The notes beneath the pieces are model-generated. The model ran no database searches. It saw only the letters and a program-made list of their open reading frames with translations, and had not been told where the DNA came from. Below, piece after piece: positions 1 to 64,000 of a stretch of DNA of 64,000 bases. The stretch's first letter is position 1. Every line of letters begins with the position of its first letter. The stretch lies in assembly GCF_002795825.1 (NCBI RefSeq), contig NZ_CP018800.1:1054001-1118000 (forward strand). The letters are read 5' to 3'. This DNA comes from Mariprofundus ferrinatatus. Lineage in GTDB: Bacteria; Pseudomonadota; Zetaproteobacteria; Mariprofundales; Mariprofundaceae. The position numbers and the translations under genes are program-made.

Positions 1-1
1 C

Positions 2-2338
2 ATGCAGGATCTTGGATGCACCTATGACAAACCGTTCAAGAAATCGGCGCGTGTGGTTGGTGACGTCATTGGTAAGTACCATCCGCACGGCGACTCTGCT
101 GTCTATGATGCCATGGTGCGTATGGCGCAGCCGTGGAGCATGCGTCATCTCCTGATTGACGGGCAGGGCAACTTCGGTTCCGTCGATGGCGATTCACCGG
201 CTGCGATGCGTTATACCGAAGCGCGCATGAGCCGCGTTGCTGCAGAGCTGCTTGCCGATATCGATAAGAATACCGTCGATTTTGCACCCAACTACGATGA
301 GTCGCTGAAAGAGCCGAAGGTGCTGCCTGCCAAGTATCCGAACCTGCTGGTCAATGGTTCGCAGGGTATCGCAGTTGGTATGGCAACCAATATTCCGCCG
401 CATAACCTCGGCGAAGCGATCAACGCATCGATCGCACTGGTACGCAATCCCGATATTGATGAAGATGAGCTGATGCAGATCATGCCGGGTCCCGATTTCC
501 CTACCGGCGGCTTTATCTATGGTCGCAAGGGTATCCGTGATGCATTTCTCACCGGCCGCGGCTCGGTCACCATGCGCGCCAAGGCGATGGTTGAGATCCA
601 TCCGCGCACCAAGCGCGAAGCACTGATTATTGCCGAATTGCCGTATCAGGTGAACAAGGCGAACCTGATCGAGAATATCGCCAATCTGGTACGCGACAAG
701 AAGCTGGAGGGGATCTCCGACCTGCGTGACGAGTCGGATCGCGACGGCATGCGCATCTGTATCGAGCTGAAGCGGGGCGAGATTCCGGAGGTTGTTCTCA
801 ATAACCTCTACAAACACACCCAGCTGCAGTGCAACTTCGGCTGCAACCTGCTCTCACTCGTTGACGGTCAGCCGAAACTCTGTGGAGTGCGCGAACTGCT
901 GCTGCACTTCCTCGATCACCGCCGTCAGGTGGTTACACGCCGCTGTCTCTTCGATCTGGCCAAGGCCGAGGCGCGTGCCCATATCCTGGAAGGATTGCTG
1001 ATTGCACTCGATAACATCGACGAGGTGATCAAGCTGATCAGGGCCAGTGCTACGCCGGCGGACGCCAAGGTTGGCCTGATGGATCGTTTCGGCTTGTCGG
1101 AGAAACAGGCTCAGGCGATTCTCGATATGCGTCTGCATCGCCTGACAGGCCTGGAGCGTGACAAGATCCAGGGCGAATATGATGAGCTGCAGCTGTTGAT
1201 TGCACATCTGAAAGCGATTCTCGCCGATGAAAAACTACTCATGGATGTGATCGTTGAGGAGCTGGAGGAGGTGCGCGACAAGTACGCCGATCCGCGCCGC
1301 TCCGAGATCATGGATGAAACTGCCGAACTCTCCGTTGAAGATCTGATCACCGAAGAGGATATGGTGGTGACCATCTCCAATGAGGGTTACATCAAGCGTA
1401 ATGCGGCATCGCTCTACCGGGCCCAGCGTCGCGGCGGCAAAGGCAAGACTGCCATGACCACCAAGGAAGAGGATTTCGTGCAGCAGCTGATGGTGGCCTC
1501 CACCCACGACTTCCTGCTCTTCTTCTCCGATCGCGGTCGTGTATTCCGCAAGAAGGTCTATGAGGTGCCGCAGGCGGGTCGTGCAGCACGAGGTAAGGCA
1601 CTGGTGAACCTGTTGCCGGTGGAGAAGGATGAGAAGATCTCAGCCACACTGGCGATCCGTGAATTCGATGGCGGCCAGTACATCGTCATGGCCACCAGCA
1701 ACGGCGTGATCAAGAAGACGCTGCTCTCCGAATACAAGAATATCCGTGCCAACGGCATTATCGCCATCAATATCGATGATGATGACGACCTGATCGCGGT
1801 CACCGTGTCCAACGGCGAGCAGGATATCATGCTCTGCGCCAGTAACGGTAAGGCGATCCGCTTCTCGGAAAGTGATGTGCGCCCGATGGGACGTTCCACA
1901 CGCGGTGTCACCGGCATGCGCATGTCCAAGGGCGAGCATCTGATCTCGATGACGCTTGTAAATGATCGCGCCAGCCTGCTGGCGGTTTCCGAGAACGGAT
2001 TCGGAAAGCGCACCTCGGTCGGCGAGTACAACGTGCAGAAACGCGGTGGTCAGGGTGTGTTTACGCTCAAGACCGGCGGCCGTAACGGCAAAATGATCGG
2101 GGCACTGCTGGTGATCGATGAGGATCAGGTGATGATGATGACCGATACCGGGCGCCTGGTACGCATCAAGGTCGACTCCGTATCGGTCATCGGCCGCAAC
2201 ACCCAGGGTGTGAAGCTGATCGGCTGTGAAGCGGGTGAACGTGTCATCGGTGCGGTGCGCGTGGTTGAGAAGCAGGATGAAGAGTCCGAGGAAGAGGCCA
2301 TTGGAGAGGCCAATGGAGAGGGAACCGAAGAGGCATGA
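2..2338 (+). CDS. gyrA: DNA gyrase subunit A, 5' end cut by window
   Basis: GyrA breaks and rejoins DNA in the gyrase heterotetramer to introduce negative supercoils. The frame is open at the left edge. The first visible Met matches an internal residue, and by comparison with the E. coli protein about 51 residues are missing. The HGDSAVYD stretch carries Ser and Asp at the two quinolone-resistance positions, the sensitive state. The catalytic Tyr lies in AAMRYTEAR (visible residue 71). The C-terminal beta-pinwheel begins near residue 475 with an intact GyrA box, QRRGGKG, required for DNA wrapping, and ends in an acidic Glu-rich tail. Its stop overlaps the serS start (ATGA), so the two are probably translationally coupled. 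Confidence 0.97.
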
Positions 2339-3615
2339 TAGACAGACAGGCTTTACGTCGAGATTTTGATGCGATGCAGGCAGCGCTTGCCCGTCGCGGT
2401 GCCGATGTGGTGGGCGAAGGCTCCCCGTGGGCGCGTGTTTCCGAGCTCGATGCGCGCCAGCGCGAACTGAAGACCGAATCGGAGACGTTGCAGGCAGAGC
2501 GCAACCGCGTCTCCAAAGAGATCGGGCTCAGGAAGGGCAAGGGCGAGGATGCATCCGCGGCAATCGCTGCGATGGGGGAGGTTTCCCGTCGTGTGAAAGA
2601 GCTCGATGCCCTGACCAAAGAGGCGGAGGCCCAGTTTGCCGCGGCCCTGCTTGAGATTCCCAATCCGCTGCACGACTCGGTGCCGGACGGATCGGGTGAA
2701 GAGGATAATGTTGAGGTCAGCCGCTGGGGCAGCCCGAGAACGGATGCTGTGCCTGCCCACTGGGATATCGGAACCGATCTCGGCATTCTCGATTTCGAGG
2801 CGGGGGCGACCCTTGCAGGTTCCCGGTTCACGGTGCTCAGGGGGGCCGCAGCGCGTCTGGAGCGCGGACTGATGCAGTTTATGCTCGATCTGCATGCCGA
2901 TCATCATGGCTATGAAGAGGTGTGGGTGCCTGCCATTGCCAATGCCAGAACGATGACCGGTACAGGCCAGTTGCCGAAATTTGCCGAGGATCTCTATAAG
3001 CTGGAGGAGGAGGATGCCTATCTGATCCCGACAGCCGAAGTGCCGGTCACCAATCTCTACCAGGATAAGATTCTTGATGCCTCGGAGCTGCCGAAGCGTC
3101 ACTGCGCCTATACCCCGTGCTTCAGGCGTGAAGCGGGTTCGGCAGGACGTGATGTGCGCGGTATGATCCGCCAGCACCAGTTTGATAAGGTGGAGCTGGT
3201 GCATATCACCACGCCTGAGCGTGCGCTCTCCGATCTTGAGGAGCTTACCGCGCATGCCGAGGCTGTTCTGCAGGCGCTGGAGCTACCGTACCGCAAGGTG
3301 GAGCTCTGCACCGCCGATATCGGTTTCTCATCCCAGAAAACCTACGATCTCGAGGTATGGCTGCCGAGCCAGCAGTGCTATCGTGAAATCTCATCCTGCT
3401 CATCCTTCGGCCAGTTCCAGGGTCGACGGGCAGGCATCCGCTTCCGCGAGGAGGGGGGTAAGCCGCAACCGGCCGCAACGCTCAACGGTTCGGGACTTGC
3501 CATCGGCCGCACGCTGGTTGCCCTGCTTGAGAACGGCTGGCAGCAGGATGGCTCGGTTCGTATCCCCGAATCGCTGCGTCCTTATGTTGGTGGTTTAGAG
3601 GTAATTCGCCCATAA
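2335..3615 (+). CDS. serS: Seryl-tRNA synthetase
   Basis: Class II synthetase that charges tRNA-Ser (and tRNA-Sec) with serine in the cytoplasm. Its 426 residues are the usual length. The N-terminal ~110 residues are the charged coiled-coil arm that grips the long variable arm of tRNA-Ser. The catalytic core has the serine-pocket motif TAEVPVTN, motif 2 ([11 protein letters not shown], about residue 263) and motif 3 ([17 protein letters not shown], about 384-400). The ATG overlaps the gyrA stop by 4 bp. A strong terminator follows 33 bp after the stop, so gyrA-serS is the end of a transcription unit. Confidence 0.97.
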
Positions 3616-3647
3616 TTACAAGGGGTAGCTTCATAGGATAAAGTAAT

Positions 3648-3680
3648 AAAGCACCCTGTAGAGCAGGGTGCTTTTGTTTA
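3648..3680 (+). terminator. Rho-independent terminator after serS
   Basis: A 10-bp stem AAGCACCCTG / CAGGGTGCTT with a 5-nt loop, followed by TTTTGTTT. It closes the gyrA-serS unit and marks the start of the A+T-rich accessory patch. Confidence 0.9.
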
Positions 3681-3775
3681 TGCATTTGTGATTTACTCCT
3701 GAATCCAATGAGCCAATTTGTCTTTCGTTTTATCCATTCCCCCCCCCTATACAAATTCCTGTTTTCATAATTATA

Positions 3776-3793
3776 GACAATATATAAGTTGTC
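3776..3793. promoter_or_regulatory. Operator-like palindrome 1 (GACAA-N8-TTGTC)
   Basis: The palindrome GACAA-TATATAAG-TTGTC sits about 90 bp upstream of the mobile mystery protein A start. A second copy of the same half-sites and spacing occurs at 3841-3860. Two matched palindromes in front of a helix-turn-helix gene suggest autoregulatory operators (inference). Confidence 0.6.
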
Positions 3794-3821
3794 AAAATAC
3801 CACATATAGTATTTATATATG

Positions 3822-3860
3822 TTGACTAAAAGATTTGTTGTGACAACATATAGATTGTCA
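3822..3860 (+). promoter_or_regulatory. Probable promoter overlapped by operator palindrome 2
   Basis: A -35-like TTGACT at 3822-3827 is followed 18-19 bp on by the weak -10-like CATATA/ACATAT. The perfect palindrome TGACAA-CATATAGA-TTGTCA occupies 3841-3860 and covers that -10. A repressor bound there would block transcription of the mobile mystery A/B operon. Confidence 0.5.
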
Positions 3861-3880
3861 TGAGTGGCAGGAGGCAAGTT

Positions 3881-4348
3881 ATGAACGTACAAAGTAGAGC
3901 TTTTGCCCGCAAACAGTTGGATCAAAAGCTGGAATCATTTTCAGGGCTTATAAGGTCACATCCTCCAGTGCGAGGATGGATTCGTGCCATACGCGATGCC
4001 CTTGGCATGACAGGAGAACAGCTTGCGCGGCGTATTGGCGTGCAAAAGCAGCGTGTAGCTGCACTGGAGAAGGGTGAGGTTGCTGGAACGGCTACAATCA
4101 ACTCCCTTAAGAAAGCTGCTGAAGCGATGGATTGTGTGTTTGTTTATGCACTGGTGCCGCGTGACAGCCTGGAGGCCAATGTAGAGCAACAGGCGCGCAA
4201 GTATGCCGAGAAGATTCACTCAGCTATTCAGCATTCGATGGTGCTGGAGCAGCAGGGACTCACTGTTGATGAGAGCGGCCAGGGTATTAAGGCGAATACG
4301 GAGAAGTTCATTCGTGAAACACCCAAGGATATTTGGGAGATCAATTAG
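3881..4348 (+). CDS. Mobile mystery protein A (HTH regulator)
   Basis: 155-residue DNA-binding protein of the mobile mystery protein A family (TIGR02612 type), always found paired with the Fic-domain protein B in scattered, transferable loci. A helix-turn-helix lies at about residues 35-62 (ALGMTGEQLARRIGVQKQRV), and the N-terminus ARKQLDQKL is family-typical. An ATG at 3860 is also in frame. The ATG at 3881 is preferred because AGGAGG lies 6 nt before it and because 3860 lies inside the palindrome. Its stop overlaps the GTG of protein B by one base. It probably represses its own operon through the two palindromes. The pair resembles a toxin-antitoxin arrangement, but that function is inference. 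Confidence 0.88.
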   Translation: MNVQSRAFARKQLDQKLESFSGLIRSHPPVRGWIRAIRDALGMTGEQLARRIGVQKQRVAALEKGEVAGTATINSLKKAAEAMDCVFVYALVPRDSLEANVEQQARKYAEKIHSAIQHSMVLEQQGLTVDESGQGIKANTEKFIRETPKDIWEIN

Positions 4349-4932
4349 TGCAGTTCGACTATCCACAAGGAGCAACCCCTCTGGATCCAGATGAGGCGGA
4401 GGGGTTGCGACTGACTCATATCACTACCCGCGAAGAGTTAAATATCTTCGAAGCGGAGAATATTCGTACAGGTATGGAGTGGGCATGGCGCTCCCGCCGC
4501 AAGGATATTGTGAGTGAGAGCTTTATATGCCTGCTTCACAAAAAGATGTTTGGTAACGTCTGGAAATGGGCAGGAAAGTTCCGCCAATCCAATAAAAATA
4601 TCGGCGTAGCGCGTGAGATGATTGGCATCGAGCTTCGTCATCTCTGCGAGGATGTGAACTGGTGGATAGAGCATAAGACATTCGTAGCCGATGAGATTGC
4701 AGCTCGCTTTCATCATCGGCTGGTGGCGATTCATCCGTTTGCCAACGGCAATGGTCGCCATGCCCGCATGCTTGCAGACCTGCTGCTGGAGAAGCGACTG
4801 GGGCAAGCAAGGTTCAGTTGGGGCGGTGAGGATATTGCCGATGCGAACGAGTGCCGGGTTCAGTATGTCCGGGCTTTGCAGGCAGCAGATCGGGGTGACT
4901 ATGCACCGCTGCTGCAGTTTGTGAGATCGTAG
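4348..4932 (+). CDS. Mobile mystery protein B (Fic-domain protein)
   Basis: 194-residue Fic-fold protein (TIGR02613 type), partner of protein A. The catalytic Fic loop HPFANGNGRHAR lies at residues 129-140 and has the catalytic His, the anion-binding GNG and the Arg, so AMP transfer or a related nucleotidylation of a protein target is plausible. The GTG at 4348 overlaps the protein A stop (TAGTG), implying coupling. An upstream in-frame TTG at 4333 is less likely. No internal (S/T)xxxE(G/N) inhibitory motif was recognised, so restraint may come from protein A or from transcription. The true target is unknown. Confidence 0.9.
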   Translation: MQFDYPQGATPLDPDEAEGLRLTHITTREELNIFEAENIRTGMEWAWRSRRKDIVSESFICLLHKKMFGNVWKWAGKFRQSNKNIGVAREMIGIELRHLCEDVNWWIEHKTFVADEIAARFHHRLVAIHPFANGNGRHARMLADLLLEKRLGQARFSWGGEDIADANECRVQYVRALQAADRGDYAPLLQFVRS

Positions 4933-5276
4933 ATGATAAAGATCATCTCCGGTGGCCAAACGGGTGTTGATCGCGCCGCACTCGATGCGGCGATGGACGC
5001 GAACTCATCGGCGGGATCTTCATCGCGGCGGCAGAACTGGTAGTCGGCGATCCCGGGCTTATTATCATGAACGGCAATCAGGATGCGCCTGCCGCTCTTC
5101 AGGCAGTCGATGGTCATCAGATCGGTTGGAATGCCATAGTTGCGCATCCGGTTGATCACCCCGACAACGGGATTGATATGATCGAAATCGGCCTGAATCT
5201 GCGCATGCGCCTCTTCAACGGCTTCACAAATCTGTTTAATGGGGGTGTTGTCTTCCAATCCATGCTTCTGTGACAT
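4899..5276 (-). CDS. Small conserved-looking protein, 3' end replaced
   Basis: This 125-residue frame has protein-like composition for its first ~90 residues: charged helices, then NRMRNYGIPTDLMTI, SGRRILIAVHD and YQFCRRDEDPADEF. I recall similar sequences as a small conserved hypothetical in proteobacteria but cannot name a function. Its last ~35 residues are only the antisense of the molybdenum-carrier fragment and of the end of mobile mystery B, so the natural C-terminus appears lost at the junction near 5005. It may be a truncated but still translated gene, or a pseudogene. Confidence 0.45.
   Translation of the reverse strand: MSQKHGLEDNTPIKQICEAVEEAHAQIQADFDHINPVVGVINRMRNYGIPTDLMTIDCLKSGRRILIAVHDNKPGIADYQFCRRDEDPADEFASIAASSAARSTPVWPPEMIFIIYDLTNCSSGA
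4933..5043 (+). pseudogene. Fragment of putative molybdenum-carrier (YpsA/LOG-like) protein
   Basis: The ATG immediately follows the stop of mobile mystery protein B. The first ~21 residues, MIKIISGGQTGVDRAALDAA, match the nucleotide-binding N-terminus of the putative molybdenum-carrier family (PF12694 type), which is normally about 150 residues or more. After residue ~22 the similarity ends and a stop follows at codon 37. The downstream DNA instead codes on the other strand. The gene is broken at about 5000-5008, so this is a decayed 5' fragment. Confidence 0.7.
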
Positions 5277-5329
5277 GAATCAGAAGACTATCAGAAGCTG
5301 CCTGTTTGTCATAACGGTGGCAGGGAGTT

Positions 5330-5390
5330 GGGAAGTGAAATGGGAAGTGAAATGCATTATTTGCAATAAACTTCCCATTTGCTGTATACT
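5330..5390 (+). promoter_or_regulatory. Promoter with GGGAAGT operator repeats upstream of Fic gene
   Basis: TTGCAA (5361-5366) and TATACT (5385-5390) are spaced 18 bp apart. GGGAAGTGAAAT occurs twice in tandem at 5330-5341 and 5342-5353. AAATGGGAAGT (5338-5348) is repeated inverted and perfectly as ACTTCCCATTT (5370-5380), inside the promoter spacer. Three copies of one half-site around a promoter indicate tight repression, perhaps by the N-terminal HTH-like region of the Fic protein itself. Confidence 0.65.
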
Positions 5391-5422
5391 CTGGCATTGC
5401 CGTGAAAATGTCAGGAGATACT

Positions 5423-6319
5423 ATGTATTACAATGATATAGCCTATATTGATAAGCTTGACCGACTTCAGGAAGTCTATCCGATGTCTGCTGCATTGTCG
5501 GAAGCGATCGGTGTTTCCCGTCGTTCGCTTCTCAACTGGCGTGACAGGCCGGATTCAATCAAGGTGGAACATCGCTTTAATATTGATGTGCTTTACTGCA
5601 AACATTTTGTGATTCCCGTGTGGGATACAAAGAAGCAGTCGTTTACACCTGTGCTGTTACCGGATGAGCTTTCCAGCAACGAATTGCTGCTGACGCCGTT
5701 TTTGCGGCGAATCAGTTATGGAACGATCGAGATCGAAACCGGCATGGCGAGGGATGATTTCGAGCGGGCGGTCGATGCGAAAAAACTGCCGAAAAATATG
5801 AGCATTGAGGTATTCCATGAGGCGGTAAATACCTATCTGACGCACAAGTGGCTTTGGCAGAAATGCATTACGCATGGTGAGCGATTCGTGATCAGCGAAG
5901 AGGGTATTCGTTCATTGCATGGCGATTTCATGCGCGGCCTGCGCGATGATGCCGGGTTCTATTCCGGCAAAGTGCGGGTGATGGGTGGCCTTGAGGCGGT
6001 GCATACGACATTACCGGAGGATATTCCAGAGGAGATGAATCGCTGGGTCTTCAAATGCAAGGGTGTGGAAACGATGGATGAGATTGCCAGAGCCCATGCC
6101 TATTTTATTGCGATTCACCCATTCGGAGATGGAAATGGGCGCGTGGGGCGTGGGCTGGTGATGGCGCAATGCCTGAATGCCGGATTAATGCCGCCGCTGT
6201 TTGATGGCGAAAACAGAGCGCTCTATTACGCAGCCATGGAGCATGCGATGGTGCACGGAAGGCATGCACCACTGATTCGCCTCTTTATCGAATCGGCAAA
6301 GAGAGGCAGGCAAGCGTGA
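5423..6319 (+). CDS. Fic family protein with N-terminal HTH-like region
   Basis: 298-residue protein with the canonical Fic motif HPFGDGNGRVGR at about residues 232-243, predicted to transfer AMP or a similar group to a protein hydroxyl. Residues ~20-45 (LSEAIGVSRRSLLNWRDRP) look like a helix-turn-helix. The segment around RRISYGTIEIETG sits where the inhibitory helix of other Fic proteins lies, but lacks a clean (S/T)xxxE(G/N). The ATG at 5423 has AGGAG 5 nt upstream. In-frame GTG 5402 and ATG 5408 lack such a site. It stands alone between its own promoter and a slyD-directed terminator, in accessory DNA. The target is unknown. Confidence 0.88.
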   Translation: MYYNDIAYIDKLDRLQEVYPMSAALSEAIGVSRRSLLNWRDRPDSIKVEHRFNIDVLYCKHFVIPVWDTKKQSFTPVLLPDELSSNELLLTPFLRRISYGTIEIETGMARDDFERAVDAKKLPKNMSIEVFHEAVNTYLTHKWLWQKCITHGERFVISEEGIRSLHGDFMRGLRDDAGFYSGKVRVMGGLEAVHTTLPEDIPEEMNRWVFKCKGVETMDEIARAHAYFIAIHPFGDGNGRVGRGLVMAQCLNAGLMPPLFDGENRALYYAAMEHAMVHGRHAPLIRLFIESAKRGRQA

Positions 6320-6401
6320 GGACAGGTGTCCTTACTATTCGGAGTCGCTATGACGACTTTGAATTGGCCTTCTGTAGATTTATGCGCCATGGAGATGAAT
6401 G

Positions 6402-6430
6402 AAAAAGGCCACCCGAAGGGGTGGCCTTTT
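6402..6430 (-). terminator. Terminator downstream of slyD
   Basis: Stem GGCCACCC / GGGTGGCC with a 4-nt loop and A/T tracts on both sides. It can act on both strands and separates the convergent Fic and slyD genes. Confidence 0.88.
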
Positions 6431-6448
6431 CGATGGAGAAGCAGGGGC

Positions 6449-6961
6449 TTAGTGGCAGCCGCACCCTTCGCCGCAGCACTCATCATCGTCATCGTCGCCG
6501 TGCACATGGCCGTGCTCAAGCTCCTCTGCGGTGGCATCGCGGATGTCGGTGATCTCGACAGCGAAGGTTAAATTCTGGCCCGCCAGCGGATGGTTGCCAT
6601 CAATGGTGATGTTGTCGCCATCGACGTTGGTGACGCGGACAAACTCAATGTCGCCACTCTCTGTTTCGGTCTCGAACTCCATATCGGCCTCGATATTATC
6701 GATTCCGTCAAACAGCTCGGCGGAAACGACCTCGACCAGCGCCGGATCGAATTCGCCGTAGGCATCTGCGGCCTCAAGCGTCACATTCAGCTTGTCGCCA
6801 ACGCGTTTGCCCTCCAGTGCCAGTTCAAGCCCGGGAACGATGTTCGCCGCGCCATGCAGGTAGGGCATCGGCTCGCCGCCTGCTGATGTGTCGACAATCT
6901 CGCCGGCATCGTTGGTCAGCGTGTAGTGGAATGAAACAACCTTGTTGTCAGTGATCTGCAT
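6449..6961 (-). CDS. slyD: FKBP-type peptidyl-prolyl isomerase, SlyD-like
   Basis: 170-residue cytoplasmic isomerase/chaperone. The FKBP fold is interrupted by an insert-in-flap domain (about residues 70-120). The tail from about residue 150 is rich in His, Asp and Cys (HGHVHGDDDDDECC, then GCGCH), the Ni/Zn-binding feature of SlyD, which helps HypB load nickel into hydrogenase. The upstream ATG at 6994 would add 11 residues. The ATG at 6961 is chosen because AGGAG precedes it by 6 nt. It is a monocistronic gene with its own terminator. A HypB-like GTPase lies far away in this window, and no hydrogenase is seen. Confidence 0.93.
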   Translation of the reverse strand: MQITDNKVVSFHYTLTNDAGEIVDTSAGGEPMPYLHGAANIVPGLELALEGKRVGDKLNVTLEAADAYGEFDPALVEVVSAELFDGIDNIEADMEFETETESGDIEFVRVTNVDGDNITIDGNHPLAGQNLTFAVEITDIRDATAEELEHGHVHGDDDDDECCGEGCGCH

Positions 6962-7139
6962 CTTTCTCTCCTGAAGCGGTGACGCTCTGATCACCGGCGC
7001 GGCAGACTACGTATTCAGCGCAGGATAAGGAACAGGGATTTTCAGGGTACTCTGCCGCTGTCTCACCTCTCCGCATTGCATTTGGGTGTTGAAGCTGCAA
7101 CATGTCATGCGATGGTCAGGCTGAGATAGGGGAGAGTGG

Positions 7140-8135
7140 ATGCTGCATCAGCGTATCGAGAATTACTGGTGGCATAGCAGGCGCAGGCCGAATGCCCTGC
7201 TGCGCGCGCTCGCCGCGATCTATGCCGTGCTGATGCGGCTTGACCAGAGGCAGCGCGCCAGGCGCGCCGTCACACCACCGATTCCGATGATCTCGGTCGG
7301 CAATATTACAGTCGGTGGCAGCGGCAAGACCCCCTTTGTCATCTGGCTGGCCGCCGAACTGAAAAAGCAGGGGCGCAATCCCGTGCTGCTCTCACGCGGC
7401 GACGGGGCCAATAACCAGGAGCCGCATCTGGTTACAGAATACTCCAGGGCCCGTGAGGTGGGCGATGAGGCGGTGCTGCTAAACCGGCTCAGTGGCTGCC
7501 CGGTCATTGCCGGGCGCGATCGTGTCGCCGGCGCCAGGCTTGCCGCCGATCACGGCGATATTGTTATCCTTGATGACGGTTTCCAGTACCGGCAGCTGGA
7601 CCGGATATGCGATATCGTGCTGGTGCCGAAGGAGGGGGTGGGCAGCGGTTGCCTGCTTCCTGCCGGCCCGCTGAGGGAGCCGCTGTCGGCACTGGCGCGC
7701 GCCGATCTTGTTGTCCGCAGCGGTAGCGGAGATTTCACGCCGCTCTCCGGGCAGCGGGAGTGGAGCTGGTCGGCGAAGCCTGCCCTGGTGCGGGACTGGA
7801 TGCGTCAGGATATTGTTCTGCTGGAGGCCACGAAACCGGTGCATCTGGTTACGGGCATCGCGCGCCCCGGACGCGTGCTTCACGATCTGCAGGGGCTCGG
7901 TTTTGAGGTGGCTGAGTTCAGCCGCTTTGCCGATCACCACGAATATTCCGTGCAGGATGTGGCGCTGCTTCTGCAAACGCATAAGTCGGTTGTCACAACC
8001 GCCAAGGATGCGGTGAAACTCCTGCCGCTTTGGCCACCGGAGTCGCCGTTGTGGGTGCTGGAGCAGCAGGCCGTCGCCGAGGATGGGCTGATCGAGGCGA
8101 TCACTGCAGCGATCAGGGGTGAGACGCCCCTATAG
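7140..8135 (+). CDS. lpxK: Tetraacyldisaccharide 4'-kinase
   Basis: Inner-membrane-associated kinase that phosphorylates the 4' position of the lipid A disaccharide precursor to give lipid IVA. It is 331 residues, family length. The N-terminal segment has a hydrophobic helix (residues ~19-33), then the P-loop ISVGNITVGGSGKTP (about 51-65) and the Asp-rich DDGFQYRQLDR motif near 140-150, which carries catalytic residues in LpxK. It shows that the cell makes lipopolysaccharide. It overlaps the end of a small convergent gene by 6 bp, and no terminator is visible between them. Confidence 0.95.
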   Translation: MLHQRIENYWWHSRRRPNALLRALAAIYAVLMRLDQRQRARRAVTPPIPMISVGNITVGGSGKTPFVIWLAAELKKQGRNPVLLSRGDGANNQEPHLVTEYSRAREVGDEAVLLNRLSGCPVIAGRDRVAGARLAADHGDIVILDDGFQYRQLDRICDIVLVPKEGVGSGCLLPAGPLREPLSALARADLVVRSGSGDFTPLSGQREWSWSAKPALVRDWMRQDIVLLEATKPVHLVTGIARPGRVLHDLQGLGFEVAEFSRFADHHEYSVQDVALLLQTHKSVVTTAKDAVKLLPLWPPESPLWVLEQQAVAEDGLIEAITAAIRGETPL

Positions 8136-8327
8136 CCCCCAGCGGTTGCGGCTTAAGCGGAAAAGGAACTTGCGGCGTTCGCGTTCATTCATATTACGCA
8201 GTGCAATCAGGTAGACCGCCTCATCCTCGGAGTGTGATTCACACAGGGCGATGGCCTGCCGCTGCAGCTCGGCGGGCAGGTTATTGAAGATGGTCAGCGC
8301 ATCAGCGCTCAGGTTTTCAGGGTTCAT
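8130..8327 (-). CDS. Small hypothetical protein
   Basis: A 65-residue soluble, probably helical protein ending in NERERRKFLFRLSRNRW. Its ATG overlaps the stop of the upstream membrane-protein gene by 4 bp, so the two form an operon. Its stop overlaps lpxK by 6 bp in convergent orientation. Tight packing and charged, protein-like composition support coding. I do not recognise a family. Confidence 0.6.
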   Translation of the reverse strand: MNPENLSADALTIFNNLPAELQRQAIALCESHSEDEAVYLIALRNMNERERRKFLFRLSRNRWGL

Positions 8328-8782
8328 GCCGCAATCCGCTCCTCTTCGAATATCCCGTTGACGCGGTAGTTGAAGTAGAAGGGCGAGATCAGCAGCGTCC
8401 AGATGCCGTCGAAGCGGAGCTTTGAACGCTCGCCTGCTGCCGTGATGCTATGCATGGCGCTGCGGGCGGCAAAACCCCAGATGACCAGGGAGATGTTAAA
8501 CAGCAGGCCTGCCGCCTGATCGACATGCTCGATCAGCTCCCCGGGCACAAGCAGCTGTGCGATAAAGGTGAGTAGCGATGCGGGAGCCAGCAGTTGCGGC
8601 AGAGCCGCCGCCCACGCGGGCAGTCGCGCATCCGCTGTGCCGGCGGCACGGTTGATAATGGCGGATTGGCGACGGATGAAATAGGCCAGGTAGAGGCCGA
8701 AGGTGACAAGCGCCAGCGCCACCATCTTCCAGCTCTCGATATAGCGCAGTTCGGCGAGGTGTGAAGTGTCGTGATTGTACAT
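8324..8782 (-). CDS. Predicted inner-membrane protein of unknown function
   Basis: 152 residues with about three hydrophobic segments, near residues 18-37, 57-80 and 88-106. The start resembles small DUF4234-like membrane proteins (WKMVALALVTFGLYLAYFIRRQ), but I cannot assign the family with confidence. It is transcribed away from mntP and coupled by a 4-bp overlap to the small gene behind it. Confidence 0.6.
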   Translation of the reverse strand: MYNHDTSHLAELRYIESWKMVALALVTFGLYLAYFIRRQSAIINRAAGTADARLPAWAAALPQLLAPASLLTFIAQLLVPGELIEHVDQAAGLLFNISLVIWGFAARSAMHSITAAGERSKLRFDGIWTLLISPFYFNYRVNGIFEEERIAA

Positions 8783-8888
8783 GGCGCGGCATGGTGCTGT
8801 GCAAAGCTTAAGCCATGATTAAACAGATGGTTTGGTCTTCTCACGCTCGCGTGTACGATGCGCCGACTTTTTTGTCCGGGAAGGTGGG

Positions 8889-9434
8889 ATGATGATCGAG
8901 GTTCTGTTGCTGGCAGTGGCGTTGTCGATGGATGCATTTGCTGTATCGATCGGGCTGGGCTCCAAGCAGGAGAAGGCAAAGCTCACCGGGCTGGCAGTGA
9001 AAGCGGCGATCTGGTTCGGTCTCTTCCAGGGGTTGATGCCGCTGATCGGCTATATGGCCGGGCACGGGGTGCTCGGCTGGGTCGAGGCGTATGCGCCGTG
9101 GATCGCCTTCGGGCTGCTTGCCCTGATCGGCGCCAAGATGATCTACGAGTCGTTCGGTGAAGGGGTTGAGGAGGATATCGTCTCGACCAGCAACCGCGTG
9201 ATGCTGATGCTGGCCATCGCCACCAGTATCGACGCCATGGCGGCGGGTTTTTCACTGACGCTGCTTGAGGTCAATGCATGGCTTGCCTGCCTGATCATTG
9301 CCGTGACCACATCCATCTTCAGCTGGATCGGCGTATTCGTGGGATACCGCAGCGGCACCCGGCTTGAGAGCAGGGCGGAGCTGTTCGGCGGTACTGTCCT
9401 GATCCTGATCGGATTCAAGGTGCTGCTTTTTTAA
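8889..9434 (+). CDS. mntP: Manganese efflux pump MntP
   Basis: 181-residue, six-helix inner-membrane exporter that removes excess Mn2+. The N-terminal motif [12 protein letters not shown] and the mid-protein repeat [13 protein letters not shown] carry the conserved Asp residues of the two pseudosymmetric halves. GGTGGG precedes the ATG at 8889. An upstream in-frame start at 8832 adds no membrane segment and is rejected. No yybP-ykoY Mn riboswitch signature was found in the ~100 bp upstream. Confidence 0.93.
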
Positions 9435-9532
9435 AACTTCTGCCGCATGGCATGAGCCAGATGGCGATGAAACGGCTGCAAGCCATATCGTATGTTGCTA
9501 TTTATAGAGATCACCCTATGATTCGCTGCGTT

Positions 9533-9560
9533 AAAAGTGGGCCGCGGCCCGCTTTTTTTG
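9533..9560 (+). terminator. Leader hairpin/attenuator just before rimP
   Basis: The palindromic GTGGGCC-GC-GGCCCGC stem followed by seven T is a full intrinsic terminator only ~20 nt upstream of rimP. A GTGGGC/GCCCGC terminator at this position resembles the rimP-leader element described in other proteobacteria, where it is thought to attenuate the operon. It could alternatively end transcription coming from mntP. Confidence 0.7.
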
Positions 9561-9582
9561 TTTTCTGAAGGTGGGTATAGCG

Positions 9583-10062
9583 TTGGAAGAAGTGATTCGT
9601 TCGTTGCTTGAGCCGATTACCGAAGAGCTGGGGCTGGATATTATCAGGGTGAGTCTTGGTAGTGGCGGCAAGAGCCAGCTTCTGCGGGTGATCGTGGACC
9701 GGGCCGGTGGTGTCGACTCCGATATCCTGGCACGGGTCAGCAGGGGGCTCTCCCTGCAGCTTGATGCGGAGGATCTGATTCCGGGTGCATACCGCCTGGA
9801 AGTGACATCTCCGGGGCTCGATTACGCCTTTGAGAACAGTGCCGATTTCAAGCGTTACAGCGGTGAGTGGGTGAAGGTCTCCTTTATCGACGGCAGCACG
9901 CTTGAGGGCAGGAATTTGGGTCCTCTGGAGTCGGGTGATGCGTTCACCCTGCAGCTTGAGGGCAAACGGCCCGGCGACAGCCGGGACGAGGTGATCTCGT
10001 TGATCGAGGTGGCCAGAGTAGTACGGGCGATTAACTGGAAAGAGGTCTCCCGTAAAAAATAG
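9583..10062 (+). CDS. rimP: Ribosome maturation factor RimP
   Basis: Assembly factor that helps the 30S subunit mature. It has an N-terminal alpha/beta domain (LEPITEELGLDIIRVSLG) and a C-terminal SH3-like barrel with the conserved linking motif LEVTSPGLDYA. The start is uncertain: TTG at 9583 has AAGGTGG 8 nt upstream and fits the family N-terminus, while GTG at 9571 would add four residues but has a poor ribosome site. It is the first gene of the rimP-nusA-ylxR-infB-rbfA-nrnA-truB cluster. Confidence 0.93.
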   Translation: MEEVIRSLLEPITEELGLDIIRVSLGSGGKSQLLRVIVDRAGGVDSDILARVSRGLSLQLDAEDLIPGAYRLEVTSPGLDYAFENSADFKRYSGEWVKVSFIDGSTLEGRNLGPLESGDAFTLQLEGKRPGDSRDEVISLIEVARVVRAINWKEVSRKK

Positions 10063-10121
10063 CAGGAACTCCTGACGGGTCAGGAGATTCCAAGTTCAAA
10101 CTGGGTGAGTGAGATGCAGGC

Positions 10122-11600
10122 ATGAATGTAGAAATTTTAGCAGTTGCGGACGCAGTCGCGCGTGAAAAATCAGTAGAACGTGAGCTGGTGCTTGAAGCGA
10201 TGGAACAGGCGCTTAAGACCGCTGCACGCAGAACCTATCCGGGCAAGGACGTTGTGGCGGAGATTGACCGCCTGACAGGCGAGATTCGCCTTTTCCACGT
10301 GCGCACCGTCGTCGAAGAGGAAGCGTTTGAAGAGGAAGAGAATCATCTGACCCTGGCGCAGGGCAAAGAGCTTGATGAAAGTGCCGAGATCGGAGCCGAG
10401 TTCCGTGAATCGCTGCCGCCGATCGAACTGGGCCGTATTGCAGCCCAGACCGCCAAGCAGGTGATTAACCAGAAGATTCGTGAAGCCGAGCGCGATCGTG
10501 TGATTGCCGAGTATGAGCCACGTGTGGGCGAACTGATCACCGGTATCGTCAAACGTGTTGAGCGCGGCAATGTTTATGTTGATCTGGGTCGCGGTGAAGC
10601 GGTGATGTACCGTGAAGATCTGCTGCCACGCGAAACCTTCCGCCAGGGCGACCGTGTTCGTGCCTACCTGCGCGAAGTGCGTAACCAGACCAAGGGGCCG
10701 CTGGTCTTCATCTCCCGTTCCGATGCAGGCATGGTGCTGCGTCTGTTCGAACAGGAGGTTCCTGAGATCGAGGATGGCGTGGTTGCCATTCAGGCGATTG
10801 CCCGTGATCCGGGCTCGCGCAGCAAGATCGCAGTGATCTCCACCGATGCTGCTGTCGACCCTGTCGGCGCCTGTGTCGGCATGCGCGGCGCGCGCGTGCA
10901 GGCTGTGGTCAATGAGCTGCACGGTGAGAAGATCGATATCATTGAGTGGACTGAGGATCCGGCTGTATTCGTGGTGAATGCGCTGGCACCGGCCGAGATC
11001 GAGCGTGTACTGGTGGATGAAACCACCAACACCATCGAAGTGGCTGTAAGCGAGGAGAACCTTGCCATCGCTATCGGCCGTCGCGGCCAGAACGTGCGCC
11101 TGGCATCCGAACTGACCGGCTGGAACATCGAGCTGATGAGTGCGGGCGAAGAGAAGGAGCGTCGTAGTGAGGAGATCACAACGGCCAAGTCCATCTTCCA
11201 GGCAGGACTGGATGTTGATGAAGACTTTGCAGCGGTTCTGGTGGATGAGGGCTTCTTCAACCTTGAGGACCTGGCTTACTGCGCGATCGAAGATATCGCA
11301 GGCATTGCAGGACTGGATGAAGAGATTGCCCAGGAGCTGCAGAAGCGTGCCCGTAACGTGCTGCTCGATCAGGCGCTGCAGGGTGCCGAGAGTGAGAGCG
11401 AGGTCAAAGTGTCGCTGCTTGATCTGCCCGGCATGACACGTGAAATCGCAGAGCAGCTGGCTGCGCGTGACATGGTTACGGTTGAGGCGCTGGCCGATGC
11501 GGCCGGTGACGAGATCGAGGATATTGAGGGGCTCAGCCGTGAAGAGGCGGATGCGCTGATTATCGCGGCACGTGAGGCCTCCGGCTGGTTTGACGAGTAA
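10122..11600 (+). CDS. nusA: Transcription termination/antitermination factor NusA
   Basis: 492-residue RNA polymerase-associated factor acting in pausing, termination and antitermination. Domains in order: N-terminal polymerase-binding domain (1-~125), S1 (about 135-200, GELITGIVKRVERGNVYVDLG), KH1 and KH2 (about 230-345, including VGMRGARVQAVVNEL and IAIGRRGQNVRLASEL), then two C-terminal acidic helix-hairpin-helix repeats (about 365-490), as in E. coli. A small perfect hairpin (10069-10086) lies between rimP and nusA without a U tract. The next gene starts within or just after its end. Confidence 0.97.
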   Translation: MNVEILAVADAVAREKSVERELVLEAMEQALKTAARRTYPGKDVVAEIDRLTGEIRLFHVRTVVEEEAFEEEENHLTLAQGKELDESAEIGAEFRESLPPIELGRIAAQTAKQVINQKIREAERDRVIAEYEPRVGELITGIVKRVERGNVYVDLGRGEAVMYREDLLPRETFRQGDRVRAYLREVRNQTKGPLVFISRSDAGMVLRLFEQEVPEIEDGVVAIQAIARDPGSRSKIAVISTDAAVDPVGACVGMRGARVQAVVNELHGEKIDIIEWTEDPAVFVVNALAPAEIERVLVDETTNTIEVAVSEENLAIAIGRRGQNVRLASELTGWNIELMSAGEEKERRSEEITTAKSIFQAGLDVDEDFAAVLVDEGFFNLEDLAYCAIEDIAGIAGLDEEIAQELQKRARNVLLDQALQGAESESEVKVSLLDLPGMTREIAEQLAARDMVTVEALADAAGDEIEDIEGLSREEADALIIAAREASGWFDE

Positions 11601-12207
11601 GTCGTTGGCGAACGCCGAACGGCGCTGCATTGCCTGCAGAGGCACAGCTGCCAAGCAGGAGATGCTCAGGTTGATTGTCGATGACGAAGGTGTCATCTGG
11701 CCGGACCTGACGCAGAAACTGCCGGGCAGGGGTGTTTACCTCTGCATGCAGGCGGAGTGTCTGGCGGCTTTAAACGACAGGCGACTGCAGCCGCTGAAGG
11801 CCAAGTTCAGGGTGAACTTGCCACAGTGGCCTGAACTTAAGGAGCGCATGCTGTGTATCCTTGAGAAGCAGTTGTCGCAGATGTTTGCGCGTTTGCGCGT
11901 GAAGACTGAGATTGGCAGGGATGCAGTGATGCATCGACTGTGGAATAATGCGCCATTCATGCTGCTGATTGCAGCTGATGCGGGCAGTGCGGTAGTCCGG
12001 CAGATAGAGGACGCCGTAGAGAAGAGAGAGCAGGCAGGGCAGCACACCCTCGTTGTTCAGGTGGAATCCAGGCTTTGGCTTGGAGAGAAGCTCGGACGAG
12101 AGGCTGTGGCAGTGGCAGGCATGGATGTGGCAGGCAGTATGGCATCCAATGCTGGAAAACTGGTGAAGTTCTGCAGCTGGTATGGACAACTAAAGGCGAT
12201 AGGGTAA
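11572..12207 (+). CDS. YlxR (DUF448) RNA-binding protein fused to L7Ae-like domain
   Basis: Residues ~17-90 are the YlxR/RnpM domain, with RRCIACRG near the start and the signature PGRGVYLC. Residues ~105-205 look like the L7Ae/YlxQ-type RNA-binding fold. In many bacteria these are two separate adjacent genes, and the fused form of about 210 residues occurs in some proteobacteria. The start is uncertain: GTG at 11572 overlaps nusA by 29 bp, TTG at 11590 or 11605 is possible, and none has a strong ribosome site. Position between nusA and infB is the classic one. Confidence 0.85.
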   Translation: MRPPAGLTSKSLANAERRCIACRGTAAKQEMLRLIVDDEGVIWPDLTQKLPGRGVYLCMQAECLAALNDRRLQPLKAKFRVNLPQWPELKERMLCILEKQLSQMFARLRVKTEIGRDAVMHRLWNNAPFMLLIAADAGSAVVRQIEDAVEKREQAGQHTLVVQVESRLWLGEKLGREAVAVAGMDVAGSMASNAGKLVKFCSWYGQLKAIG

Positions 12208-12216
12208 GTAGTAAAC

Positions 12217-15168
12217 ATGGCAAAACGTATTCTCGATCTGGCAAAAGAACTCGGCGTAGACGCGTCCGACATTCAGCGTGTTGCCGTGCAGTGCAATATC
12301 GTGGTGAGCGGACCAACCAGTGCACTGGATGCCGATGATCAGGCGAAGATTCGAGCCGCACTGAAAAAGGGCGCCAAGCCTGGCGCTAAACCTGGAGGCG
12401 GCAAAACGCTGACCCTGAACCGTCCGATGATGGCCGGCCAGGCTCGCGGCGGCGCCCAGGTTGAGGGTCGCGGGCGCACCGTTGAAGTCGCCGTACGCCG
12501 TCGCCATACACCCGTCGCCAAGCCGGGCGCACCAGTGAGCAGGCCTGCTACTGCCGCTGCTGCGAATAAACCACTGGCTCCGGCCCAGCGTGCCGCTGCT
12601 GCCGTTGAGCAGAAAAAACAGCAAGAGGTAAGCAGAATTCAGGAGAAGGCGGCCGCAGCAGCACAAGCTGCAGAGGCACCTGCTGTTGAAGCCGCTGCTG
12701 TCGTGACGAAACCTGCTGCCAAGAAACCGGCTTTGACCCCGGCCCAGCGTGCAGCTGCAGCTACCGCAGCGATCAAACAGGCACCGCCTGTAAGCCGTCC
12801 GGCTGCAGCACGCACAGAGAATCGTCCTGCCGGTAATCGTCCTGCTGCCAACCGTCCCGCCGGTGAGCGACCTGCTGCCAACCGTCCGGCGGCCAATCGT
12901 CCTGCCGGTGCCCGCCCGGGAAACCGTCCTGCCGGCGCACGGCCTGAAGCGACGCATAAGGGCCCCCGCACAACCATCCGTCGCGGCCTGACCCCGGCCC
13001 AGATTGCTGCATCGAAGGCGCCGAGTTCATCGGTGAAGCAGATTGAGAAGAAGATTTCAGAGGATCGGGCAAGCCAGCGCAGGGCCGGGCCGCAACAGCG
13101 TCCCGACCGCAGTGGCGGACCAGCCCAGCAGGCAGCAACCCGTCGGGCCCCGTCCGTCGCTGTATCTCCCGATGCAACGGCACCAGCTGCACCTGCAGGT
13201 CCACAGCGTCGCCGTCCCGGCGGGGCAGGTGGTCCGGCTGGAGCAAGGCCTCAGCGCAGACTCTCTCCGGCCGAGAAGGCGGCACGCAGAGCCTATGCCG
13301 AGAAGCGCCATGAGATCCTCACGCCGGAAATGGAAGAGCGCATGTCGCGTCTGGCTCGCGGTGGCAGAAAGCGTGACATCGGCATCTCCAAGGATGATGA
13401 AGCCTTTGTCATTCGTACGGTTGAAGTGACCGATCCGATTCTCGTCTCCGAACTGGCCAGCCGTATGGCGATCAAGAGTTCACAGGTGGTGAAGAAACTG
13501 TTCGAGATGGGTATGCCTACTACCGTGAATGAGGCGATCGATGCTGAAACTGCCGTACTGATCGTTGAAGAGTTCGGCCATACCCCGAAGATTATCAATG
13601 CCGGTGCTGTTGAAGATGTTCTGGTTGAGGATACTACCGAGGATGACCCGGAAGATCTGTGCCCTCGTCCGCCGGTTGTTGTAGTGATGGGTCATGTGGA
13701 TCACGGCAAAACCTCCATCCTCGATGCCCTGCGCAAGGCGCATGTGGCCGATGGCGAAGCCGGTGGCATCACCCAGCATATCGGTGCTTATATGGTGAAA
13801 CTGGAGAGCGGTGAGCGCGTTGTCTTTATCGATACGCCTGGTCATGAGGCCTTTACAGGTCTGCGTGCCCGCGGTGCCAGCATGACCGACGTGGCTGTAC
13901 TTGTTGTGGCTGCCGATGACGGTGTCATGCCGCAGACTGTCGAGGCACTGAACCACGCCCGCGCTGCCGGTGTACCGATGATCGTTGCAGTGAACAAGAT
14001 GGATAAAGAGGGGGCTGATCCTGAGAAGGTGATGCGTCAGCTGGCCGAACATGAGGTGATTCCTGAGGACTGGGGCGGCGATACGATCTTCGTACCGGTA
14101 TCCGCGCATACCGGCCAGGGTCTGGATGACCTGCTTGAGATGCTTGCACTGCAGACCGAGATTCTGGAGCTGAAAGCCAATCCGAAACGTCGCGGTAAGG
14201 GTATCGTGGTTGAATCACGACTGGATCGCGGCCGCGGACCCGTGGCAACCGTGCTGGTTCAGAACGGAACATTCCATCAGGGCGATACCGTTGTTGTAGG
14301 CTCTGCGACCGGCCGCTTGCGTGCGATTGTGGATGAAAACTCCGTGCAGCACAGGACTGCAGGACCCTCCATCCCGTTCGAACTGCTCGGCCTCGATTCG
14401 GTTCCCGAAGCCGGTCAGGAGATCTACGCAGTTGAGAATGAGAAACAGGCTCGTGATATCGTAAGTTATCGTAAGAATATCGAACGCGAGCAGGGTGCCG
14501 AGGCGAAGAAACGTGCAAGCCTGGATGAACTCTTTGCCAACATGCAGAGCGGCATCAAGGAAGTTCCTGTGCTTATCAAGGGTGATGTGACCGGATCGGT
14601 TGAAGCGATGGCCGAATCACTGGCCAAGGCGGGTACCGACGAGGTGAAGGTGAAAGTGGTTCACAAGGCGATCGGTGGTATTACCGAGTCGGATGTGATG
14701 CTGGCATCTGCCGCCAACGCCATCATTATCGGTTTCAATGTCCGCCCAGAAGCGAAAGCTAAGAAGGTGGCTGAAACAGAAGGCGTAGATGTCCGTTTCT
14801 ACAAGGTTATTTACGATGCCATTGACGAGATCAAGGCTGCAATGGCCGGTGTTCTTTCACCGGATAAGGTGGAGAAGGTGATCGGTGAAGCCGAAGTTCG
14901 CGATGTCTTCCAGACACCGAAGGTCGGCGCGGTTGCCGGCTGCTACATGACAGACGGATTTGTCACACGTGGTGCCAAGGTGCGTGTACTGCGCGAAGGC
15001 GTGCTTATCTATGACGGTGAACTGGCAAGCCTGCGTCGATTCAAGGATGACGTGAAAGAGGTGAAGAGTGGTTACGAGTGCGGCATGAGCATCGAGAAGT
15101 TCAATGACGTGAAGGTCGGAGATCGCTTCGAGTTTTATATCATTGAGGAAGTTGCGGCTACTCTGTAA
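12217..15168 (+). CDS. infB: Translation initiation factor IF-2
   Basis: GTPase that brings initiator tRNA to the 30S subunit and promotes subunit joining. At 983 residues it is long for the family because of an Ala/Pro/Arg-rich N-terminal region. It begins with an IF2-N module (residues 1-~50). Residues ~110-400 contain repeated PAQRAAAA-type motifs and a run of RPAxNRPA units. A second IF2-N-like segment precedes the GTPase: G1 GHVDHGKT (about 491), G3 DTPGHEAF, G4 NKMD. Domain II and the C-terminal fMet-tRNA-binding domain follow. Confidence 0.97.
12790..12960 (+). repeat. In-frame RPA(G/A)NRPA-coding repeats in infB
   Basis: About eight near-copies of a 12-15 bp unit coding Arg-Pro-Ala-(Gly/Ala)-Asn/Glu form a low-complexity, probably disordered, basic linker in the IF-2 N-terminal region. 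Such repeats expand and contract easily between strains. Confidence 0.7.
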
Positions 15169-15174
15169 GACAGG

Positions 15175-15522
15175 ATGAGACATCTGGCTCCTGCGCAACA
15201 GCGCCTGCTGACTGATATTCAGCGTCTGCTCTCCACACTTCTGCTTCGCGATGTTGCAGATCCGCGGCTTTTCAATATCTCGATTACGCGAGTTGAATCG
15301 CCCGGGCGTCAGACGGTTGATGTCTGGGTTTACCGGGCTAACGAAGAGGATTCCGGATCGGTGCTGCATGCACTGGAACGGATTACGCCTCACTTTGAAC
15401 ATGAACTCAGGCGAGCACTGCCAAAACGGCGGCTTCCCAGGCTTCGTTTTAAGTGGGATAAAGCGTTCGAGAAGAGCGGTGATGTGCTGATGCTGCTGAA
15501 AAAGCTGGAGTCCGAACAGTGA
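15175..15522 (+). CDS. rbfA: Ribosome-binding factor A
   Basis: 115-residue single KH-like domain protein that binds immature 30S subunits and aids 16S 5'-end processing, especially in the cold. The helix-rich N-terminus followed by RDVADPRLFNISITRVE is family-typical. The ATG starts 6 bp after infB, and the stop overlaps the GTG of nrnA by 4 bp (GTGA). Confidence 0.93.
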   Translation: MRHLAPAQQRLLTDIQRLLSTLLLRDVADPRLFNISITRVESPGRQTVDVWVYRANEEDSGSVLHALERITPHFEHELRRALPKRRLPRLRFKWDKAFEKSGDVLMLLKKLESEQ

Positions 15523-16520
15523 GCTCAACGCTTCAGCCGCAGTTTTGCGATGTGGACTGGGAACCCGTCATTCGAGCCATCGAACAGGCTGATTCGATTA
15601 TCCTTACCACCCACTGCAATCCCGATGGTGACGGTATCGGATCCCAGCTCGCGCTCTACGATACCCTGACAGCCATGGGCAAGCGTGTGCGTATGTTTAA
15701 TCGTGACGGTATTCCGCGCATCTACACCTTTCTCGAACATGCCTGGAATGTGGAACGCGGCCATCTGCAGCCGCAAACCCATAACTGCGACCTGATTATC
15801 AGCCTCGACAGTGGTGCCAAGGGACGACTCGGTCTCTCCGACGACTTTTTTGAAGGCAGCACGCTGATCAATATCGACCACCACGCCAGCAACAAGCTTT
15901 ACGGGGATTACAATCTCGTCGACAGCCGCTACTGCGCGACCGGCGCGATGATTTTCGACCTGATGATCGCGATGGAGATGCCGTTGACAGTGGCCAGCGC
16001 CAGTGCGATCTATACAGCGATTCTGACCGATACAGCCAGTTTCCGTCTTGCTTCAGCCACGGCCAGTGTCTATCGCATGGCTGCGGATCTGGTGGATGCC
16101 GGCGCCAAACCTTGGCCGATCAGCATGGGCATCTACGAGAGTCGTCCGCTGGCAGGGCTCCATATCCTCTCCGCCTGTCTCGAGACGCTGGAGATTCACG
16201 ATGAGGGGCGCTCGGCCTGGTTGTTCATTACCCGAGAGATGTATGAAGACACCGGAGCCGATGTTGAGGACTCTGAGGGGTTGATCGATTACGGTCGCAG
16301 TATCGACGGTGTTGAGGTTGCCGTGCTCATCCGCAGCGATGAGAACGACAGTAATTGCTGGAAGGTAAGCTTCAGGGGTAAAACCTTTGCGGATGTCGGA
16401 AAACTGGCCGGAACGCTTGGCGGCGGCGGCCATCACTATGCTGCAGGGTGCCTGATGCGCGGAAGTTTCGATGAGGTTCGCGATCGCGTTCGCAGCGCCG
16501 TCAGCACGACACTCTCCTAG
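15519..16520 (+). CDS. nrnA: DHH/DHHA1 phosphoesterase, NrnA-like
   Basis: 333-residue cytosolic phosphoesterase of the bifunctional nanoRNase/pAp phosphatase type. The metal-binding DHH domain shows TTHCNPDGDGIGSQLAL (about 29-45), SLDSG and the NIDHHASN motif (about 117-124). The C-terminal DHHA1 domain ends with GGGHHYAAGC. It degrades 2-5-mer RNA and dephosphorylates 3'-phosphoadenosine 5'-phosphate in characterised relatives. Placement between rbfA and truB is common in many bacteria. Its TAG stop is in the same frame as the following truB. Confidence 0.9.
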   Translation: MSSTLQPQFCDVDWEPVIRAIEQADSIILTTHCNPDGDGIGSQLALYDTLTAMGKRVRMFNRDGIPRIYTFLEHAWNVERGHLQPQTHNCDLIISLDSGAKGRLGLSDDFFEGSTLINIDHHASNKLYGDYNLVDSRYCATGAMIFDLMIAMEMPLTVASASAIYTAILTDTASFRLASATASVYRMAADLVDAGAKPWPISMGIYESRPLAGLHILSACLETLEIHDEGRSAWLFITREMYEDTGADVEDSEGLIDYGRSIDGVEVAVLIRSDENDSNCWKVSFRGKTFADVGKLAGTLGGGGHHYAAGCLMRGSFDEVRDRVRSAVSTTLS

Positions 16521-16529
16521 GGCACTACC

Positions 16530-17456
16530 ATTTCCATTTCACCACCTGTTTCAGGCATCGTTCTTCTTGATAAGCCGCTTGGCTGGAGTTCACGCCAGGC
16601 CGTGAATTCGGTTGTGCGCATCTTCACCCGTGCGGGGGAGAAGCGCATCAAGGCCGGCCATGGCGGCACACTCGATCCACTGGCTACCGGGATGTTGCCG
16701 ATCCTGATCGGTGAGGCGACCCGCTATGCTGAGCTGGGGCTCTCTGCTGAAAAGAGCTACAGGGTTACATTCGACCTCAGTTACCAGACCGACACGCTGG
16801 ATCTTGAGGGTGAGGTGACAGCCCGTTTTGAACAGGTCATCGGCCGTGAAACCCTGGAAGATGCCCTGGCCGCTTTCAGGGGTGATCTCGATCAGGTGCC
16901 ACCGGCCTATTCGGCGATACGTATCGACGGCAGGCGTGCGCATGAGATGGCGCGCAAGGGCGAAACGGTAGCAATGAAATCGCGCAGGATTACCATTCTT
17001 GCGTTGAATCTGGTCGCATTTGAATTTCCACTGGTCACCCTGGAGGTGCGCTGCTCCAAGGGCACCTATATCCGTTCCCTGGCACGCGATATCGGTGAAC
17101 GGCTCGGCCTTGGCGGTTGCGTGACAGAACTCAGGCGCCTCTCAACCGGCGGTTGGCCCGAGGCGATGATGGTCAACATCGATGAGTTAAAAACGCGACA
17201 AGATCAGTGCCTGTTGCCTTTGGCGGTGTGGCTGCGCAACCTGACCCCCGTGCAACTGTCGGATGATGAGCCGAAGCGTTTCCTGCAGGGGCAGCGCATT
17301 CAACTGAAAAACTCATCAGCCGGGGAAGCGGAGCTGGAGGTTGCGGTTTTCGAGGCTGCAACCCTGCTGGGAACCGGCCAGTTAAAATCCGGCATGCGGC
17401 ATATGGTGCTGCATCCGGTCCGGATTCTGCCCTCTGCACAGGCGCTATACCTGTAG
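16530..17456 (+). CDS. truB: tRNA pseudouridine-55 synthase with apparent ATT start
   Basis: TruB makes pseudouridine 55 in the tRNA T loop. The conserved motif I (GIVLLDKPLGWSS) and catalytic Asp in GGTLDPLATGMLPI are both present. The PUA-like C-terminus is intact. No ATG, GTG or TTG exists in frame between the nrnA TAG (16518) and motif I, and the first GTG (16602) would delete motif I. ATT at 16530 has AGGG 7 nt upstream and puts the catalytic Asp at residue 49, next to E. coli Asp48. ATT 16536 is the alternative. Function is certain; the start codon is inference. Confidence 0.9.
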   Translation: MSISPPVSGIVLLDKPLGWSSRQAVNSVVRIFTRAGEKRIKAGHGGTLDPLATGMLPILIGEATRYAELGLSAEKSYRVTFDLSYQTDTLDLEGEVTARFEQVIGRETLEDALAAFRGDLDQVPPAYSAIRIDGRRAHEMARKGETVAMKSRRITILALNLVAFEFPLVTLEVRCSKGTYIRSLARDIGERLGLGGCVTELRRLSTGGWPEAMMVNIDELKTRQDQCLLPLAVWLRNLTPVQLSDDEPKRFLQGQRIQLKNSSAGEAELEVAVFEAATLLGTGQLKSGMRHMVLHPVRILPSAQALYL

Positions 17457-17508
17457 GCAGGGTTAAAGAACAGATGATTGATAACGTTTAAACAGAAAGG
17501 AGAAGAGC

Positions 17509-17985
17509 GTGGGACTATTTACATCAGCACCGAAAGCGGGTGACAAGGATATTCCGGAAGGTAATCACATCAAGATCGAGACCGAGAAGGGAGAGATCCT
17601 GATTGAGCTATACCCCGATTCGGCACCGAACCATGTGGCCAACTTCAAGAGCCTGGCCGGAAAGGGTTTTTATGACGGATTATCATTCCATCGTGTGATC
17701 GCCGGATTTATGGCGCAGGGTGGTGACCCTGACGGCAACGGCACAGGCGGACCGGGTTACGCGATTGATGCCGAATTCAACGATCGCAAGCATGTACGGG
17801 GCACTTTGGCGATGGCACGTTCAGCCAATCCCAATTCGGCAGGCAGCCAGTTCTACATCTGTTTTGGTCCGCAGCCGCATCTGGATGGCCAGTACACCAT
17901 CTTCGGACAGGTGATCGAAGGCATGCAGGCTGTGGATGACATTCGCCAGGGTGATGTGATGACCAGGGTCTCCGTACTGCCTTAA
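17509..17985 (+). CDS. Cyclophilin-type peptidyl-prolyl cis-trans isomerase
   Basis: 158-residue cyclophilin with the active-site FHRVIAGFMAQGGDP, the AMARSANPNSAGSQFYI core and a conserved HLDGQYTIFG. There is no signal peptide, so it acts in the cytoplasm (PpiB-like). The GTG start at 17509 has AAAGGAG upstream. It is followed by a terminator shared with the convergent cmoB. Confidence 0.93.
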   Translation: MGLFTSAPKAGDKDIPEGNHIKIETEKGEILIELYPDSAPNHVANFKSLAGKGFYDGLSFHRVIAGFMAQGGDPDGNGTGGPGYAIDAEFNDRKHVRGTLAMARSANPNSAGSQFYICFGPQPHLDGQYTIFGQVIEGMQAVDDIRQGDVMTRVSVLP

Positions 17986-18004
17986 CAGGCGCCGTTCACG
18001 AATG

Positions 18005-18034
18005 AAAAGGGCGGGTGAATACCTGCCCTTTTTC
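18005..18034. terminator. Bidirectional terminator between ppi and cmoB
   Basis: Stem AAAGGGCGGGT / ACCTGCCCTTT with one G-T wobble, a GAAT loop and T-rich ends on both strands. Confidence 0.85.
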
Positions 18035-18037
18035 GTG

Positions 18038-19024
18038 CTATCTTTTTGCGGTCACTACGGCTCGAATCGGGGCGGGATACCCCTCGATCGTTAAAGAGGA
18101 GTCATTCGGATCGAGGAACTCAGGCAGTGACTCAAAGGTCATCCACTCCGTGCCGCGCTGCTCATCTGTGGTGGTGGGGCAGACATCAACGATCTGGATG
18201 CGCGTGAATCCTGCCCGTTTCAGCCAGATCTTCAGCATTGCCACGCTCGGAATAAACCAGACATTGCGCATCTTGGCATAACGGCCATGTGGAATCAGGC
18301 AGGTCTGCTCATCGCCCTCAACTACCAGTGTGTCGATTACCAGTTCACCCTCTTCATTTAACAACCCTTTCAGTTCGATCAGATGATCAATCGGGGATTT
18401 TCGGTGGTAGAGAATGCCCATCGAGAAGACCGTGTCGAAGCAGTGCATCTTCACAGGCATATCTTCGATGCCGACCGGCAGGATAAAGGCGGGCGCATCG
18501 GGGGCGTATCGCTTGATGGTTGCGAAATGCATCGAGAAGAGGGGGGTGGGGTCGATGCCAATCACCAGTTTGGCATCACACCCGAGCATGCGCCAGAGGT
18601 GGTAACCTGATCCGCAGCCGACGTCGAGGATGGTCCGGCCCTGCAGCGGAGAGATGGCCTCGCTGAGGCGATCCCACTTCCAGTCCGAGCGCCACTCGGT
18701 ATCGATATGAACGCCGAAGATATCAAAAGGTCCCTTGCGCCAGGGGTGCATCTGTTTCAGCGCTGATTCGATCTCCCGTTCATGCATGCCAGTGTCGGCA
18801 GGCGTGCCGATTTTCAGCGCTGAGGCGTTGAAATCGATCTCAGAAGGGGTGATGTCGGGCAGGGCATCAAAACCGCCTTGCCAGCGCTTCAGGTCACCGT
18901 GCTTAAGGATTTTATGCCATCCCTTCTCGTGCAGAGCCATCAACAGCTCGGAAAACCCTGCCAGTGCGGAGTCAGCCACTGCCTGCTGCAGCTTTATGCC
19001 TTCACGATCCTTATAGGCTCTCAT
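18038..19024 (-). CDS. cmoB: tRNA U34 carboxymethyltransferase CmoB
   Basis: 328-residue enzyme that transfers a carboxymethyl group from carboxy-SAM to 5-hydroxyuridine at tRNA position 34, giving cmo5U. The Rossmann motif I is LDVGCGSGYHLWRML. The family-specific WKWDRL and GILYHRKSPIDHL segments are present. The ATG at 19024 overlaps the stop of cmoA (ATGA). A longer frame to 19066 only reads into cmoA. Its substrate is produced by CmoA from the upstream gene. Confidence 0.94.
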   Translation of the reverse strand: MRAYKDREGIKLQQAVADSALAGFSELLMALHEKGWHKILKHGDLKRWQGGFDALPDITPSEIDFNASALKIGTPADTGMHEREIESALKQMHPWRKGPFDIFGVHIDTEWRSDWKWDRLSEAISPLQGRTILDVGCGSGYHLWRMLGCDAKLVIGIDPTPLFSMHFATIKRYAPDAPAFILPVGIEDMPVKMHCFDTVFSMGILYHRKSPIDHLIELKGLLNEEGELVIDTLVVEGDEQTCLIPHGRYAKMRNVWFIPSVAMLKIWLKRAGFTRIQIVDVCPTTTDEQRGTEWMTFESLPEFLDPNDSSLTIEGYPAPIRAVVTAKR

Positions 19025-19731
19025 TTGATGGCGATCACGGATGCAAAGTTGAAACACTGGAACCATGTGTAGGAGGCGGAAAATCCGGCCTCCCTGAGGC
19101 GTGCATGGTGCACGCTCTGCGTTTCAGGAATCAGTACATTCTCCAGGGCAGTGCGTTTACGGCTGATCTCCATATCGGAGTAGCCCTGTGCACGTTTAAA
19201 GGCCTCATGCAGCTCGATCTGGCGCAGGTTTTCATCTGCATCCTCAAAGGCGATTTTCTCGGAGAGGATCAGTACGCCACCGGGCCTAAGGCCATCGCAG
19301 ATTTTTGTCAGCAGCTTCAGACGCTGCGATTTCTCCACAAACTGCAATACGAAATTGAGCACCACAACGGAAGCATTTTCGATCCCGGCTTCGACAATAT
19401 CCCCGCAGATGATCTCCACACTCTCATCTTTCAGCATCTCCCTGCAGCGCTCGACCATGGCAGGGGAGTTATCCACAGCGATAATAGCGCACTGCTTGCC
19501 GGCAGCGCCGCGGCTCAGCGCCATGGTTGCAGCTCCGAGTGAGCAGCCGAGATCGTAAAGGTTGGAGTTCTCCTGCGCGTACTGATGCGCCAGCAACTCA
19601 ACCATCTGCAGCGTCTGCCCATATCCCGGTACCGAACGACTGATCATGTCCGCGAAAACGGAGGCAACCCTGTCATCAAAGGTAAAACCGTTTTCGTGGA
19701 TTTTGTCGATGTAGATGGCGTCGCGGCTCAT
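19021..19731 (-). CDS. cmoA: Carboxy-SAM synthase CmoA
   Basis: 236-residue SAM-dependent enzyme that converts SAM and prephenate to carboxy-S-adenosyl-methionine. It shows NLYDLGCSLGAATMALS as the SAM-binding glycine motif and the family N-terminus FTFDDRVASVFADMISRSVPGY. It is the first gene of the cmoA-cmoB pair. Confidence 0.94.
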   Translation of the reverse strand: MSRDAIYIDKIHENGFTFDDRVASVFADMISRSVPGYGQTLQMVELLAHQYAQENSNLYDLGCSLGAATMALSRGAAGKQCAIIAVDNSPAMVERCREMLKDESVEIICGDIVEAGIENASVVVLNFVLQFVEKSQRLKLLTKICDGLRPGGVLILSEKIAFEDADENLRQIELHEAFKRAQGYSDMEISRKRTALENVLIPETQSVHHARLREAGFSASYTWFQCFNFASVIAIK

Positions 19732-19771
19732 GCGGCGAAATCTGAACTAAAACCGGTGCGGGAGAAACCGG

Positions 19772-20386
19772 CTAATCCCTGTTTTTTTTCCTGCCGTTTG
19801 CTTTACGGTTGTCAAAATCGCAGCGCAGCTCCTCAAGCGTATCATGGTAGCCTTCGCCATCTCCATAATCGAGGAAGCGGCTGTAGCGGCGATGTGACCC
19901 GGCGACCCGGCGGGCATGCTTGATCGGACACCAGTACTGTTCGGTGCGGGCCCCGATCTCCCTGACGTAGGAGATCAGTCCGTTGGCATAGGCGCAGTAG
20001 AAGCAGTTGAACTTCTCGAGTATGTTCAGGTAGGCAAGCTGGTGTCGGTCATAGATCATGTGATCCCGGCGGCGAACCTTCGGGATGCCGTAGACCGGAA
20101 AACAGACCAGCTGATATAGCGTGACAAACAGGTCGAGAAGAACAAACGGGAAGAGCAGGGCATAGACAAAAGGGGCTGTTAGCGCGACAAGTGGTCGAGC
20201 TTCAGCAATATAGCGGAGAAGGTTTGTTTTCAGCTCTCTGTGGCGTTCGAGAATCTCCTGTTCGAATCGGATCCTCTGTCCTACGATCTGGAAACGGAGT
20301 TCATCGCGACGCGCTGCCAGTTCATTTTCAAGCTCATCTTCCAGTTTACGGATCTTCTCAATCAGTTCGTTGACCTGTCTGTTCAT
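19772..20386 (-). CDS. Membrane protein with N-terminal coiled coil and CxxC motif
   Basis: 204 residues. The first ~55 are strongly charged and heptad-like (coiled coil). Residues ~65-97 form one or two hydrophobic helices. The C-terminal half has NCFYCAYANGLISYVREI and YWCPIKHARR, Cys residues that may bind metal or form a disulfide. It is a conserved hypothetical in proteobacteria as far as I recall, with no known function. It is monocistronic and divergent from the RCK-domain gene. Confidence 0.7.
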   Translation of the reverse strand: MNRQVNELIEKIRKLEDELENELAARRDELRFQIVGQRIRFEQEILERHRELKTNLLRYIAEARPLVALTAPFVYALLFPFVLLDLFVTLYQLVCFPVYGIPKVRRRDHMIYDRHQLAYLNILEKFNCFYCAYANGLISYVREIGARTEQYWCPIKHARRVAGSHRRYSRFLDYGDGEGYHDTLEELRCDFDNRKANGRKKNRD

Positions 20387-20519
20387 GGGGAGCCCCCTTC
20401 ATTGCTAGCATAGAACAATCATGAGGGAATAGGTATCTATTCTGCTGCACTGCCAAAAATCATCTATAATAGGTGTACAGCAGAAAACTCATGAATGGTT
20501 GTGCTGTAAGGGGTCTCTG

Positions 20520-21212
20520 ATGGAAGGTCTCTATTTTCTTGCGCCAACACTATTGGCCATCCTGCTTTCGATGCTGTTTGTGCGTGCCGGAGCTATCATG
20601 CTGGTGCTGACCGGGATGCGCTATGAACAGGCGAAATTCCAGGCGCTTTCGGCCTTCACCGCTACTGGGTTTACCACGCGTGAGGCTGAGCGCGTGGTCA
20701 ATCATCCGGTACGGCGAAAAATCATAAGCATCCTGATGATCGGAGGTTATGCCGGTGTGGCTACTGTGATTGTGGGTGCAACCATCGCATTTGCCACCAC
20801 TTCCAGTCAGACATTGCCAGAAGCAGCCCTGATTCTCACGGCAGGGGTTCTGATCATCTACCTGATCGCGCGCAGTTCGGGGCTGATGGGCTACTGGGAG
20901 GCGTTTATTGAGCGGCTGTTAAGGAAGAGGCTGTTCTTCGAATTCGAGCCTGTTGAGGAGCTTCTCCATCTCGCCGACGGTTATGGGCTGGTCAAACTGG
21001 AGATGCGTGCGGATTCGCCACTGATTGGCCAGACGATTATCGAGATCGGCAGCGAACGCAAGGGGGTGCTGATCCTCGGTATCGAACGCAATCACTCATG
21101 GCTGCCTGCCCGCCAAATGCAGGATGTACTCCAGGAGGGTGATGAACTGGTCATTTACGGCCACCTGCAGAAGATGAAGGCTGAGTTCGAGACTGCCTAT
21201 CTGCCTGACTGA
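20520..21212 (+). CDS. Membrane protein with C-terminal RCK (TrkA-C) domain
   Basis: 230 residues. Residues ~1-130 contain about three membrane helices with an intervening FTATGFTTREAERVVNHPVRR loop. Residues ~150-230 are a TrkA-C/RCK-C domain, seen in GLVKLEMRADSPLIGQTI and DVLQEGDELVIYG. It may sense or control ion transport, but no pore-forming partner is adjacent. AAGGGG precedes the ATG at 20520. A TATAAT (20465-20470) lies ~50 bp upstream without a clear -35. Confidence 0.8.
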   Translation: MEGLYFLAPTLLAILLSMLFVRAGAIMLVLTGMRYEQAKFQALSAFTATGFTTREAERVVNHPVRRKIISILMIGGYAGVATVIVGATIAFATTSSQTLPEAALILTAGVLIIYLIARSSGLMGYWEAFIERLLRKRLFFEFEPVEELLHLADGYGLVKLEMRADSPLIGQTIIEIGSERKGVLILGIERNHSWLPARQMQDVLQEGDELVIYGHLQKMKAEFETAYLPD

Positions 21213-21232
21213 ATATACAGATTATCTTTCTG

Positions 21233-21616
21233 TTACAGTCGTTTATTGATCTCTCTTAAGATGGTGTTTGATACCTCTTCATCACCAAACATGCCGACCC
21301 TGATCGAGATGCGTGTAGTGCTCTCGCTTGCCTTCTCCAGCTTGATGGTAATCTTTCTGTCGCTTGCCGTGCGGGCGATGATGCGGCTTGAGTAGACATC
21401 ATATGCATCGCTTATCTTGGCAAACTTCAGGGCTGTTATGGCCCGGTTTGTCGCCGATACAGCCCGATTCAGAGGGGCCTCAAGATTGGCGTTAAGATCG
21501 CCTTTGATATAGGCAACAGATCCTGCTCCGGCACCGCCGGCAACCAGAACCATGCAGCTGCTGATGAGTGGCAGTATGATAAGCATGGAAAGTGTAAGCA
21601 AAAAACGTCTGTTCAT
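21233..21616 (-). CDS. DUF3568-like lipoprotein
   Basis: 127-residue exported protein with a short lipoprotein signal ending in the lipobox LISSC (Cys about residue 21), so it is probably anchored in the outer membrane. The mature part resembles the DUF3568 family (GAGSVAYIKGDLNANLEAPLNRAVSATNRAI). The function of the family is unknown. It converges with the RCK-domain gene. Confidence 0.8.
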   Translation of the reverse strand: MNRRFLLTLSMLIILPLISSCMVLVAGGAGAGSVAYIKGDLNANLEAPLNRAVSATNRAITALKFAKISDAYDVYSSRIIARTASDRKITIKLEKASESTTRISIRVGMFGDEEVSNTILREINKRL

Positions 21617-21713
21617 CCTGTTCTCCTGAGCGGCCTGATGACCTGAATGTTGTCGATAGGATTAGTATAGATGATCCTCCTCCATATTGCTCTGCTCACA
21701 GATCGGTGCCGGG

Positions 21714-21743
21714 TTGCAATAAAAATCAAAAAGGGTGTATGAT
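21714..21743 (+). promoter_or_regulatory. Probable promoter of the exported rubrerythrin gene
   Basis: TTGCAA (21714-21719) and TATGAT (21738-21743) are spaced 18 bp apart, nearly the same form as the Fic promoter at 5361-5390. Transcription would begin near 21750, at or just before the coding start, implying a leaderless or very short leader transcript. Confidence 0.5.
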
Positions 21744-21749
21744 CGACCT

Positions 21750-22469
21750 GTGCAGCGTTCCTTCCTTCTTCCTGCTGCAGTGTATATGTTTATTGCAGCC
21801 CTGTTTGCCCTGACCGGCAGCATGCCTCTCCTACATGCCGAAGAGTCCTCCGAATCCTCTGTTTCACTGCAGGAAGATGCAGTTGTTGAGCAGAAATATC
21901 CTGAGACCATCGCAGTATTACAGCTGTTGTACGGTAATGAAGTACGTGCCGACCACCGCTATAAGCTCTACTCTGATACGGCTAAAGCGGATGGACACAC
22001 CAATATCGCCTACCTTTTCAAGGCAATCGCTGCCTCAGAACAGGTGCATGCAGGGAATTTTCGTCGAATCCTGAAAAGTCTGGGCGCGGAGGTTCCTGAG
22101 ATCGATTTGAGCGCCATCAAATCTTCGACCACGCAGGAAAACCTCAAATATGCGACCGACGTTGAACTCTCGGAGATCGATAAGGAGTATCCGCGATATA
22201 TCAAGCGTACTGCAACCGAAAATCACCCGGAAGCCAATGAGTATATCAATTACGCCTGGGAAGCGGAGCGGCAGCACCGCGAACTGATCAAGGAGATCAA
22301 GAGCGGTACAGGCTTCTTTTTTAGTACGCTTCTGGATCGATTCCGTGAAAACAAGAGCGTCTATTATGTAAATCAGAATTGCGGGGCTACCGTCATGGAA
22401 CTGCCTGCGGAAGATTGCCCAATCTGTCATAAACCACTGGACACCTACATAAAAGTACCCAAACCCTGA
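21750..22469 (+). CDS. Exported rubrerythrin-like ferritin-fold protein
   Basis: About 239 residues with a signal peptide cleaved after LLHA. Residues ~45-185 form a rubrerythrin diiron four-helix bundle (GNEVRADHRYKLYS, EQVHAGNF, WEAERQHRELI). The C-terminus is a rubredoxin-like zinc/iron knuckle, NCGATV...CPICHKP, but the first Cys of the expected CxxC is Asn (YYVNQNCG), leaving three of four ligands. Periplasmic location is unusual for rubrerythrins, which are mostly cytoplasmic peroxide scavengers. The start is uncertain: GTG 21735, GTG 21750 or ATG 21786. GTG 21750 fits the signal peptide and promoter best. Confidence 0.8.
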   Translation: MQRSFLLPAAVYMFIAALFALTGSMPLLHAEESSESSVSLQEDAVVEQKYPETIAVLQLLYGNEVRADHRYKLYSDTAKADGHTNIAYLFKAIAASEQVHAGNFRRILKSLGAEVPEIDLSAIKSSTTQENLKYATDVELSEIDKEYPRYIKRTATENHPEANEYINYAWEAERQHRELIKEIKSGTGFFFSTLLDRFRENKSVYYVNQNCGATVMELPAEDCPICHKPLDTYIKVPKP

Positions 22470-22470
22470 T

Positions 22471-23466
22471 TCACCCCATGTTAGCCTGAGTTGAGAGCTG
22501 GGAGATGACTTGTGCGGTTAAACGGCGGCTATAGTCATTGACCTTCCAGTGCCCAGGCATCCAGCCGGCCAGGAACCGGTAAAAATCGGCCCAGGCAACC
22601 GGAAACATGGCGCGCCACTCCAGTTCAAGGGCATCGACATCAACCGCTTTTCCCTGTTTGCTGATGGCCTGTCTCAAACAGCTGAAATAACAGTCCAGCA
22701 ACGCCTGCTCCCACGCGTCACAGAGGCACTCATCAAGGCAACTGCCTAGAAAGTAGACGACATCTTTCATGCCGCAACCACCACCGACATACTGGAAATC
22801 AACGGCGGCCACTAAACGGGAGTCGGAGGAGAAGCAGAAGTTTGCGATCTTGGCATCACCATGCACGAATGTTTTATAGCGGCACTTTTCCAGCAACGCA
22901 TCGATGCCGGTTGCGGCTGCCTTTAAAGCCGGGTCCCCGATCCTGCTTAGTTCATCAGGGCGTGTCGCAAGGTGCCAGTAACTTCCGGTATGCCAGAGGC
23001 CGGCAGGCGATTCGTTGAGGAATGTCGCATGAAAGTTTGCTATCCAGTTCAGGCAGAGTTCCACTGCTGGGCGATCCATTTCAGTGCGGCGAACAGGGAA
23101 ACCTGCATCATCGAGATCCTCAAGCACCATTACATGCTCATCGTCAGCCAGGGTTGCCGAGTAGTAGCAGTGGGGGACGTAACAATCCTTACTGCAGCGA
23201 TTGGCGTAGTCGGCGTACCACGTCATCTCGACATCGTATGACTTTACCTTGCGCGAATGCGACAGGTCAGAGTGCCAGCCATACGGGTGATCCGCTTCAG
23301 TGGGAAAGCGCACATGTTTGAGGATGACGCTGTCGATTGCAGCACCCTCAAGGTGAATGCGTACGATCTCACCATATCCGCTCCACAGTGACTGGATCAC
23401 CTCGCCTTTGGTTGCATTTGATGCGCCTGTGGCCTGCTTAATGATTTCAAGAAGGTTCTGTTTCAT
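22471..23466 (-). CDS. Aminoglycoside/ecdysteroid-kinase-like phosphotransferase
   Basis: 331-residue protein of the APH/EcKinase superfamily. The catalytic [11 protein letters not shown] (HGDxxxxN) lies near residue 200 and the metal-binding [12 protein letters not shown] follows ~20 residues later. The N-lobe shows the nucleotide-binding VILKHVRFP segment and an acidic [11 protein letters not shown] hinge. The substrate is a small molecule of unknown identity. It converges with the rubrerythrin-like gene, with 1 bp between stops, and lies upstream of no obvious operon partner. Confidence 0.8.
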
Positions 23467-23482
23467 CGTGATTGAGTGTAAA

Positions 23483-23512
23483 CGAAAAAGGGCTGCCTAT
23501 GAAGGCAGCCCT
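23483..23512 (-). terminator. Terminator of the gltBD operon
   Basis: A perfect 10-bp stem AGGGCTGCCT / AGGCAGCCCT with a 4-nt loop and a TTTTTCG tract on the minus strand, 20 bp after the gltD stop. Confidence 0.9.
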
Positions 23513-23532
23513 GAATCTGTTGATGGCATTAC

Positions 23533-24969
23533 TTAGCGGGGCAGGGTGGTTGTACCCATCAGGTACTCATCTACCGCATGGGCACATTGGCGACCCTCAC
23601 GGATAGCCCAGACCACCAGTGACTGGCCGCGACGCATATCACCGGCTGCAAACACTTTATCGATACTGGTTGCATAGCCGGTGTCATTGGCAGCCACGTT
23701 ACCGCGACCATCCTTCTCGACACCGAGCTCTTCCAGCATGCCTTCGTGCACGGGATGCACAAATCCCATTGCAAGTGTTACCAGCTGTGCAGGGAGTTCG
23801 AATTCGGAGCCAGGAATCTCTTCCATTTTCCACTGGCCGTTTTCATTGCTCCATTTGACACGAACACACTCGATCGCCTGTACGTTGCCATTCTCATCGC
23901 CAATAAAACGGCGGGTAGAAACTTCCCAATCTCGATTGCATCCCTCTTCCTGGGAAGTGGAGGTGCGCATCTTCATCGGATAATTCGGCCATGTTACCAG
24001 CTTGTCAGGGTTGTCAGCAGGACGAGGAAGAATCTCCAGCTGTGTCACCGATTCAGCACCGTGACGGTTTGATGTGCCGATGCAGTCAGAGCCGGTATCA
24101 CCACCACCAATGACTACCACATGTTTACCAGCTGCCGATATAAACTCCTCTTCAGGAATATCGTCGCCCAGTACACGTTTGGTATTCTTGGTCAGGAACT
24201 CCATGGCAAAGTGGATGCCGTTCAGGTCGCGCCCTTCAATCGGAAGATCACGCGGTTTCTCTGAACCACCTGTTAACACCACAGCATCAAACCGGTTGAG
24301 CAGGTCGGATGCCGAAACATTATCACCTACGGCAGAGTTGACCCGGAACTCCACGCCCTCAGCGCGCATCTGCGCCATACGGCGGTCGATCACGGATTTA
24401 TCGAACTTGAAGTTGGGAATACCGTAGCGCATCAGGCCACCGATGCGGTCATTCTTTTCGAAAACAACCACTTCGTGTCCGACGCGTGCCAGCTGCTGTG
24501 CACAGGAAAGGCCGGCAGGGCCAGATCCGACAATGGCCACGCGCTTGCCCGTTTTCTCTTTGGCAATCTGCGGTGTAATCCACCCTTCAGCCCACCCTTT
24601 CTCAACAATGGAGAGCTCGATATTTTTAATCGAGATGGCATCGCCGATCAGGTTGACCGTGCACGCCTCTTCACACGGGGCAGGGCAGATACGGCCGGTA
24701 AACTCAGGGAAGTTGTTGGTGGAGTGGAGAATATCCAGCGCTTCGCGCCAGCGGCCGTGGTACACCGCATCGTTCCAGTCCGGAATAATGTTGTTGATCG
24801 GACAACCGTTATGGCAGAAAGGAATGCCACAATCCATGCAGCGTGCTCCCTGTGTGCTCATATCCTCAGGCAGTTTGAAAAACTCGCCATAGTGGGTGAT
24901 GCGATCAGCGACCGGGGCATAACTCAGGTTTTCACGTGAGAACTCTTTAAATCCGGTTGGCTTACCCAT
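23533..24969 (-). CDS. gltD: Glutamate synthase small subunit
   Basis: 478-residue NADPH-dependent flavoprotein that feeds electrons to GltB. The N-terminal Cys cluster motif [17 protein letters not shown] (about 43-59) binds 4Fe-4S. The FAD-binding [17 protein letters not shown] is near 147 and the NADPH-binding [13 protein letters not shown] near 287. The ATG at 24969 overlaps the gltB stop by 8 bp. A longer frame merely reads into gltB. Confidence 0.97.
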
Positions 24970-27900
24970 TTGCTTGCTCCTTTTCTGCAGCCTTCTCGGC
25001 TTCCATCTCTGCCAGTGCACGGCGGTACTCGACCGGCATTACCTTGACGAACTGACCAAGGTAGTCGTTCCAGTTCTCCAGAATACGTTTGCCCACAGCC
25101 GAATTGGTGTAGTGGACATGGCGCTGAATCAGCGTACGCAGGATCTTCTGGTCGTTCTGGGAGAGGCCATGTTTAATATCAACGCGACCATGTGTTTCAA
25201 GGTCTGCACCCTGATGATCCAACTCTTCCAGTGCATCGGCTTCAGAGGCAACCGGCTCAAGTGCGACCTGCGCCATGTTGCAGCGGTTCTCGAAAGTACC
25301 GTCGCGGTCCAGTACATACGCGATACCGCCGGACATGCCTGCAGCAAAGTTGCGGCCGGTTTCACCGAGCACAACAATCGTTCCGCCGGTCATGTACTCA
25401 CAGCAGTGGTCACCCACGCCCTCGACTACGGCCACGGCGCCTGAGTTGCGAACGGCAAAGCGTTCTCCACCGACTCCTCGGAAATAACATTCGCCGGCAA
25501 TCGCACCGAAAAGCACAGTGTTGCCGACAATGATGTTCTCTTCAGCAATGATCTTTGAATTGGCTGGCGGATAGATGGCGATACGACCGCCTGACAGTCC
25601 TTTACCAACGTAGTCGTTGCCTTCACCAGCCAGATCAATCGATACACCGCGCGTAAGCCATGCACCGAGTGACTGCCCAGCTATACCCTTTGCTTTAATG
25701 GCAATCGTGTCTTCAGGAAGCCCGGCATGGCCGTAACGCTTGGCAACCTGGCCGGAGAGCATGGTGCCGAAGCTGCGATCAACATTGCAAATCGGTGTTT
25801 CGATCACCACAGGAGTACCGTTCTCCAGTGCCGGCTGCGCCTGTTCGATCAGTTTATTGTCAATCAGTTTGTCGAGACCGTGGTCCTGTTTCTCAGTGTG
25901 ATAAACAGAGGTGCCGTTGGCATCGACCTGATGGAAGATAGGGGAGAGATCCAGCCCTTTCGACTTCCAGTGTTTGATCGCCTCGTTGGTATCGAGAAGG
26001 TCAGATCTTCCGATCATCTCATCGAAGGTTCTGAAGCCCAGTTCAGCCATGATCTCACGCGCCTCTTCGGCAACATACATGAAGAAGTTGACCACATCCT
26101 CAGGCTTGCCGACGAACTTCTTGCGCAGCTCCGGATCCTGAGTGGCAACGCCGACTGGACAGGTGTTGAGGTGGCATTTACGCATCATGATGCAGCCTTC
26201 TGCAATCAGAGCGATGGTGCCGAACGCAACCTCATCGGCGCCAAGCAGTGCCGCAATGACAACGTCGCGTCCGGTACGCATCTGGCCATCGGCCTGCAAA
26301 ATTGTGCGACCACGCAGGCGGTTGAGAACCAGTGTCTGCTGCGTTTCAGCCAGTCCCAGCTCCCATGCAGAACCTGCATGCTTGATGGATGTCAGAGGCG
26401 ATGCGCCGGTGCCGCCATCATGCCCGGCAATGACCACATGGTCGGCATGCGCCTTGACCACGCCGGCTGCAACCGTGCCAACTCCGATTTCTGATACCAG
26501 TTTTACAGAGATATCGGCAACTGGGTTGGTATTCTTGAGATCGAAGATCAGCTGAGCCAGATCTTCAATCGAGTAGATATCGTGATGCGGAGGCGGGGAG
26601 ATCAGGCCCACGCCAGGTGTGGAGTGACGAACGCGACCGATGCGCTTATCGACCTTGTGGCCAGGCAGCTGCCCCCCTTCACCCGGTTTTGCACCCTGAG
26701 CCATCTTAATCTGAATCTGGTCGGAGTTGGCCAGATACTCGGTGGTTACACCGAAACGGCCCGATGCAACCTGCTTAATAGCAGAACGCATGGAGTCGCC
26801 ATTGGCCATTGGTTTAAAACGGGCTGGCTCTTCGCCACCTTCACCGGTATTCGATTTGCCACCGATACGGTTCATGGCAATGGCTAGCGTGCTGTGCGCC
26901 TCATGCGAGATCGAACCGAACGACATTGCACCGGTAGCAAAACGTTTCACAATTTCAGCTGCAGGCTCAACTTCATCGATTGAAATCGGATTGCTGTCTT
27001 TAAATTTGAACAGGCCACGCAGTGTTTTCAGCTTTCCAGCCTGGTTGTTGATGGAGTCGGCATATTCTTTATATAATGAATAGTTAGATGTGCGTATTGC
27101 ATGTTGAACTTTAGCGATTACCTCAGGGGTAAGGGTATGATCATCACCACGTGCACGCCATGCATAATCACCGCCGACATCCAGGGCATCTTTATAGATC
27201 ATCACGCCGCGGAATGCATCGATATGACGCTGGGTCGCTTCCTGGGCAACCTCTGCAAGACCCGCACCTTCAATCTGAGTGGCTGTGCCGGTGAAGTACT
27301 TCTCGACAAAATCACTGGCCAGACCGACAGCCTCGAAGATCTGGGCTCCGCAGTATGACTGATAGGTGGAGATGCCCATCTTCGACATCACCTTGAACAG
27401 GCCCTTGCCGATCGCCTTGATATAGCGGGTTTCAATCTCCTGTTCGGAGAGATCTTCAGGCAGCTGACCATGACGTTTCATATCCACCAGCGTTTCAAAG
27501 GCGAGGTAAGGATTGATCGCTTCTGCACCAAAGCCGGCCAGGCAGGCAAAATGGTGTACTTCACGGGCAGAGCCTGTCTCGACAACCAGTCCGGTTTCGG
27601 TTCTGAGTCCTTTGCGGATCAGGTGATGGTGGACTGCAGATGTTGCAATCAGGGCAGGAATGGCAATGTGCTGCGCATCCATCTTGCGATCAGAGAGGAT
27701 AATGATGTTGTAACGATCATTAACCGCCTTTTCGGCCTGTTTGCAGAGGTCTTCAATCGCCGCTTCCATGCCTGCGGCACCCTGGTCTATAGTGTAACAG
27801 GAGCAGAGGGTGATGGTGCGGAAACGGTTGTCGGTGTACTGATCGATATGGCGAATCTTCTCCACATCGACATTGGACAGGATCGGCTGATGCACCTCAA

Positions 27901-29614
27901 GGCGCAGCTGTGGCTCACTCTCTTCCAGGCCCAGAAGATTAGGGCGGGGCCCGATAATTGAGGTCAGGCTCATAACCATCTCTTCGCGAATCGGATCGAT
28001 AGGTGGATTTGTTACCTGTGCAAAGAGCTGGCGGAAATAGTTGTAGAAAGGCTTGGCACGGTTGGAGAGAACAGTCAGGGGACTGTCATTACCCATGGAG
28101 CCGGTGCCCTCCTGGCCTGAAACCGCCATCGGTGTCATCAGGAATTTAATATCTTCCTGCGTGTAACCGAATGACTGCTGACGATGCAGCATGGTTTCGC
28201 GATCGGGAGCTTGCGGAGCCACCTCTTCAGGCAGGTTCTCCAGCTGGATCTGGGTTTTGGCCAGCCACTCCTGATAAGGCTTGGCGGATGCAAGCTGCTG
28301 TTTGATCTCGGCATCATCGATGATTCGGCCTGCTTCAAGGTCGATAAGCAGCATTTTACCCGGCTGCAGACGCCACTTTTTAACAATTCTCTCTTCTGGA
28401 ATATCAAGAACGCCCATCTCCGATGCACCCAGCACCAGATCATCGTCGGTAACCAGGTAGCGGGCAGGACGAAGACCGTTGCGGTCAAGCGTTGCGCCGA
28501 TCTGACGGCCATCCGTAAAGGCTACGGCAGCAGGGCCATCCCATGGCTCCATCAAGGCAGCGTGATGCTCGTAGAAAGCACGGCGCTGTTCATCCATGAG
28601 CTTATTGCCTGCCCAGGCTTCCGGGATCATCAGCATGGCTGCGTGTGCCAGTGAATAGCCGCCTGCAACCAGCAGTTCCAGAGCATTATCAAAGCATGCG
28701 GTATCTGACTGTCCTTCCTGGCTGATTGGCCAGAGTTTATCAAGATCTGCACCCAGCAGCTCCGATTTCATCGAGTGGCGGCGCGCATTCATCCAGTTGA
28801 TATTGCCACGAACGGTGTTGATCTCACCATTATGTGCCATCATGCGGAACGGGTGTGCCAGTTCCCATGAAGGGAAGGTGTTGGTAGAGAAGCGCTGGTG
28901 CACCAGTGCAAGCGCAGAGGTCATGCGTGCATCGGCAAGGTCCTCGTAGTAGGCCGCCACCTGATGGGACAGGAACATGCCCTTGTATACAATGGTACGG
29001 CTGGAGAAGGATACGATATAGAAGTTGGCGCCATCTTTCATGCCCAGTGCCGCAACGGAATTGCTCACAACCTTACGGATGACAAACAGCTTGCGCTCAA
29101 AGGTGTCCTGGTCAGCACAATTGTCTCCGCGAGCCACGAAAAACTGGCGAATTACCGGTTCACAAGAGGTGACACTCTCCGGCAGGTCTGCACGTACGGA
29201 ATCCACCGGCACATCGCGCCAGCCCAGCAGTGTCTGTCCTTCATCTGCAACCGTCTGCTCAATGATCTCCTGGCATGCTTTGCGATACGCTTTATCCTGG
29301 GGAAAGAAGACCATGCCGACGCCGTATTCTCCTTCGGCTGGAAGCTGGAAGTCGAGATCGGCTGTAACGGCTTCAAAAAACTGGTGGGGAATCTGCAGCA
29401 GAATGCCCGCACCATCGCCTTCGCGAGGATCTGCACCTGCAGCACCGCGGTGGGTGAGCCGTACGAGGATTTCAAGGCCTTTTTCGACAATGTCGTGGCT
29501 TTTTATGTTTTTGATATTGGCTACAAAACCTACGCCACAGGCATCATGCTCATTCCTGAAATCGTACAGTCCCTGCTTGACTGGCTTCCTGTTCACACTT
29601 GGTGAATTGCTCAT
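24962..29614 (-). CDS. gltB: Glutamate synthase large subunit
   Basis: 1550-residue subunit that makes two glutamates from glutamine and 2-oxoglutarate. The N-terminal class II glutamine amidotransferase begins at the nucleophile Cys26 ([10 protein letters not shown]) after a short propeptide that is normally removed. The central domain, the FMN synthase domain ([23 protein letters not shown]), the 3Fe-4S segment [16 protein letters not shown] and the C-terminal Gly-rich beta-helix follow in the usual order. GAGG lies upstream of the ATG. With gltD it is the main ammonium assimilation route seen here. Confidence 0.97.
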
Positions 29615-29805
29615 GCTTCTAACCTCACAGATTAAGACTCAGACAATCGGCAGAACCGGTCGCACGATATGTATGAATCTGAATGCATCACTCAAACTTC
29701 TATCACTCCCCCCGGAGCGAAAAGGAGGCGCAATCTAGCGAAAGTGAAGACAATTCTCCACCATCATTGCTGACAAAAAAACCTTAGAAAAAAAACCATG
29801 GATTA

Positions 29806-30564
29806 TCAGGGGCGCAGATGCCCCTCCATGATTTTAAGTGCCAAAGATCTTGGGACTATTTTCTGCAAAAGAAACAGAAGTTTATGGCGCCATCCGGGCA
29901 CGCAGTAGCCGCCTCCACTGGCCAGTTTTTTCAGTGAAGCTTCGACAATCAACGCTATCGGGGTGCGAAAGAAACTACCGGGCCCGGATGGCATGCCGGA
30001 TACATCCCTGAATCCGGTTGGAGAGGGGCCGGGAGCCAGCGTGACAACGCGAACCTTTCCGGCCAACTCGAAGCGAAGTGCTTCACTCCAGTAGGTCAAC
30101 CCTGTTTTGGCGGCTGCATAGGTGCTCATGTAAGGGAGCGGCGCTTCGCCTGCCAGTGACGATACGTTGATAATGAAACCGCGGTTTTTCATCAGGCAGG
30201 GGAGAAGTGCATGGGTGATGGCGATTGGTGCCTTCAGGTCGGTCTTGATGACATCGATCTGCGGTACAATGCCTGTTTTCTCGAAGCTTCCCCAGATGCC
30301 GAATCCGGCATTGTTGACCAGCCCGACAAGTTGTTCATCGGCGACCGATTCAAGCAAACTAGTGATACCGGTTTTGGCATTCATGTCCGCCTGAATGAGC
30401 TTGTGTCGCTCAGGATGCTTGAGGCTTCCCAGGGTCATCTTCAAGCGGGGAAGATCGCGGCCGTGAAGAATAAGGCGATACCCCAGCGGCTCAATCTGTC
30501 TGGCGAATTCAATTCCAAAACCGCCGGATGCACCGGTGATCAGTACGGCAAGCTGCTTCCCCAT
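29806..30564 (-). CDS. Short-chain dehydrogenase/reductase
   Basis: 252-residue Rossmann-fold SDR. It shows the cofactor motif TGASGGFG (about 11-18), NNAGFG, catalytic Ser in INVSSLAGEA and YxxxK as YAAAK. Substrate and cofactor preference cannot be read. The C-terminus carries a hydrophobic, Arg/Lys-rich tail (LLFLLQKIVPRSLALKI), suggesting membrane association. The ATG abuts the stop of the upstream PHP phosphatase gene, so they form an operon. Confidence 0.88.
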   Translation of the reverse strand: MGKQLAVLITGASGGFGIEFARQIEPLGYRLILHGRDLPRLKMTLGSLKHPERHKLIQADMNAKTGITSLLESVADEQLVGLVNNAGFGIWGSFEKTGIVPQIDVIKTDLKAPIAITHALLPCLMKNRGFIINVSSLAGEAPLPYMSTYAAAKTGLTYWSEALRFELAGKVRVVTLAPGPSPTGFRDVSGMPSGPGSFFRTPIALIVEASLKKLASGGGYCVPGWRHKLLFLLQKIVPRSLALKIMEGHLRP

Positions 30565-31392
30565 TTAGGATGTAGTCTGGATTGGCAGCATCATTCGCTG
30601 CCTTTTTTCAAAGCAGGCAATTTCAGTCACACCCAGTGAGATCAAATGATCAAGGCATTCGTTCATGGCGTGGCCAACTTCAGCTGGCGCATGCGCATCT
30701 GAGCCGAAGGAGAAAGGGATGCCAAGTTCTGCTGCCCGTTTTACGATTCTGGCCTGCGGGTAGATTTCCCCGACTGGTTTTCGCAGCCCTGCTGAGCTTA
30801 TCTCCAGGGCCACATCTGCCTTTTTCACAGCCTGAAGCATTGATTCAATTGCATCGTTCACCGCTTTAGAGTCGGAAGGGGGGCGGTGCCCGAACTTCTT
30901 GATGAGATCCGGATGACCGATGATGTTGAAAAGTCCTGACTGGGCTGACTGCTCTACCAGTTTGAAATAGGCACAGTAGGCATCCTCGATTCTCCAGGTG
31001 TCCCAAATCTGTATCGTGTCCGGGTTATCAAAACCCCAGTCACCAATATAGTGGACTGATCCGATGACATAGTCCCACGGATGGGTCTCAATCATCTCCA
31101 TGACATAGGTTTCGGTGCCGGGATGAAAATCCGCTTCGATGCCGAGCCTGATGGTGAGCTGCTCCGCATACTTTTTTCGTGCATGCTCTACCTCGGTGAT
31201 ATAGTCCTTCAGCTCGAAGTGACCCATGCGCCAGGCCTTATCATAGTCGCCTGGCATAGGGCTGTGATCGGACATGCCGATCTCTCTCAAGCCGGCAGCA
31301 ATGGCAGCATCAGCATAATCGGCAACGGTACCTGTAGCATGATTGCAGCGAGGCGTGTGCATATGGTAATCGGGAACGGGTTGATAGCGCAT
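30565..31392 (-). CDS. hisK: PHP-domain histidinol-phosphatase-like protein
   Basis: 275-residue metal-dependent phosphoesterase of the PHP superfamily. Metal ligands appear in DYHMHTPRCNH, MSDHSPMP, EADFHPG, IGSVHYI, IGHPDLIKKFG and FGSDAHAP. Such proteins dephosphorylate histidinol phosphate in histidine synthesis, though other phosphoester substrates are possible. It is first in a two-gene operon with the SDR. Confidence 0.85.
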   Translation of the reverse strand: MRYQPVPDYHMHTPRCNHATGTVADYADAAIAAGLREIGMSDHSPMPGDYDKAWRMGHFELKDYITEVEHARKKYAEQLTIRLGIEADFHPGTETYVMEMIETHPWDYVIGSVHYIGDWGFDNPDTIQIWDTWRIEDAYCAYFKLVEQSAQSGLFNIIGHPDLIKKFGHRPPSDSKAVNDAIESMLQAVKKADVALEISSAGLRKPVGEIYPQARIVKRAAELGIPFSFGSDAHAPAEVGHAMNECLDHLISLGVTEIACFEKRQRMMLPIQTTS

Positions 31393-31446
31393 GCAGCTAT
31401 CCTAAAGCAGCGGAGCAAGCTGGCAACTTTGCATAGAAAAGGGCAA

Positions 31447-31478
31447 CGAAAAGGGGCGCGAGATGATTCGCGCCCCTT
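31447..31478 (-). terminator. Terminator after the 34-residue membrane peptide gene
   Basis: A perfect 11-bp stem AAGGGGCGCGA / TCGCGCCCCTT with a 6-nt loop. The T tract (TTTTCG) is on the minus strand only, so it terminates minus-strand transcription arriving from above 31480. Confidence 0.85.
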
Positions 31479-31532
31479 GGAATTCAATGTCCATGAATAA
31501 CAGCCGGCACAGGACCGGAGTTTATTTAGAGT

Positions 31533-31637
31533 TCAGATCAGTGATGAAACAACACCGTAAAAAGCAACTAGCACCACGATAGCGATAATAACTGCTCGAT
31601 CTTCGGTCTGGCTGACTGGATTAAACGACTTCTGCAT
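31533..31637 (-). CDS. Small single-helix membrane protein, 34 residues
   Basis: The ORF begins MQKSFNPVSQTEDR, continues with a continuous hydrophobic segment (about residues 15-34, AVIIAIVVLVAFYGVVSSLI) and stops at TGA. GGAGG lies exactly 5 nt before the ATG, the best ribosome site in this neighbourhood. It has its own downstream terminator and an upstream CRP-type site. Charged N-terminus plus one helix suggests an inner-membrane peptide that modifies a larger complex, as with small respiratory subunits. This is inference, and no family is recognised. Confidence 0.75.
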   Translation of the reverse strand: MQKSFNPVSQTEDRAVIIAIVVLVAFYGVVSSLI

Positions 31638-31666
31638 TGCGGCCTCCATGAATGATCTGATTTCAA

Positions 31667-31720
31667 ATTACAGATCGATTTTTAGTCTCTTTCGACGCGG
31701 CATATGTGACCTGCATCACA
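31667..31720 (-). promoter_or_regulatory. CRP-type site and promoter of the small membrane protein
   Basis: TGTGA-CCTGCA-TCACA (31705-31720) is a perfect CRP-family palindrome. On the minus strand a -10-like TAAAAA (31684-31679) would place the site near -41, the class II activator position. TGTAAT (31672-31667) is an alternative -10. The regulator cannot be identified from the window. Confidence 0.65.
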
Positions 31721-31795
31721 ACTGTTGCAAATTGCCTTCCGGTGTATTTTTTTGAGCAATCATCACGTATTCGGCGAAGAGGGGAGATAAAGGGT

Positions 31796-31823
31796 TTGAC
31801 ACGTCCTTCTAAATTCGCACACT
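31796..31823 (+). promoter_or_regulatory. Promoter of tRNA-Lys
   Basis: Consensus -35 TTGACA (31796-31801), 16-bp spacer and weak -10 CACACT (31818-31823), followed by a G+C-rich stretch before the tRNA. A GC-rich discriminator is typical of stringently controlled stable-RNA promoters. Confidence 0.55.
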
Positions 31824-31840
31824 TCGCGCCGCAACAGAGC

Positions 31841-31916
31841 GCGCCTATAGCTCAGTTGGTAGAGTAGCGGACTTTTAATCCGTGGGTCCTAGGTTCGAGT
31901 CCTAGTGGGCGCACCA
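31841..31916 (+). tRNA. tRNA-Lys (anticodon UUU)
   Basis: The cloverleaf folds with acceptor GCGCCTA / TGGGCGC, anticodon loop CTTTTAA giving TTT, and TTCGAGT in the T loop. The CCA end is encoded (31914-31916). Confidence 0.97.
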
Positions 31917-31923
31917 TATTCAT

Positions 31924-31954
31924 AAAGGGTCACGAATTTTCGTGGCCCTTTTTC
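31924..31954 (+). terminator. Terminator of tRNA-Lys
   Basis: Stem AAAGGGTCACGA / TCGTGGCCCTTT with one wobble, then a T run, 8 bp after the CCA end. Confidence 0.85.
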
Positions 31955-32113
31955 ATTTCCTGAGGCGTTTGACATCCTGGAAGGCTCTTAATGAGAGTAC
32001 CAAATGAATTCACCTCCATATTTATATCATGCAGCCATGATGATTTGGGTCACATTTTTCCAGATAGCTATTGTCAGAGTTGAACGAAATTATCGAATGG
32101 GAGAGATAGATAG

Positions 32114-33226
32114 ATGAGCGGCAAACGTCAGTCTGAAACTGAGATTCAACATGAGGGTGCAAACCTGAGGGAGCAACTGCACGCGATCGTTAGCCATGAG
32201 TTGGAGGCTTTTGCTGATGTAGATCGAATTGGCGAGGTAAGTGAATTGCAGGATAAGGTCGATGGCTTTATGAAAAACCTGCAGATCCACTTTGACAGTT
32301 ATATCCACGAAATCGAGAAAGAGAATGCCGAGCCGGTATCCGAAGCAGCACCATCTATTGATTCAGCATCGGCAGAAGAGCCAGCCCCCAAAGGCTCTGA
32401 GGTGATCAATCTGGAGAAGGAGTTCCACACCTACGGTATTACGAAGGCCAACGGCATTGATGAAGAGAAGAAGCCACTCTCCCATACCCTGATACAGGCA
32501 GCAGTCGGTACTGCCATTGCGGCTGCTCTGCTGTGGGTGTTCTGGCCAACCTCAGAGCAGCAGGCGGTTGTTGTAGAGGCTCCTCAGACAACTATCGAAT
32601 CGTCCCTGCCTGATACAACCGTTACTGATGCTGAAGATGCCACAGCAGATGCGAATGTGATTGCGCCAGAAGTGGTGGTGACTGAACTACAGCGTGAGCC
32701 AGAAATCATAACTGAACCGGTTGCTGTCGTTGTGGAAGAAGTTAAACCTGAACCTGTTGCAGAAAGCGTGACAGAGAGTACGCCCGAAGTTGAGGAAGCG
32801 GCCAAGCGTGAGGTTGCCCCGGAGAGCAAACCTGTTGAGAAACAGGCTGCATCAGAGCCGAAGGGTCAAAAGATCACGGTGACTGCCCACTTTGGCAATG
32901 TACGAAATGCGCCGGATAACACAGGCAAGGTGATTTCACGCCTTAAAAAGGGCGATGTGGTTTACAAGCTGGAAGAGAACGATGGATGGTTCCATGTCAG
33001 GCTGAACAACGACTCAGTTGCCTGGGTGCACCACAGTGTATTTGCTCCGCGTCTTCAGGTGACTGTCGATCTGGGGAATATCCGCAGCGAGCCGAACAGT
33101 AAAGGTGAAATCGTCACTCGTCTGAAGAAGGGTGCCTATATCACGAAGATGGGCGAAAAGAAGGATTGGTATCAGGTTAAGCTGGATAGCGGAACGACTG
33201 CCTGGGCACATCGATCGATATTCTGA
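32114..33226 (+). CDS. Membrane-anchored protein with two SH3b domains
   Basis: 370 residues. The N-terminal ~120 are charged and probably coiled (cytoplasmic). One transmembrane helix lies at about 126-146 (LIQAAVGTAIAAALLWVFWP). A Pro/Glu/Val-rich spacer (about 150-255) follows, then two bacterial SH3 repeats (about 257-310 and 313-370), each with the pattern GN(V/I)R...P...G.....L.KG. The SH3b part should be periplasmic and may bind peptidoglycan or a protein partner. It is a single gene with its own terminator. Confidence 0.85.
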   Translation: MSGKRQSETEIQHEGANLREQLHAIVSHELEAFADVDRIGEVSELQDKVDGFMKNLQIHFDSYIHEIEKENAEPVSEAAPSIDSASAEEPAPKGSEVINLEKEFHTYGITKANGIDEEKKPLSHTLIQAAVGTAIAAALLWVFWPTSEQQAVVVEAPQTTIESSLPDTTVTDAEDATADANVIAPEVVVTELQREPEIITEPVAVVVEEVKPEPVAESVTESTPEVEEAAKREVAPESKPVEKQAASEPKGQKITVTAHFGNVRNAPDNTGKVISRLKKGDVVYKLEENDGWFHVRLNNDSVAWVHHSVFAPRLQVTVDLGNIRSEPNSKGEIVTRLKKGAYITKMGEKKDWYQVKLDSGTTAWAHRSIF

Positions 33227-33243
33227 TTAATGAAAGGTCAGTG

Positions 33244-33273
33244 AAAAGCCGTCCATATTGGGCGGCTTTTTTT
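33244..33273 (+). terminator. Terminator after SH3b gene
   Basis: Stem AAAGCCGTCC / GGGCGGCTTT with one wobble and a seven-T tract, 18 bp after the stop. Confidence 0.85.
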
Positions 33274-33293
33274 ATGCTTGTCCGGCTACAGTT

Positions 33294-33911
33294 TCAACAT
33301 CCTTCAATCCCAGACAGATAGGCTTCAGCTTCATCGGCCGTGAGTTTATGCATGATGCGGGCCTGTCGAAGTGCGGCGGTGCGCATTTGGCGTGCCAGCA
33401 GATCGCGTATTGTTTCATCATCGTCGATCTTGAGTCGCTCCATATGGCTGCTGATTTTCAGTGAGATACCCTTCAATTTATCGTAATTGGCACTGTCACG
33501 AAGATAATAGGGGGTTAATGGCAGAAGCCCGTTGGCGTGAACAACTGCAAGGCGGTATCGCTTGCTGTCAGGTGCAATGCCGGAATCGGCCTGGATGAAG
33601 AGCTTTTCGATGTCCGGGATCGCGATCGTGCCGCCCCGTCGAATAAACGGGCCTCGCTGCGACCAGTTCAGTACGTTTGCAGCAAAATCGAAATGCCAGC
33701 GCGATCTGAGAGATATCTGTGCGGCACTATAGATCAGCAGGCCTGAAGCGAAGACAAGTACGGGAATGGTCACCAGTTTAAATGGCAGGTCGCCAATTCC
33801 GTAGCGTAGAATCAGAAGTAAAGGGAGAAGACCCCCGATCCATAAGAGAACAATCATTCCCCACCATGTATCTTCGACCGACAGGCCTTGCTCAGTTTCG
33901 GAAACCTTCAT
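33294..33911 (-). CDS. Predicted membrane protein, unknown function
   Basis: 205 residues with two hydrophobic helices (about 18-37 and 46-67) followed by a soluble domain containing SLRSRWHFDFAANVLNWSQRG. The latter resembles the short bacterial PH-like fold seen in small membrane proteins, but I am not sure. It follows tolA on the same strand with an 84-bp gap. In many proteobacteria tolB and pal occupy this place, and they are not here. Confidence 0.6.
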   Translation of the reverse strand: MKVSETEQGLSVEDTWWGMIVLLWIGGLLPLLLILRYGIGDLPFKLVTIPVLVFASGLLIYSAAQISLRSRWHFDFAANVLNWSQRGPFIRRGGTIAIPDIEKLFIQADSGIAPDSKRYRLAVVHANGLLPLTPYYLRDSANYDKLKGISLKISSHMERLKIDDDETIRDLLARQMRTAALRQARIMHKLTADEAEAYLSGIEGC

Positions 33912-33995
33912 GTCTCCTCCTCTGCACTCGTGTAATGCTTGGGCAGTCTGATATTACTATAGATCAAACGCGCTTGGAGCGACAGGTCAAAAGAG

Positions 33996-34820
33996 CTACT
34001 TCAGGGGGCGGAAACGGAGCTGGTTAACACGGAAATACTCAAATTGCTCCTTCGGAAGCTGGAAAGGTGCTGCTGCCTGGATGGCGCGGATCAATGAGGC
34101 ATCCATCATATCATTGCCTGAGCTTTCCATGATTTTCACCGATACCACTTCACCGGTACGGGAGAGCTCCATCTCAACGAGCGGATCAGTAACCTCGCTG
34201 CTGCTTGCGGGAACCTTCCAGTGCTCCTGCACTGCTGCCTGCATCAGCGCGATATAGCGTTCAATTTCGTTTCTTGAGAGCTGCTGGCCGGCAATATTTG
34301 CAATGTCAGGCCGTGATGTAGAGGCCTTGTTGCGGCTTTCTGCACTACGGTCGGTAGTCGAAGCAATGGGGGCGAACGGATCGAAATCGAGCTGCTGTTT
34401 TTTTGCGGCGGCTTTCGGGGCAGGGGCTGCTTTCACCTCCGGCTTCGGCTCTGCCTTTGGCTTGGGTTTCGGTTTCTCTTCCAGTTTCAGCACAGGCTCT
34501 TTCTTGGGGTCAACCTTTGGTTTTTCAGTCGCCTTCGGTTTGGGCGCTTCCTGTTTTACCGGCTTGGCTTTGCGCCGCGCCATATGTTCGATCTCAGATA
34601 GCTGTTGCGCGGAGATCATCATCACCTCAATGCGCTGCAGTGGTTCATCCTGCTTCTCGTTTTGCCAGTAGGCGAGCACTACAGCCACGATAATAACAAG
34701 AAGGTGAAGAAGCGCGGCATAGATCAGATCCAGCCTGGTAAGGTCTGCCGAACTATCCTGAGATAACTCTTTTTTAACGGTGTGGCTCAGTGACAAGGCC
34801 AACTTTCCTGATGCCTGCAC
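33996..34820 (-). CDS. tolA: TolA-like energy-transducing periplasmic protein
   Basis: 274 residues. An N-terminal helix (about 29-50, LDLIYAALLHLLVIIVAVVL) anchors it in the inner membrane and contacts TolQR. A Lys/Pro/Glu-rich domain (about 85-145) spans the periplasm. The C-terminal ~95 residues form the TonB/TolA-like domain (VEMELSRTGEVVSVKIMESSGN). It links the proton-driven TolQR motor to the outer membrane during division. The ATG at 34820 overlaps tolR by 47 bp, so a TTG near 34802 is a possible real start. Confidence 0.9.
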   Translation of the reverse strand: MQASGKLALSLSHTVKKELSQDSSADLTRLDLIYAALLHLLVIIVAVVLAYWQNEKQDEPLQRIEVMMISAQQLSEIEHMARRKAKPVKQEAPKPKATEKPKVDPKKEPVLKLEEKPKPKPKAEPKPEVKAAPAPKAAAKKQQLDFDPFAPIASTTDRSAESRNKASTSRPDIANIAGQQLSRNEIERYIALMQAAVQEHWKVPASSSEVTDPLVEMELSRTGEVVSVKIMESSGNDMMDASLIRAIQAAAPFQLPKEQFEYFRVNQLRFRPLK

Positions 34821-35190
34821 TCTCCAGCAGGCTCATCACTTCGGCAACGCGGCCGTATGGCGTTTTGGCATCGCCGCGAATAAAGACCGGTAGCCCCGGC
34901 TTCTGTTCGCGCATCGCCTTGATTCGCGGTGCAAGTTGTTTGATATCGATCGGCAGCTTCTGCATAAATATGGCACCGTCAGCACGTATGGTGACAACCA
35001 GAGGTTCAACGTTCTGCTGCATCGCAGGGGATTCGGCATCAGGAAGATCGACATTGACTCCCTGGGTGAGCAGGGGAGCGGTTACCATGAAAATAATCAG
35101 CAGTACCAGCATCACATCAACCAGAGGTGTGACGTTGATCTCTCCCATCGGTTCGGAGTCCTTGCTCCATTTGCTCTGTCCGGCCCACAT
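34774..35190 (-). CDS. tolR: TolR
   Basis: 138-residue ExbD/TolR protein with one transmembrane helix (VDVMLVLLIIFMVTAPLL), whose Asp in VTPLVDVMLV is the protonatable residue of the motor. The periplasmic domain follows. It starts 6 bp after tolQ. Confidence 0.95.
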   Translation of the reverse strand: MWAGQSKWSKDSEPMGEINVTPLVDVMLVLLIIFMVTAPLLTQGVNVDLPDAESPAMQQNVEPLVVTIRADGAIFMQKLPIDIKQLAPRIKAMREQKPGLPVFIRGDAKTPYGRVAEVMSLLESAGIRKVGLVTEPHR

Positions 35191-35196
35191 GGCTGA

Positions 35197-35886
35197 TTAT
35201 CCCTTGATGTGGCGGGCGATAATGTTGAGAAATTCTGAGCTGAACTGCTCCATATTGGCCGCCATGCGTTTAAGGTCGGAAGTGAACTTGTTGTAAGCCA
35301 CCACCGCAGGGATGGCCGCTATCAGGCCGAAGGCAGTGGCTACAAGTGCCTCGGCAATTCCAGGTGCCACCGCAGTAAGCGAGGTGTTTTTGGTCAGTGC
35401 GATACTTTGGAATGCATTCACGATTCCCCAGACGGTACCGAACAGTCCGATAAACGGTGATGTGGAGCCTACCGTGGCAAGAAAGGCAAGGTTGCGTGAC
35501 AGTTTTTCCATCTCACGGGAGAATGCTGCATCAAGGGCACGGCGAATGCCGTCTATGCCGCCGGCTGCAACAATTTTTCCTGCAATCTCCTGTGTCGCAT
35601 CGCGACGCGAGCGCATAAATTCACGATATCCGGCCTGGAAAATATTCGGCAAAGGCGAATCAGGGTATTGCTGGGGAATGCCGGTCATGATGGTGTCCAT
35701 ATCCGTTCCGCCCCAGAAGTTGTGCGAGAACTGCTCAGCCTCATTGCGGGTTTTACTGTAAAGGCGCCATTTGTTAAAAATAATCGCCCATGACATGACG
35801 GAGAGAAGCATAAGCAGCACAAGGACGCCTTGAACAACAAAGCCTGCATTGAGGACAAGGGTGAGGATAGAAAGATCCTGATTCAT
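35197..35886 (-). CDS. tolQ: TolQ
   Basis: 229-residue MotA/TolQ/ExbB channel subunit with three helices. It shows GLFGTVWGIVNAFQSI and the AEALVATAFGLIAAIPAVVAYN segment that lines the proton path. Its ATG overlaps the ybgC stop (ATGA), giving the conserved ybgC-tolQRA order. Confidence 0.96.
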   Translation of the reverse strand: MNQDLSILTLVLNAGFVVQGVLVLLMLLSVMSWAIIFNKWRLYSKTRNEAEQFSHNFWGGTDMDTIMTGIPQQYPDSPLPNIFQAGYREFMRSRRDATQEIAGKIVAAGGIDGIRRALDAAFSREMEKLSRNLAFLATVGSTSPFIGLFGTVWGIVNAFQSIALTKNTSLTAVAPGIAEALVATAFGLIAAIPAVVAYNKFTSDLKRMAANMEQFSSEFLNIIARHIKG

Positions 35887-36314
35887 GAGTTCTCCTTCGG
35901 ATTCAAATGATTGCGCAGCGTGTCTGATACAGGTGAGGGGATGCGGCCTGCCCGGCCTTCACGTGTAAGGCAGGCAAGGTGGATATCACCTGAAGTTAGT
36001 AGTTTTCGGTCTGACTTGCGGTATATCTTCTGCTCAAAAGCGATACGGGCTCCACGCATGGAGGTCAGGCTGCTCTCTACCTCCAGTATATCGTTGAACA
36101 GGGCAGGTGCATGGTAGAGCAGGTGTGCTTCAGTTACCGCAAACATGACACCGAAATCCGCTTCGATCGCATCGAGTTCAAGGCCTGCTGTGCGCAAGAA
36201 TTCGCTGCGTGCACGCTCCATGAACTTGAGATAATTGGCATAATAGACGACTCCCCCATGGTCGGTATCCTCATAGTATACTCGGATATCAAGGGTTTCG
36301 GTGAAAGAGGTCAC
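35883..36314 (-). CDS. ybgC: Acyl-CoA thioesterase YbgC
   Basis: 143-residue hot-dog-fold thioesterase, first of the Tol genes. It has the motif [28 protein letters not shown] with the catalytic Asp. It hydrolyses short acyl-CoA or acyl-ACP in relatives and is linked to phospholipid metabolism. It overlaps the ruvB stop by 4 bp, so Tol genes may be co-transcribed with ruvAB. Confidence 0.94.
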
Positions 36315-37351
36315 AGCAGCGACTCCTGTTTGCCACTGCCCGGCAACTCCCGCTTCAAATGCGCATAGGCAAGTGGTGTGGCGGTTCGGCCACTCGGCGT
36401 ACGAGCGATCATCCCCTCCTGCAACAGATAGGGCTCAAGTACATCCTCAATCGTGTCACGCTCCTCAGATAATGAAGCTGCCAGTGTATTGAGTCCGACC
36501 GGGCCGCCGTTATATTTGTCGATAATGACAAGCAGCAGTCGACGATCAAGGTGATCCAGCCCCATGTGGTCGACTTCTAACCGCTTCAGGGATGCGTCAG
36601 CCACGTCTTTGTTGATTAAGCCGCTGTGTTCCACCTCGGCAAAATCACGTACGCGGCGCAGCAGACGGTTGGCGATGCGTGGTGTGCCTCGGGAACGGCG
36701 TGCGATTTCAAAGGCACCATCTTCTCCGGAGTGAATTTGCAGTAGCCGTGCAGAGCGCGACACGATGGCTGCCAGTTCCTGATGCGAATAGAACTCCAGT
36801 CTTTCAATGACACCAAAACGGTCGCGCAGGGGATTGGTGAGCAGGCCGGCCCGGGTGGTGGCCCCAACCAGTGTAAAGCGAGGGATATCCATCTTGATGG
36901 AGCGGGCCGCAGGGCCCTGACCAATCACGATATCGAGTTGAAAATCTTCCATGGCAGGGTAGAGGATCTCCTCGACCTGGGGGCTTAAACGGTGAATTTC
37001 ATCGATAAAGAGAACGTCTCCCTCTTCGATGTTGGTCAACATGGCAGCCAGATCGCCTGGCCGCTCAATCACCGGCCCGGAAGTGGCGCGAATATTCACC
37101 CCCATCTCATTGGCGATAATGTTGGCAAGCGTGGTTTTGCCAAGTCCCGGCGGCCCGTAGAGGAGTACATGATCGAGTGATTCATTGCGCGCCTTGGCTG
37201 CCTGAATATAGACCTTCAGGTTGGCACGGATTTTCTCCTGACCTACGTACTCATCAAGGGATTTAGGGCGAAGCGCTGCATCCCAATTATCACTATTGGA
37301 TGAGACTCCATCGATTAGTCGCTCTTCCTGGAGTTCTTTCATATCAGCCAT
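36311..37351 (-). CDS. ruvB: Holliday junction helicase motor RuvB
   Basis: 346-residue AAA+ ATPase that drives branch migration with RuvA. It has Walker [16 protein letters not shown], Walker [12 protein letters not shown], sensor 1 LVGATTRAG, and a C-terminal winged helix containing [16 protein letters not shown]. It touches the ruvA stop by one base. Confidence 0.97.
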
Positions 37352-37917
37352 CAGCCTAGTGCCTTCAGTGTGTTGCGGAACATGGTCTCAAAGTCTGCCG
37401 GCTCCACCTTTTTCAGTGCTGCATCAATCTGTGCAGGTTTGTAGCCCAGGTTGGTAAGAGCTGAACGCACATCTTCATTGCTGCTGCTAATTGCTGCTCC
37501 GCCTGAGGTGGTCCCTGCATCGAGTTTACCCTGCAATTCAATAATAAGCCGCTGTGCTGTCCGTTTGCCAATACCCGGTGTGCGGGCAATAGCGATGTCG
37601 TCGGAACTTTCAATGGCATTCACCAGCTCATCGGTCGACATGCCGCTCATCAGATTCAACGCCATGCGTGCACCAATACCGGAAACCGTGTTCAGTTTTC
37701 GAAACAGTTTGCGCTCAGCACTGTTCGCAAACCCGAATAGTGTGATCTGATCTTCACGCACATAGGTGTGAATGGAGAGTTCCGCCTTTTGCCCCTGTTT
37801 CAGTTTGCAAAGCGTCTGCAGGCTAAGAGCAATCTCATAGCCGACACCTCCGGACTCTACAATCACAAGGCCAGCCGGATCGAGCTCGCGAACTGTTCCT
37901 GATAGCCAGCCAATCAA
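37351..37917 (-). CDS. ruvA: Holliday junction-binding protein RuvA
   Basis: 188 residues: N-terminal OB fold, helix-hairpin-helix motifs ([20 protein letters not shown] and [18 protein letters not shown]), and a C-terminal three-helix domain that contacts RuvB. The start is TTG with GGGGTG 7 nt upstream and overlaps the stop of a small ORF between ruvC and ruvA. Confidence 0.96.
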
Positions 37918-38051
37918 TTTATTTCACCCCGCAATATTTCCATTCCGGGCAATATTGCTGCTCGGAATGCGAGACCGCGATGATTGCATTCCTCGCGAAT
38001 CAATGTCTTGATTTGGGTACTCACCCAGAGCGTGCAGATTTTTTGCTTCAC
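37914..38051 (-). CDS. Possible 45-residue protein between ruvC and ruvA
   Basis: A GTG-initiated frame starts 5 nt after the ruvC stop, fills the whole 139-bp gap and ends overlapping the ruvA TTG start (TTGA). The product is basic with a protein-like make-up (ICTLWVSTQIKTLIREEC, then RGLAFRAAILPGMEIL). No good ribosome site precedes it, although coupling to ruvC is possible. The DNA also contains inverted repeats (CATTCCG/CGGAATG), so a structured spacer is the alternative. I recognise no family. Confidence 0.35.
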   Translation of the reverse strand: MKQKICTLWVSTQIKTLIREECNHRGLAFRAAILPGMEILRGEIN

Positions 38052-38056
38052 AAATA

Positions 38057-38545
38057 TCACTGTTTTCCTGCCAATTTTTGCATGGGGGTATGATGCGCAT
38101 GGCAGATGGCCACTGCAAGGGCATCTGCTGCATCTTCAGGACACGGCTCAGGTGGATGCAGCAGCATACGAATCATGTGGCCGACCTGATCTTTTTCGGC
38201 ACGGCCGAAGCCGACCACCGCCTGTTTAACCTTGGTGGGTGAGTAGGGGGTTACGCGCAGGCCATAATGTCCGCATGCGGCGACAAGCGCACCGCGTGCC
38301 TGGCCAAGTTTCAGCGCAGAGCTGACATTTTTGGAGACAAACACATCCTCAATAGCCGCACACTCCGGATTAAACTGATCGATAATCGTGCAAAGGCCGG
38401 AAAACAGAATATGAAGTCGTTCATCAAATTCACCTTTGCCGGTTCGAATCATGGCATGGTGTACATGGCGAATGCGGTTGCCTTGCACATCGATAATGCC
38501 CACGCCTGTTTTCTGTGATCCTGGATCAACACCGAGTATTCTCAC
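38057..38545 (-). CDS. ruvC: Holliday junction resolvase RuvC
   Basis: 162-residue RNase H-fold endonuclease that cuts Holliday junctions. The acidic catalytic residues are visible in LGVDPGSQKTG, AAIEDVFV and PEDAADALAVAICHAH. It heads the ruvC-(small ORF)-ruvA-ruvB-ybgC-tolQRA run. Confidence 0.96.
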   Translation of the reverse strand: MRILGVDPGSQKTGVGIIDVQGNRIRHVHHAMIRTGKGEFDERLHILFSGLCTIIDQFNPECAAIEDVFVSKNVSSALKLGQARGALVAACGHYGLRVTPYSPTKVKQAVVGFGRAEKDQVGHMIRMLLHPPEPCPEDAADALAVAICHAHHTPMQKLAGKQ

Positions 38546-38700
38546 TGGGACGATAAAGCCTCATCATCGTTTCTGAACCATTTCATGAGTACTGCCATAT
38601 GGTTGCTTACCCCTTCACCATTTCCAATCGAACCATAACAGCTTAGGGGTAGATCGTCACAGCAGATCAATAAATAAACTTAGTGCAAGGTGATAAAAAA

Positions 38701-39354
38701 TCAGATCTTTTCAGCCAGGGTGGTCATCACTTTGGATGTAAGCTTCATCATTTGCTTGGCAGGTTCCGGAAGATCCGCTGCTCCCAGGTCTTCAGCCAGT
38801 TCAGCATGACCCTGCTCATCAATCTTCATCTGTTCAACAATGGCACGGCTGCGGGTGTCATTTGCAGGGAGGCGCTCGAGATGGCTGTCGAGATGGCGAA
38901 CAACCTGATGTTCTGTTTCGGCTAAAAAGCCAAGGTTCCAGCGATCACCGGCTATGCCTGCAGCCATGCCGATTGCAAAAGATCCGGCATACCAGAGCGG
39001 ATCAAGCAGGGAAGGGCGTTCCCCCAGCTCCTCAAGCCTGTTTCGACACCAGTTGAGGTGATCACTCTCCTCAATTGAAGCATGGCGTAGTTTTTCAACC
39101 AGCTTGGGATCACGAGCGGTCAGGCTCTGGCCCTGATAGAGCGCCTGTGCAGCCATTTCACCAGAGTGGTTCACGCGCATCAGGCCTGCAGCAAGACGTT
39201 TCTGCTCTGCAGTCAGAGGTTTCTCCTCTTCTGAAACCTGTGATGCCGGATATATCCGTGATGTGGGTTGCTTGCAGAAGATGTTGTTCAAGGCCCTGTC
39301 AACTTCTCCGATGATACGATCTGCAGCGGTTGGGTTACGAAATGATTTGCTCAT
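38701..39354 (-). CDS. coq7: Ubiquinone hydroxylase Coq7 (diiron)
   Basis: 217-residue membrane-associated diiron hydroxylase for the 6-hydroxylation step of ubiquinone synthesis. Ligand motifs are HSGEMAAQALY, EESDHLNWC, TEHQVVRHLDSH and EQGHAELAE, giving the E...ExxH pattern in duplicate. The MSKSFRNPTAADRII start at 39354 matches family N-termini. ATG 39366, with AAGGA some 11 nt upstream, is an alternative. The longer frame to 39528 is rejected. It indicates ubiquinone-based respiration. Confidence 0.92.
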   Translation of the reverse strand: MSKSFRNPTAADRIIGEVDRALNNIFCKQPTSRIYPASQVSEEEKPLTAEQKRLAAGLMRVNHSGEMAAQALYQGQSLTARDPKLVEKLRHASIEESDHLNWCRNRLEELGERPSLLDPLWYAGSFAIGMAAGIAGDRWNLGFLAETEHQVVRHLDSHLERLPANDTRSRAIVEQMKIDEQGHAELAEDLGAADLPEPAKQMMKLTSKVMTTLAEKI

Positions 39355-39656
39355 GACTGCAATCATAAAACAGCTATTCCTTAGTGCAAGAATGGATATC
39401 GGCGGCTTCACGCCTTTGTTTTCAACCCCTTTGGGTTCTGTCCACAGATGCTGTGGATAACTTTGTTGAAAACAGTGCTTAGTACCGCCATTTATTACAC
39501 TGGCGTGACACCACCCTGCTATGCACAAATATTAGGCATTCAAGATAGTCTATATATAACAATAGTTTACAGGAAATTTGTTGCAAAAAACAGGAGGAGC
39601 GTGGAGTAGGTGAAGATTATCTGAAATCAGGGCTCATAAGTGGATAAATCGAATTA
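39355..39656. other. Intergenic region between coq7 and hpnE
   Basis: About 300 bp without a convincing gene. It contains a small hairpin AACCC-CTTT-GGGTT (39423-39436), one consensus DnaA-box sequence TGTGGATAA (39452-39460), an A+T-rich TATATATAAC stretch, and an AGGAGG at about 39592-39598 not followed by a usable ORF. The coq7 promoter should lie here but I cannot define it. Confidence 0.4.
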
Positions 39657-40964
39657 TCAGAGAGCCTTAAGGGTATCGGAGGCTGCTTTATCACCCCTTT
39701 GCACCGCAAACTCAATGGTGGCAGGCAGATCGCCGGGGCCAGGGGCCTCGGTGGCATCAATAATCCGCTTTGACTCGTAACGACTCTGATTATCCCGTAC
39801 CAGCACGGTCGCACGTTTTTCACGAACGATGCGGTGATGGAATGGCTGTTGCTGTTCTCCGGTGATTTGGCCGATTTCCCGATTAATTAACGCAACAAGT
39901 TCCTTATCCCCGATATCTAATTCATCAGCGCTAATGACGGCGCAAAGGTGTCTGGAAGATGAGCCTTGCTGCCCCATCTGAGCAGATATATCGAAGAACC
40001 ACTGACCTGTTGTACCAATGCCGCCGATCAAGGGCTCAGGAAGCCCGACATGGTTCTCGTACCAGAGGTGAATATTGGTAATGCAGTGTGTTTCACAGAT
40101 TCTTTCGTTTTCGAAAAGGTTGGCAGCTGCATAAGAGGGGAGTGCAATCACTGCTGCATCGAACATCATTTCATCAACCAACAGAGATTCACCCTGATCC
40201 TTTACACGATGAATACGACAGCCTGTCCTGATTATTACGCCAAGTTGAAGTGCTCTCGTTGCAAGCGGTTCGATCAGCGCCTGTTGTAGCGGATCATTGA
40301 ACCAGCCGAGCCTTGCCGCCTTATGGGATGCAAAGCACTCTCTTAATACGCGTTTAAAGGTGGCTGCGTTGGCCGTTGCAAGACCTTCGTTCATGGTGCC
40401 TAGGCATATTGGCTCCAGCATGTCGGTAACAAGCAGTGAAGGGATATTGCAGTGGCTGATCAGATCGGCGACAGACTTTAGACCATGATCCTCACGCTTC
40501 AGTGCACTTGCAAGTCGCAGCATTGCCAGTGCCGAACTCCAGCCATGACCTGGCACACCTTTGATTGCAACAAGCAGAGCCAGAGAGAGCGGCATCCAAG
40601 GAGCGGGCCTGAGTATAAAACGATCCCTTTTATTGTCCCACAGCGGCAGCTCAAGCGATGACTGCCATGTGACATGCTTTGCAGCGCCACAGTCGCTTAG
40701 AAGCTTCTGTGTAGCTTCATAAGCGCCTGTCAGGAGGTGGGGGCCATTATCGCAAAGCTCACCGGTCGTTTTGTCGATGAAAGAGCGGGTTCTGCCACCC
40801 GGTTGCGGCGCAGCCTCAAAGAGAGTGACTGCGACTCCAGACTCAGCCAGTCGAATAGCAGCAGTCAGACCGCATAATCCGGCTCCGATTACAGCAACCT
40901 GTTTACCCTGAATCTTAGAACTCCAGCTTGAGCGGCATGCCTTTTTTGGCAGCCATGCTCTCAT
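39657..40964 (-). CDS. hpnE: Hydroxysqualene dehydroxylase HpnE
   Basis: FAD-dependent amine-oxidase-like enzyme that reduces hydroxysqualene to squalene. The dinucleotide-binding VAVIGAGLCGLTAAIRLAESG and APQPGGRTRSF segments, and the C-terminal LPATIEFAVQRG, are family-typical. Start uncertain: ATG 40964 overlaps hpnD by 50 bp without a ribosome site. No ATG, GTG or TTG lies between the hpnD stop and the Rossmann motif, but ATT at 40913 has GGAG 7 nt upstream and would give the usual ~418 residues. Confidence 0.9.
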   Translation of the reverse strand: MRAWLPKKACRSSWSSKIQGKQVAVIGAGLCGLTAAIRLAESGVAVTLFEAAPQPGGRTRSFIDKTTGELCDNGPHLLTGAYEATQKLLSDCGAAKHVTWQSSLELPLWDNKRDRFILRPAPWMPLSLALLVAIKGVPGHGWSSALAMLRLASALKREDHGLKSVADLISHCNIPSLLVTDMLEPICLGTMNEGLATANAATFKRVLRECFASHKAARLGWFNDPLQQALIEPLATRALQLGVIIRTGCRIHRVKDQGESLLVDEMMFDAAVIALPSYAAANLFENERICETHCITNIHLWYENHVGLPEPLIGGIGTTGQWFFDISAQMGQQGSSSRHLCAVISADELDIGDKELVALINREIGQITGEQQQPFHHRIVREKRATVLVRDNQSRYESKRIIDATEAPGPGDLPATIEFAVQRGDKAASDTLKAL

Positions 40965-41790
40965 ATCGCCAGGTTTTCCACGCCGTCCATATTTTCCGAA
41001 GAGGTAGCACCTGAACCGGCCGGTGCCATACATCGAAGTCGATTTCGCGCAGCCGCTGAAGGTAGGTGTAGTAGATCGTGCCCATCAGGATGGAGGGGCG
41101 CAGACTTTCCCGATCTTCATCACTGAGTTTGGCGAGTGCATCCTGATACGCGCATTCAGCCCGATCTGCATATTCATGCAGCAGCTGTCGCATGCCATCA
41201 CTCATATTCCCATCCTTGAAGTCCTGGTCGCTGACACGAAGCCGGATCCGATCCTCTTGCGGAAAGTAGATGCGACCAATGCGCGCATCTTCGGCTACAT
41301 CCCTGAGAATATTTGTCAGCTGAAGCGCTTCACCCAGCGAGGTCGCAAAATCACGGCTTTTACGGTTACGGTATCCGAACACCTCTATGCTCAACAGGCC
41401 CACTGCACCGGCAACGCGATAAGCATAGAGCGACAGGTCCGCGCGCTTAAGGATCGGTTTGCGCATGACATCCATCAGCATGCCGTCGATAATCTCCACC
41501 AGCAGCTCCTCGTTGATGGAAAAGTTGCTACGTGCCCAGGCCAGTTCCTTGCCTACAGGGTGCTGGGGTTTGCCTTTGAACGCTTGCGATACCTCTTCGC
41601 GCCAGAAGGCGAGTTTGGAAAGGGCGACCTCCTGCTCTTTTACCTCATCGGCGATATCGTCCACTTCCCTGCAGAAGGCATAGAGCGCCATGATGGCTCG
41701 CCGCTGATCCTCGGGAAGAAAGAGAAAGGCGTAGAAAAAGGATGAGCCTGAACCACGGGTTCTGTTGCGGCAGTACTGTTCAGGGGTCAT
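40915..41790 (-). CDS. hpnD: Presqualene diphosphate synthase HpnD
   Basis: 291-residue trans-prenyltransferase that condenses two farnesyl diphosphates to presqualene diphosphate. The Asp-rich motifs REVDDIADE (about 41-49) and NILRDVAEDARIGRIYFP (about 160-177) bind Mg-diphosphate. The ATG overlaps the hpnC stop by 4 bp. Confidence 0.93.
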   Translation of the reverse strand: MTPEQYCRNRTRGSGSSFFYAFLFLPEDQRRAIMALYAFCREVDDIADEVKEQEVALSKLAFWREEVSQAFKGKPQHPVGKELAWARSNFSINEELLVEIIDGMLMDVMRKPILKRADLSLYAYRVAGAVGLLSIEVFGYRNRKSRDFATSLGEALQLTNILRDVAEDARIGRIYFPQEDRIRLRVSDQDFKDGNMSDGMRQLLHEYADRAECAYQDALAKLSDEDRESLRPSILMGTIYYTYLQRLREIDFDVWHRPVQVLPLRKIWTAWKTWRYESMAAKKGMPLKLEF

Positions 41791-42695
41791 GCAGTCTCTC
41801 GTTTTTGCGCAAATGAAGGGAAGAGTGTGTCTTTCAGAACCGGTAGCATCATACCTCGCCAGTCCTGGGCCGAGAGTGATGCTCGCTGCTGCAGAGGGTT
41901 ATCCAGATTTTCAACCTTGCTTAGCATGCGACGGCCACCATGTATCGTAGATGCAATCTGCAGACGCAAGCGGAATGGCAGGCGGTTTAGAAGAGGAACA
42001 CCGTTCTCTAGAAGCTCACCGGTTTTCAATAGCGCCTGCATAAGCACTGGGCGCAGCGATTCAACGGAAACTGTGCCATCAAGCATCTGCTGGCTCTCAA
42101 TGCCGTTCTCCTGCAACCAGGTTTGCGGCAGATAGCAGCGTCCGCGGGGAAGGTCGATACTCAGATCCTGCCAGAAATTGATCAATTGAAGCGCAGTGCA
42201 GATATTGTCAGAGCAGCGTTGTGCTTCTGAGTCGTGGATACCATGCAGTGCAAGCATCAGTCTGCCTACCGGGTTGGCCGAGTGTTTGCAGTAAAAGCGT
42301 AACTCATCAAAGGTTGCATAGGCATGCAGTGTCACATCCATGCGAAATGCGATTAGCAGGTTGTGGAGCTCTTCGATGGGAAGGTGATGTTTTGTGATGG
42401 CATCACTCAAGGCCATGAAAACGGGATGGTCAACCACCTCACCGGTTTCGCAACGCTCGAGCAGGATTTCCCAGGCATCGAGCTGCTTGATCCTCGTTTC
42501 CGGTAACGCATCCCCCTCATCGGCAAGATCATCGGCATGGCGGGCAAATGCGTAGATGGCGGCTACAGCCGGGCGCAGATCAGCTTTCAGCAGTCGGGAT
42601 GCTGTAGGAAAGTTCTCATAGTGGTTTCGTGCGATATCCAGGCAATGTTGATAAGCTTGCGCTAGTTGCATTGGCTGGCCGGTTGATGCCTGCAT
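41787..42695 (-). CDS. hpnC: Hydroxysqualene synthase HpnC
   Basis: 302-residue squalene-synthase-like enzyme that converts presqualene diphosphate to hydroxysqualene. Its motifs are ARHADDLADEGD and INFWQDLSIDLPRGRCYLP. First gene of hpnC-hpnD-hpnE, which together make squalene without NADPH-dependent squalene synthase. The squalene-hopene cyclase is not in the window. Divergent from thiO with a 68-bp gap. Confidence 0.93.
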   Translation of the reverse strand: MQASTGQPMQLAQAYQHCLDIARNHYENFPTASRLLKADLRPAVAAIYAFARHADDLADEGDALPETRIKQLDAWEILLERCETGEVVDHPVFMALSDAITKHHLPIEELHNLLIAFRMDVTLHAYATFDELRFYCKHSANPVGRLMLALHGIHDSEAQRCSDNICTALQLINFWQDLSIDLPRGRCYLPQTWLQENGIESQQMLDGTVSVESLRPVLMQALLKTGELLENGVPLLNRLPFRLRLQIASTIHGGRRMLSKVENLDNPLQQRASLSAQDWRGMMLPVLKDTLFPSFAQKRETA

Positions 42696-42763
42696 GGCGG
42701 CATGTTGGCGGCGCAGCAGCCATTCCGCAAGCGCATTACAGTAATTTATCCAGGGAGAGTCTT

Positions 42764-43930
42764 GTGACCGGTTTTAAACAGGCTGATGGTAAACGGGTAG
42801 CGGTCGTCGGAGGCGGTATTATCGGTTGCCTGACAGCTCTTTACCTGAAACGCCTTGGCGCAGTTCCCACCATATTTGAGAAGGGAGCCAGCGGCCGCGA
42901 ATCGAGCTGGGCAGGTGCCGGTATTCTCTGTCCGATTCACCCGTGGCTCTACCCGGACAGCTTTACCCAACTGGTTGATAGCAGTCTTTCCATGTTTTCT
43001 GCCATGAATGCCATGCTGGAAGAGTTAAGTGGCCTGAAGACCGAGTGGTGCAGATCAGGGCTGTTAATTCCGATGTTTGCAGATGACCGCATTCATCATG
43101 GAGAGGATGCGCTGGCATGGTCCAAGCGCTTTGGCTGGAAGGTTGAAGAGCTCGACTCGAATCAGTGCTGTGAACACGAGCCGACCATGAGCAAACAGGT
43201 TGGTGGCGCACTGCTGTGGCCTGAAGTGGGGCAGGTGCGCAATCCGCGTCTGCTGGCAGCAGTCAGGAAAGCCCTGGAAAATACCCATGTTCAGATCCGT
43301 GAACATGCCGAGGTGATCGGTGTCGGCAAAAACAGGCAGGGTGATGTTTCATCGGTAAAAATTGCAGATGGCGGATCTGTTGACGTGGATGCCGTGCTGC
43401 TGGCAGCAGGCAGCTGGAGTGGTGATCTGGCGCGCCAGATCGGTCTGGAGCTGCCTGTAGAGCCGGTAAAAGGGCAGATTGTGCTGCTTAAGGATGAGCC
43501 GGGCAGGGTAAAGCACATTATCAAACATGACGATGTATATCTGGTGCCTCGTATTGATGGTCATATCCTGGTTGGTGCCAGCATGGAGCGCGTCGGATTT
43601 AAGGCCGGAACCACTGAGCCAGTTGTAAATAAACTTTTGGATGCAACATATCGCATCACACCGGGCCTGAAGGATGCACGGATTGTTGAGCAGTGGATGG
43701 GGTTCCGTCCCGGCAGCCCCGACGGCATGCCGTATCTCGGCCCTGTAGAGGGCCACCCAGGCCTCTGGGTTGCAACCGGCCACTATCGTAATGGTGTCGC
43801 CCTTGCTCCCGGAACAGCAGATATTATGAGTCGCTGGATTATGGGCGAAGCTCCATCAATGGATCTCTCCGATTTCCGTGTTGACCGGAGAGCAAGCAAT
43901 AGTGAACTCGTAGGTTTTCCGAACACGTAG
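42764..43930 (+). CDS. thiO: Glycine oxidase/FAD-dependent amino acid oxidase ThiO
   Basis: 388-residue DAO-family flavoprotein. It has the FAD motif VAVVGGGIIGCLTALYLKRLG, SGRESSWAGAGILCP, and the C-terminal WVATGHYRNGVALAPGTAD that is characteristic of ThiO, which oxidises glycine to dehydroglycine for thiazole synthesis. GTG 42764 is chosen because GGAG lies 6 nt upstream. No other thi gene is adjacent, so another amine substrate is possible. Confidence 0.88.
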   Translation: MTGFKQADGKRVAVVGGGIIGCLTALYLKRLGAVPTIFEKGASGRESSWAGAGILCPIHPWLYPDSFTQLVDSSLSMFSAMNAMLEELSGLKTEWCRSGLLIPMFADDRIHHGEDALAWSKRFGWKVEELDSNQCCEHEPTMSKQVGGALLWPEVGQVRNPRLLAAVRKALENTHVQIREHAEVIGVGKNRQGDVSSVKIADGGSVDVDAVLLAAGSWSGDLARQIGLELPVEPVKGQIVLLKDEPGRVKHIIKHDDVYLVPRIDGHILVGASMERVGFKAGTTEPVVNKLLDATYRITPGLKDARIVEQWMGFRPGSPDGMPYLGPVEGHPGLWVATGHYRNGVALAPGTADIMSRWIMGEAPSMDLSDFRVDRRASNSELVGFPNT

Positions 43931-43936
43931 GTGCAA

Positions 43937-43965
43937 ACAAAAAGGCCAGGCAAATGCCTGGCCTT
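43937..43965 (-). terminator. Terminator of hemN
   Basis: A perfect 10-bp stem AAGGCCAGGC / GCCTGGCCTT with an AAAT loop and TTTTTGTTTG on the minus strand. It also separates hemN from the convergent thiO. Confidence 0.88.
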
Positions 43966-43984
43966 GTAGTTGGTCGAGCGGTAA

Positions 43985-45406
43985 TCAGATCGTTTTAGAG
44001 AAGCTGGTTCCTTCTTTCTTCTTCTGCAAATACTCATCGAATACCATGGCGACGTTGCGGATTAAAAGGCGTCCTGCAGGCAGGACTGTCAGGCCATCAT
44101 CGCGCAACTCAACCAGGTTGTCAGCTGCCATGTCTGAGAGGTCGGCAATGCCATCGGCAAAGTGCTCCTTGAAATTGATGCCGAATTCGCTCTCGAACTG
44201 ACTGTAATCAAGTGCAAAATCGCACATAAGACGCATAATCACCTGGCGGCGAAGATGATCCTCTTCGGAGAGGATATAACCGCGGAACACAGGGAATTCG
44301 CCCTTTTCAATGGCATCTGCATAACCGTCCATTTCTTTGGCATTCTGGAAGAAGCCGCCGCCGACATAACCGATGGAGGTGACGCCAAAGCCGATCAGGT
44401 CACAATCGGCCTGAGTGCTGTAGCCCTGGAAGTTACGGTAGAGTTTGCCCTCCTGCTGGGCGATGGTGAGTTCATCTTCAGGCTTGGCGAAGTGATCCAT
44501 GCCAATAAATACATAACCGGCATCGAGCAGCTTATTGATGCTGTGCTCGAGGATGTTCAGTTTCTCCTGAGGTGAGGGGAGCGATGCCTCATCGATACGC
44601 CGCTGTGGCATGAACATGTGCGGCAGGTGTGCATAGTTGAACAGTGCAATACGATCCGGGCTGAACTCAATAATAGTGTTTAGCGTGGCATCAAATGTCT
44701 CGACAGTCTGGTGTGGAAGGCCGTACATCAGGTCGATGTTCATCGACTCAAAGCCGTGGTTGCGGGCTTCATTAAGAACTCTAAGCGTCTCTTCTTTGCT
44801 CTGAATGCGGTTGACCGACTTCTGAACGATCGGATCGAAATCCTGCACGCCCATGCTCATACGGTTCAGACCGATCTCCTGCAGTACGCGGACAGTATTT
44901 TCATCGCATTCGCGCGGATCAATCTCAATGCTGAACTCACCCTCTTTGGTGGGTACAAAGTTAAAACGCTCGCGAAGTTTGCTCATGATCACGCGCATCT
45001 GGTCGTTGCTCATGAAAGTCGGAGTACCGCCGCCAAAGTGAAGCTGGGTGACCGGTCGCTTTGTGTTTCCCATTGCATCGGCAACCATGTCGATCTCTTT
45101 GAGCAGCAGCTCCAGATAGGGGGCTGCCCGGTCATATTGCTTGGTGACAATCTTGCTGCAGCCACAGTAGTAACAGACGGTGTTACAGAACGGGATGTGA
45201 ATGTAAAGCGACAGCGGGGCATTATCACCTGCAACATCCCCAAGCGTCTTCACATACTCTTTGGCCCCAATGCCGGTATGGAACATTGGTGCTGTAGGGT
45301 AGGAGGTATAGCGAGGCCCTGCCTTGTCATACTTTTTGATAATTTCCAGATCAAAAAGATCAGCGCCCCCCAATTGGGAGGCGCCTCTCTCGGAGTTAAA
45401 CGTCAT
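43985..45406 (-). CDS. hemN: Oxygen-independent coproporphyrinogen III oxidase HemN
   Basis: 473-residue radical-SAM enzyme that decarboxylates coproporphyrinogen III to protoporphyrinogen IX. The cluster motif CNTVCYYCGC (CxxxCxxC plus the extra Cys) is preceded by the family signature PRYTSYPTAP and YIHIPFC. Its ATG overlaps the stop of the upstream triheme cytochrome gene (TAATG), coupling haem supply to cytochrome production. Confidence 0.95.
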   Translation of the reverse strand: MTFNSERGASQLGGADLFDLEIIKKYDKAGPRYTSYPTAPMFHTGIGAKEYVKTLGDVAGDNAPLSLYIHIPFCNTVCYYCGCSKIVTKQYDRAAPYLELLLKEIDMVADAMGNTKRPVTQLHFGGGTPTFMSNDQMRVIMSKLRERFNFVPTKEGEFSIEIDPRECDENTVRVLQEIGLNRMSMGVQDFDPIVQKSVNRIQSKEETLRVLNEARNHGFESMNIDLMYGLPHQTVETFDATLNTIIEFSPDRIALFNYAHLPHMFMPQRRIDEASLPSPQEKLNILEHSINKLLDAGYVFIGMDHFAKPEDELTIAQQEGKLYRNFQGYSTQADCDLIGFGVTSIGYVGGGFFQNAKEMDGYADAIEKGEFPVFRGYILSEEDHLRRQVIMRLMCDFALDYSQFESEFGINFKEHFADGIADLSDMAADNLVELRDDGLTVLPAGRLLIRNVAMVFDEYLQKKKEGTSFSKTI

Positions 45407-46227
45407 TATTTTGTACTCTTCCTCATATGGGCGATAATGTCCTGAATATCATCAGCAGAGAGCTTGGCGACATGTTTGCCTGCACGGTCAACATGGCGGC
45501 CATGGCGGATACGCAGATCAAGCAGGCGATCACTCAGATTGGAGAGCTGAGTCTTGGAAGCTGCATTGCCGGTCATTTTGATCTCTGACGGAGTGGTATG
45601 GCAGGAGGCGCAGTTATTGGCATAGAGAGTCTTTCCCTTGGCTGCGTCAGCTTTATAGCGCAATGAATAGGCATAATTCGCCACATCTGCAATGTCTTCA
45701 TTGCTCAACTGGTGACGTTTGCTGGTCATCTTGGTGCCGGGGCGACCATAACGCATGGTGTGTGCCATCTCCTGCAGTGTCAGTTCCGAATACACGAGGT
45801 TCTTGGCACCCATGCCTGTCTGGGCGCGGCCGTCGATGCCGTGGCAACTTGCACAGACAGCCTCAAAGCGGGTCTTACCATTAGCCAGATTAGGCTTATA
45901 GCTGAATGTCTGCATGTAATCGATCACAGCTTCGATCTGAAGACCGTCGAGATCGTATTTCTTAGGGGTCATGTCGGTGCCATTAATACCATAAGTGATA
46001 ATGCGACGCAGCTCATCCCGCTCTACCAGGCCCGCAAGTGCTTTGTGATCGCGAGCAGGGAACGGCTTCAGGGATTTGCCAAATTCCGTTGCGGTACCAT
46101 CTGTACCATGACAGGCCGAACAATTGGCCTCATATAACGCTTTGCCATTCAGGCTATCATCTGCCGAAGCTGAGAAAGGCATAATCAGAAGGGCCAGTGT
46201 AACCCCTGTGAGTCGTTTAAAATCCAT
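45406..46227 (-). CDS. Periplasmic triheme c-type cytochrome
   Basis: 273 residues with a signal peptide cleaved after SASA. There are three CxxCH motifs: CSACHG (about 36), CASCHG (about 131) and CASCHT (about 203). Each sits in a cytochrome-c-like module with a downstream Met, as in DMTPKKY and KMTSKRH. It probably carries electrons in the periplasm. A 7-bp inverted repeat (46241-46247 and 46265-46271) lies in its leader, and GGAGG precedes the ATG. Confidence 0.9.
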   Translation of the reverse strand: MDFKRLTGVTLALLIMPFSASADDSLNGKALYEANCSACHGTDGTATEFGKSLKPFPARDHKALAGLVERDELRRIITYGINGTDMTPKKYDLDGLQIEAVIDYMQTFSYKPNLANGKTRFEAVCASCHGIDGRAQTGMGAKNLVYSELTLQEMAHTMRYGRPGTKMTSKRHQLSNEDIADVANYAYSLRYKADAAKGKTLYANNCASCHTTPSEIKMTGNAASKTQLSNLSDRLLDLRIRHGRHVDRAGKHVAKLSADDIQDIIAHMRKSTK

Positions 46228-46347
46228 AAGTAGTATCCTCCCGTGTGAAGTGCTAACTATTTACCACACGGATTCTTAGCGCAAGGGTTAGCTTTGCAAA
46301 TTTCTGGCCGGATATATCCCGGCCCTGACATCTTCTGCCAGCTGATT

Positions 46348-46374
46348 TTAAAGCCCCGCAACTGCGGGGCTTTT
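46348..46374. terminator. Bidirectional-looking terminator between cytochrome genes
   Basis: A perfect 10-bp stem AAAGCCCCGC / GCGGGGCTTT with an AACT loop, between the monoheme and triheme cytochrome genes. It separates, or attenuates between, the two units. Confidence 0.85.
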
Positions 46375-46386
46375 GATATTAGCTTG

Positions 46387-46686
46387 TTACTCGGCGGCGC
46401 CCTGGTGGCCCTTGATAAATGCAACCAGTGCATCGATCTCTTCACCAGTGAGTTTCTTGCCGTATGCAGGCATCATTTTGCGACCATCGGTGATAGTGGC
46501 TTTCAAGACTGCCTCGTCAGGGTTCATGAGCTTGACGGCAGGGCCCATTTTTTTGCTGTCAATCTTGTGGCACATCTTGCATTTGCCATTAAAGATCTTT
46601 TCGGCATCAATGTCAGAAGCCAGTGCAGACTGGGCAGTAAGACCGAAGAAGGCTGCAGCCATCATCATTACGATTGTTTTTTTCAT
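46387..46686 (-). CDS. Small monoheme c-type cytochrome
   Basis: 99 residues with a signal peptide cleaved near ALAS, one haem motif CKMCH (about 37-41) and the axial Met in MMPAYGKKL. Size and layout match class I c5/c552-type electron shuttles between a bc-type complex and a terminal oxidase. Confidence 0.9.
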   Translation of the reverse strand: MKKTIVMMMAAAFFGLTAQSALASDIDAEKIFNGKCKMCHKIDSKKMGPAVKLMNPDEAVLKATITDGRKMMPAYGKKLTGEEIDALVAFIKGHQGAAE

Positions 46687-46787
46687 GGGGGTTCTCCTTG
46701 TTTCTCCACTATGGGAGGATTTTATTTGCTTTTAACACTGTCTGTAAGCGCAATGTTTACACATAACTGCTCAAACATTACACCGTC

Positions 46788-47528
46788 TTACATCTCAATC
46801 GGTTCCACCTTGGGTTTATAGAGCCACATTTGATAGAGTGAAACCAGAATCTGAATGGTCAACGAAATGCCCATCAGTCCACCGGCAATTACCACGACAA
46901 ATGCAAAACCAGGGATCGCTTTGGTGATATACCAGGAGAGGATGTCAATCAGAATTGCCAAGAACGGGACAGCAACTGTGATACGCTTGGTCAATACCGG
47001 CATCTCACAAAGAATGAAAATACGGCCTACGAAGAAGAGAATGAAGGCGATGCCAAAGAGATGAATATGGGATACGCGAACCAGGCTCTGGACAGATGCG
47101 CCTGTGTCGGCATGAGTGAGCTTTTTAACCTCTTCATAACTGGTAAGAGCGGGTAGCCCCATGCCGGATTCTGCAGAGTGGCAGGCAATACAGTTGCTGT
47201 TCAGGATCGGAGCAACATCGACCTCGAACCGAGCCTTGTCGGTGCCATCCTCAATCCAGTCGACAATGACCTGTTTCTGCTCATCATTATCGAGGTTGCC
47301 CGCCATGGCACCATTCAGTGCGGCACCGAGACGGGTCTGCTGATGTTCTCCGTAGTAGGCGATTTTTACATCCTCTACTGAGAGGCCTGGTTGTCCATCG
47401 CGACCCTCATGAGAGAAAAAGGTGTGGGCAAGGGCAAACAGATAGCCGAGTCCAATGGTAATCAGGAACATGGTATCAAGAATTTTTTCACTGACAGATG
47501 CGTCGGAAAAACGACGGTAATGGGGCAT
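46788..47528 (-). CDS. Integral-membrane protein with one c-type haem
   Basis: 246 residues. One N-terminal helix (about 18-36) is followed by a periplasmic segment with a single CxxCH (CIACH, about 114-118) and then about three further helices in the last 100 residues. HIHLFGIAFIL contains His residues that could bind haem b. I know similar sequences only as uncharacterised membrane cytochromes. It clusters with two soluble cytochromes and hemN, suggesting a quinol- or cytochrome-linked electron route. Confidence 0.75.
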   Translation of the reverse strand: MPHYRRFSDASVSEKILDTMFLITIGLGYLFALAHTFFSHEGRDGQPGLSVEDVKIAYYGEHQQTRLGAALNGAMAGNLDNDEQKQVIVDWIEDGTDKARFEVDVAPILNSNCIACHSAESGMGLPALTSYEEVKKLTHADTGASVQSLVRVSHIHLFGIAFILFFVGRIFILCEMPVLTKRITVAVPFLAILIDILSWYITKAIPGFAFVVVIAGGLMGISLTIQILVSLYQMWLYKPKVEPIEM

Positions 47529-47628
47529 GTGAGCTCCTTATTTCAATTGCAACGGCATTATAGCGTGAGGAACAAAATCGTCAATGAAACAGCAATAAAA
47601 TCAAATAGTTGATAATTATCCTTGGGTA

Positions 47629-49032
47629 TTACTTGGAAGAAATAAAATCCCGATACCAGCCTAATGCAGAGGCGTGATCTACAATCTCTCCGTCAAGCTG
47701 TGCCTGATAGGCCTCTTTGAGTATGTCGCCCATTTCAGGGCCCGGATCCAGACCGAATCCGATAAGCGTTTTTCCAGTTAGAAGCGGCTCTGGTTTACTA
47801 TGTTCATGCCGCATCTCCTTTGCCAACTGAAGCCATCCATGGGCGGGGCGAGATGTGGGTGCAGGGAATCGTCCTGAAGCATCAGCTTCAACGAGCATCT
47901 CCCACAGTTCTATATTTGCCGGCTCCAGTCGAGCGGCAAGTCTTCGGATAGCGCGCTCAGTAGGTTTTCCGTGCAGGTGGGTTATATGCTCCTTTACCAG
48001 CGGCAGAATCAGTTCTATGAGTTTGGCGGGAGCTGATATCTTCTGCAGAAACGCCTTGGAAATAGGAACGCCGGCATCGGCATGTCCCGGAGAGCTGATG
48101 CGCCCCCGGTCATTCACAAAAGAGGTTTCCGGCTTGCCCACATCGTGACAGAGCGCAGCAAGCAGGAGAAGTTTGCGAGTCTTGTTGTTCAAGCCTCTTC
48201 TATGGCAAAGGGTGGCGGCCTGGTCGACCACCTGCAGTGTGTGTTTCCAGACATCACCCTCTGGATGCCAGTGCGGCTCCTGATCACAGCCTATCATTGC
48301 TTCCAGTTCGGGATAACAGGTAAGCCAGCCGCTTTCAGCCAGCGCCACAAGGCCATATGAGGGATACGGCGAAAGCGCCCACTTCTTCCACTCATCCCAG
48401 ATACGGGAGGGGGGGAGATTCTTCGCTTCAGCAAGCAGGGCTTTACAAAGTTCTGCTGTCTCCTTGTCCAGTGTCAGTCTGAAACGTGCGGCAAATTGCA
48501 TGGCGCGTAAGGGTCGTAGCGGATCCTCGGCAAATGCAGGGCTGACATGTCTCAGAATGCCTTTATCGAGATCGCTTTTACCATCATGGAAATCGAGAAT
48601 TTGCGAAGTCAGGGGGTCAAACATCATCGCATTGATGGTAAAATCACGGCGCATACTGGCTTTTTCAGGAGAGAGAAGGGGGTCGGTCTGCACTGCAAAA
48701 CCGCAATGGCCGCCGGCTGTTTTGCGCTCAGTACGGGGAAGGGCCACATCAACTTCAATATTGTTCGACCAGAATTTCAGGATGCCGAATTGTCTGCCTA
48801 CTGTTTCAGTTCGCCCAAGCTTGTTAAGCAGGAGCTCAAGCCTTTCTGCTGGAAGGCCGTAGACCTCAAGATCAAAGTCCTTGGGAGAAAGGCCGAGCAG
48901 CATGTCACGAACAGAGCCGCCCACAAGCCACCCGCGTCCTCCTGCATCAGCGACTTTACTACAAAGTGTGAGCAGTGGCTCTGGCAGGGATGGGACATTT
49001 AATATGATTTTGCTTTCGGGTTGATCCGTCAT
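47629..49032 (-). CDS. cca: tRNA nucleotidyltransferase with HD domain (Cca-like)
   Basis: 467-residue class II nucleotidyltransferase that adds or repairs the CCA end. It has GWLVGGSVRDMLLG, catalytic KDFDLEVYG, RRDFTINAMMFD and the basic head region, then a C-terminal HD hydrolase domain (HTLQVVDQAATLCH and CHDVGKPETSF). The CCA tail is already encoded in all three tRNAs seen here, so repair may be the main role. Confidence 0.9.
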   Translation of the reverse strand: MTDQPESKIILNVPSLPEPLLTLCSKVADAGGRGWLVGGSVRDMLLGLSPKDFDLEVYGLPAERLELLLNKLGRTETVGRQFGILKFWSNNIEVDVALPRTERKTAGGHCGFAVQTDPLLSPEKASMRRDFTINAMMFDPLTSQILDFHDGKSDLDKGILRHVSPAFAEDPLRPLRAMQFAARFRLTLDKETAELCKALLAEAKNLPPSRIWDEWKKWALSPYPSYGLVALAESGWLTCYPELEAMIGCDQEPHWHPEGDVWKHTLQVVDQAATLCHRRGLNNKTRKLLLLAALCHDVGKPETSFVNDRGRISSPGHADAGVPISKAFLQKISAPAKLIELILPLVKEHITHLHGKPTERAIRRLAARLEPANIELWEMLVEADASGRFPAPTSRPAHGWLQLAKEMRHEHSKPEPLLTGKTLIGFGLDPGPEMGDILKEAYQAQLDGEIVDHASALGWYRDFISSK

Positions 49033-49159
49033 GTGCCTATTCCACGTTCGAGATATGGCAATGGCAAGGATTGATCAATGCAGAGCCGGACAAATTGCCC
49101 GGCTCAAGCAGATTAACGGAAGAGTACAACTTTAATGTGAATTTATAAGTATCTGATAT

Positions 49160-49735
49160 TTATAGGTTATTGTCTGCAAAATTCCAGTTTACTAAATGCC
49201 AGAATGCCTCCAGATAGGAGGGCCGGGCATTACGGTAGTCGATGTAGTAGGCGTGCTCCCAGACATCGCAGGTTAGCAGCGGCTTCTGGCCGTTGGTCAA
49301 AGGATTGCCTGCGTTGCTGGTGTTAACGATCTCAATGGTTCCGTCTTCATTCTTCACCAGCCATGTCCAGCCTGACCCAAAGTTGGTTGCTGCTGATGCA
49401 GTGAACTTCTCCTTGAATGCGCCAAATGAGCCAAATGTCCTGTTGATAGCATCGCCAAGTTCGCCTGAAGGTTCGCCGCCTCCCTGAGGTGAGAGGCAGT
49501 TCCAGTAGAAGGTGTGGTTCCAGACCTGGGCGGCATTATTGAACAGGGGACCGGTTGAGCTGCGTATGATCTCTTCCAGAGAGCTATTCTCATGCCCTGT
49601 TCCTGCAATCAGGTTATTCAGATTGGTGACATATGCATTGTGATGTTTGCCGTAGTGATAATCGAGCGTTTCCGCAGAAATATGCGGCTCGAGTGCGTTC
49701 CGGGCATAAGGCAGTTCAGGCAGTTCAAAGGGCAT
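49160..49735 (-). CDS. sodB: Iron superoxide dismutase
   Basis: 191-residue cytosolic Fe/Mn-type SOD. The metal ligands lie in [19 protein letters not shown], and [13 protein letters not shown]. The [11 protein letters not shown] and Gln-rich active site favour Fe. A weak hairpin (49083-49105) lies between this gene and cca. Confidence 0.94.
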
Positions 49736-50072
49736 GGCATTACTCCTGTTCGTTCATTTAAGAGAAGGTTTCTCTCGTACTATTCTATTGTAGTCCTTTG
49801 CCACAGCCGGACGCAACCCCATATAAATGAAGGAATTGGTTGTTACATTCCAGTTAGAAATGGAACCAGAGTGAGATAACGAAGAGAGTTACCCTGAAGA
49901 TGCAGCGATTATCTGATGCGGATAGCGTTCTTTAAATACAGGTGTGGCTTTGCTATCTATCTCCTGATACGTTCAATGAAATAAACCAGATCGGATTTCC
50001 CCTCATGATCTTTTTGAAATATTTCTCATGAGGTTTTTTGTATAAATTACTGATATTGATGAGGATTATTTT
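49736..50072. other. Intergenic region upstream of sodB and the exported protein gene
   Basis: 337 bp without a gene I can support. It must hold the sodB promoter (minus strand) and the promoter of the gene at 50073. The only clear structure is the terminator-like hairpin at 50001-50039. Confidence 0.5.
50001..50039 (+). terminator. Terminator-like hairpin upstream of exported protein gene
   Basis: Arms CCTCATGA / TCATGAGG enclose a second palindrome GAAATATTTC and are followed by six T. It lies only ~35 bp before the coding start, so it may attenuate transcription into the gene or end an unseen short transcript. Confidence 0.6.
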
Positions 50073-50609
50073 ATGAAAAAACAGATTATGTTAATGCTGG
50101 TGATGCTTGTTGTGCCATGTTTTGCACATGCTGATGAGATCAGTCTGGATATTACCTATCCGAAAAGTGGCTCAATGATTGAACATGGCAGCGGAGAAGT
50201 GGCGATATGGGTTGAAGATGCCAGAGAAGGCAAGGTGTTTGGAAAGAGCGTGGATGGAGTAGCACTGGTTGCATCATCTGACGTCGCATCATCACTTTAT
50301 GCCTACATGGTTTCTTCACTGAAACAGGCTGGATACACCGTTGTTCCGTACTCTGCTGAACTGGTCGGCGGGCTGCTTATTCAAATTCGCACTGTCCGTT
50401 ATCATAGCGTAAAAGAGATGGTGAAAAGTAATGTGAAGGTCGGGGTGGCTTTGGAGGCAAAGGCAAACAACTCGAATGCAACCCGGACTTATAAAGCGGC
50501 AGTTGAGGATGAATTCGCCTGGAAACCATCTGATGAAAAAAGCGGAGAGATGATTGGTCGTGCTCTGGCTACCGCAGCTGATGCGGCGCTTTCAGACCTG
50601 AATAAGTAA
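50073..50609 (+). CDS. Exported protein, YajG-like
   Basis: 178 residues with a signal peptide cleaved after AHA. There is no lipobox Cys. The mature chain has VEDAREGKVFGKSVDGVALV and SLKQAGYTVVP, a pattern like the YajG lipoprotein family of unknown function. GAGG lies upstream of the ATG. It is followed by a strong terminator shared with the convergent OmpA gene. Confidence 0.75.
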   Translation: MKKQIMLMLVMLVVPCFAHADEISLDITYPKSGSMIEHGSGEVAIWVEDAREGKVFGKSVDGVALVASSDVASSLYAYMVSSLKQAGYTVVPYSAELVGGLLIQIRTVRYHSVKEMVKSNVKVGVALEAKANNSNATRTYKAAVEDEFAWKPSDEKSGEMIGRALATAADAALSDLNK

Positions 50610-50641
50610 AATCTCGATATCTCCAGAGATTTCCGAGCAAG

Positions 50642-50675
50642 AAAAAAGGTGATGCGGTTTCGCATCACCTTTTTC
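50642..50675. terminator. Bidirectional terminator
   Basis: A perfect stem AAAAAGGTGATGCG / CGCATCACCTTTTT with a GTTT loop, between convergent genes. Confidence 0.92.
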
Positions 50676-50700
50676 TGTTCTGAGTTAGGCGTAACCTGAC

Positions 50701-52050
50701 TCAGTTTTTCATTGGCGGAGCGACTAACACGATGTCGATTCGACGATTTTTCTGACGCCCTTCAGCTTTCTCATTGTTGGCAATAGGCCGATCCTCGCCC
50801 AGGCCTGCTGATGTGATACTCCTGTTGTTTTCAGCGTAGCGGGCATCAAGGTAGTCCTTGACTGTCAGGGCACGGCGCTCGGATAGACCCTGGTTGTAAG
50901 CATCATTGCCTATTGAATCGGTATGTCCTTCAACATGGACAACACGGTCCGGGAACAGATCAATTGCCCGGCTGGCAAGCTCGAGAAGGTCATAAGATGC
51001 GGATGGAATAATCGAACTTCCACTTGGGAATTTCATCGCCTTCATGCGAATAATCACATCTGCATCGGTTGTCAGGAACAACTCAACCTGTGAGGCATCA
51101 AACAGCGAGGCAAGCTGCGCAATTTTAGCTTCAGCCTCACGTTTCAGTTTGAGCCTATAGCGTGCCTCTCCAAGCTCAGCACTGTTGCCCTCAAGCTCAT
51201 CAATCTTCTTGTGTGCATCTGCAAGCTGTGTTTCATATCCGTTCAGCATCTGCTCAATGGCTTTGCGAATCATGGCAGCCTGATCTTCGCGTGACTTGGC
51301 GCCATCAATATTTATCCCAATAGCTGCAGCAATGGCATGAAGATCATTGTCTCGTGAAACAACCCACTTCTCAAGCATGCCCGGGTTTTTCTTCATCTGG
51401 TTGCCCATCATGCCGATCTCTTTCGACTGCTCTGCCATTTTAAGGCTGTTCTGGCTCTCATTTACCAGCTGGCCACGGGCTGCCGGATTGCTGCTGACCA
51501 GACGATCCACTTTCTTCATGCCCTCATCGGCTTTTTTGAAGTTTTCTGGCGCAAAACGGTTTCCATCATGCTTGCGGGCTTCTGCAAGCATTTTGGAGGT
51601 AGGACGTGTCAGCTGTTCACGAGCCGCAACGATTTCAGCCTGACGGGTCAACAGCGCTGCCATCTCGGCCTCTTTATTGGCTCGTGTAAGGTCGTCGCTT
51701 TCTACTGCCGCGACTACACGGCTGAAAGCCTCTTCAGCACGTTCGGCAAGGTCCCTGCGTGCATCTACTGCACCCGATACATGCATACGGTCGCGCGACT
51801 CGACCAGCTTTGAGAACCTGTTGCTGACTGTCAGACTGTTAGCGATAGCACGCTTTGCCTGAATTTGCGCCTCATCTATCCAACGTTTCCGTACTGCATC
51901 TTTGGTTGCCGCATATGCAGCAGGGGAAAATTCCTCTGCCCGCACCGCATCGGCTTCCTCTAGCAGAGAACTGAATTCATCAGCCCCCACGCTGACAGGT
52001 AACAGCAGCAGGGCTGCGACTATTGCGTTTAGAACATATTTTCTTTGCAT
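50701..52050 (-). CDS. OmpA-family protein with long helical N-terminal region
   Basis: 449 residues with a signal peptide (cleaved near SVGA). Residues ~25-320 are rich in Ala, Glu, Lys and Arg, and probably helical or coiled. The last ~110 residues are an OmpA peptidoglycan-binding domain with VEGHTDSIGNDAYNQGLSERRA and GEDRPIANN...GRQKNRRIDIV. It may tie the outer membrane to the cell wall. The ATG at 52050 has AAGGAG 6 nt upstream. The frame could extend to 52080. Confidence 0.88.
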   Translation of the reverse strand: MQRKYVLNAIVAALLLLPVSVGADEFSSLLEEADAVRAEEFSPAAYAATKDAVRKRWIDEAQIQAKRAIANSLTVSNRFSKLVESRDRMHVSGAVDARRDLAERAEEAFSRVVAAVESDDLTRANKEAEMAALLTRQAEIVAAREQLTRPTSKMLAEARKHDGNRFAPENFKKADEGMKKVDRLVSSNPAARGQLVNESQNSLKMAEQSKEIGMMGNQMKKNPGMLEKWVVSRDNDLHAIAAAIGINIDGAKSREDQAAMIRKAIEQMLNGYETQLADAHKKIDELEGNSAELGEARYRLKLKREAEAKIAQLASLFDASQVELFLTTDADVIIRMKAMKFPSGSSIIPSASYDLLELASRAIDLFPDRVVHVEGHTDSIGNDAYNQGLSERRALTVKDYLDARYAENNRSITSAGLGEDRPIANNEKAEGRQKNRRIDIVLVAPPMKN

Positions 52051-52181
52051 GATTCTCTCCTTCATTGAGTTGATATCCAATCAGACGCATCGCATTAGCA
52101 AAAGGTAACAATTGGTTATAGCCCAATATGGATCGCATTGTAAGTGTGACCATTCCTGGGAGGCATTCGTCCTAAATATAG

Positions 52182-52373
52182 AGCGTAACGGAGAATAGGT
52201 GGCATCTGGCAGCTATAGGAGTCTCCTCGGCTGTAATTACACAGGCCGATTATCAGCTTGCCGTTGCCGTAATTGTTGTCTCGCTGCTCGCTTCACCGTT
52301 TCTTATTTCAAGATTACGCAGGTATGCATCCCCTTGTGATGGGTTTCCTGCTCCAGATAAGCAACCCAAATAA
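52182..52373 (+). pseudogene. 3' remnant of a Kef/CPA2-type cation antiporter
   Basis: An open frame with no usable start codes GVSSAVITQADYQLAVAV, then a hydrophobic IVVSLLASPFLI and a basic RLRRY before the stop. This is the pattern of the last transmembrane helix of KefB/C-like antiporters (residues such as YQL then a Ser/Pro-containing helix). No upstream part exists. It reads as the tail of a deleted gene in a 428-bp gap. Confidence 0.45.
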
Positions 52374-52479
52374 CGATTCCGAACACCCGGACGGAAATGC
52401 ATCATTTTCCAATGGTTGAAATGTTCGGGCGAAACCAGAATGATTTAGTGATGAGTACTGCATTGGAAAGGGAGGAGTA

Positions 52480-53364
52480 ATGTCTGGTCACCACGGGCAT
52501 TCTCATCATCATCATCTGGATATGGCGCTGGGACTGACGGCTCTCTTTGCTGTTGTCGAGTTTGCGGGAGGCTGGATATCCAATTCCCTGGCACTTCTGG
52601 CAGATGCAGTGCACATGAGTTCCGATGTGGTGGCACTGGGATTGGCTGCGTTTGCAGGTCGCCTGGCTATGAGGCCTGCACACAGCGGTATGACTTACGG
52701 TTACGGACGGGCAAGAGTGCTGGCTGCGCAGGCTAACGGTGTCGCGCTCTGGTTTCTGAGTGGCTGGATTGTATGGGAAGCGTTTGGTCGATTGATTGAT
52801 CCTCCTGAAGTTCGTGGCTGGATTGTCATTGCCGTGGGCTTTGCAGGACTCGTGGTCAATCTGGTGATCCTTAAATGGCTGCACGGCGAACATGATATCA
52901 ATACGCGTGCGGCATACTGGCATGTGCTCGGCGATGCGCTTGGCTCGGTGGCAGCAATAGTTGCCGGTTTCGTCATCTTTTTTAGTGGCTGGATGCCGAT
53001 CGATCCGATCCTCTCATTTCTGGTGGCAGGTATTCTTGCATGGGGAGGTTGGAACCTTCTCCGCGAAACAACAGCTGAGTTGATGGCGGCTGCACCTTCT
53101 GATGTCGACCTTCAGAGGCTTGAAAATATTATGTGTGGAACAGAAGGGGTAGACAGCACCCATCATGTCCATGTTTGGAAGCTGCCAGATGGTGGACGGG
53201 CACTCTCTGCCCACGTTGTTGTGGAGAATCTTTTGCACTGGGATCAAACGCTGGCAGCCCTTCAAAGAGGATTGCAGGAAGCGGGGGTCGAACATGTTAC
53301 CTTGCAGCCTGAATCGGCTGATGAGTCCTGCAACCATCACTGCTGTGAGCCCTGTAATCACTGA
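52480..53364 (+). CDS. Cation diffusion facilitator (Zn/metal exporter)
   Basis: 294 residues, six-helix inner-membrane CDF exporter of the ZitB/CzcD type. The His-rich N-terminus (HHGHSHHHH) is followed by SLALLADAVHMSSD and HVLGDALGS, the HxxxD metal sites in helices 2 and 5. The cytoplasmic C-terminal domain ends in a His/Cys-rich tail (CNHHCCEPCNH). GGAGG lies upstream of the ATG. It overlaps the following kinase gene. Confidence 0.93.
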   Translation: MSGHHGHSHHHHLDMALGLTALFAVVEFAGGWISNSLALLADAVHMSSDVVALGLAAFAGRLAMRPAHSGMTYGYGRARVLAAQANGVALWFLSGWIVWEAFGRLIDPPEVRGWIVIAVGFAGLVVNLVILKWLHGEHDINTRAAYWHVLGDALGSVAAIVAGFVIFFSGWMPIDPILSFLVAGILAWGGWNLLRETTAELMAAAPSDVDLQRLENIMCGTEGVDSTHHVHVWKLPDGGRALSAHVVVENLLHWDQTLAALQRGLQEAGVEHVTLQPESADESCNHHCCEPCNH

Positions 53365-54247
53365 GAAGGGTGCAGCCCTTGGTGAGGCCCTGAACGCATA
53401 TATCAGGCAGGAGCACCTGCCGGAGACCTATTATAATATTGTGCGCGAGCATTTACTGCCATTGGCTGATTGGATTGCCTCGCGGAAACAGGAAAAGTCA
53501 CTCGTGATCGGCATTAACGGCGCCCAGGGTAGCGGCAAATCGACGATCGCCGGAATATTGTCGATCATTCTTCGGGAGAGCGGATATCGTGTAGCAGTTC
53601 TCTCCATTGATGATCTATATCTGACGCATCTTGAACGACAAAAACTGTCAGAATCTGTGCATCCCCTGTTTAAAACGCGAGGGGTTCCGGGTACTCATGA
53701 TGTTGATTTGGGTATCGAGACTATCAACAGGCTGAAAAGCTGGAAGGGAGAGGTAGCCATCCCTCGCTTCGATAAGGGAATTGATGATCGTTTGCCCGTA
53801 GACCAGTGGACGTATTGCAGGGCCCCTGTCGATTTTATCCTGTTTGAAGGGTGGTGCGTTTCAACGCCTCCTCAGACTCAGGATGAACTGGTTGAACCAA
53901 TGAACAGCCTGGAGGCTCAGGAGGACAAAGATGGGGTGTGGAGGAGGGCGGTAAATGACCTCCTGTCAAAGCAGTATCAGAAGCTGTTTGATATGATTGA
54001 TCACCTGATTTTCCTCCAACCCCCAGGATTTGATTGTGTTGTAAAATGGCGAAGCGCTCAGGAGCGTAGAACCTTCATTGATAGGCAGAATGATGGGATG
54101 AATACACAGCAACTGATAAGGTTTATTCAACACTATGAACGGCTGACGCGTCATAGCATGGAGCATCTGCCAGAACTTGCAGATGTTCTGCTAGAGATCG
54201 ACCACGCACAGCGAGTCGTTTGTTCGACCTATAGATACGGAAGATGA
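53321..54247 (+). CDS. P-loop kinase, D-glycerate 3-kinase-like
   Basis: About 308 residues, similar to the YggC/glycerate kinase (GLYK) group. Walker A INGAQGSGKSTIAGIL is followed by a DDLYLTHLERQKLSES segment and GVPGTHD, PRFDKGIDDR and LFEGWC, all family-typical. It would phosphorylate D-glycerate or a similar small molecule. Start uncertain: ATG 53321 (overlaps the CDF gene by 44 bp) or GTG 53345. It ends 64 bp before tRNA-Glu. Confidence 0.85.
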   Translation: MSPATITAVSPVITEKGAALGEALNAYIRQEHLPETYYNIVREHLLPLADWIASRKQEKSLVIGINGAQGSGKSTIAGILSIILRESGYRVAVLSIDDLYLTHLERQKLSESVHPLFKTRGVPGTHDVDLGIETINRLKSWKGEVAIPRFDKGIDDRLPVDQWTYCRAPVDFILFEGWCVSTPPQTQDELVEPMNSLEAQEDKDGVWRRAVNDLLSKQYQKLFDMIDHLIFLQPPGFDCVVKWRSAQERRTFIDRQNDGMNTQQLIRFIQHYERLTRHSMEHLPELADVLLEIDHAQRVVCSTYRYGR

Positions 54248-54311
54248 AATTAAACATCATATTTTGATTGACGAGAAAAAACCGTTCGTTAATCTTCGCC
54301 GCGTCCAACAA

Positions 54312-54388
54312 GTCCCTATCGTCTAGTCGGCCTAGGACACCGCCCTTTCACGGCGGCAACAGGGGTTCGAATCCCCTTGGGGACGCCA
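54312..54388 (+). tRNA. tRNA-Glu (anticodon UUC)
   Basis: The cloverleaf folds with acceptor GTCCCTA / TGGGGAC, anticodon stem CCGCC / GGCGG with loop CTTTCAC, and T loop TTCGAAT. The CCA end is encoded. Its last bases are repeated downstream at 58353, and partly at 56985, so its 3' end served as an integration site. Confidence 0.97.
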
Positions 54389-54389
54389 A
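54371..54389 (+). repeat. att copy 1 (3' end of tRNA-Glu)
   Basis: ATCCCCTTGGGGACGCCA closes the tRNA gene and, with its downstream terminator, is the reference for the two further copies. CCTTGGGG-A-CGCCAA (54375-54389) matches copy 3 at 14 of 15 bases. Confidence 0.8.
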
Positions 54390-54401
54390 ATTAAGGCAAT
54401 A

Positions 54402-54434
54402 AAATAAAGGGGTTGCAGAAATGCAGCTCCTTTT
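54402..54434 (+). terminator. Terminator after tRNA-Glu (islet-borne)
   Basis: Stem AAGGGGTTGCA / TGCAGCTCCTT with two wobble pairs, a short GAAA-like loop and six T. It lies in islet DNA and replaces the displaced native terminator now at 58372. Confidence 0.75.
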
Positions 54435-54567
54435 TTGTTGTGAATTTGCATTGGTGAGCTTTGGGTAGGCAGGGGAATGTCCTTGTAATAGTTTCTTCCA
54501 TGTGAAGTAAACTGCCTGCCAAGCAGTAGAACAATCAAGGGCCATAGAAGCGTTCAATATGCTTGAA
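54435..54567. other. Islet spacer between tRNA-Glu terminator and Fe-S gene
   Basis: About 130 bp in which I see no gene. A minus-strand frame reading ALDCSTAWQAVYFTWKKL could be a scrap of an older gene, but nothing can be recognised. Confidence 0.4.
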
Positions 54568-55260
54568 TTATCCCAAACTAATTCCTTCCAGTCGCACACG
54601 ATAACCTTGTTCAGTTTTAATCATCATATTAATAAGTCCAGAGTGACGGGCTTGTAACATGCAGTATCGGGGAAGAAAGTTGTAACGGCGACCATACTCA
54701 ATTTTTCTTTGGCTTTGTATAACCATGCCTTCATAGGCCAGAATATGATAAAATCCAATCTCACGCCCACTCTCTCTTGCACCCATAGGTCCGGTAATGC
54801 ACCAAACCAGCGCACCGTTAAAATAGTCTGGTTCCTCCATCACAACGCCACAATGTGTTACAGGACAGCCTACACCCATGGCAGGTCTCCCAAAGAGTAT
54901 GTCACCCTTTTTTATCTTTAGTTTTTCCATATTAGCAGGATTGCCCAACAGAATGTGCTCACGGGGCCCCGGGTCATCGTCAAATTGATCCAAAATGAAG
55001 TCATACTCCCGATCAAGGATGTCTTTCCACGTTGGTGTCTCCATCCTCCGTATCGGCTGCGCTAGTTCAATTTCATGTTCAATCAAATGGATGCAGCGTT
55101 TAATGATTTCTGGGTCAGTGAGCGCATGTTCGGCCAAGTCTTCGCAACTTTTAAAGCCACACATGCCACAGTTTTTACCAGGAAGAAGTCGGGATAACTC
55201 TTTAGCATCAGTCACCTCACCACGTTCCAGGATATCGAGTAATTCAATGAGAACAGCCAT
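54568..55260 (-). CDS. Fe-S protein with ACS/CODH-gamma-type cluster domain
   Basis: 230 residues. The N-terminal ~60 carry GKNCGMCGFKSCEDLAEHA and a further Cys (IIKRC), the 4Fe-4S pattern of the FeS domain found in the corrinoid Fe-S protein and RnfB. The remaining ~150 residues (ILFGRPAMGVGCPVTHCGVV, GPMGARESGREIGFYHILAYEGMV) form a conserved-looking domain I do not recognise, with two more Cys and a His. It is last of a three-gene operon. A role in building or delivering a metal centre is inferred from context. Confidence 0.78.
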   Translation of the reverse strand: MAVLIELLDILERGEVTDAKELSRLLPGKNCGMCGFKSCEDLAEHALTDPEIIKRCIHLIEHEIELAQPIRRMETPTWKDILDREYDFILDQFDDDPGPREHILLGNPANMEKLKIKKGDILFGRPAMGVGCPVTHCGVVMEEPDYFNGALVWCITGPMGARESGREIGFYHILAYEGMVIQSQRKIEYGRRYNFLPRYCMLQARHSGLINMMIKTEQGYRVRLEGISLG

Positions 55261-55263
55261 AGA

Positions 55264-55962
55264 TCACTCCCCTTGATAAAAGGGGTCGGACTCCAATGTT
55301 CGGACTACACCGAAATGATTTTCCCAACCGATCTCCTTTTTGCCCGCACAGATTGTGCAGACGGCCAATGGGGGGTTACCCCTCAAGACCATGGGTTGTT
55401 TGATCTCTGGTGACTTCTCGACTTCGCGAACGATGCGATCAATATTGATTCCATGTAGGGCATCAGTTTCAATAACAGGAATTGGAGCCACTTCAGTAAG
55501 ATTCATGCGAAAGACTTCTCTCTCCGCTTGCGATACCAGATCAATTTTAGTTACCACAGCGATATCTGCCAGTGTTAACATCGGTCCGATTTTGCGTGGT
55601 AGGTTCATACCACTGGTCACTTCCAGTACGCATATGGCGAATCCACCTTCGACATATGGGGCACAGCGTAGACATAATCCAGCAGTTTCAACGATAAAGA
55701 TATCCGCCTGGTTTTTCTCTGCCCATTCAACAGCTTCCTTTAGAATCAATACGTGGCTGTGATCAGGACAGATCTCACCGGAATAAGCCGCCTTACTAGG
55801 AATGCCGAACTCCTCGCTGAACATCGTTGCTTCTTCGGCAAATTGCACATCTTCTTTCAAGTAAGCGACTCTTCGGCCTTGTGCGAGAAGCTTATTCGTA
55901 ACCTGTTTTAAAACTGTGGTCTTGCCACAGGTCGGGGGGCCGGCGCAGATAATGAGTTTCAT
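55264..55962 (-). CDS. HypB/CooC-like P-loop GTPase or ATPase
   Basis: 232-residue SIMIBI-class nucleotidase. Walker A is AGPPTCGKTT (about 7-16), with a KIDLV base-recognition motif that favours GTP. The central FIVETAGLCLRCAPYVEGG has CxxC, and the C-terminal CTICAGKKEIGWENHFG has a second CxxC plus His, a likely metal site. HypB, UreG and CobW relatives deliver nickel, cobalt or zinc to enzymes. Four bases overlap the upstream ABC gene, and 3 bp separate it from the Fe-S gene. Confidence 0.82.
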   Translation of the reverse strand: MKLIICAGPPTCGKTTVLKQVTNKLLAQGRRVAYLKEDVQFAEEATMFSEEFGIPSKAAYSGEICPDHSHVLILKEAVEWAEKNQADIFIVETAGLCLRCAPYVEGGFAICVLEVTSGMNLPRKIGPMLTLADIAVVTKIDLVSQAEREVFRMNLTEVAPIPVIETDALHGINIDRIVREVEKSPEIKQPMVLRGNPPLAVCTICAGKKEIGWENHFGVVRTLESDPFYQGE

Positions 55963-56831
55963 GACAATGTCTCCTTACTGCTTGAGAGTAATGCACTCAA
56001 ATCACCGCCCAGATTTTTTTCGCTAAGACGCTCCCCCTCCCACAGCCGCTTTCTAAAACGTAACATAAGGTCATCCAGCTTACCGATCCTATCAATTATA
56101 ATAGCCTCTTCCTCATCGGGATAAATAATTTTTTCCATAGCTCCCCGCGACATCACGATTCTAAAATCGGATAGCAACGCAATGCGTGGATCGTGGGTTA
56201 CGAAGACAAAAATCTTCTGGTAGTTCCTCAGCAACTCCAAAGCTCGACCTCGGTGAATTCCGGCATTTTCGATTTCATCTAGTAATAAAATAGGTGAATT
56301 GCCAATAATTACAGCGTCAGCAATCAATAGCGCACGAGTTTGACCGCCAGAGAGTTCGGTCATTGAGTTTTCCTGAATAATCGGTTCACCTGTTAGCTGG
56401 TTAGCAAAATCCAGAGTCTCCTCAACAATGGTTTCATGTTCATGTGCCCTTCTTATTTTTGCATGCATACGTAAAAAAACATCCACAGGCAGATCCGAGA
56501 GGAAATTAGTGTGCTGCGTAATCAAAGCAATTGGATTTTTGGAGGGATCATCCATAAGTTCTTCTGGAGGTGTGGCGCCATTGATAAGCATCCGCCTGCC
56601 GGTGGGCGTATTGGCATTAGCGAATAGTTCGATGTCATTAATTAGGGCTGTTTTACCAGAGCCAGTAGGACCAACAATGCTAACTACGTTGCCCATTTCG
56701 AACTTAACCTCAGTTACAGTCTCTTTCTGTCCAACCTTTCCATGCCCCCCCAGAAGAGTAACACTATGAACATCTTCGAGAGTTAAGCTCGACGGCTCAT
56801 TATTTCGTGAGAATGGAAAAATGCCTGACAT
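55959..56831 (-). CDS. Solitary ABC-type ATPase
   Basis: 290 residues with Walker A VGPTGSGKTALIND (about 53-66), Q-loop LITQHTN, signature TELSGGQTRALLIADA, Walker B PILLLDEIENAG and H-loop FVTHDPR. There is one nucleotide-binding domain and no membrane segment, and no permease is adjacent. It may therefore work as a soluble ATP-driven chaperone rather than a transporter. AAGGTGAG precedes the ATG. A -10-like TATACT lies about 30 bp upstream on the minus strand. First gene of the operon. Confidence 0.85.
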   Translation of the reverse strand: MSGIFPFSRNNEPSSLTLEDVHSVTLLGGHGKVGQKETVTEVKFEMGNVVSIVGPTGSGKTALINDIELFANANTPTGRRMLINGATPPEELMDDPSKNPIALITQHTNFLSDLPVDVFLRMHAKIRRAHEHETIVEETLDFANQLTGEPIIQENSMTELSGGQTRALLIADAVIIGNSPILLLDEIENAGIHRGRALELLRNYQKIFVFVTHDPRIALLSDFRIVMSRGAMEKIIYPDEEEAIIIDRIGKLDDLMLRFRKRLWEGERLSEKNLGGDLSALLSSSKETLS

Positions 56832-56984
56832 AGACTCACCTTCCTATGTTTAGTATAGCCTAAATATTTTGGGGTGGGAGATGGTTAAGTGATCGGTACC
56901 CCATGCTGATTATCGATGCATTTGGCCGGAAGTAGTCATTCATTAATTAATAAGAACAACCTCATTCCAATAGTGCCCAGATTT

Positions 56985-57002
56985 ATCCCCTACGGCACGC
57001 CA
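56985..57002 (+). repeat. att-like copy 2 (tRNA-Glu 3'-end-like)
   Basis: ATCCCCTACGGCACGCCA matches the tRNA-Glu(UUC) 3' end at 15 of 18 positions, and its TCCCCTACGG matches tRNA-Glu(CUC) exactly. A terminator follows 4 bp later, as after a real tRNA. No tRNA body precedes it. Confidence 0.6.
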
Positions 57003-57005
57003 GAC

Positions 57006-57042
57006 AACCCCAGTTATGGTTTTCCATAGCTGGGGTTTTTTT
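57006..57042 (+). terminator. Orphan plus-strand terminator in islet
   Basis: Stem AACCCCAGTTATGG / CCATAGCTGGGGTT with one wobble, a TTTT loop and seven T on the plus strand. No plus-strand gene lies upstream. It probably came in with att copy 2. Confidence 0.85.
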
Positions 57043-57108
57043 ATTTTCTGACAGGTATAGAAAAAACCTTGTTTTTCAGCGCACTACAATCCTTTTATTG
57101 AATCAATA

Positions 57109-58218
57109 TCACTCACTCAGCTTTAACCAATAACGGGTTCCTTTAAGTGTTCCCGTCCGAAAAAGTGCGCCAAGCTCGAGAAGTTTTTGCAGGTCTCGTG
57201 TAGCAGTTGCTCGCGATGTCTTCGCTATCTTAATATAATTCTCTGCAGATAGGCCGCCTGTAAACCCTTCGGGCCCTTCTTTAAACATGCGAGCAAGCAC
57301 CATTCCCTGTCTTTCATTGATCTGCCCATGAATGCGGTCATACAGCTTTGCCTTATTTATTAGAAACTCAATAAGGTTTTGCGAGTATCTGTTTGCCTCC
57401 AAAATTGTTTCAGCAAAATAAGATAACCATGAAGTAACGTGCAGAGTATGGTTATGTTTATTTAACTGAGCATAGTATTCTTTCTTTTGCCTCTCAATAA
57501 TCTGAGACAATGCAATCAATGACGGTTGCTTTAATGCTTGCGATAGAGCCTTTTCACTTAAAGCTCTGCCAATGCGCCCATTACCATCTTCAAAAGGATG
57601 AATGGTTACAAAGTACAGGTGTGCCAGACCTGAACGGGTTAATGCTGGCAAGGGATGCTTTCCATTCGGAGACGAATCGTTAAACCATTGGATATAGCCC
57701 TCCATCTCTTCACGTAGTTCAGATGATGGCGGCGCTTCAAAATGGACTTTTGGTTTATGGATGGATCCGGAAATTACCTGCATCGGATCTTCTCCAGTAC
57801 GATAGATGCCGACATCATGTATATCTCTACGTCCCATCATTAGCTTTGCATGCCAACTAAATATTTCTTCATGCGTAAGAGGGCAATCATAATCACAGTA
57901 AAGGGCAATCATCATTTCTGCCATTCCCTGCTCTGCAGGAGGGGAGGGTGCTTGCTTGTTTGTCGATAGACCAAAGTTTTTTCTGATTGATGATTGCAGG
58001 CTTTCCCGATTCAGGTATTCACCTTCAATTTCCGAGCTTTTCAAAGCCTCGTTACTGATAAGTTCAACTGTCAGTTCAGATTTTTCACTGTCACTAAAAT
58101 GTTTAAGTGCGCCCAGAAGCTTGCCTTCTTCAAGCAGAAAAGCTTCTTCTTTGGGCATTAGTTGATGTGCCTCATATTCAAATTCAGGCCATTCTTTTTG
58201 CTGCCAATTCCATATCAT
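57109..58218 (-). CDS. Fic family protein, class II, DUF4172-type N-terminus
   Basis: 369 residues. The Fic motif HPFEDGNGRIGR (about 207-218) is canonical. Near the N-terminus SSEIEGE (about 62-68) fits the (S/T)xxxE(G/N) inhibitory helix, so activity should be self-restrained. The region before it resembles the DUF4172 N-terminal domain, and the C-terminus (YIKIAKTSRATATRDLQKLLELG) looks like a winged helix. A 12-bp inverted repeat lies in its promoter region. It is the only gene of the second part of the tRNA-Glu islet. Confidence 0.9.
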   Translation of the reverse strand: MIWNWQQKEWPEFEYEAHQLMPKEEAFLLEEGKLLGALKHFSDSEKSELTVELISNEALKSSEIEGEYLNRESLQSSIRKNFGLSTNKQAPSPPAEQGMAEMMIALYCDYDCPLTHEEIFSWHAKLMMGRRDIHDVGIYRTGEDPMQVISGSIHKPKVHFEAPPSSELREEMEGYIQWFNDSSPNGKHPLPALTRSGLAHLYFVTIHPFEDGNGRIGRALSEKALSQALKQPSLIALSQIIERQKKEYYAQLNKHNHTLHVTSWLSYFAETILEANRYSQNLIEFLINKAKLYDRIHGQINERQGMVLARMFKEGPEGFTGGLSAENYIKIAKTSRATATRDLQKLLELGALFRTGTLKGTRYWLKLSE

Positions 58219-58237
58219 GAGGCATACAATGGCATCT

Positions 58238-58270
58238 TATAGCTCATATATCAATGAAATATGAGCTATA
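58238..58270 (-). promoter_or_regulatory. Perfect 12-bp inverted repeat upstream of Fic gene
   Basis: TATAGCTCATAT (58238-58249) and ATATGAGCTATA (58259-58270) are exact inverses with a 9-nt loop, 20 bp before the start. It is a strong operator candidate, perhaps for the protein's own winged helix. Confidence 0.7.
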
Positions 58271-58352
58271 TATCTGTCGAGTATAACTCACCTCAAATAA
58301 AAACAGTTGAAGAAAACACAAATATTTCACAACTCCAACTGGTGTTTACATA

Positions 58353-58367
58353 CCTTGGGGGCGCCAA
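58353..58367 (+). repeat. att copy 3 (right end of islet)
   Basis: CCTTGGGGGCGCCAA repeats the tRNA-Glu 3' end with one mismatch, and the similar TTAAGG follows in both places. No tRNA body precedes it. Confidence 0.85.
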
Positions 58368-58371
58368 TCTT

Positions 58372-58398
58372 AAGGGATGCCGAAAGGCATCCCTTTTT
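58372..58398 (+). terminator. Displaced native terminator of tRNA-Glu
   Basis: A perfect 10-bp stem AAGGGATGCC / GGCATCCCTT with a GAAA loop and five T, starting 5 bp after att copy 3. No gene precedes it now, and it has the position expected for the original tRNA-Glu terminator. Confidence 0.85.
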
Positions 58399-58463
58399 CT
58401 TTGCACATGATATTTTGATACAGGGATATGGCCGCAAAGTGGCCTCTCTGCTATGTTACAGCA

Positions 58464-59645
58464 ATGATTTTCCCGTTTAGTTTTGCTTCGACTCCACACA
58501 TTCAATTCGGCGCCGGTATGCGCATAAAACTTGCTGATATTGCACAAGTTTATGGGTCTCGAATTCTGTTGGTGACCGGTGGCAGATCATTCGATGAGTC
58601 AGTAATGTGCGATGAACTGTGGCGGCAGCTGCAATCCGGGTTTGAATTACGCCGGGTAAGAGTGAGCGGAGAGCCTTCTCCGCAACTGGTAGATGATACG
58701 GTTGCAGAGCATCGAAGCTGGAATCCCGATGCCGTTGTAGCCATTGGGGGCGGAAGCGTAGTCGATGCCGCCAAGGCTATAGCAGGGCTACTTCCAAGCG
58801 GGGACTCGGTCATGGAGTATCTGGAAGGGGTAGGGCGTGGCAAGGCATTTAAAGGGCCTTCGACACCATTTATTGCACTTCCAACAACAGCAGGAACAGG
58901 TGGTGAGACAAGCAAAAATGCCGTGCTGTCGATTGTAGGGGCTGATGGATATAAGAAATCCTTCCGGGATGAGTCGTTGGTTGCCAGGCATATTATTCTC
59001 GATCCTGAATTGACGCTCAGTTGTCCGAAAAAGGTGACCGCCTCCTGCGGCATGGATGCATTTACACAACTGTTAGAATCCTACGTTTCAAGCAATGCAT
59101 CACCTATGACCGATGCTCTGGCTTTAAGTGGCCTTGAACAGATCAGAGATTCGCTTCTGACAGCCGTTGAGAATGGCGAAAATATTGATGCGAGGGCAGG
59201 CATGCTTTACGCCTCCTCAATCTCTGGTCTTACCCTGGCCAATGCCGGACTCGGTTCGGTACATGGTCTGGCATCGCCACTGGGTGCTTTTTTTCCAATG
59301 CCGCATGGTGAGGTGTGTGGATCACTGCTGTTCCATGCGGTGCGCATCAATATTGAAGCGATGCATAAGCGCGATCCAAACAACAGAGCGTTGTTCAGGT
59401 ACGCAGAAGTAGGGCGGTTGCTCTGCAACAGTTCCAACATATCAGACAACCAGGCAAGAGATGCCCTGTTATCTATTCTGGAAGAGTGGACTGTGAAGCT
59501 GGCAATGCCAAGGCTCTCTGATTACGGCGTTGAAGAAGGGGATTTCTCCAGGATTATTGCCAATATCAGCAGTGGCAGCATGGCCACCAATCCAATTAAG
59601 CTGGAGGAATCGGAGATTATGGAGCTTCTTCGCTCTCGGCTTTAA
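58464..59645 (+). CDS. Iron-containing alcohol dehydrogenase
   Basis: 393-residue group III dehydrogenase. It has the NAD(P)-binding AIGGGSVVDAAKAIAG, PTTAGTGGETSKNAV, and metal ligands in CGMDAFTQLLES, GSVHGLASPLGAF and PMPHGEVCG. It probably interconverts an alcohol or aldehyde with NAD(P)H. The substrate is not readable. The ATG at 58464 gives the family start. A longer frame from 58428 is unlikely. It overlaps convergent pgsA by 29 bp. Confidence 0.92.
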   Translation: MIFPFSFASTPHIQFGAGMRIKLADIAQVYGSRILLVTGGRSFDESVMCDELWRQLQSGFELRRVRVSGEPSPQLVDDTVAEHRSWNPDAVVAIGGGSVVDAAKAIAGLLPSGDSVMEYLEGVGRGKAFKGPSTPFIALPTTAGTGGETSKNAVLSIVGADGYKKSFRDESLVARHIILDPELTLSCPKKVTASCGMDAFTQLLESYVSSNASPMTDALALSGLEQIRDSLLTAVENGENIDARAGMLYASSISGLTLANAGLGSVHGLASPLGAFFPMPHGEVCGSLLFHAVRINIEAMHKRDPNNRALFRYAEVGRLLCNSSNISDNQARDALLSILEEWTVKLAMPRLSDYGVEEGDFSRIIANISSGSMATNPIKLEESEIMELLRSRL

Positions 59646-60201
59646 CAGCTTCTTCCGGTCGACTCATCAATTCAGGCCATGCATCTTTCATGTAATCGTA
59701 CCCCGACCAGAGGGTTAAGGCTGCGGCAACCCACAATAGCGAGAGGCCAACGTCATGCATGGAGACGCCTGTGACCTCAACGTGCAGAAGCAGGGCGGAG
59801 ATGGCAATCATTTGAAGGGCGGTTTTCCATTTACCAATCCATGACACATGCACCACCGTTGCGTGCTCAGCAAGCCACTCGCGTAACGCGCCAATGGCAA
59901 TTTCACGGCCAATAATGATTACAGCAAGAATGGCCGGAGCCATATCTTCAGAAACAAGCAGGACAAGAGCAGCAGCAACAAGGAGTTTATCGGCAACCGG
60001 ATCAAGGAAACGACCAAACGCGGTTACCTCACCGCGAGTACGTGCAAGATAACCATCGAGCCAGTCTGTTATAGCGGCGAGAACAAACAGCAGGGAGGAC
60101 AGCCAGTAGCTAAGCTCACCCGGAAGATAAAATACCACTATAAAAACCGGAATAATTGCCACGCGGCCAAAGGTGAGTTGGTTCGATATTGTCCATTGCA
60201 T
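59617..60201 (-). CDS. pgsA: Phosphatidylglycerophosphate synthase
   Basis: 194-residue inner-membrane CDP-alcohol phosphotransferase that makes phosphatidylglycerophosphate from CDP-diacylglycerol. The signature DGYLAR...GRFLDPVADK (DGxxAR...GxxxDxxxD) is intact. About five hydrophobic helices. Confidence 0.93.
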   Translation of the reverse strand: MQWTISNQLTFGRVAIIPVFIVVFYLPGELSYWLSSLLFVLAAITDWLDGYLARTRGEVTAFGRFLDPVADKLLVAAALVLLVSEDMAPAILAVIIIGREIAIGALREWLAEHATVVHVSWIGKWKTALQMIAISALLLHVEVTGVSMHDVGLSLLWVAAALTLWSGYDYMKDAWPELMSRPEEAVKAESEEAP

Positions 60202-60332
60202 GATGTTAAGTATTACCGTTGTTCTTGTGTCGTAAAGTATTCATTCTAAATAACCGGAAAATAATGTGTATTTATCTGTTATCAAAGAGTCAATAGAAGC
60301 CAGTTTTACATTGTTGTAACTGTCCTAACTGC

Positions 60333-61124
60333 TTAAATCAGAAGCTTTTTTGCTTCTTGGTACAACGTTTCCTGTTGATCAATATCAAGCTCATCAAGTG
60401 AGATTCCTTTTTGATCGGCAAGGAGCTCCATGGTCTTGAATCTCTCGGCAAACTTTCTGTTGGTGCTCATAAGGCAGAGCTCAGCATCAAGGTTTAGCTT
60501 GCGGGCAAGATTGGTCAGCGTAAACAACACATCGCCAAACTCATCCTCAATACGTTTCAAATCACCATGATGGGTAACCTCATGCTCAAGCTCCTCGAGC
60601 TCTTCACGCATTTTTGCCAGCACATCGGTTGCCTTGACCCAGTCAAAACCGACTCTGGCAGCTCTCTGCTGCTGTTTTTGGGCATATTTCAGTGCGGGAA
60701 GAGGAGGAATTTCATCCATCAGGCTCTTGCGACCTTTATGCTCGGCATCCTTGAGCCTGTTCCATTGGTCAGTCAAATCATCAGGATCTGCTTTATCGAA
60801 CACGTGTGGATGACGGTAAATCATCTTATCGATCAGGGCATCGATTACATCGGCCAGATTAAACTCGCCAGCTTCTTCAGCGATCCGGGAATAGAACAGA
60901 ACCTGAATAAGAAGGTCGCCCAGTTCAGCTTTAAGCGGTTGCCAGTTGTTATCAGATTCGGCGAGCTCAATGGCTTCGAGTACCTCATGAACTTCTTCGA
61001 GCGTGTAGCGACGAAGCGAGAGCAGGGTTTGCTCTTTATCCCATGGGCACTCTTCACGCAAAACCTTCATCAGGGCATATAACTTATCGTAATAATTATC
61101 TTTGCCTCTAATCCGCTCTGGCAC
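60333..61124 (-). CDS. mazG: Nucleoside triphosphate pyrophosphohydrolase MazG
   Basis: 263-residue all-helical enzyme that cleaves NTPs to NMP and PPi. It contains two MazG modules, the first with CPWDKEQTLLSLRRYTLEEVHEVLEAIE and the second with EELEELEHE and EDEFGDVLFTLTNLAR, carrying the ExxE...ExxD metal ligands. Usual length and form. Confidence 0.94.
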   Translation of the reverse strand: MPERIRGKDNYYDKLYALMKVLREECPWDKEQTLLSLRRYTLEEVHEVLEAIELAESDNNWQPLKAELGDLLIQVLFYSRIAEEAGEFNLADVIDALIDKMIYRHPHVFDKADPDDLTDQWNRLKDAEHKGRKSLMDEIPPLPALKYAQKQQQRAARVGFDWVKATDVLAKMREELEELEHEVTHHGDLKRIEDEFGDVLFTLTNLARKLNLDAELCLMSTNRKFAERFKTMELLADQKGISLDELDIDQQETLYQEAKKLLI

Positions 61125-61303
61125 TTGCTCTCTCCATAACTTTACATAATATCCATTATGCGACGTTCTGTAATATTAGACAGGAGGTCGGATAAGACGG
61201 AAACCGATGGCTGTCGAATCATCCCCTCTTGCGCTGTATAAACTTTAACAGGATGTGTGGGAAAGTAAAAAAGCGTAGATCGATTCAGCAGCGCCCAAGC
61301 CAA

Positions 61304-61570
61304 TCACAAAGACGCAGCCATGATGATCAAAAAGAACAGAACAAACAGCAGCATAACCACTGGTGCCCAGTACTCTGCCGGGAACGCAATCTTATTGGCC
61401 TGTTTCCGTGTCAGGCCGCATCCGGAACAACGGTTTCTGTAAAACAACTTGATGACAATCGCCCAAAGACCAAGCGTTAAAATAACTAGTAACCAGGAGC
61501 CGATTCCTACTCGAGGCTTATGTGCGGTTCTTCTGTCGCAATAATGGCAGTAACGCACCCTGTTTTTCAT
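61304..61570 (-). CDS. Small membrane protein with zinc ribbon
   Basis: About 88 residues from the ATG at 61570. CHYC (residue ~8) and CSGCG (~47) look like a split zinc ribbon. Helices lie between them (GIGSWLLVILTLGLWAIVIKLF) and at the C-terminus (APVVMLLFVLFFLIIMAA). Upstream ATGs in frame (61612, 61654) lack ribosome sites too, so the start is uncertain. Function unknown. Confidence 0.6.
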   Translation of the reverse strand: MKNRVRYCHYCDRRTAHKPRVGIGSWLLVILTLGLWAIVIKLFYRNRCSGCGLTRKQANKIAFPAEYWAPVVMLLFVLFFLIIMAASL

Positions 61571-61680
61571 ATGGCAATTCAAGTCGTTTGTTGAGATCCT
61601 TACAAGTGCCATCAAACCATTGGAGCCATATTCATTAAGGGTTAGCATTGGCATTTGTTTAATTGGCCGAGCGAGGATCT

Positions 61681-61860
61681 ATGAGACTAATTCTGACTGT
61701 TATGACGTTAACGATTTTTGGGGGCCTTGTAACCGGTTGTGGTGTCAGTGTTAGTCCGGTTCCGGGTGTGAGTATCTATATTCCGCTACCGGATCCGCAG
61801 AAACAAGAACAAAGGAATGATCCCGAATATAAGGAAGAACAGGCCAATCAGCCTGATTGA
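61681..61860 (+). CDS. Small lipoprotein
   Basis: 59 residues: a lipoprotein signal with lipobox LVTGC (Cys about residue 20), then a Pro-rich and charged tail (YIPLPDPQKQEQRND). GAGGA lies upstream of the ATG at 61681, which is preferred over an in-frame TTG at 61663. Function unknown. Confidence 0.7.
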   Translation: MRLILTVMTLTIFGGLVTGCGVSVSPVPGVSIYIPLPDPQKQEQRNDPEYKEEQANQPD

Positions 61861-61881
61861 TTGCCACTACTGTTGATGCAT

Positions 61882-62538
61882 TCAATCTGCCTGAACGTCC
61901 GTTTCGGGCCGCTTAATCCCCGGGATCCACATGCGACCTTGTGCTGCATCAAGGCCTGAGTGCGTGAGATAAACACCCCAGAGCGCACCGCTCTTTAGTT
62001 GTACGGCATGTTGTTCATACAGCCAGGCAATATCAGTTCGCAGTCTATCAAATGAGATGCCGTGCCCTTGATCCTCAAGATCCTGAAGCAGTTGAGCTTC
62101 ATTGGTCGCGTATGTTTTTGAGCCGGCAAGAATCATTAGAATGCACAAGCGGCGATCTTCAAGGTTCTGCTGCTCTTCCTGGGACAATGCTGCCGGCCTT
62201 TCTGATCTGAGCTTATTAGAAGGCTCTTCCGACGTTTCCTGGCTGTCAGTAGCCGCGCGTTGTTCTATCCTCTCCTGTTTTCTCAGTTCACCCGGATCGA
62301 TGTTTTGCGCAAGAAGTGCCTTGGCAGCATCACGTTTTTCCCGTGCCTCTTCGAGCGCTACTGAGGGATAGACACCTAAGGCAAGGCTCTTCTGCTTGCC
62401 TTCAAAACGGTAGGCCAGCTTCCAGTACCTGCCTGAAGATTTCACCAGTAGATAGAGTCCGCCACCATCGCTGACCTTATACTGGTTTCTTCCATAAGGC
62501 ACTTTAGTGGCTTCTATTTCCGCATCAGTTAGTGGCAT
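61882..62538 (-). CDS. Chimeric protein: integrase arm-binding domain plus Mu-like phage domain
   Basis: 218 residues. Residues 1-~80 (MPLTDAEIEATKVPYG, KVSDGGGLYLLVKSSGRYWK, YPSVALEEAREKRDAAK) are the DUF4102 arm-type DNA-binding domain of P4-like tyrosine integrases. The integrase catalytic domain is absent. After a charged linker, residues ~125-218 (HGISFDRLRTDIAWLYEQ, LTHSGLDAAQGRMWIPGIKRP) resemble the VpaChn25_0724-type winged-helix protein of Mu-like phages. The ATG at 62538 has GAGG 6 nt upstream. It may be a repurposed DNA-binding regulator that binds the repeats upstream (inference). Confidence 0.8.
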   Translation of the reverse strand: MPLTDAEIEATKVPYGRNQYKVSDGGGLYLLVKSSGRYWKLAYRFEGKQKSLALGVYPSVALEEAREKRDAAKALLAQNIDPGELRKQERIEQRAATDSQETSEEPSNKLRSERPAALSQEEQQNLEDRRLCILMILAGSKTYATNEAQLLQDLEDQGHGISFDRLRTDIAWLYEQHAVQLKSGALWGVYLTHSGLDAAQGRMWIPGIKRPETDVQAD

Positions 62539-62550
62539 GCTCGACCTCAT

Positions 62551-62712
62551 TGTTGGTCTTTATAATACGCTTTAAGAACCAACAAAAGAACCAACAAGAT
62601 AGTATGTTGGTTCTTTTGTTGGTCCCTATCATATTTAAGAAAACAGGGGGAAACAACAGATAAAAGAACCAACACATGCGCACATGTCATTATTATGAGT
62701 ACATGCTGGTTC
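62551..62712. repeat. Array of GAACCAACA-type repeats, both orientations
   Basis: Seven copies or near-copies: forward at 62576-62584, 62588-62596 and 62666-62674; reverse at 62551-62559, 62605-62613, 62617-62625 and 62704-62712. The four central copies form an inverted repeat with 21-bp arms (20 of 21 matching) and an 8-nt loop. They lie directly in front of, and probably across the promoter of, the chimeric DNA-binding gene. The surrounding 62539-62834 holds no supported gene. Confidence 0.8.
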
Positions 62713-62834
62713 CTTATCTTAAAGTTTATCACAGAGAATATGTTATGAAGGCCCCTTCCCCTTTCAGAAAGCCGATTCATGGGGGCTGGTGATCCAGTGG
62801 AATGCCTGCTACAGCTAACAAGGATTTCAAGGCA

Positions 62835-62868
62835 TAAAAAAAGCACTCACGGAATTCCGTAAGTGCTT
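62835..62868 (-). terminator. Terminator of tRNA-Glu(CUC)
   Basis: Stem AAGCACTCACGG / CCGTAAGTGCTT with one wobble, an AATT loop and a T tract on the minus strand, 8 bp after the tRNA 3' end. Confidence 0.85.
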
Positions 62869-62876
62869 GATTGATA

Positions 62877-62951
62877 TGGTACTCCGTAGGGGAATCGAAC
62901 CCCTGTTACCGGCGTGAGAGGCCAGCGTCCTAACCGCTAGACGAACGGAGC
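62877..62951 (-). tRNA. tRNA-Glu (anticodon CUC)
   Basis: Reading the minus strand, acceptor GCTCCGT / ACGGAGT, anticodon stem CTGGC / GCCGG with loop CTCTCAC giving CTC, and T loop TTCGATT. The CCA end is encoded (62879-62877). With the UUC isoacceptor at 54312 it covers both Glu codons. Confidence 0.95.
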
Positions 62952-63072
62952 ATGTTTTGCGGAGGGCGATTTGTAATGATCTCTGCGCTCTGCGTCAATG
63001 GCAAACTTCTATTCAGCCATTCAAATGGCTGCAATCTGTTCTATTTTGATCTGCCTTCGCTATAGTCCCGCT

Positions 63073-64000
63073 GTGACTAACTATCTGCTCAAACGACTTG
63101 CCGGCATGATTCCCCTGCTCTTCGGGATCACAATCATTTCATTCGGCATGATGCACCTTGCGCCGGGCGAGCCGGTTGTCGTTGGCCAGGAGTTTAATCC
63201 CAAGGTTTCGGCACAGGATATTGAGCGCCTTCGTGCCTATTACGGTCTCGATAAGCCCCTGTATGAGCAGTACCTGGAGTGGCTCAAAAGGCTCGTGCAG
63301 CTTGATTTCGGTAAATCGTTCTCGGCTGATGGGCGCGATGTTATCGATAAAATCGCTGAGCGCATTCCTGTGACCCTGTGGATCAATATCCTCGCCATGC
63401 TGTTGATTATCCTTATCGCCATTCCTATCGGTATTATAAGTGCGGTAAAACGTGACTCATGGCTTGATAAGTGTATGACGGTATTCGTCTTTATCGGTTT
63501 TGCCATCCCCTCTTTCTGGCTTGGGTTGCTGCTCATGATCACCCTCGGCGTTAACATGAACCTGCTGCCAATTTCAGGCCTTCACGACTACAACTGGCAG
63601 CAGATGGGTTTCTGGCAGCAGCAGTTCGACCTGTTAAGCCACCTTCTGCTTCCTATTTTCGTCTCCGCAATCGGAGGGCTTGCAGGTATGAGCCGCTTTA
63701 TGCGCACCGGCATGCTGGAGGTGATCAGTTCTGACTACATCACAACTGCCAGGGCAATGGGGGTTCCGGAACAGAGTATCCGCTACAGGCTGGCCCTCAA
63801 GAACGCGCTGCTTCCCATTATCACCCTTCTCGGACTCTCTATACCCGGCCTGATTGGCGGCTCTGTCATCGTCGAGCAGTTGTTCTCTCTCCCCGGAATG
63901 GGGCTACTCTTTTTTGAGGCGGTCATGTCGCGCGACTACCCGCTGGTGATGGGCATTACCGTGATTGGTGCGGTGTTGACGTTGCTGGGCAATCTGATCG
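63073..64000 (+). CDS. DppB/OppB-type ABC transporter permease, 3' end cut by window
   Basis: 309 residues visible from a GTG. The N-terminus ([23 protein letters not shown]) and the MHLAPGEP motif are typical of dipeptide/oligopeptide permease B. The EAA loop [25 protein letters not shown], where it contacts the ATPase, lies near residues 224-248. About five or six membrane helices are present. No clear ribosome site precedes the GTG, and the frame runs off the right edge. Peptides or a related substrate are likely. Its partners must lie beyond 64000. Confidence 0.92.

Follow-up and report, generated by a model that had tools for sequence, protein, structure and literature searches.

Two recombinase-less islets stacked at a tRNA-Glu gene in Mariprofundaceae, probably hitch-hikers sharing the ends of large serine recombinase elements

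The closest precedent for small islands stacked at the end of an RNA gene comes from Dehalococcoides where, as described by McMurdie et al. (2011, PMC3146451), islands lie in tandem at the 3' end of ssrA, each far end marked by a short direct repeat that has a conserved motif beside it. The 3' end of the serine recombinase gene dsiB overlaps attL there and runs antisense into the target, and the recombinase module is missing from 15 of 31 islands, proposed in that account to be cis-mobilizable. A related named class is that of the CIMEs, which according to the description in PMC5704250 keep attL and attR, have no genes for integration or transfer, and are stacked at one tRNA or gene end. For tyrosine-integrase islands at tRNA genes, the Islander resource (PMC4383910) describes an attP that makes the tRNA end whole again, with a displaced fragment left on the far side. 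That work (2014) states that no recombinases but tyrosine integrases were known to act on tRNA and tmRNA genes. Its filters need an integrase in each island, and islets like those described here would therefore be missed.

The window analysed here is a stretch of 64 kb from genome G000; the genomes compared with it carry other G numbers. The host is an iron-oxidising bacterium of the Mariprofundaceae. On one strand and within 4 kb, the window holds the tRNA-Glu(UUC) end and two further copies of it, which delimit an islet A and a Fic islet. LSR denotes a large serine recombinase.

54312..54388, + strand: tRNA-Glu(UUC), the live target (ARAGORN; core inferred from relatives)
54373-54388: acceptor side of tRNA-Glu(UUC), CCCCTTGGGGACGCCA
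54406..54433, + strand: terminator T1, directly behind the live tRNA (hairpin, -17.1 kcal/mol)
54492..56872, no strand given: stretch common to G011, there at another chromosomal place, 92.6% DNA identity (blastn)
54568..55260, - strand: islet A cargo, Fe-S cluster protein (PF04060)
55264..55962, - strand: islet A cargo, CobW/HypB/UreG-type P-loop GTPase (PF02492)
55959..56831, - strand: islet A cargo, ABC-type ATPase (PF00005)
56967..56990, + strand: right arm R1 with AGTGCCCAGATTTATCCCC, an LSR family 1 type half-site, right end of islet A (matches attR of G010:C51, z 8.9)
56985..57002, + strand: copy 2 of the tRNA-Glu 3' end, body-less, ATCCCCTACGGCACGCCA (15/18 bases)
57006..57037, + strand: terminator T2 at the left end of the Fic islet, corresponding to LSR family 2 tail plus left half-site (hairpin, -24.2 kcal/mol)
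57109..58218, - strand: Fic islet cargo, DUF4172-Fic protein, 369 aa
58335..58352, + strand: right arm R2 with ACTGGTGTTTA, an LSR family 2 type half-site, right end of the Fic islet (matches G014 attR, z 4.4)
58351..58367, + strand: copy 3 of the tRNA-Glu 3' end, body-less (14/15 bases at 58353-58367, CCTTGGGGGCGCCAA)
58372..58395, + strand: terminator T3, displaced longest ago, next to the ADH gene (hairpin, -18.6 kcal/mol)

This layout was observed directly and is also found across Mariprofundaceae. It bears out the sequence-only reading, according to which three tRNA-Glu 3' ends stand in tandem and no tRNA body precedes copies 2 and 3 (ARAGORN). The same reading placed a strong terminator 4-13 bp after each end; the terminators stand, the spacing does not, as the first hairpin lies 17 nt past the tRNA and the others 3-4 nt past the copies. 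No shuffle folded as well as the hairpins of T1, T2 and T3. Five places in the window are within three mismatches of the 16-base tRNA end, only three of which (the tRNA and copies 2 and 3) are followed by a terminator. Matches of the copy 2 type are expected 0.07 times by chance in the window, against two observed, at the tRNA and at copy 2; this number was reached in 0 of 100 shuffles. Copy 3 by itself is not significant (two matches in 11 of 100 shuffles of the 64-kb window), and the match of copy 3 and R2 is modest, with a small deletion. Chance statistics within the window are weak, and the observation is firm because the pattern recurs in relatives.

Body-less tRNA-Glu ends, mostly with their own terminator, are present in eleven genomes besides the window (G010, G013, G014, G016, G017, G020, G046, G055, G074, G082 and G088). 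Exact 16-base copies of the tRNA end occur in many genomes, as against a nearly empty reversed-pattern control for the displaced-end search. With the exception of G016, displaced ends begin at one place, the CCCC before TT, and contain no upstream tRNA sequence; their identity to the tRNA extends over only ~16 bp, as far as the half-site. Where the tRNAs of a host are of the CCGG type, its displaced ends are of the CCCC type. By sequence comparison, the bases left of the TT core in displaced ends appear to come from the attP of the element and not from the old tRNA, and the imperfect copy 2 and the CCCC ends in CCGG hosts are both attributed to this origin. An idea that the CCGG and CCCC T-arm variants reflect replacement of the tRNA 3' half by elements was dropped once the core had been placed at TT.

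That elements inserted successively at one tRNA and each supplied it with a replacement 3' end and terminator had been suggested from the window and is supported by an empty-site comparison made directly in relatives. In G068, G087 and G080 of the Ghiorsea group, tRNA-Glu is followed at once by the flank that in G082 lies behind a body-less end (74-80% identical over ~1.4 kb). T2 lies directly at the tRNA in G011. An exact empty site at the window's own locus, with T3 behind the tRNA, was not found among the relatives compared; the flank beyond T3 is homologous to the tRNA-locus flank in G001/G015.

LSRs were found directly at the same tRNA in relatives. They adjoin tRNA-Glu(UUC) in G045, G046, G047, G069 and G074 and tRNA-Glu(CUC) in G006 and G013, in each case with the C-terminus facing and overlapping the tRNA and the recombinase tail running antisense into it. 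The Pfam scan covered the G010 LSR (family 1), which has the Resolvase, Recombinase and zinc-ribbon domains of an LSR (PF00239, PF07508 and PF13408); family 2 LSRs are 59-98% identical to one another and ~23-26% to family 1. The G074 element is intact (~59 kb) with both ends in one contig (tRNA-T2-LSR at 59.3 kb, displaced end at 270), and the attP half-sites ACTGGGGTTAA / TTAACCCCAGT can be read from it. As in LSR attP sites, these are inverted around a short core; their axis falls at the TT of the tRNA's CCCCTTGGGG to within one base, and a dyad scan was best at TT. The ORFs of the G074 element resemble an accessory island, and phage structural genes were not noticed on their inspection.

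Ends of such elements recur in the islets. G010:C51, whose attR matches R1, bears an LSR, and the R1 motif also lies beside the LSR tail in G017:C81 and G011. R2 fits the family 2 consensus ACTGGGGTTAAGAACAC (p 0.0035), as does a third arm, R3. The ~20-40 bp left of displaced ends were seen directly to be common to species with different cargo (R1 in G000/G010, R2 in G000/G014, R3 in G013/G020). The Fic islet retains two att ends as CIMEs do, its T2 left end and R2 right arm both matching ends of LSR family 2. In islet A the right arm R1 matches family 1 and the T1 left end has no recognisable half-site: the family 1 motif CTGGGCAC is absent from it, and T1 and R1 could not be shown to pair as the two ends of one element.

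The terminators fall into different families. T1 resembles a native terminator. T1-type terminators stand behind tRNA-Glu in other genera of Mariprofundaceae, and one is distal, adjoining ADH, in G011. T2 is located behind the live tRNA-Glu in G011, G014, G017, G021 and G022, and in LSR-bearing relatives it encodes the LSR C-terminus antisense. All 13 of its 13 pairs are kept in 17 loci, LSR-less loci included, with four pairs changed on both sides. A scan of the genomes of 84,980 species returned the T2 pattern in 14 records, nearly all of them Zetaproteobacteria, and 12 of the 14 lie at tRNA-Glu or a displaced end.

Neither islet encodes a recombinase (ORF, PF00589 and LSR searches), as had been noted from the letters; the enzyme class, then unnamed, is LSR in relatives. 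No LSR of families 1 or 2 was found in G000. Between their ends, both islets (1-3 kb) hold only cargo genes, and transfer genes are absent, as in CIMEs; unlike LSR elements, neither carries a recombinase within it. Because the LSR is absent from islets and genome, the islets are filed as derivatives and not as LSR elements. Domain searches confirmed the cargo as a three-gene metal-assembly-like operon followed by a single Fic gene. The cargo of islet A has moved horizontally, as is directly visible from the comparison with G011: DNA identity is 92.6% compared to 63-78% for neighbouring genes, and third-codon identity is 82-87% compared to 38-54% for neighbouring core genes. The DNA common to G011 stops short of the tRNA ends, and transfer of the operon was therefore not necessarily via tRNA-end insertion. 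The closest copies of the Fic gene are at most 72% identical in a search for close copies, so recent transfer gets no direct support from this cargo.

tRNA genes are as a rule used by tyrosine integrases (PMC4383910), and the islets could in principle be decayed islands of that kind with the integrase lost. Two finds speak for such an origin: in G016 the same tRNA has a decayed tyrosine integrase together with a 48-bp tRNA-Glu half, and a truncated P4-type integrase N-terminus lies beside tRNA-Glu(CUC) (61882-62550). We consider it unlikely on three grounds: the displaced ends span ~16 bp up to the half-site, whereas G016 has a 48-bp block from the anticodon side; the arms match LSR elements; and T2 at the left end is the tail of an LSR. 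The genus search for PF00589 (23 genomes) gave only the decayed G016 fragment at tRNA-Glu(UUC), and a tyrosine integrase was rejected as the enzyme.

Two readings dispense with such elements. tRNA clusters are known to duplicate and decay, and every copy here pairs a tRNA end with a terminator, as tandem duplication of tRNA-Glu with its terminator, or rearrangement by homologous recombination, might produce. This is highly improbable given that all displaced ends but that of G016 start at CCCC before TT without upstream tRNA sequence, that their left sides are shared arms and not tRNA sequence, that the terminators come from different families, and that the flanks show insertion; duplication cannot yield CCCC ends in hosts with CCGG tRNAs. 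Coincidence between ordinary intergenic terminators and chance matches to a short GC-rich tRNA end is the least credible alternative. It would suit copy 3, which alone is within chance for the 64-kb window, and the frequency of intergenic terminators (8 found, 5.3 expected); the recurrence of exact 16-base copies over the control and the conservation of the arms argue strongly against it.

The best explanation, which we hold to be likely, is that of LSR-specified, recombinase-less, CIME-like tandem islets at tRNA-Glu(UUC). From their ends, which match larger LSR-bearing elements in relatives, both are probably recombinase-less hitch-hikers. Two small non-autonomous elements would have inserted successively at the acceptor end of the tRNA, at the site and with the ends of LSR elements of the same bacterial family. 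The attP of an intact LSR element is ordered as right half-site, tRNA-end mimic (CCCC-TT-GGGGAYGCCA), and left half-site with rho-independent terminator, the left half-site doubling as the last recombinase codons, read antisense. Recombination near TT, where we infer the exact crossover point, would put the element's own sequence in place of the ten final tRNA bases and the terminator, and displace the old ones to the element's far end. Internal deletion may have removed the LSR from the islets, or they may have arisen on bare ends; their movement may be owed to an LSR acting in trans or to a neighbouring element. A wider reading is offered tentatively and seems to us rather doubtful, namely that throughout Mariprofundaceae two or more LSR families act in trans to insert and stack at tRNA-Glu non-autonomous cassettes with only two short LSR half-sites, one doubling as recombinase tail and tRNA terminator, so as to form a tRNA-anchored gene-cassette array.

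The suggestion that such islets form an undescribed class is not upheld in light of the Dehalococcoides islands and CIMEs as described (PMC3146451, PMC5704250). Tandem stacking, an antisense recombinase end, a motif beside the repeat, and recombinase-less members are common to the Dehalococcoides islands and those of Mariprofundaceae. The former belong to a different phylum and occupy the tmRNA T-loop (PMC3146451), whereas insertion here is not in ssrA but at the tRNA-Glu TT between T-stem and acceptor stem; a terminator lies in the attachment arm here, and none figures in that description of the Dehalococcoides islands, which also differ in size from islets of 1-3 kb. Like CIMEs, the islets are stacked at one tRNA, and cis mobilisation is putative; the tRNA examples in PMC5704250 use tyrosine integrases and the relatives here LSRs. 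As in Islander islands, the tRNA end is restored with the displaced fragment on the far side, although the recombinase in relatives is an LSR (PMC4383910). What is new is that the target is a tRNA, that the hosts belong to this bacterial group, and that recombinase tail and half-site together make up a terminator.

The locus provides a well-resolved case of LSRs specifying tRNA genes, called unknown in 2014 by the main tRNA-island resource (PMC4383910). LSR and att-site pairs (tRNA-Glu, tRNA-Asn) are now available and might become integration tools for neutrophilic iron oxidisers. The locus also accounts for tiny recombinase-less islets that integrase-requiring island finders would miss, and it indicates how a target can get back its terminator as well as its end: the element brings the terminator along in an attachment arm that overlaps the recombinase gene.

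The tandem arrangement proposed in the sequence-only reading, three tRNA-Glu 3' ends each with its own terminator, was recovered at the kinase-side tRNA-Glu(UUC) gene of the window, as was the cargo it had described, i.e. a three-gene metal-type operon followed by one Fic gene:

54312-54388, tRNA-Glu(UUC) gene
54406-54433, terminator T1, 3' of the tRNA gene
between T1 and copy 2, strand opposite to the tRNA, islet A operon (Fe-S protein, CobW/HypB-type GTPase, ABC ATPase)
56985-57002, body-less tRNA-Glu end (copy 2)
57006-57037, terminator T2, 3' of copy 2
between T2 and copy 3, DUF4172-Fic gene (Fic islet)
58351-58367, second body-less tRNA-Glu end (copy 3)
58372-58395, terminator T3, between copy 3 and the alcohol dehydrogenase (ADH) gene

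All three hairpins are strong (3/3). Within the window, chance statistics are good for copy 2, poor for copy 3 by itself, and good for tRNA end and terminator combined.

A genus search with the 16-base tRNA end revealed body-less ends besides the live tRNAs in G010, G013, G014, G016, G017 and G020, with almost no matches for a reversed-pattern control; the family search added G046, G055, G074, G082 and G088. Most of these displaced ends have a terminator on their 3' side, and their left-hand flank is common to different species despite different cargo. Three such arms were distinguished: R1, shared by window copy 2 and G010 (z 8.9), R2, shared by window copy 3 and G014 (z 4.4), and R3, shared by G013 and G020 (z 4.8). 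In G016, a 48-bp displaced half of tRNA-Glu (L142:1154-1201) starts in the anticodon arm, near a helix-turn-helix-like gene, and a decayed tyrosine integrase lies near the live tRNA on another contig (L133:3077-5998); the same tRNA-Glu is here the target of another type of integrase. Apparently full-length tyrosine integrases stand in G019 and G020 beside the tRNA-Glu match equivalent to that of a truncated P4-type integrase in the window (Arm DNA-binding domain only, 61882-62550, minus strand), downstream of tRNA-Glu(CUC) (62877-62951, minus strand).

The arms lead to two families of large serine recombinases (LSRs). The G010 contig bearing R1 encodes a 502-aa LSR with Resolvase, Recombinase and zinc ribbon domains (family 1). 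Its relatives in G011 (L168, G011:C1:1839122) and G017 (L167, G017:C81), 58-60% identical to it, are located at a tRNA-Asn end, and an R1-type motif stands beside both LSR tails (GAGTGCCCAGATTTGTCCC in G017). At L168 only a tRNA-Asn 3' fragment was detected beside the LSR, and no tRNA. Family 2 lies directly at tRNA-Glu(CUC) in G006 and G013 and at tRNA-Glu(UUC) in G045, G046, G047, G069 and G074, tail facing the tRNA; T2 is here the antisense of the final LSR codons (e.g. INPSYVSITG), and the reading frame continues into the antisense tRNA. In G074 a single contig carries the two ends of one element, ~59 kb apart; R2 and R3 are variants of the right arm of this element. Joined, these ends read ACTGGGGTTAAGAACACGT-CCCC-TT-GGGGATGCCA-GTTAACCCCAGTTATGG, an 11-bp inverted repeat with its axis at most one base from TT. 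No LSR of either family was found in the window's genome (2.30 Mb, single contig).

A crossover core at TT would make the displaced-end bases left of TT attP sequence. Such a core would account for the CCCC-type displaced ends in G014, G017 and G020, whose host tRNA is CCGG, and for the mismatches of window copy 2. Both T-arm variants of tRNA-Glu(UUC), GGGG/CCCC and CCGG/CCGG, are scattered among 20 members of the genus. The Fic islet would be bounded by T2 (at copy 2) and R2 (at copy 3); they are paired likewise in G014, but on two contigs. The right end of islet A is, by its sequence, a family 1 half-site (R1). No half-site matching R1 was found at its left end, T1, which resembles the native tRNA-Glu terminator of other genera; this points either to capture of T1 or to a later replacement of the left end.

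T2 appears to be selected for terminator function, as all 13 of 13 pairs are kept in 17 loci, LSR-bearing and LSR-less alike, with four pairs changed on both sides. Named contigs with T2 belong to Mariprofundus, Ghiorsea and other Mariprofundaceae. T2 also directly follows a zetaproteobacterial-looking tRNA-Glu in L269, from a MAG labelled uncultured Flavobacteriaceae, which is probably a mis-binned contig.

The empty-site comparison put forward in the sequence-only reading was positive in relatives: the G082 flank beyond its displaced end is 74-80% identical over ~1.4 kb to the flank directly after live tRNA-Glu in G068, G087 and G080. At its displaced end, G010 has the type of terminator found after the live tRNA of G012. 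For the window locus, no exact empty site was found among the relatives compared; beyond T3, its sequence can be aligned to the part of the tRNA flank in G001 and G015 that lies past their small gene. The order in these two is kinase, tRNA-Glu, a different terminator, a small opposite-strand gene (fliL-like, judged by eye) and ADH, whereas in G011 T2 stands immediately 3' of tRNA-Glu, followed by >8 kb of other genes and then T1 adjoining ADH. The tRNA-ADH interval has therefore been swapped wholesale between close relatives. Elsewhere in the genus a pcnB-like gene lies 3' of tRNA-Glu: directly, together with what is left of an LSR tail, in G018; after a displaced end and T1, on another contig, in G013; and in G017 beyond a series made up of T2, a displaced end, a further terminator and two genes. 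The orientation of tRNA-Glu relative to the ADH-pgsA-mazG block is inverted in part of the genus (L013, L015, L005, L006, L008 versus L003, L004), and an inverted segment of ~40 bp from the 3' half of tRNA-Glu (L130:1343-1384) stands between mazG and pgsA in G003, with the live tRNA ~0.8 kb downstream of it.

A second copy of the islet A operon, 92.6% identical in DNA over 2.38 kb, is found elsewhere in G011 (L258:9243-11622), away from any detected tRNA and adjoining an aminotransferase-like gene. Third-codon identity between the two genomes is 82-87% for the operon as compared to 38-54% for neighbouring core genes. On these alignments the operon has moved recently, but the DNA common with G011 stops short of T1 and R1, so that this transfer may have taken a route other than insertion at tRNA-Glu. 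A 78-bp piece from the end of the Fe-S gene at L258 occurs a second time at a distance of 1.5 kb. A search for copies of the Fic gene gave no close match.

In the open literature searched, the nearest described case is that of the Dehalococcoides ssrA islands, although LSRs at tRNA genes may have been reported since; these are tandem islands with a serine recombinase overlapping attL, about half of the islands lacking a recombinase module (PMC3146451). The general class is that of the cis-mobilizable elements (CIMEs; PMC5704250). Another LSR group near tRNA-Ser genes (L187 in G015, L190 in G041) suggests that in Mariprofundaceae LSRs often lie close to tRNA genes.
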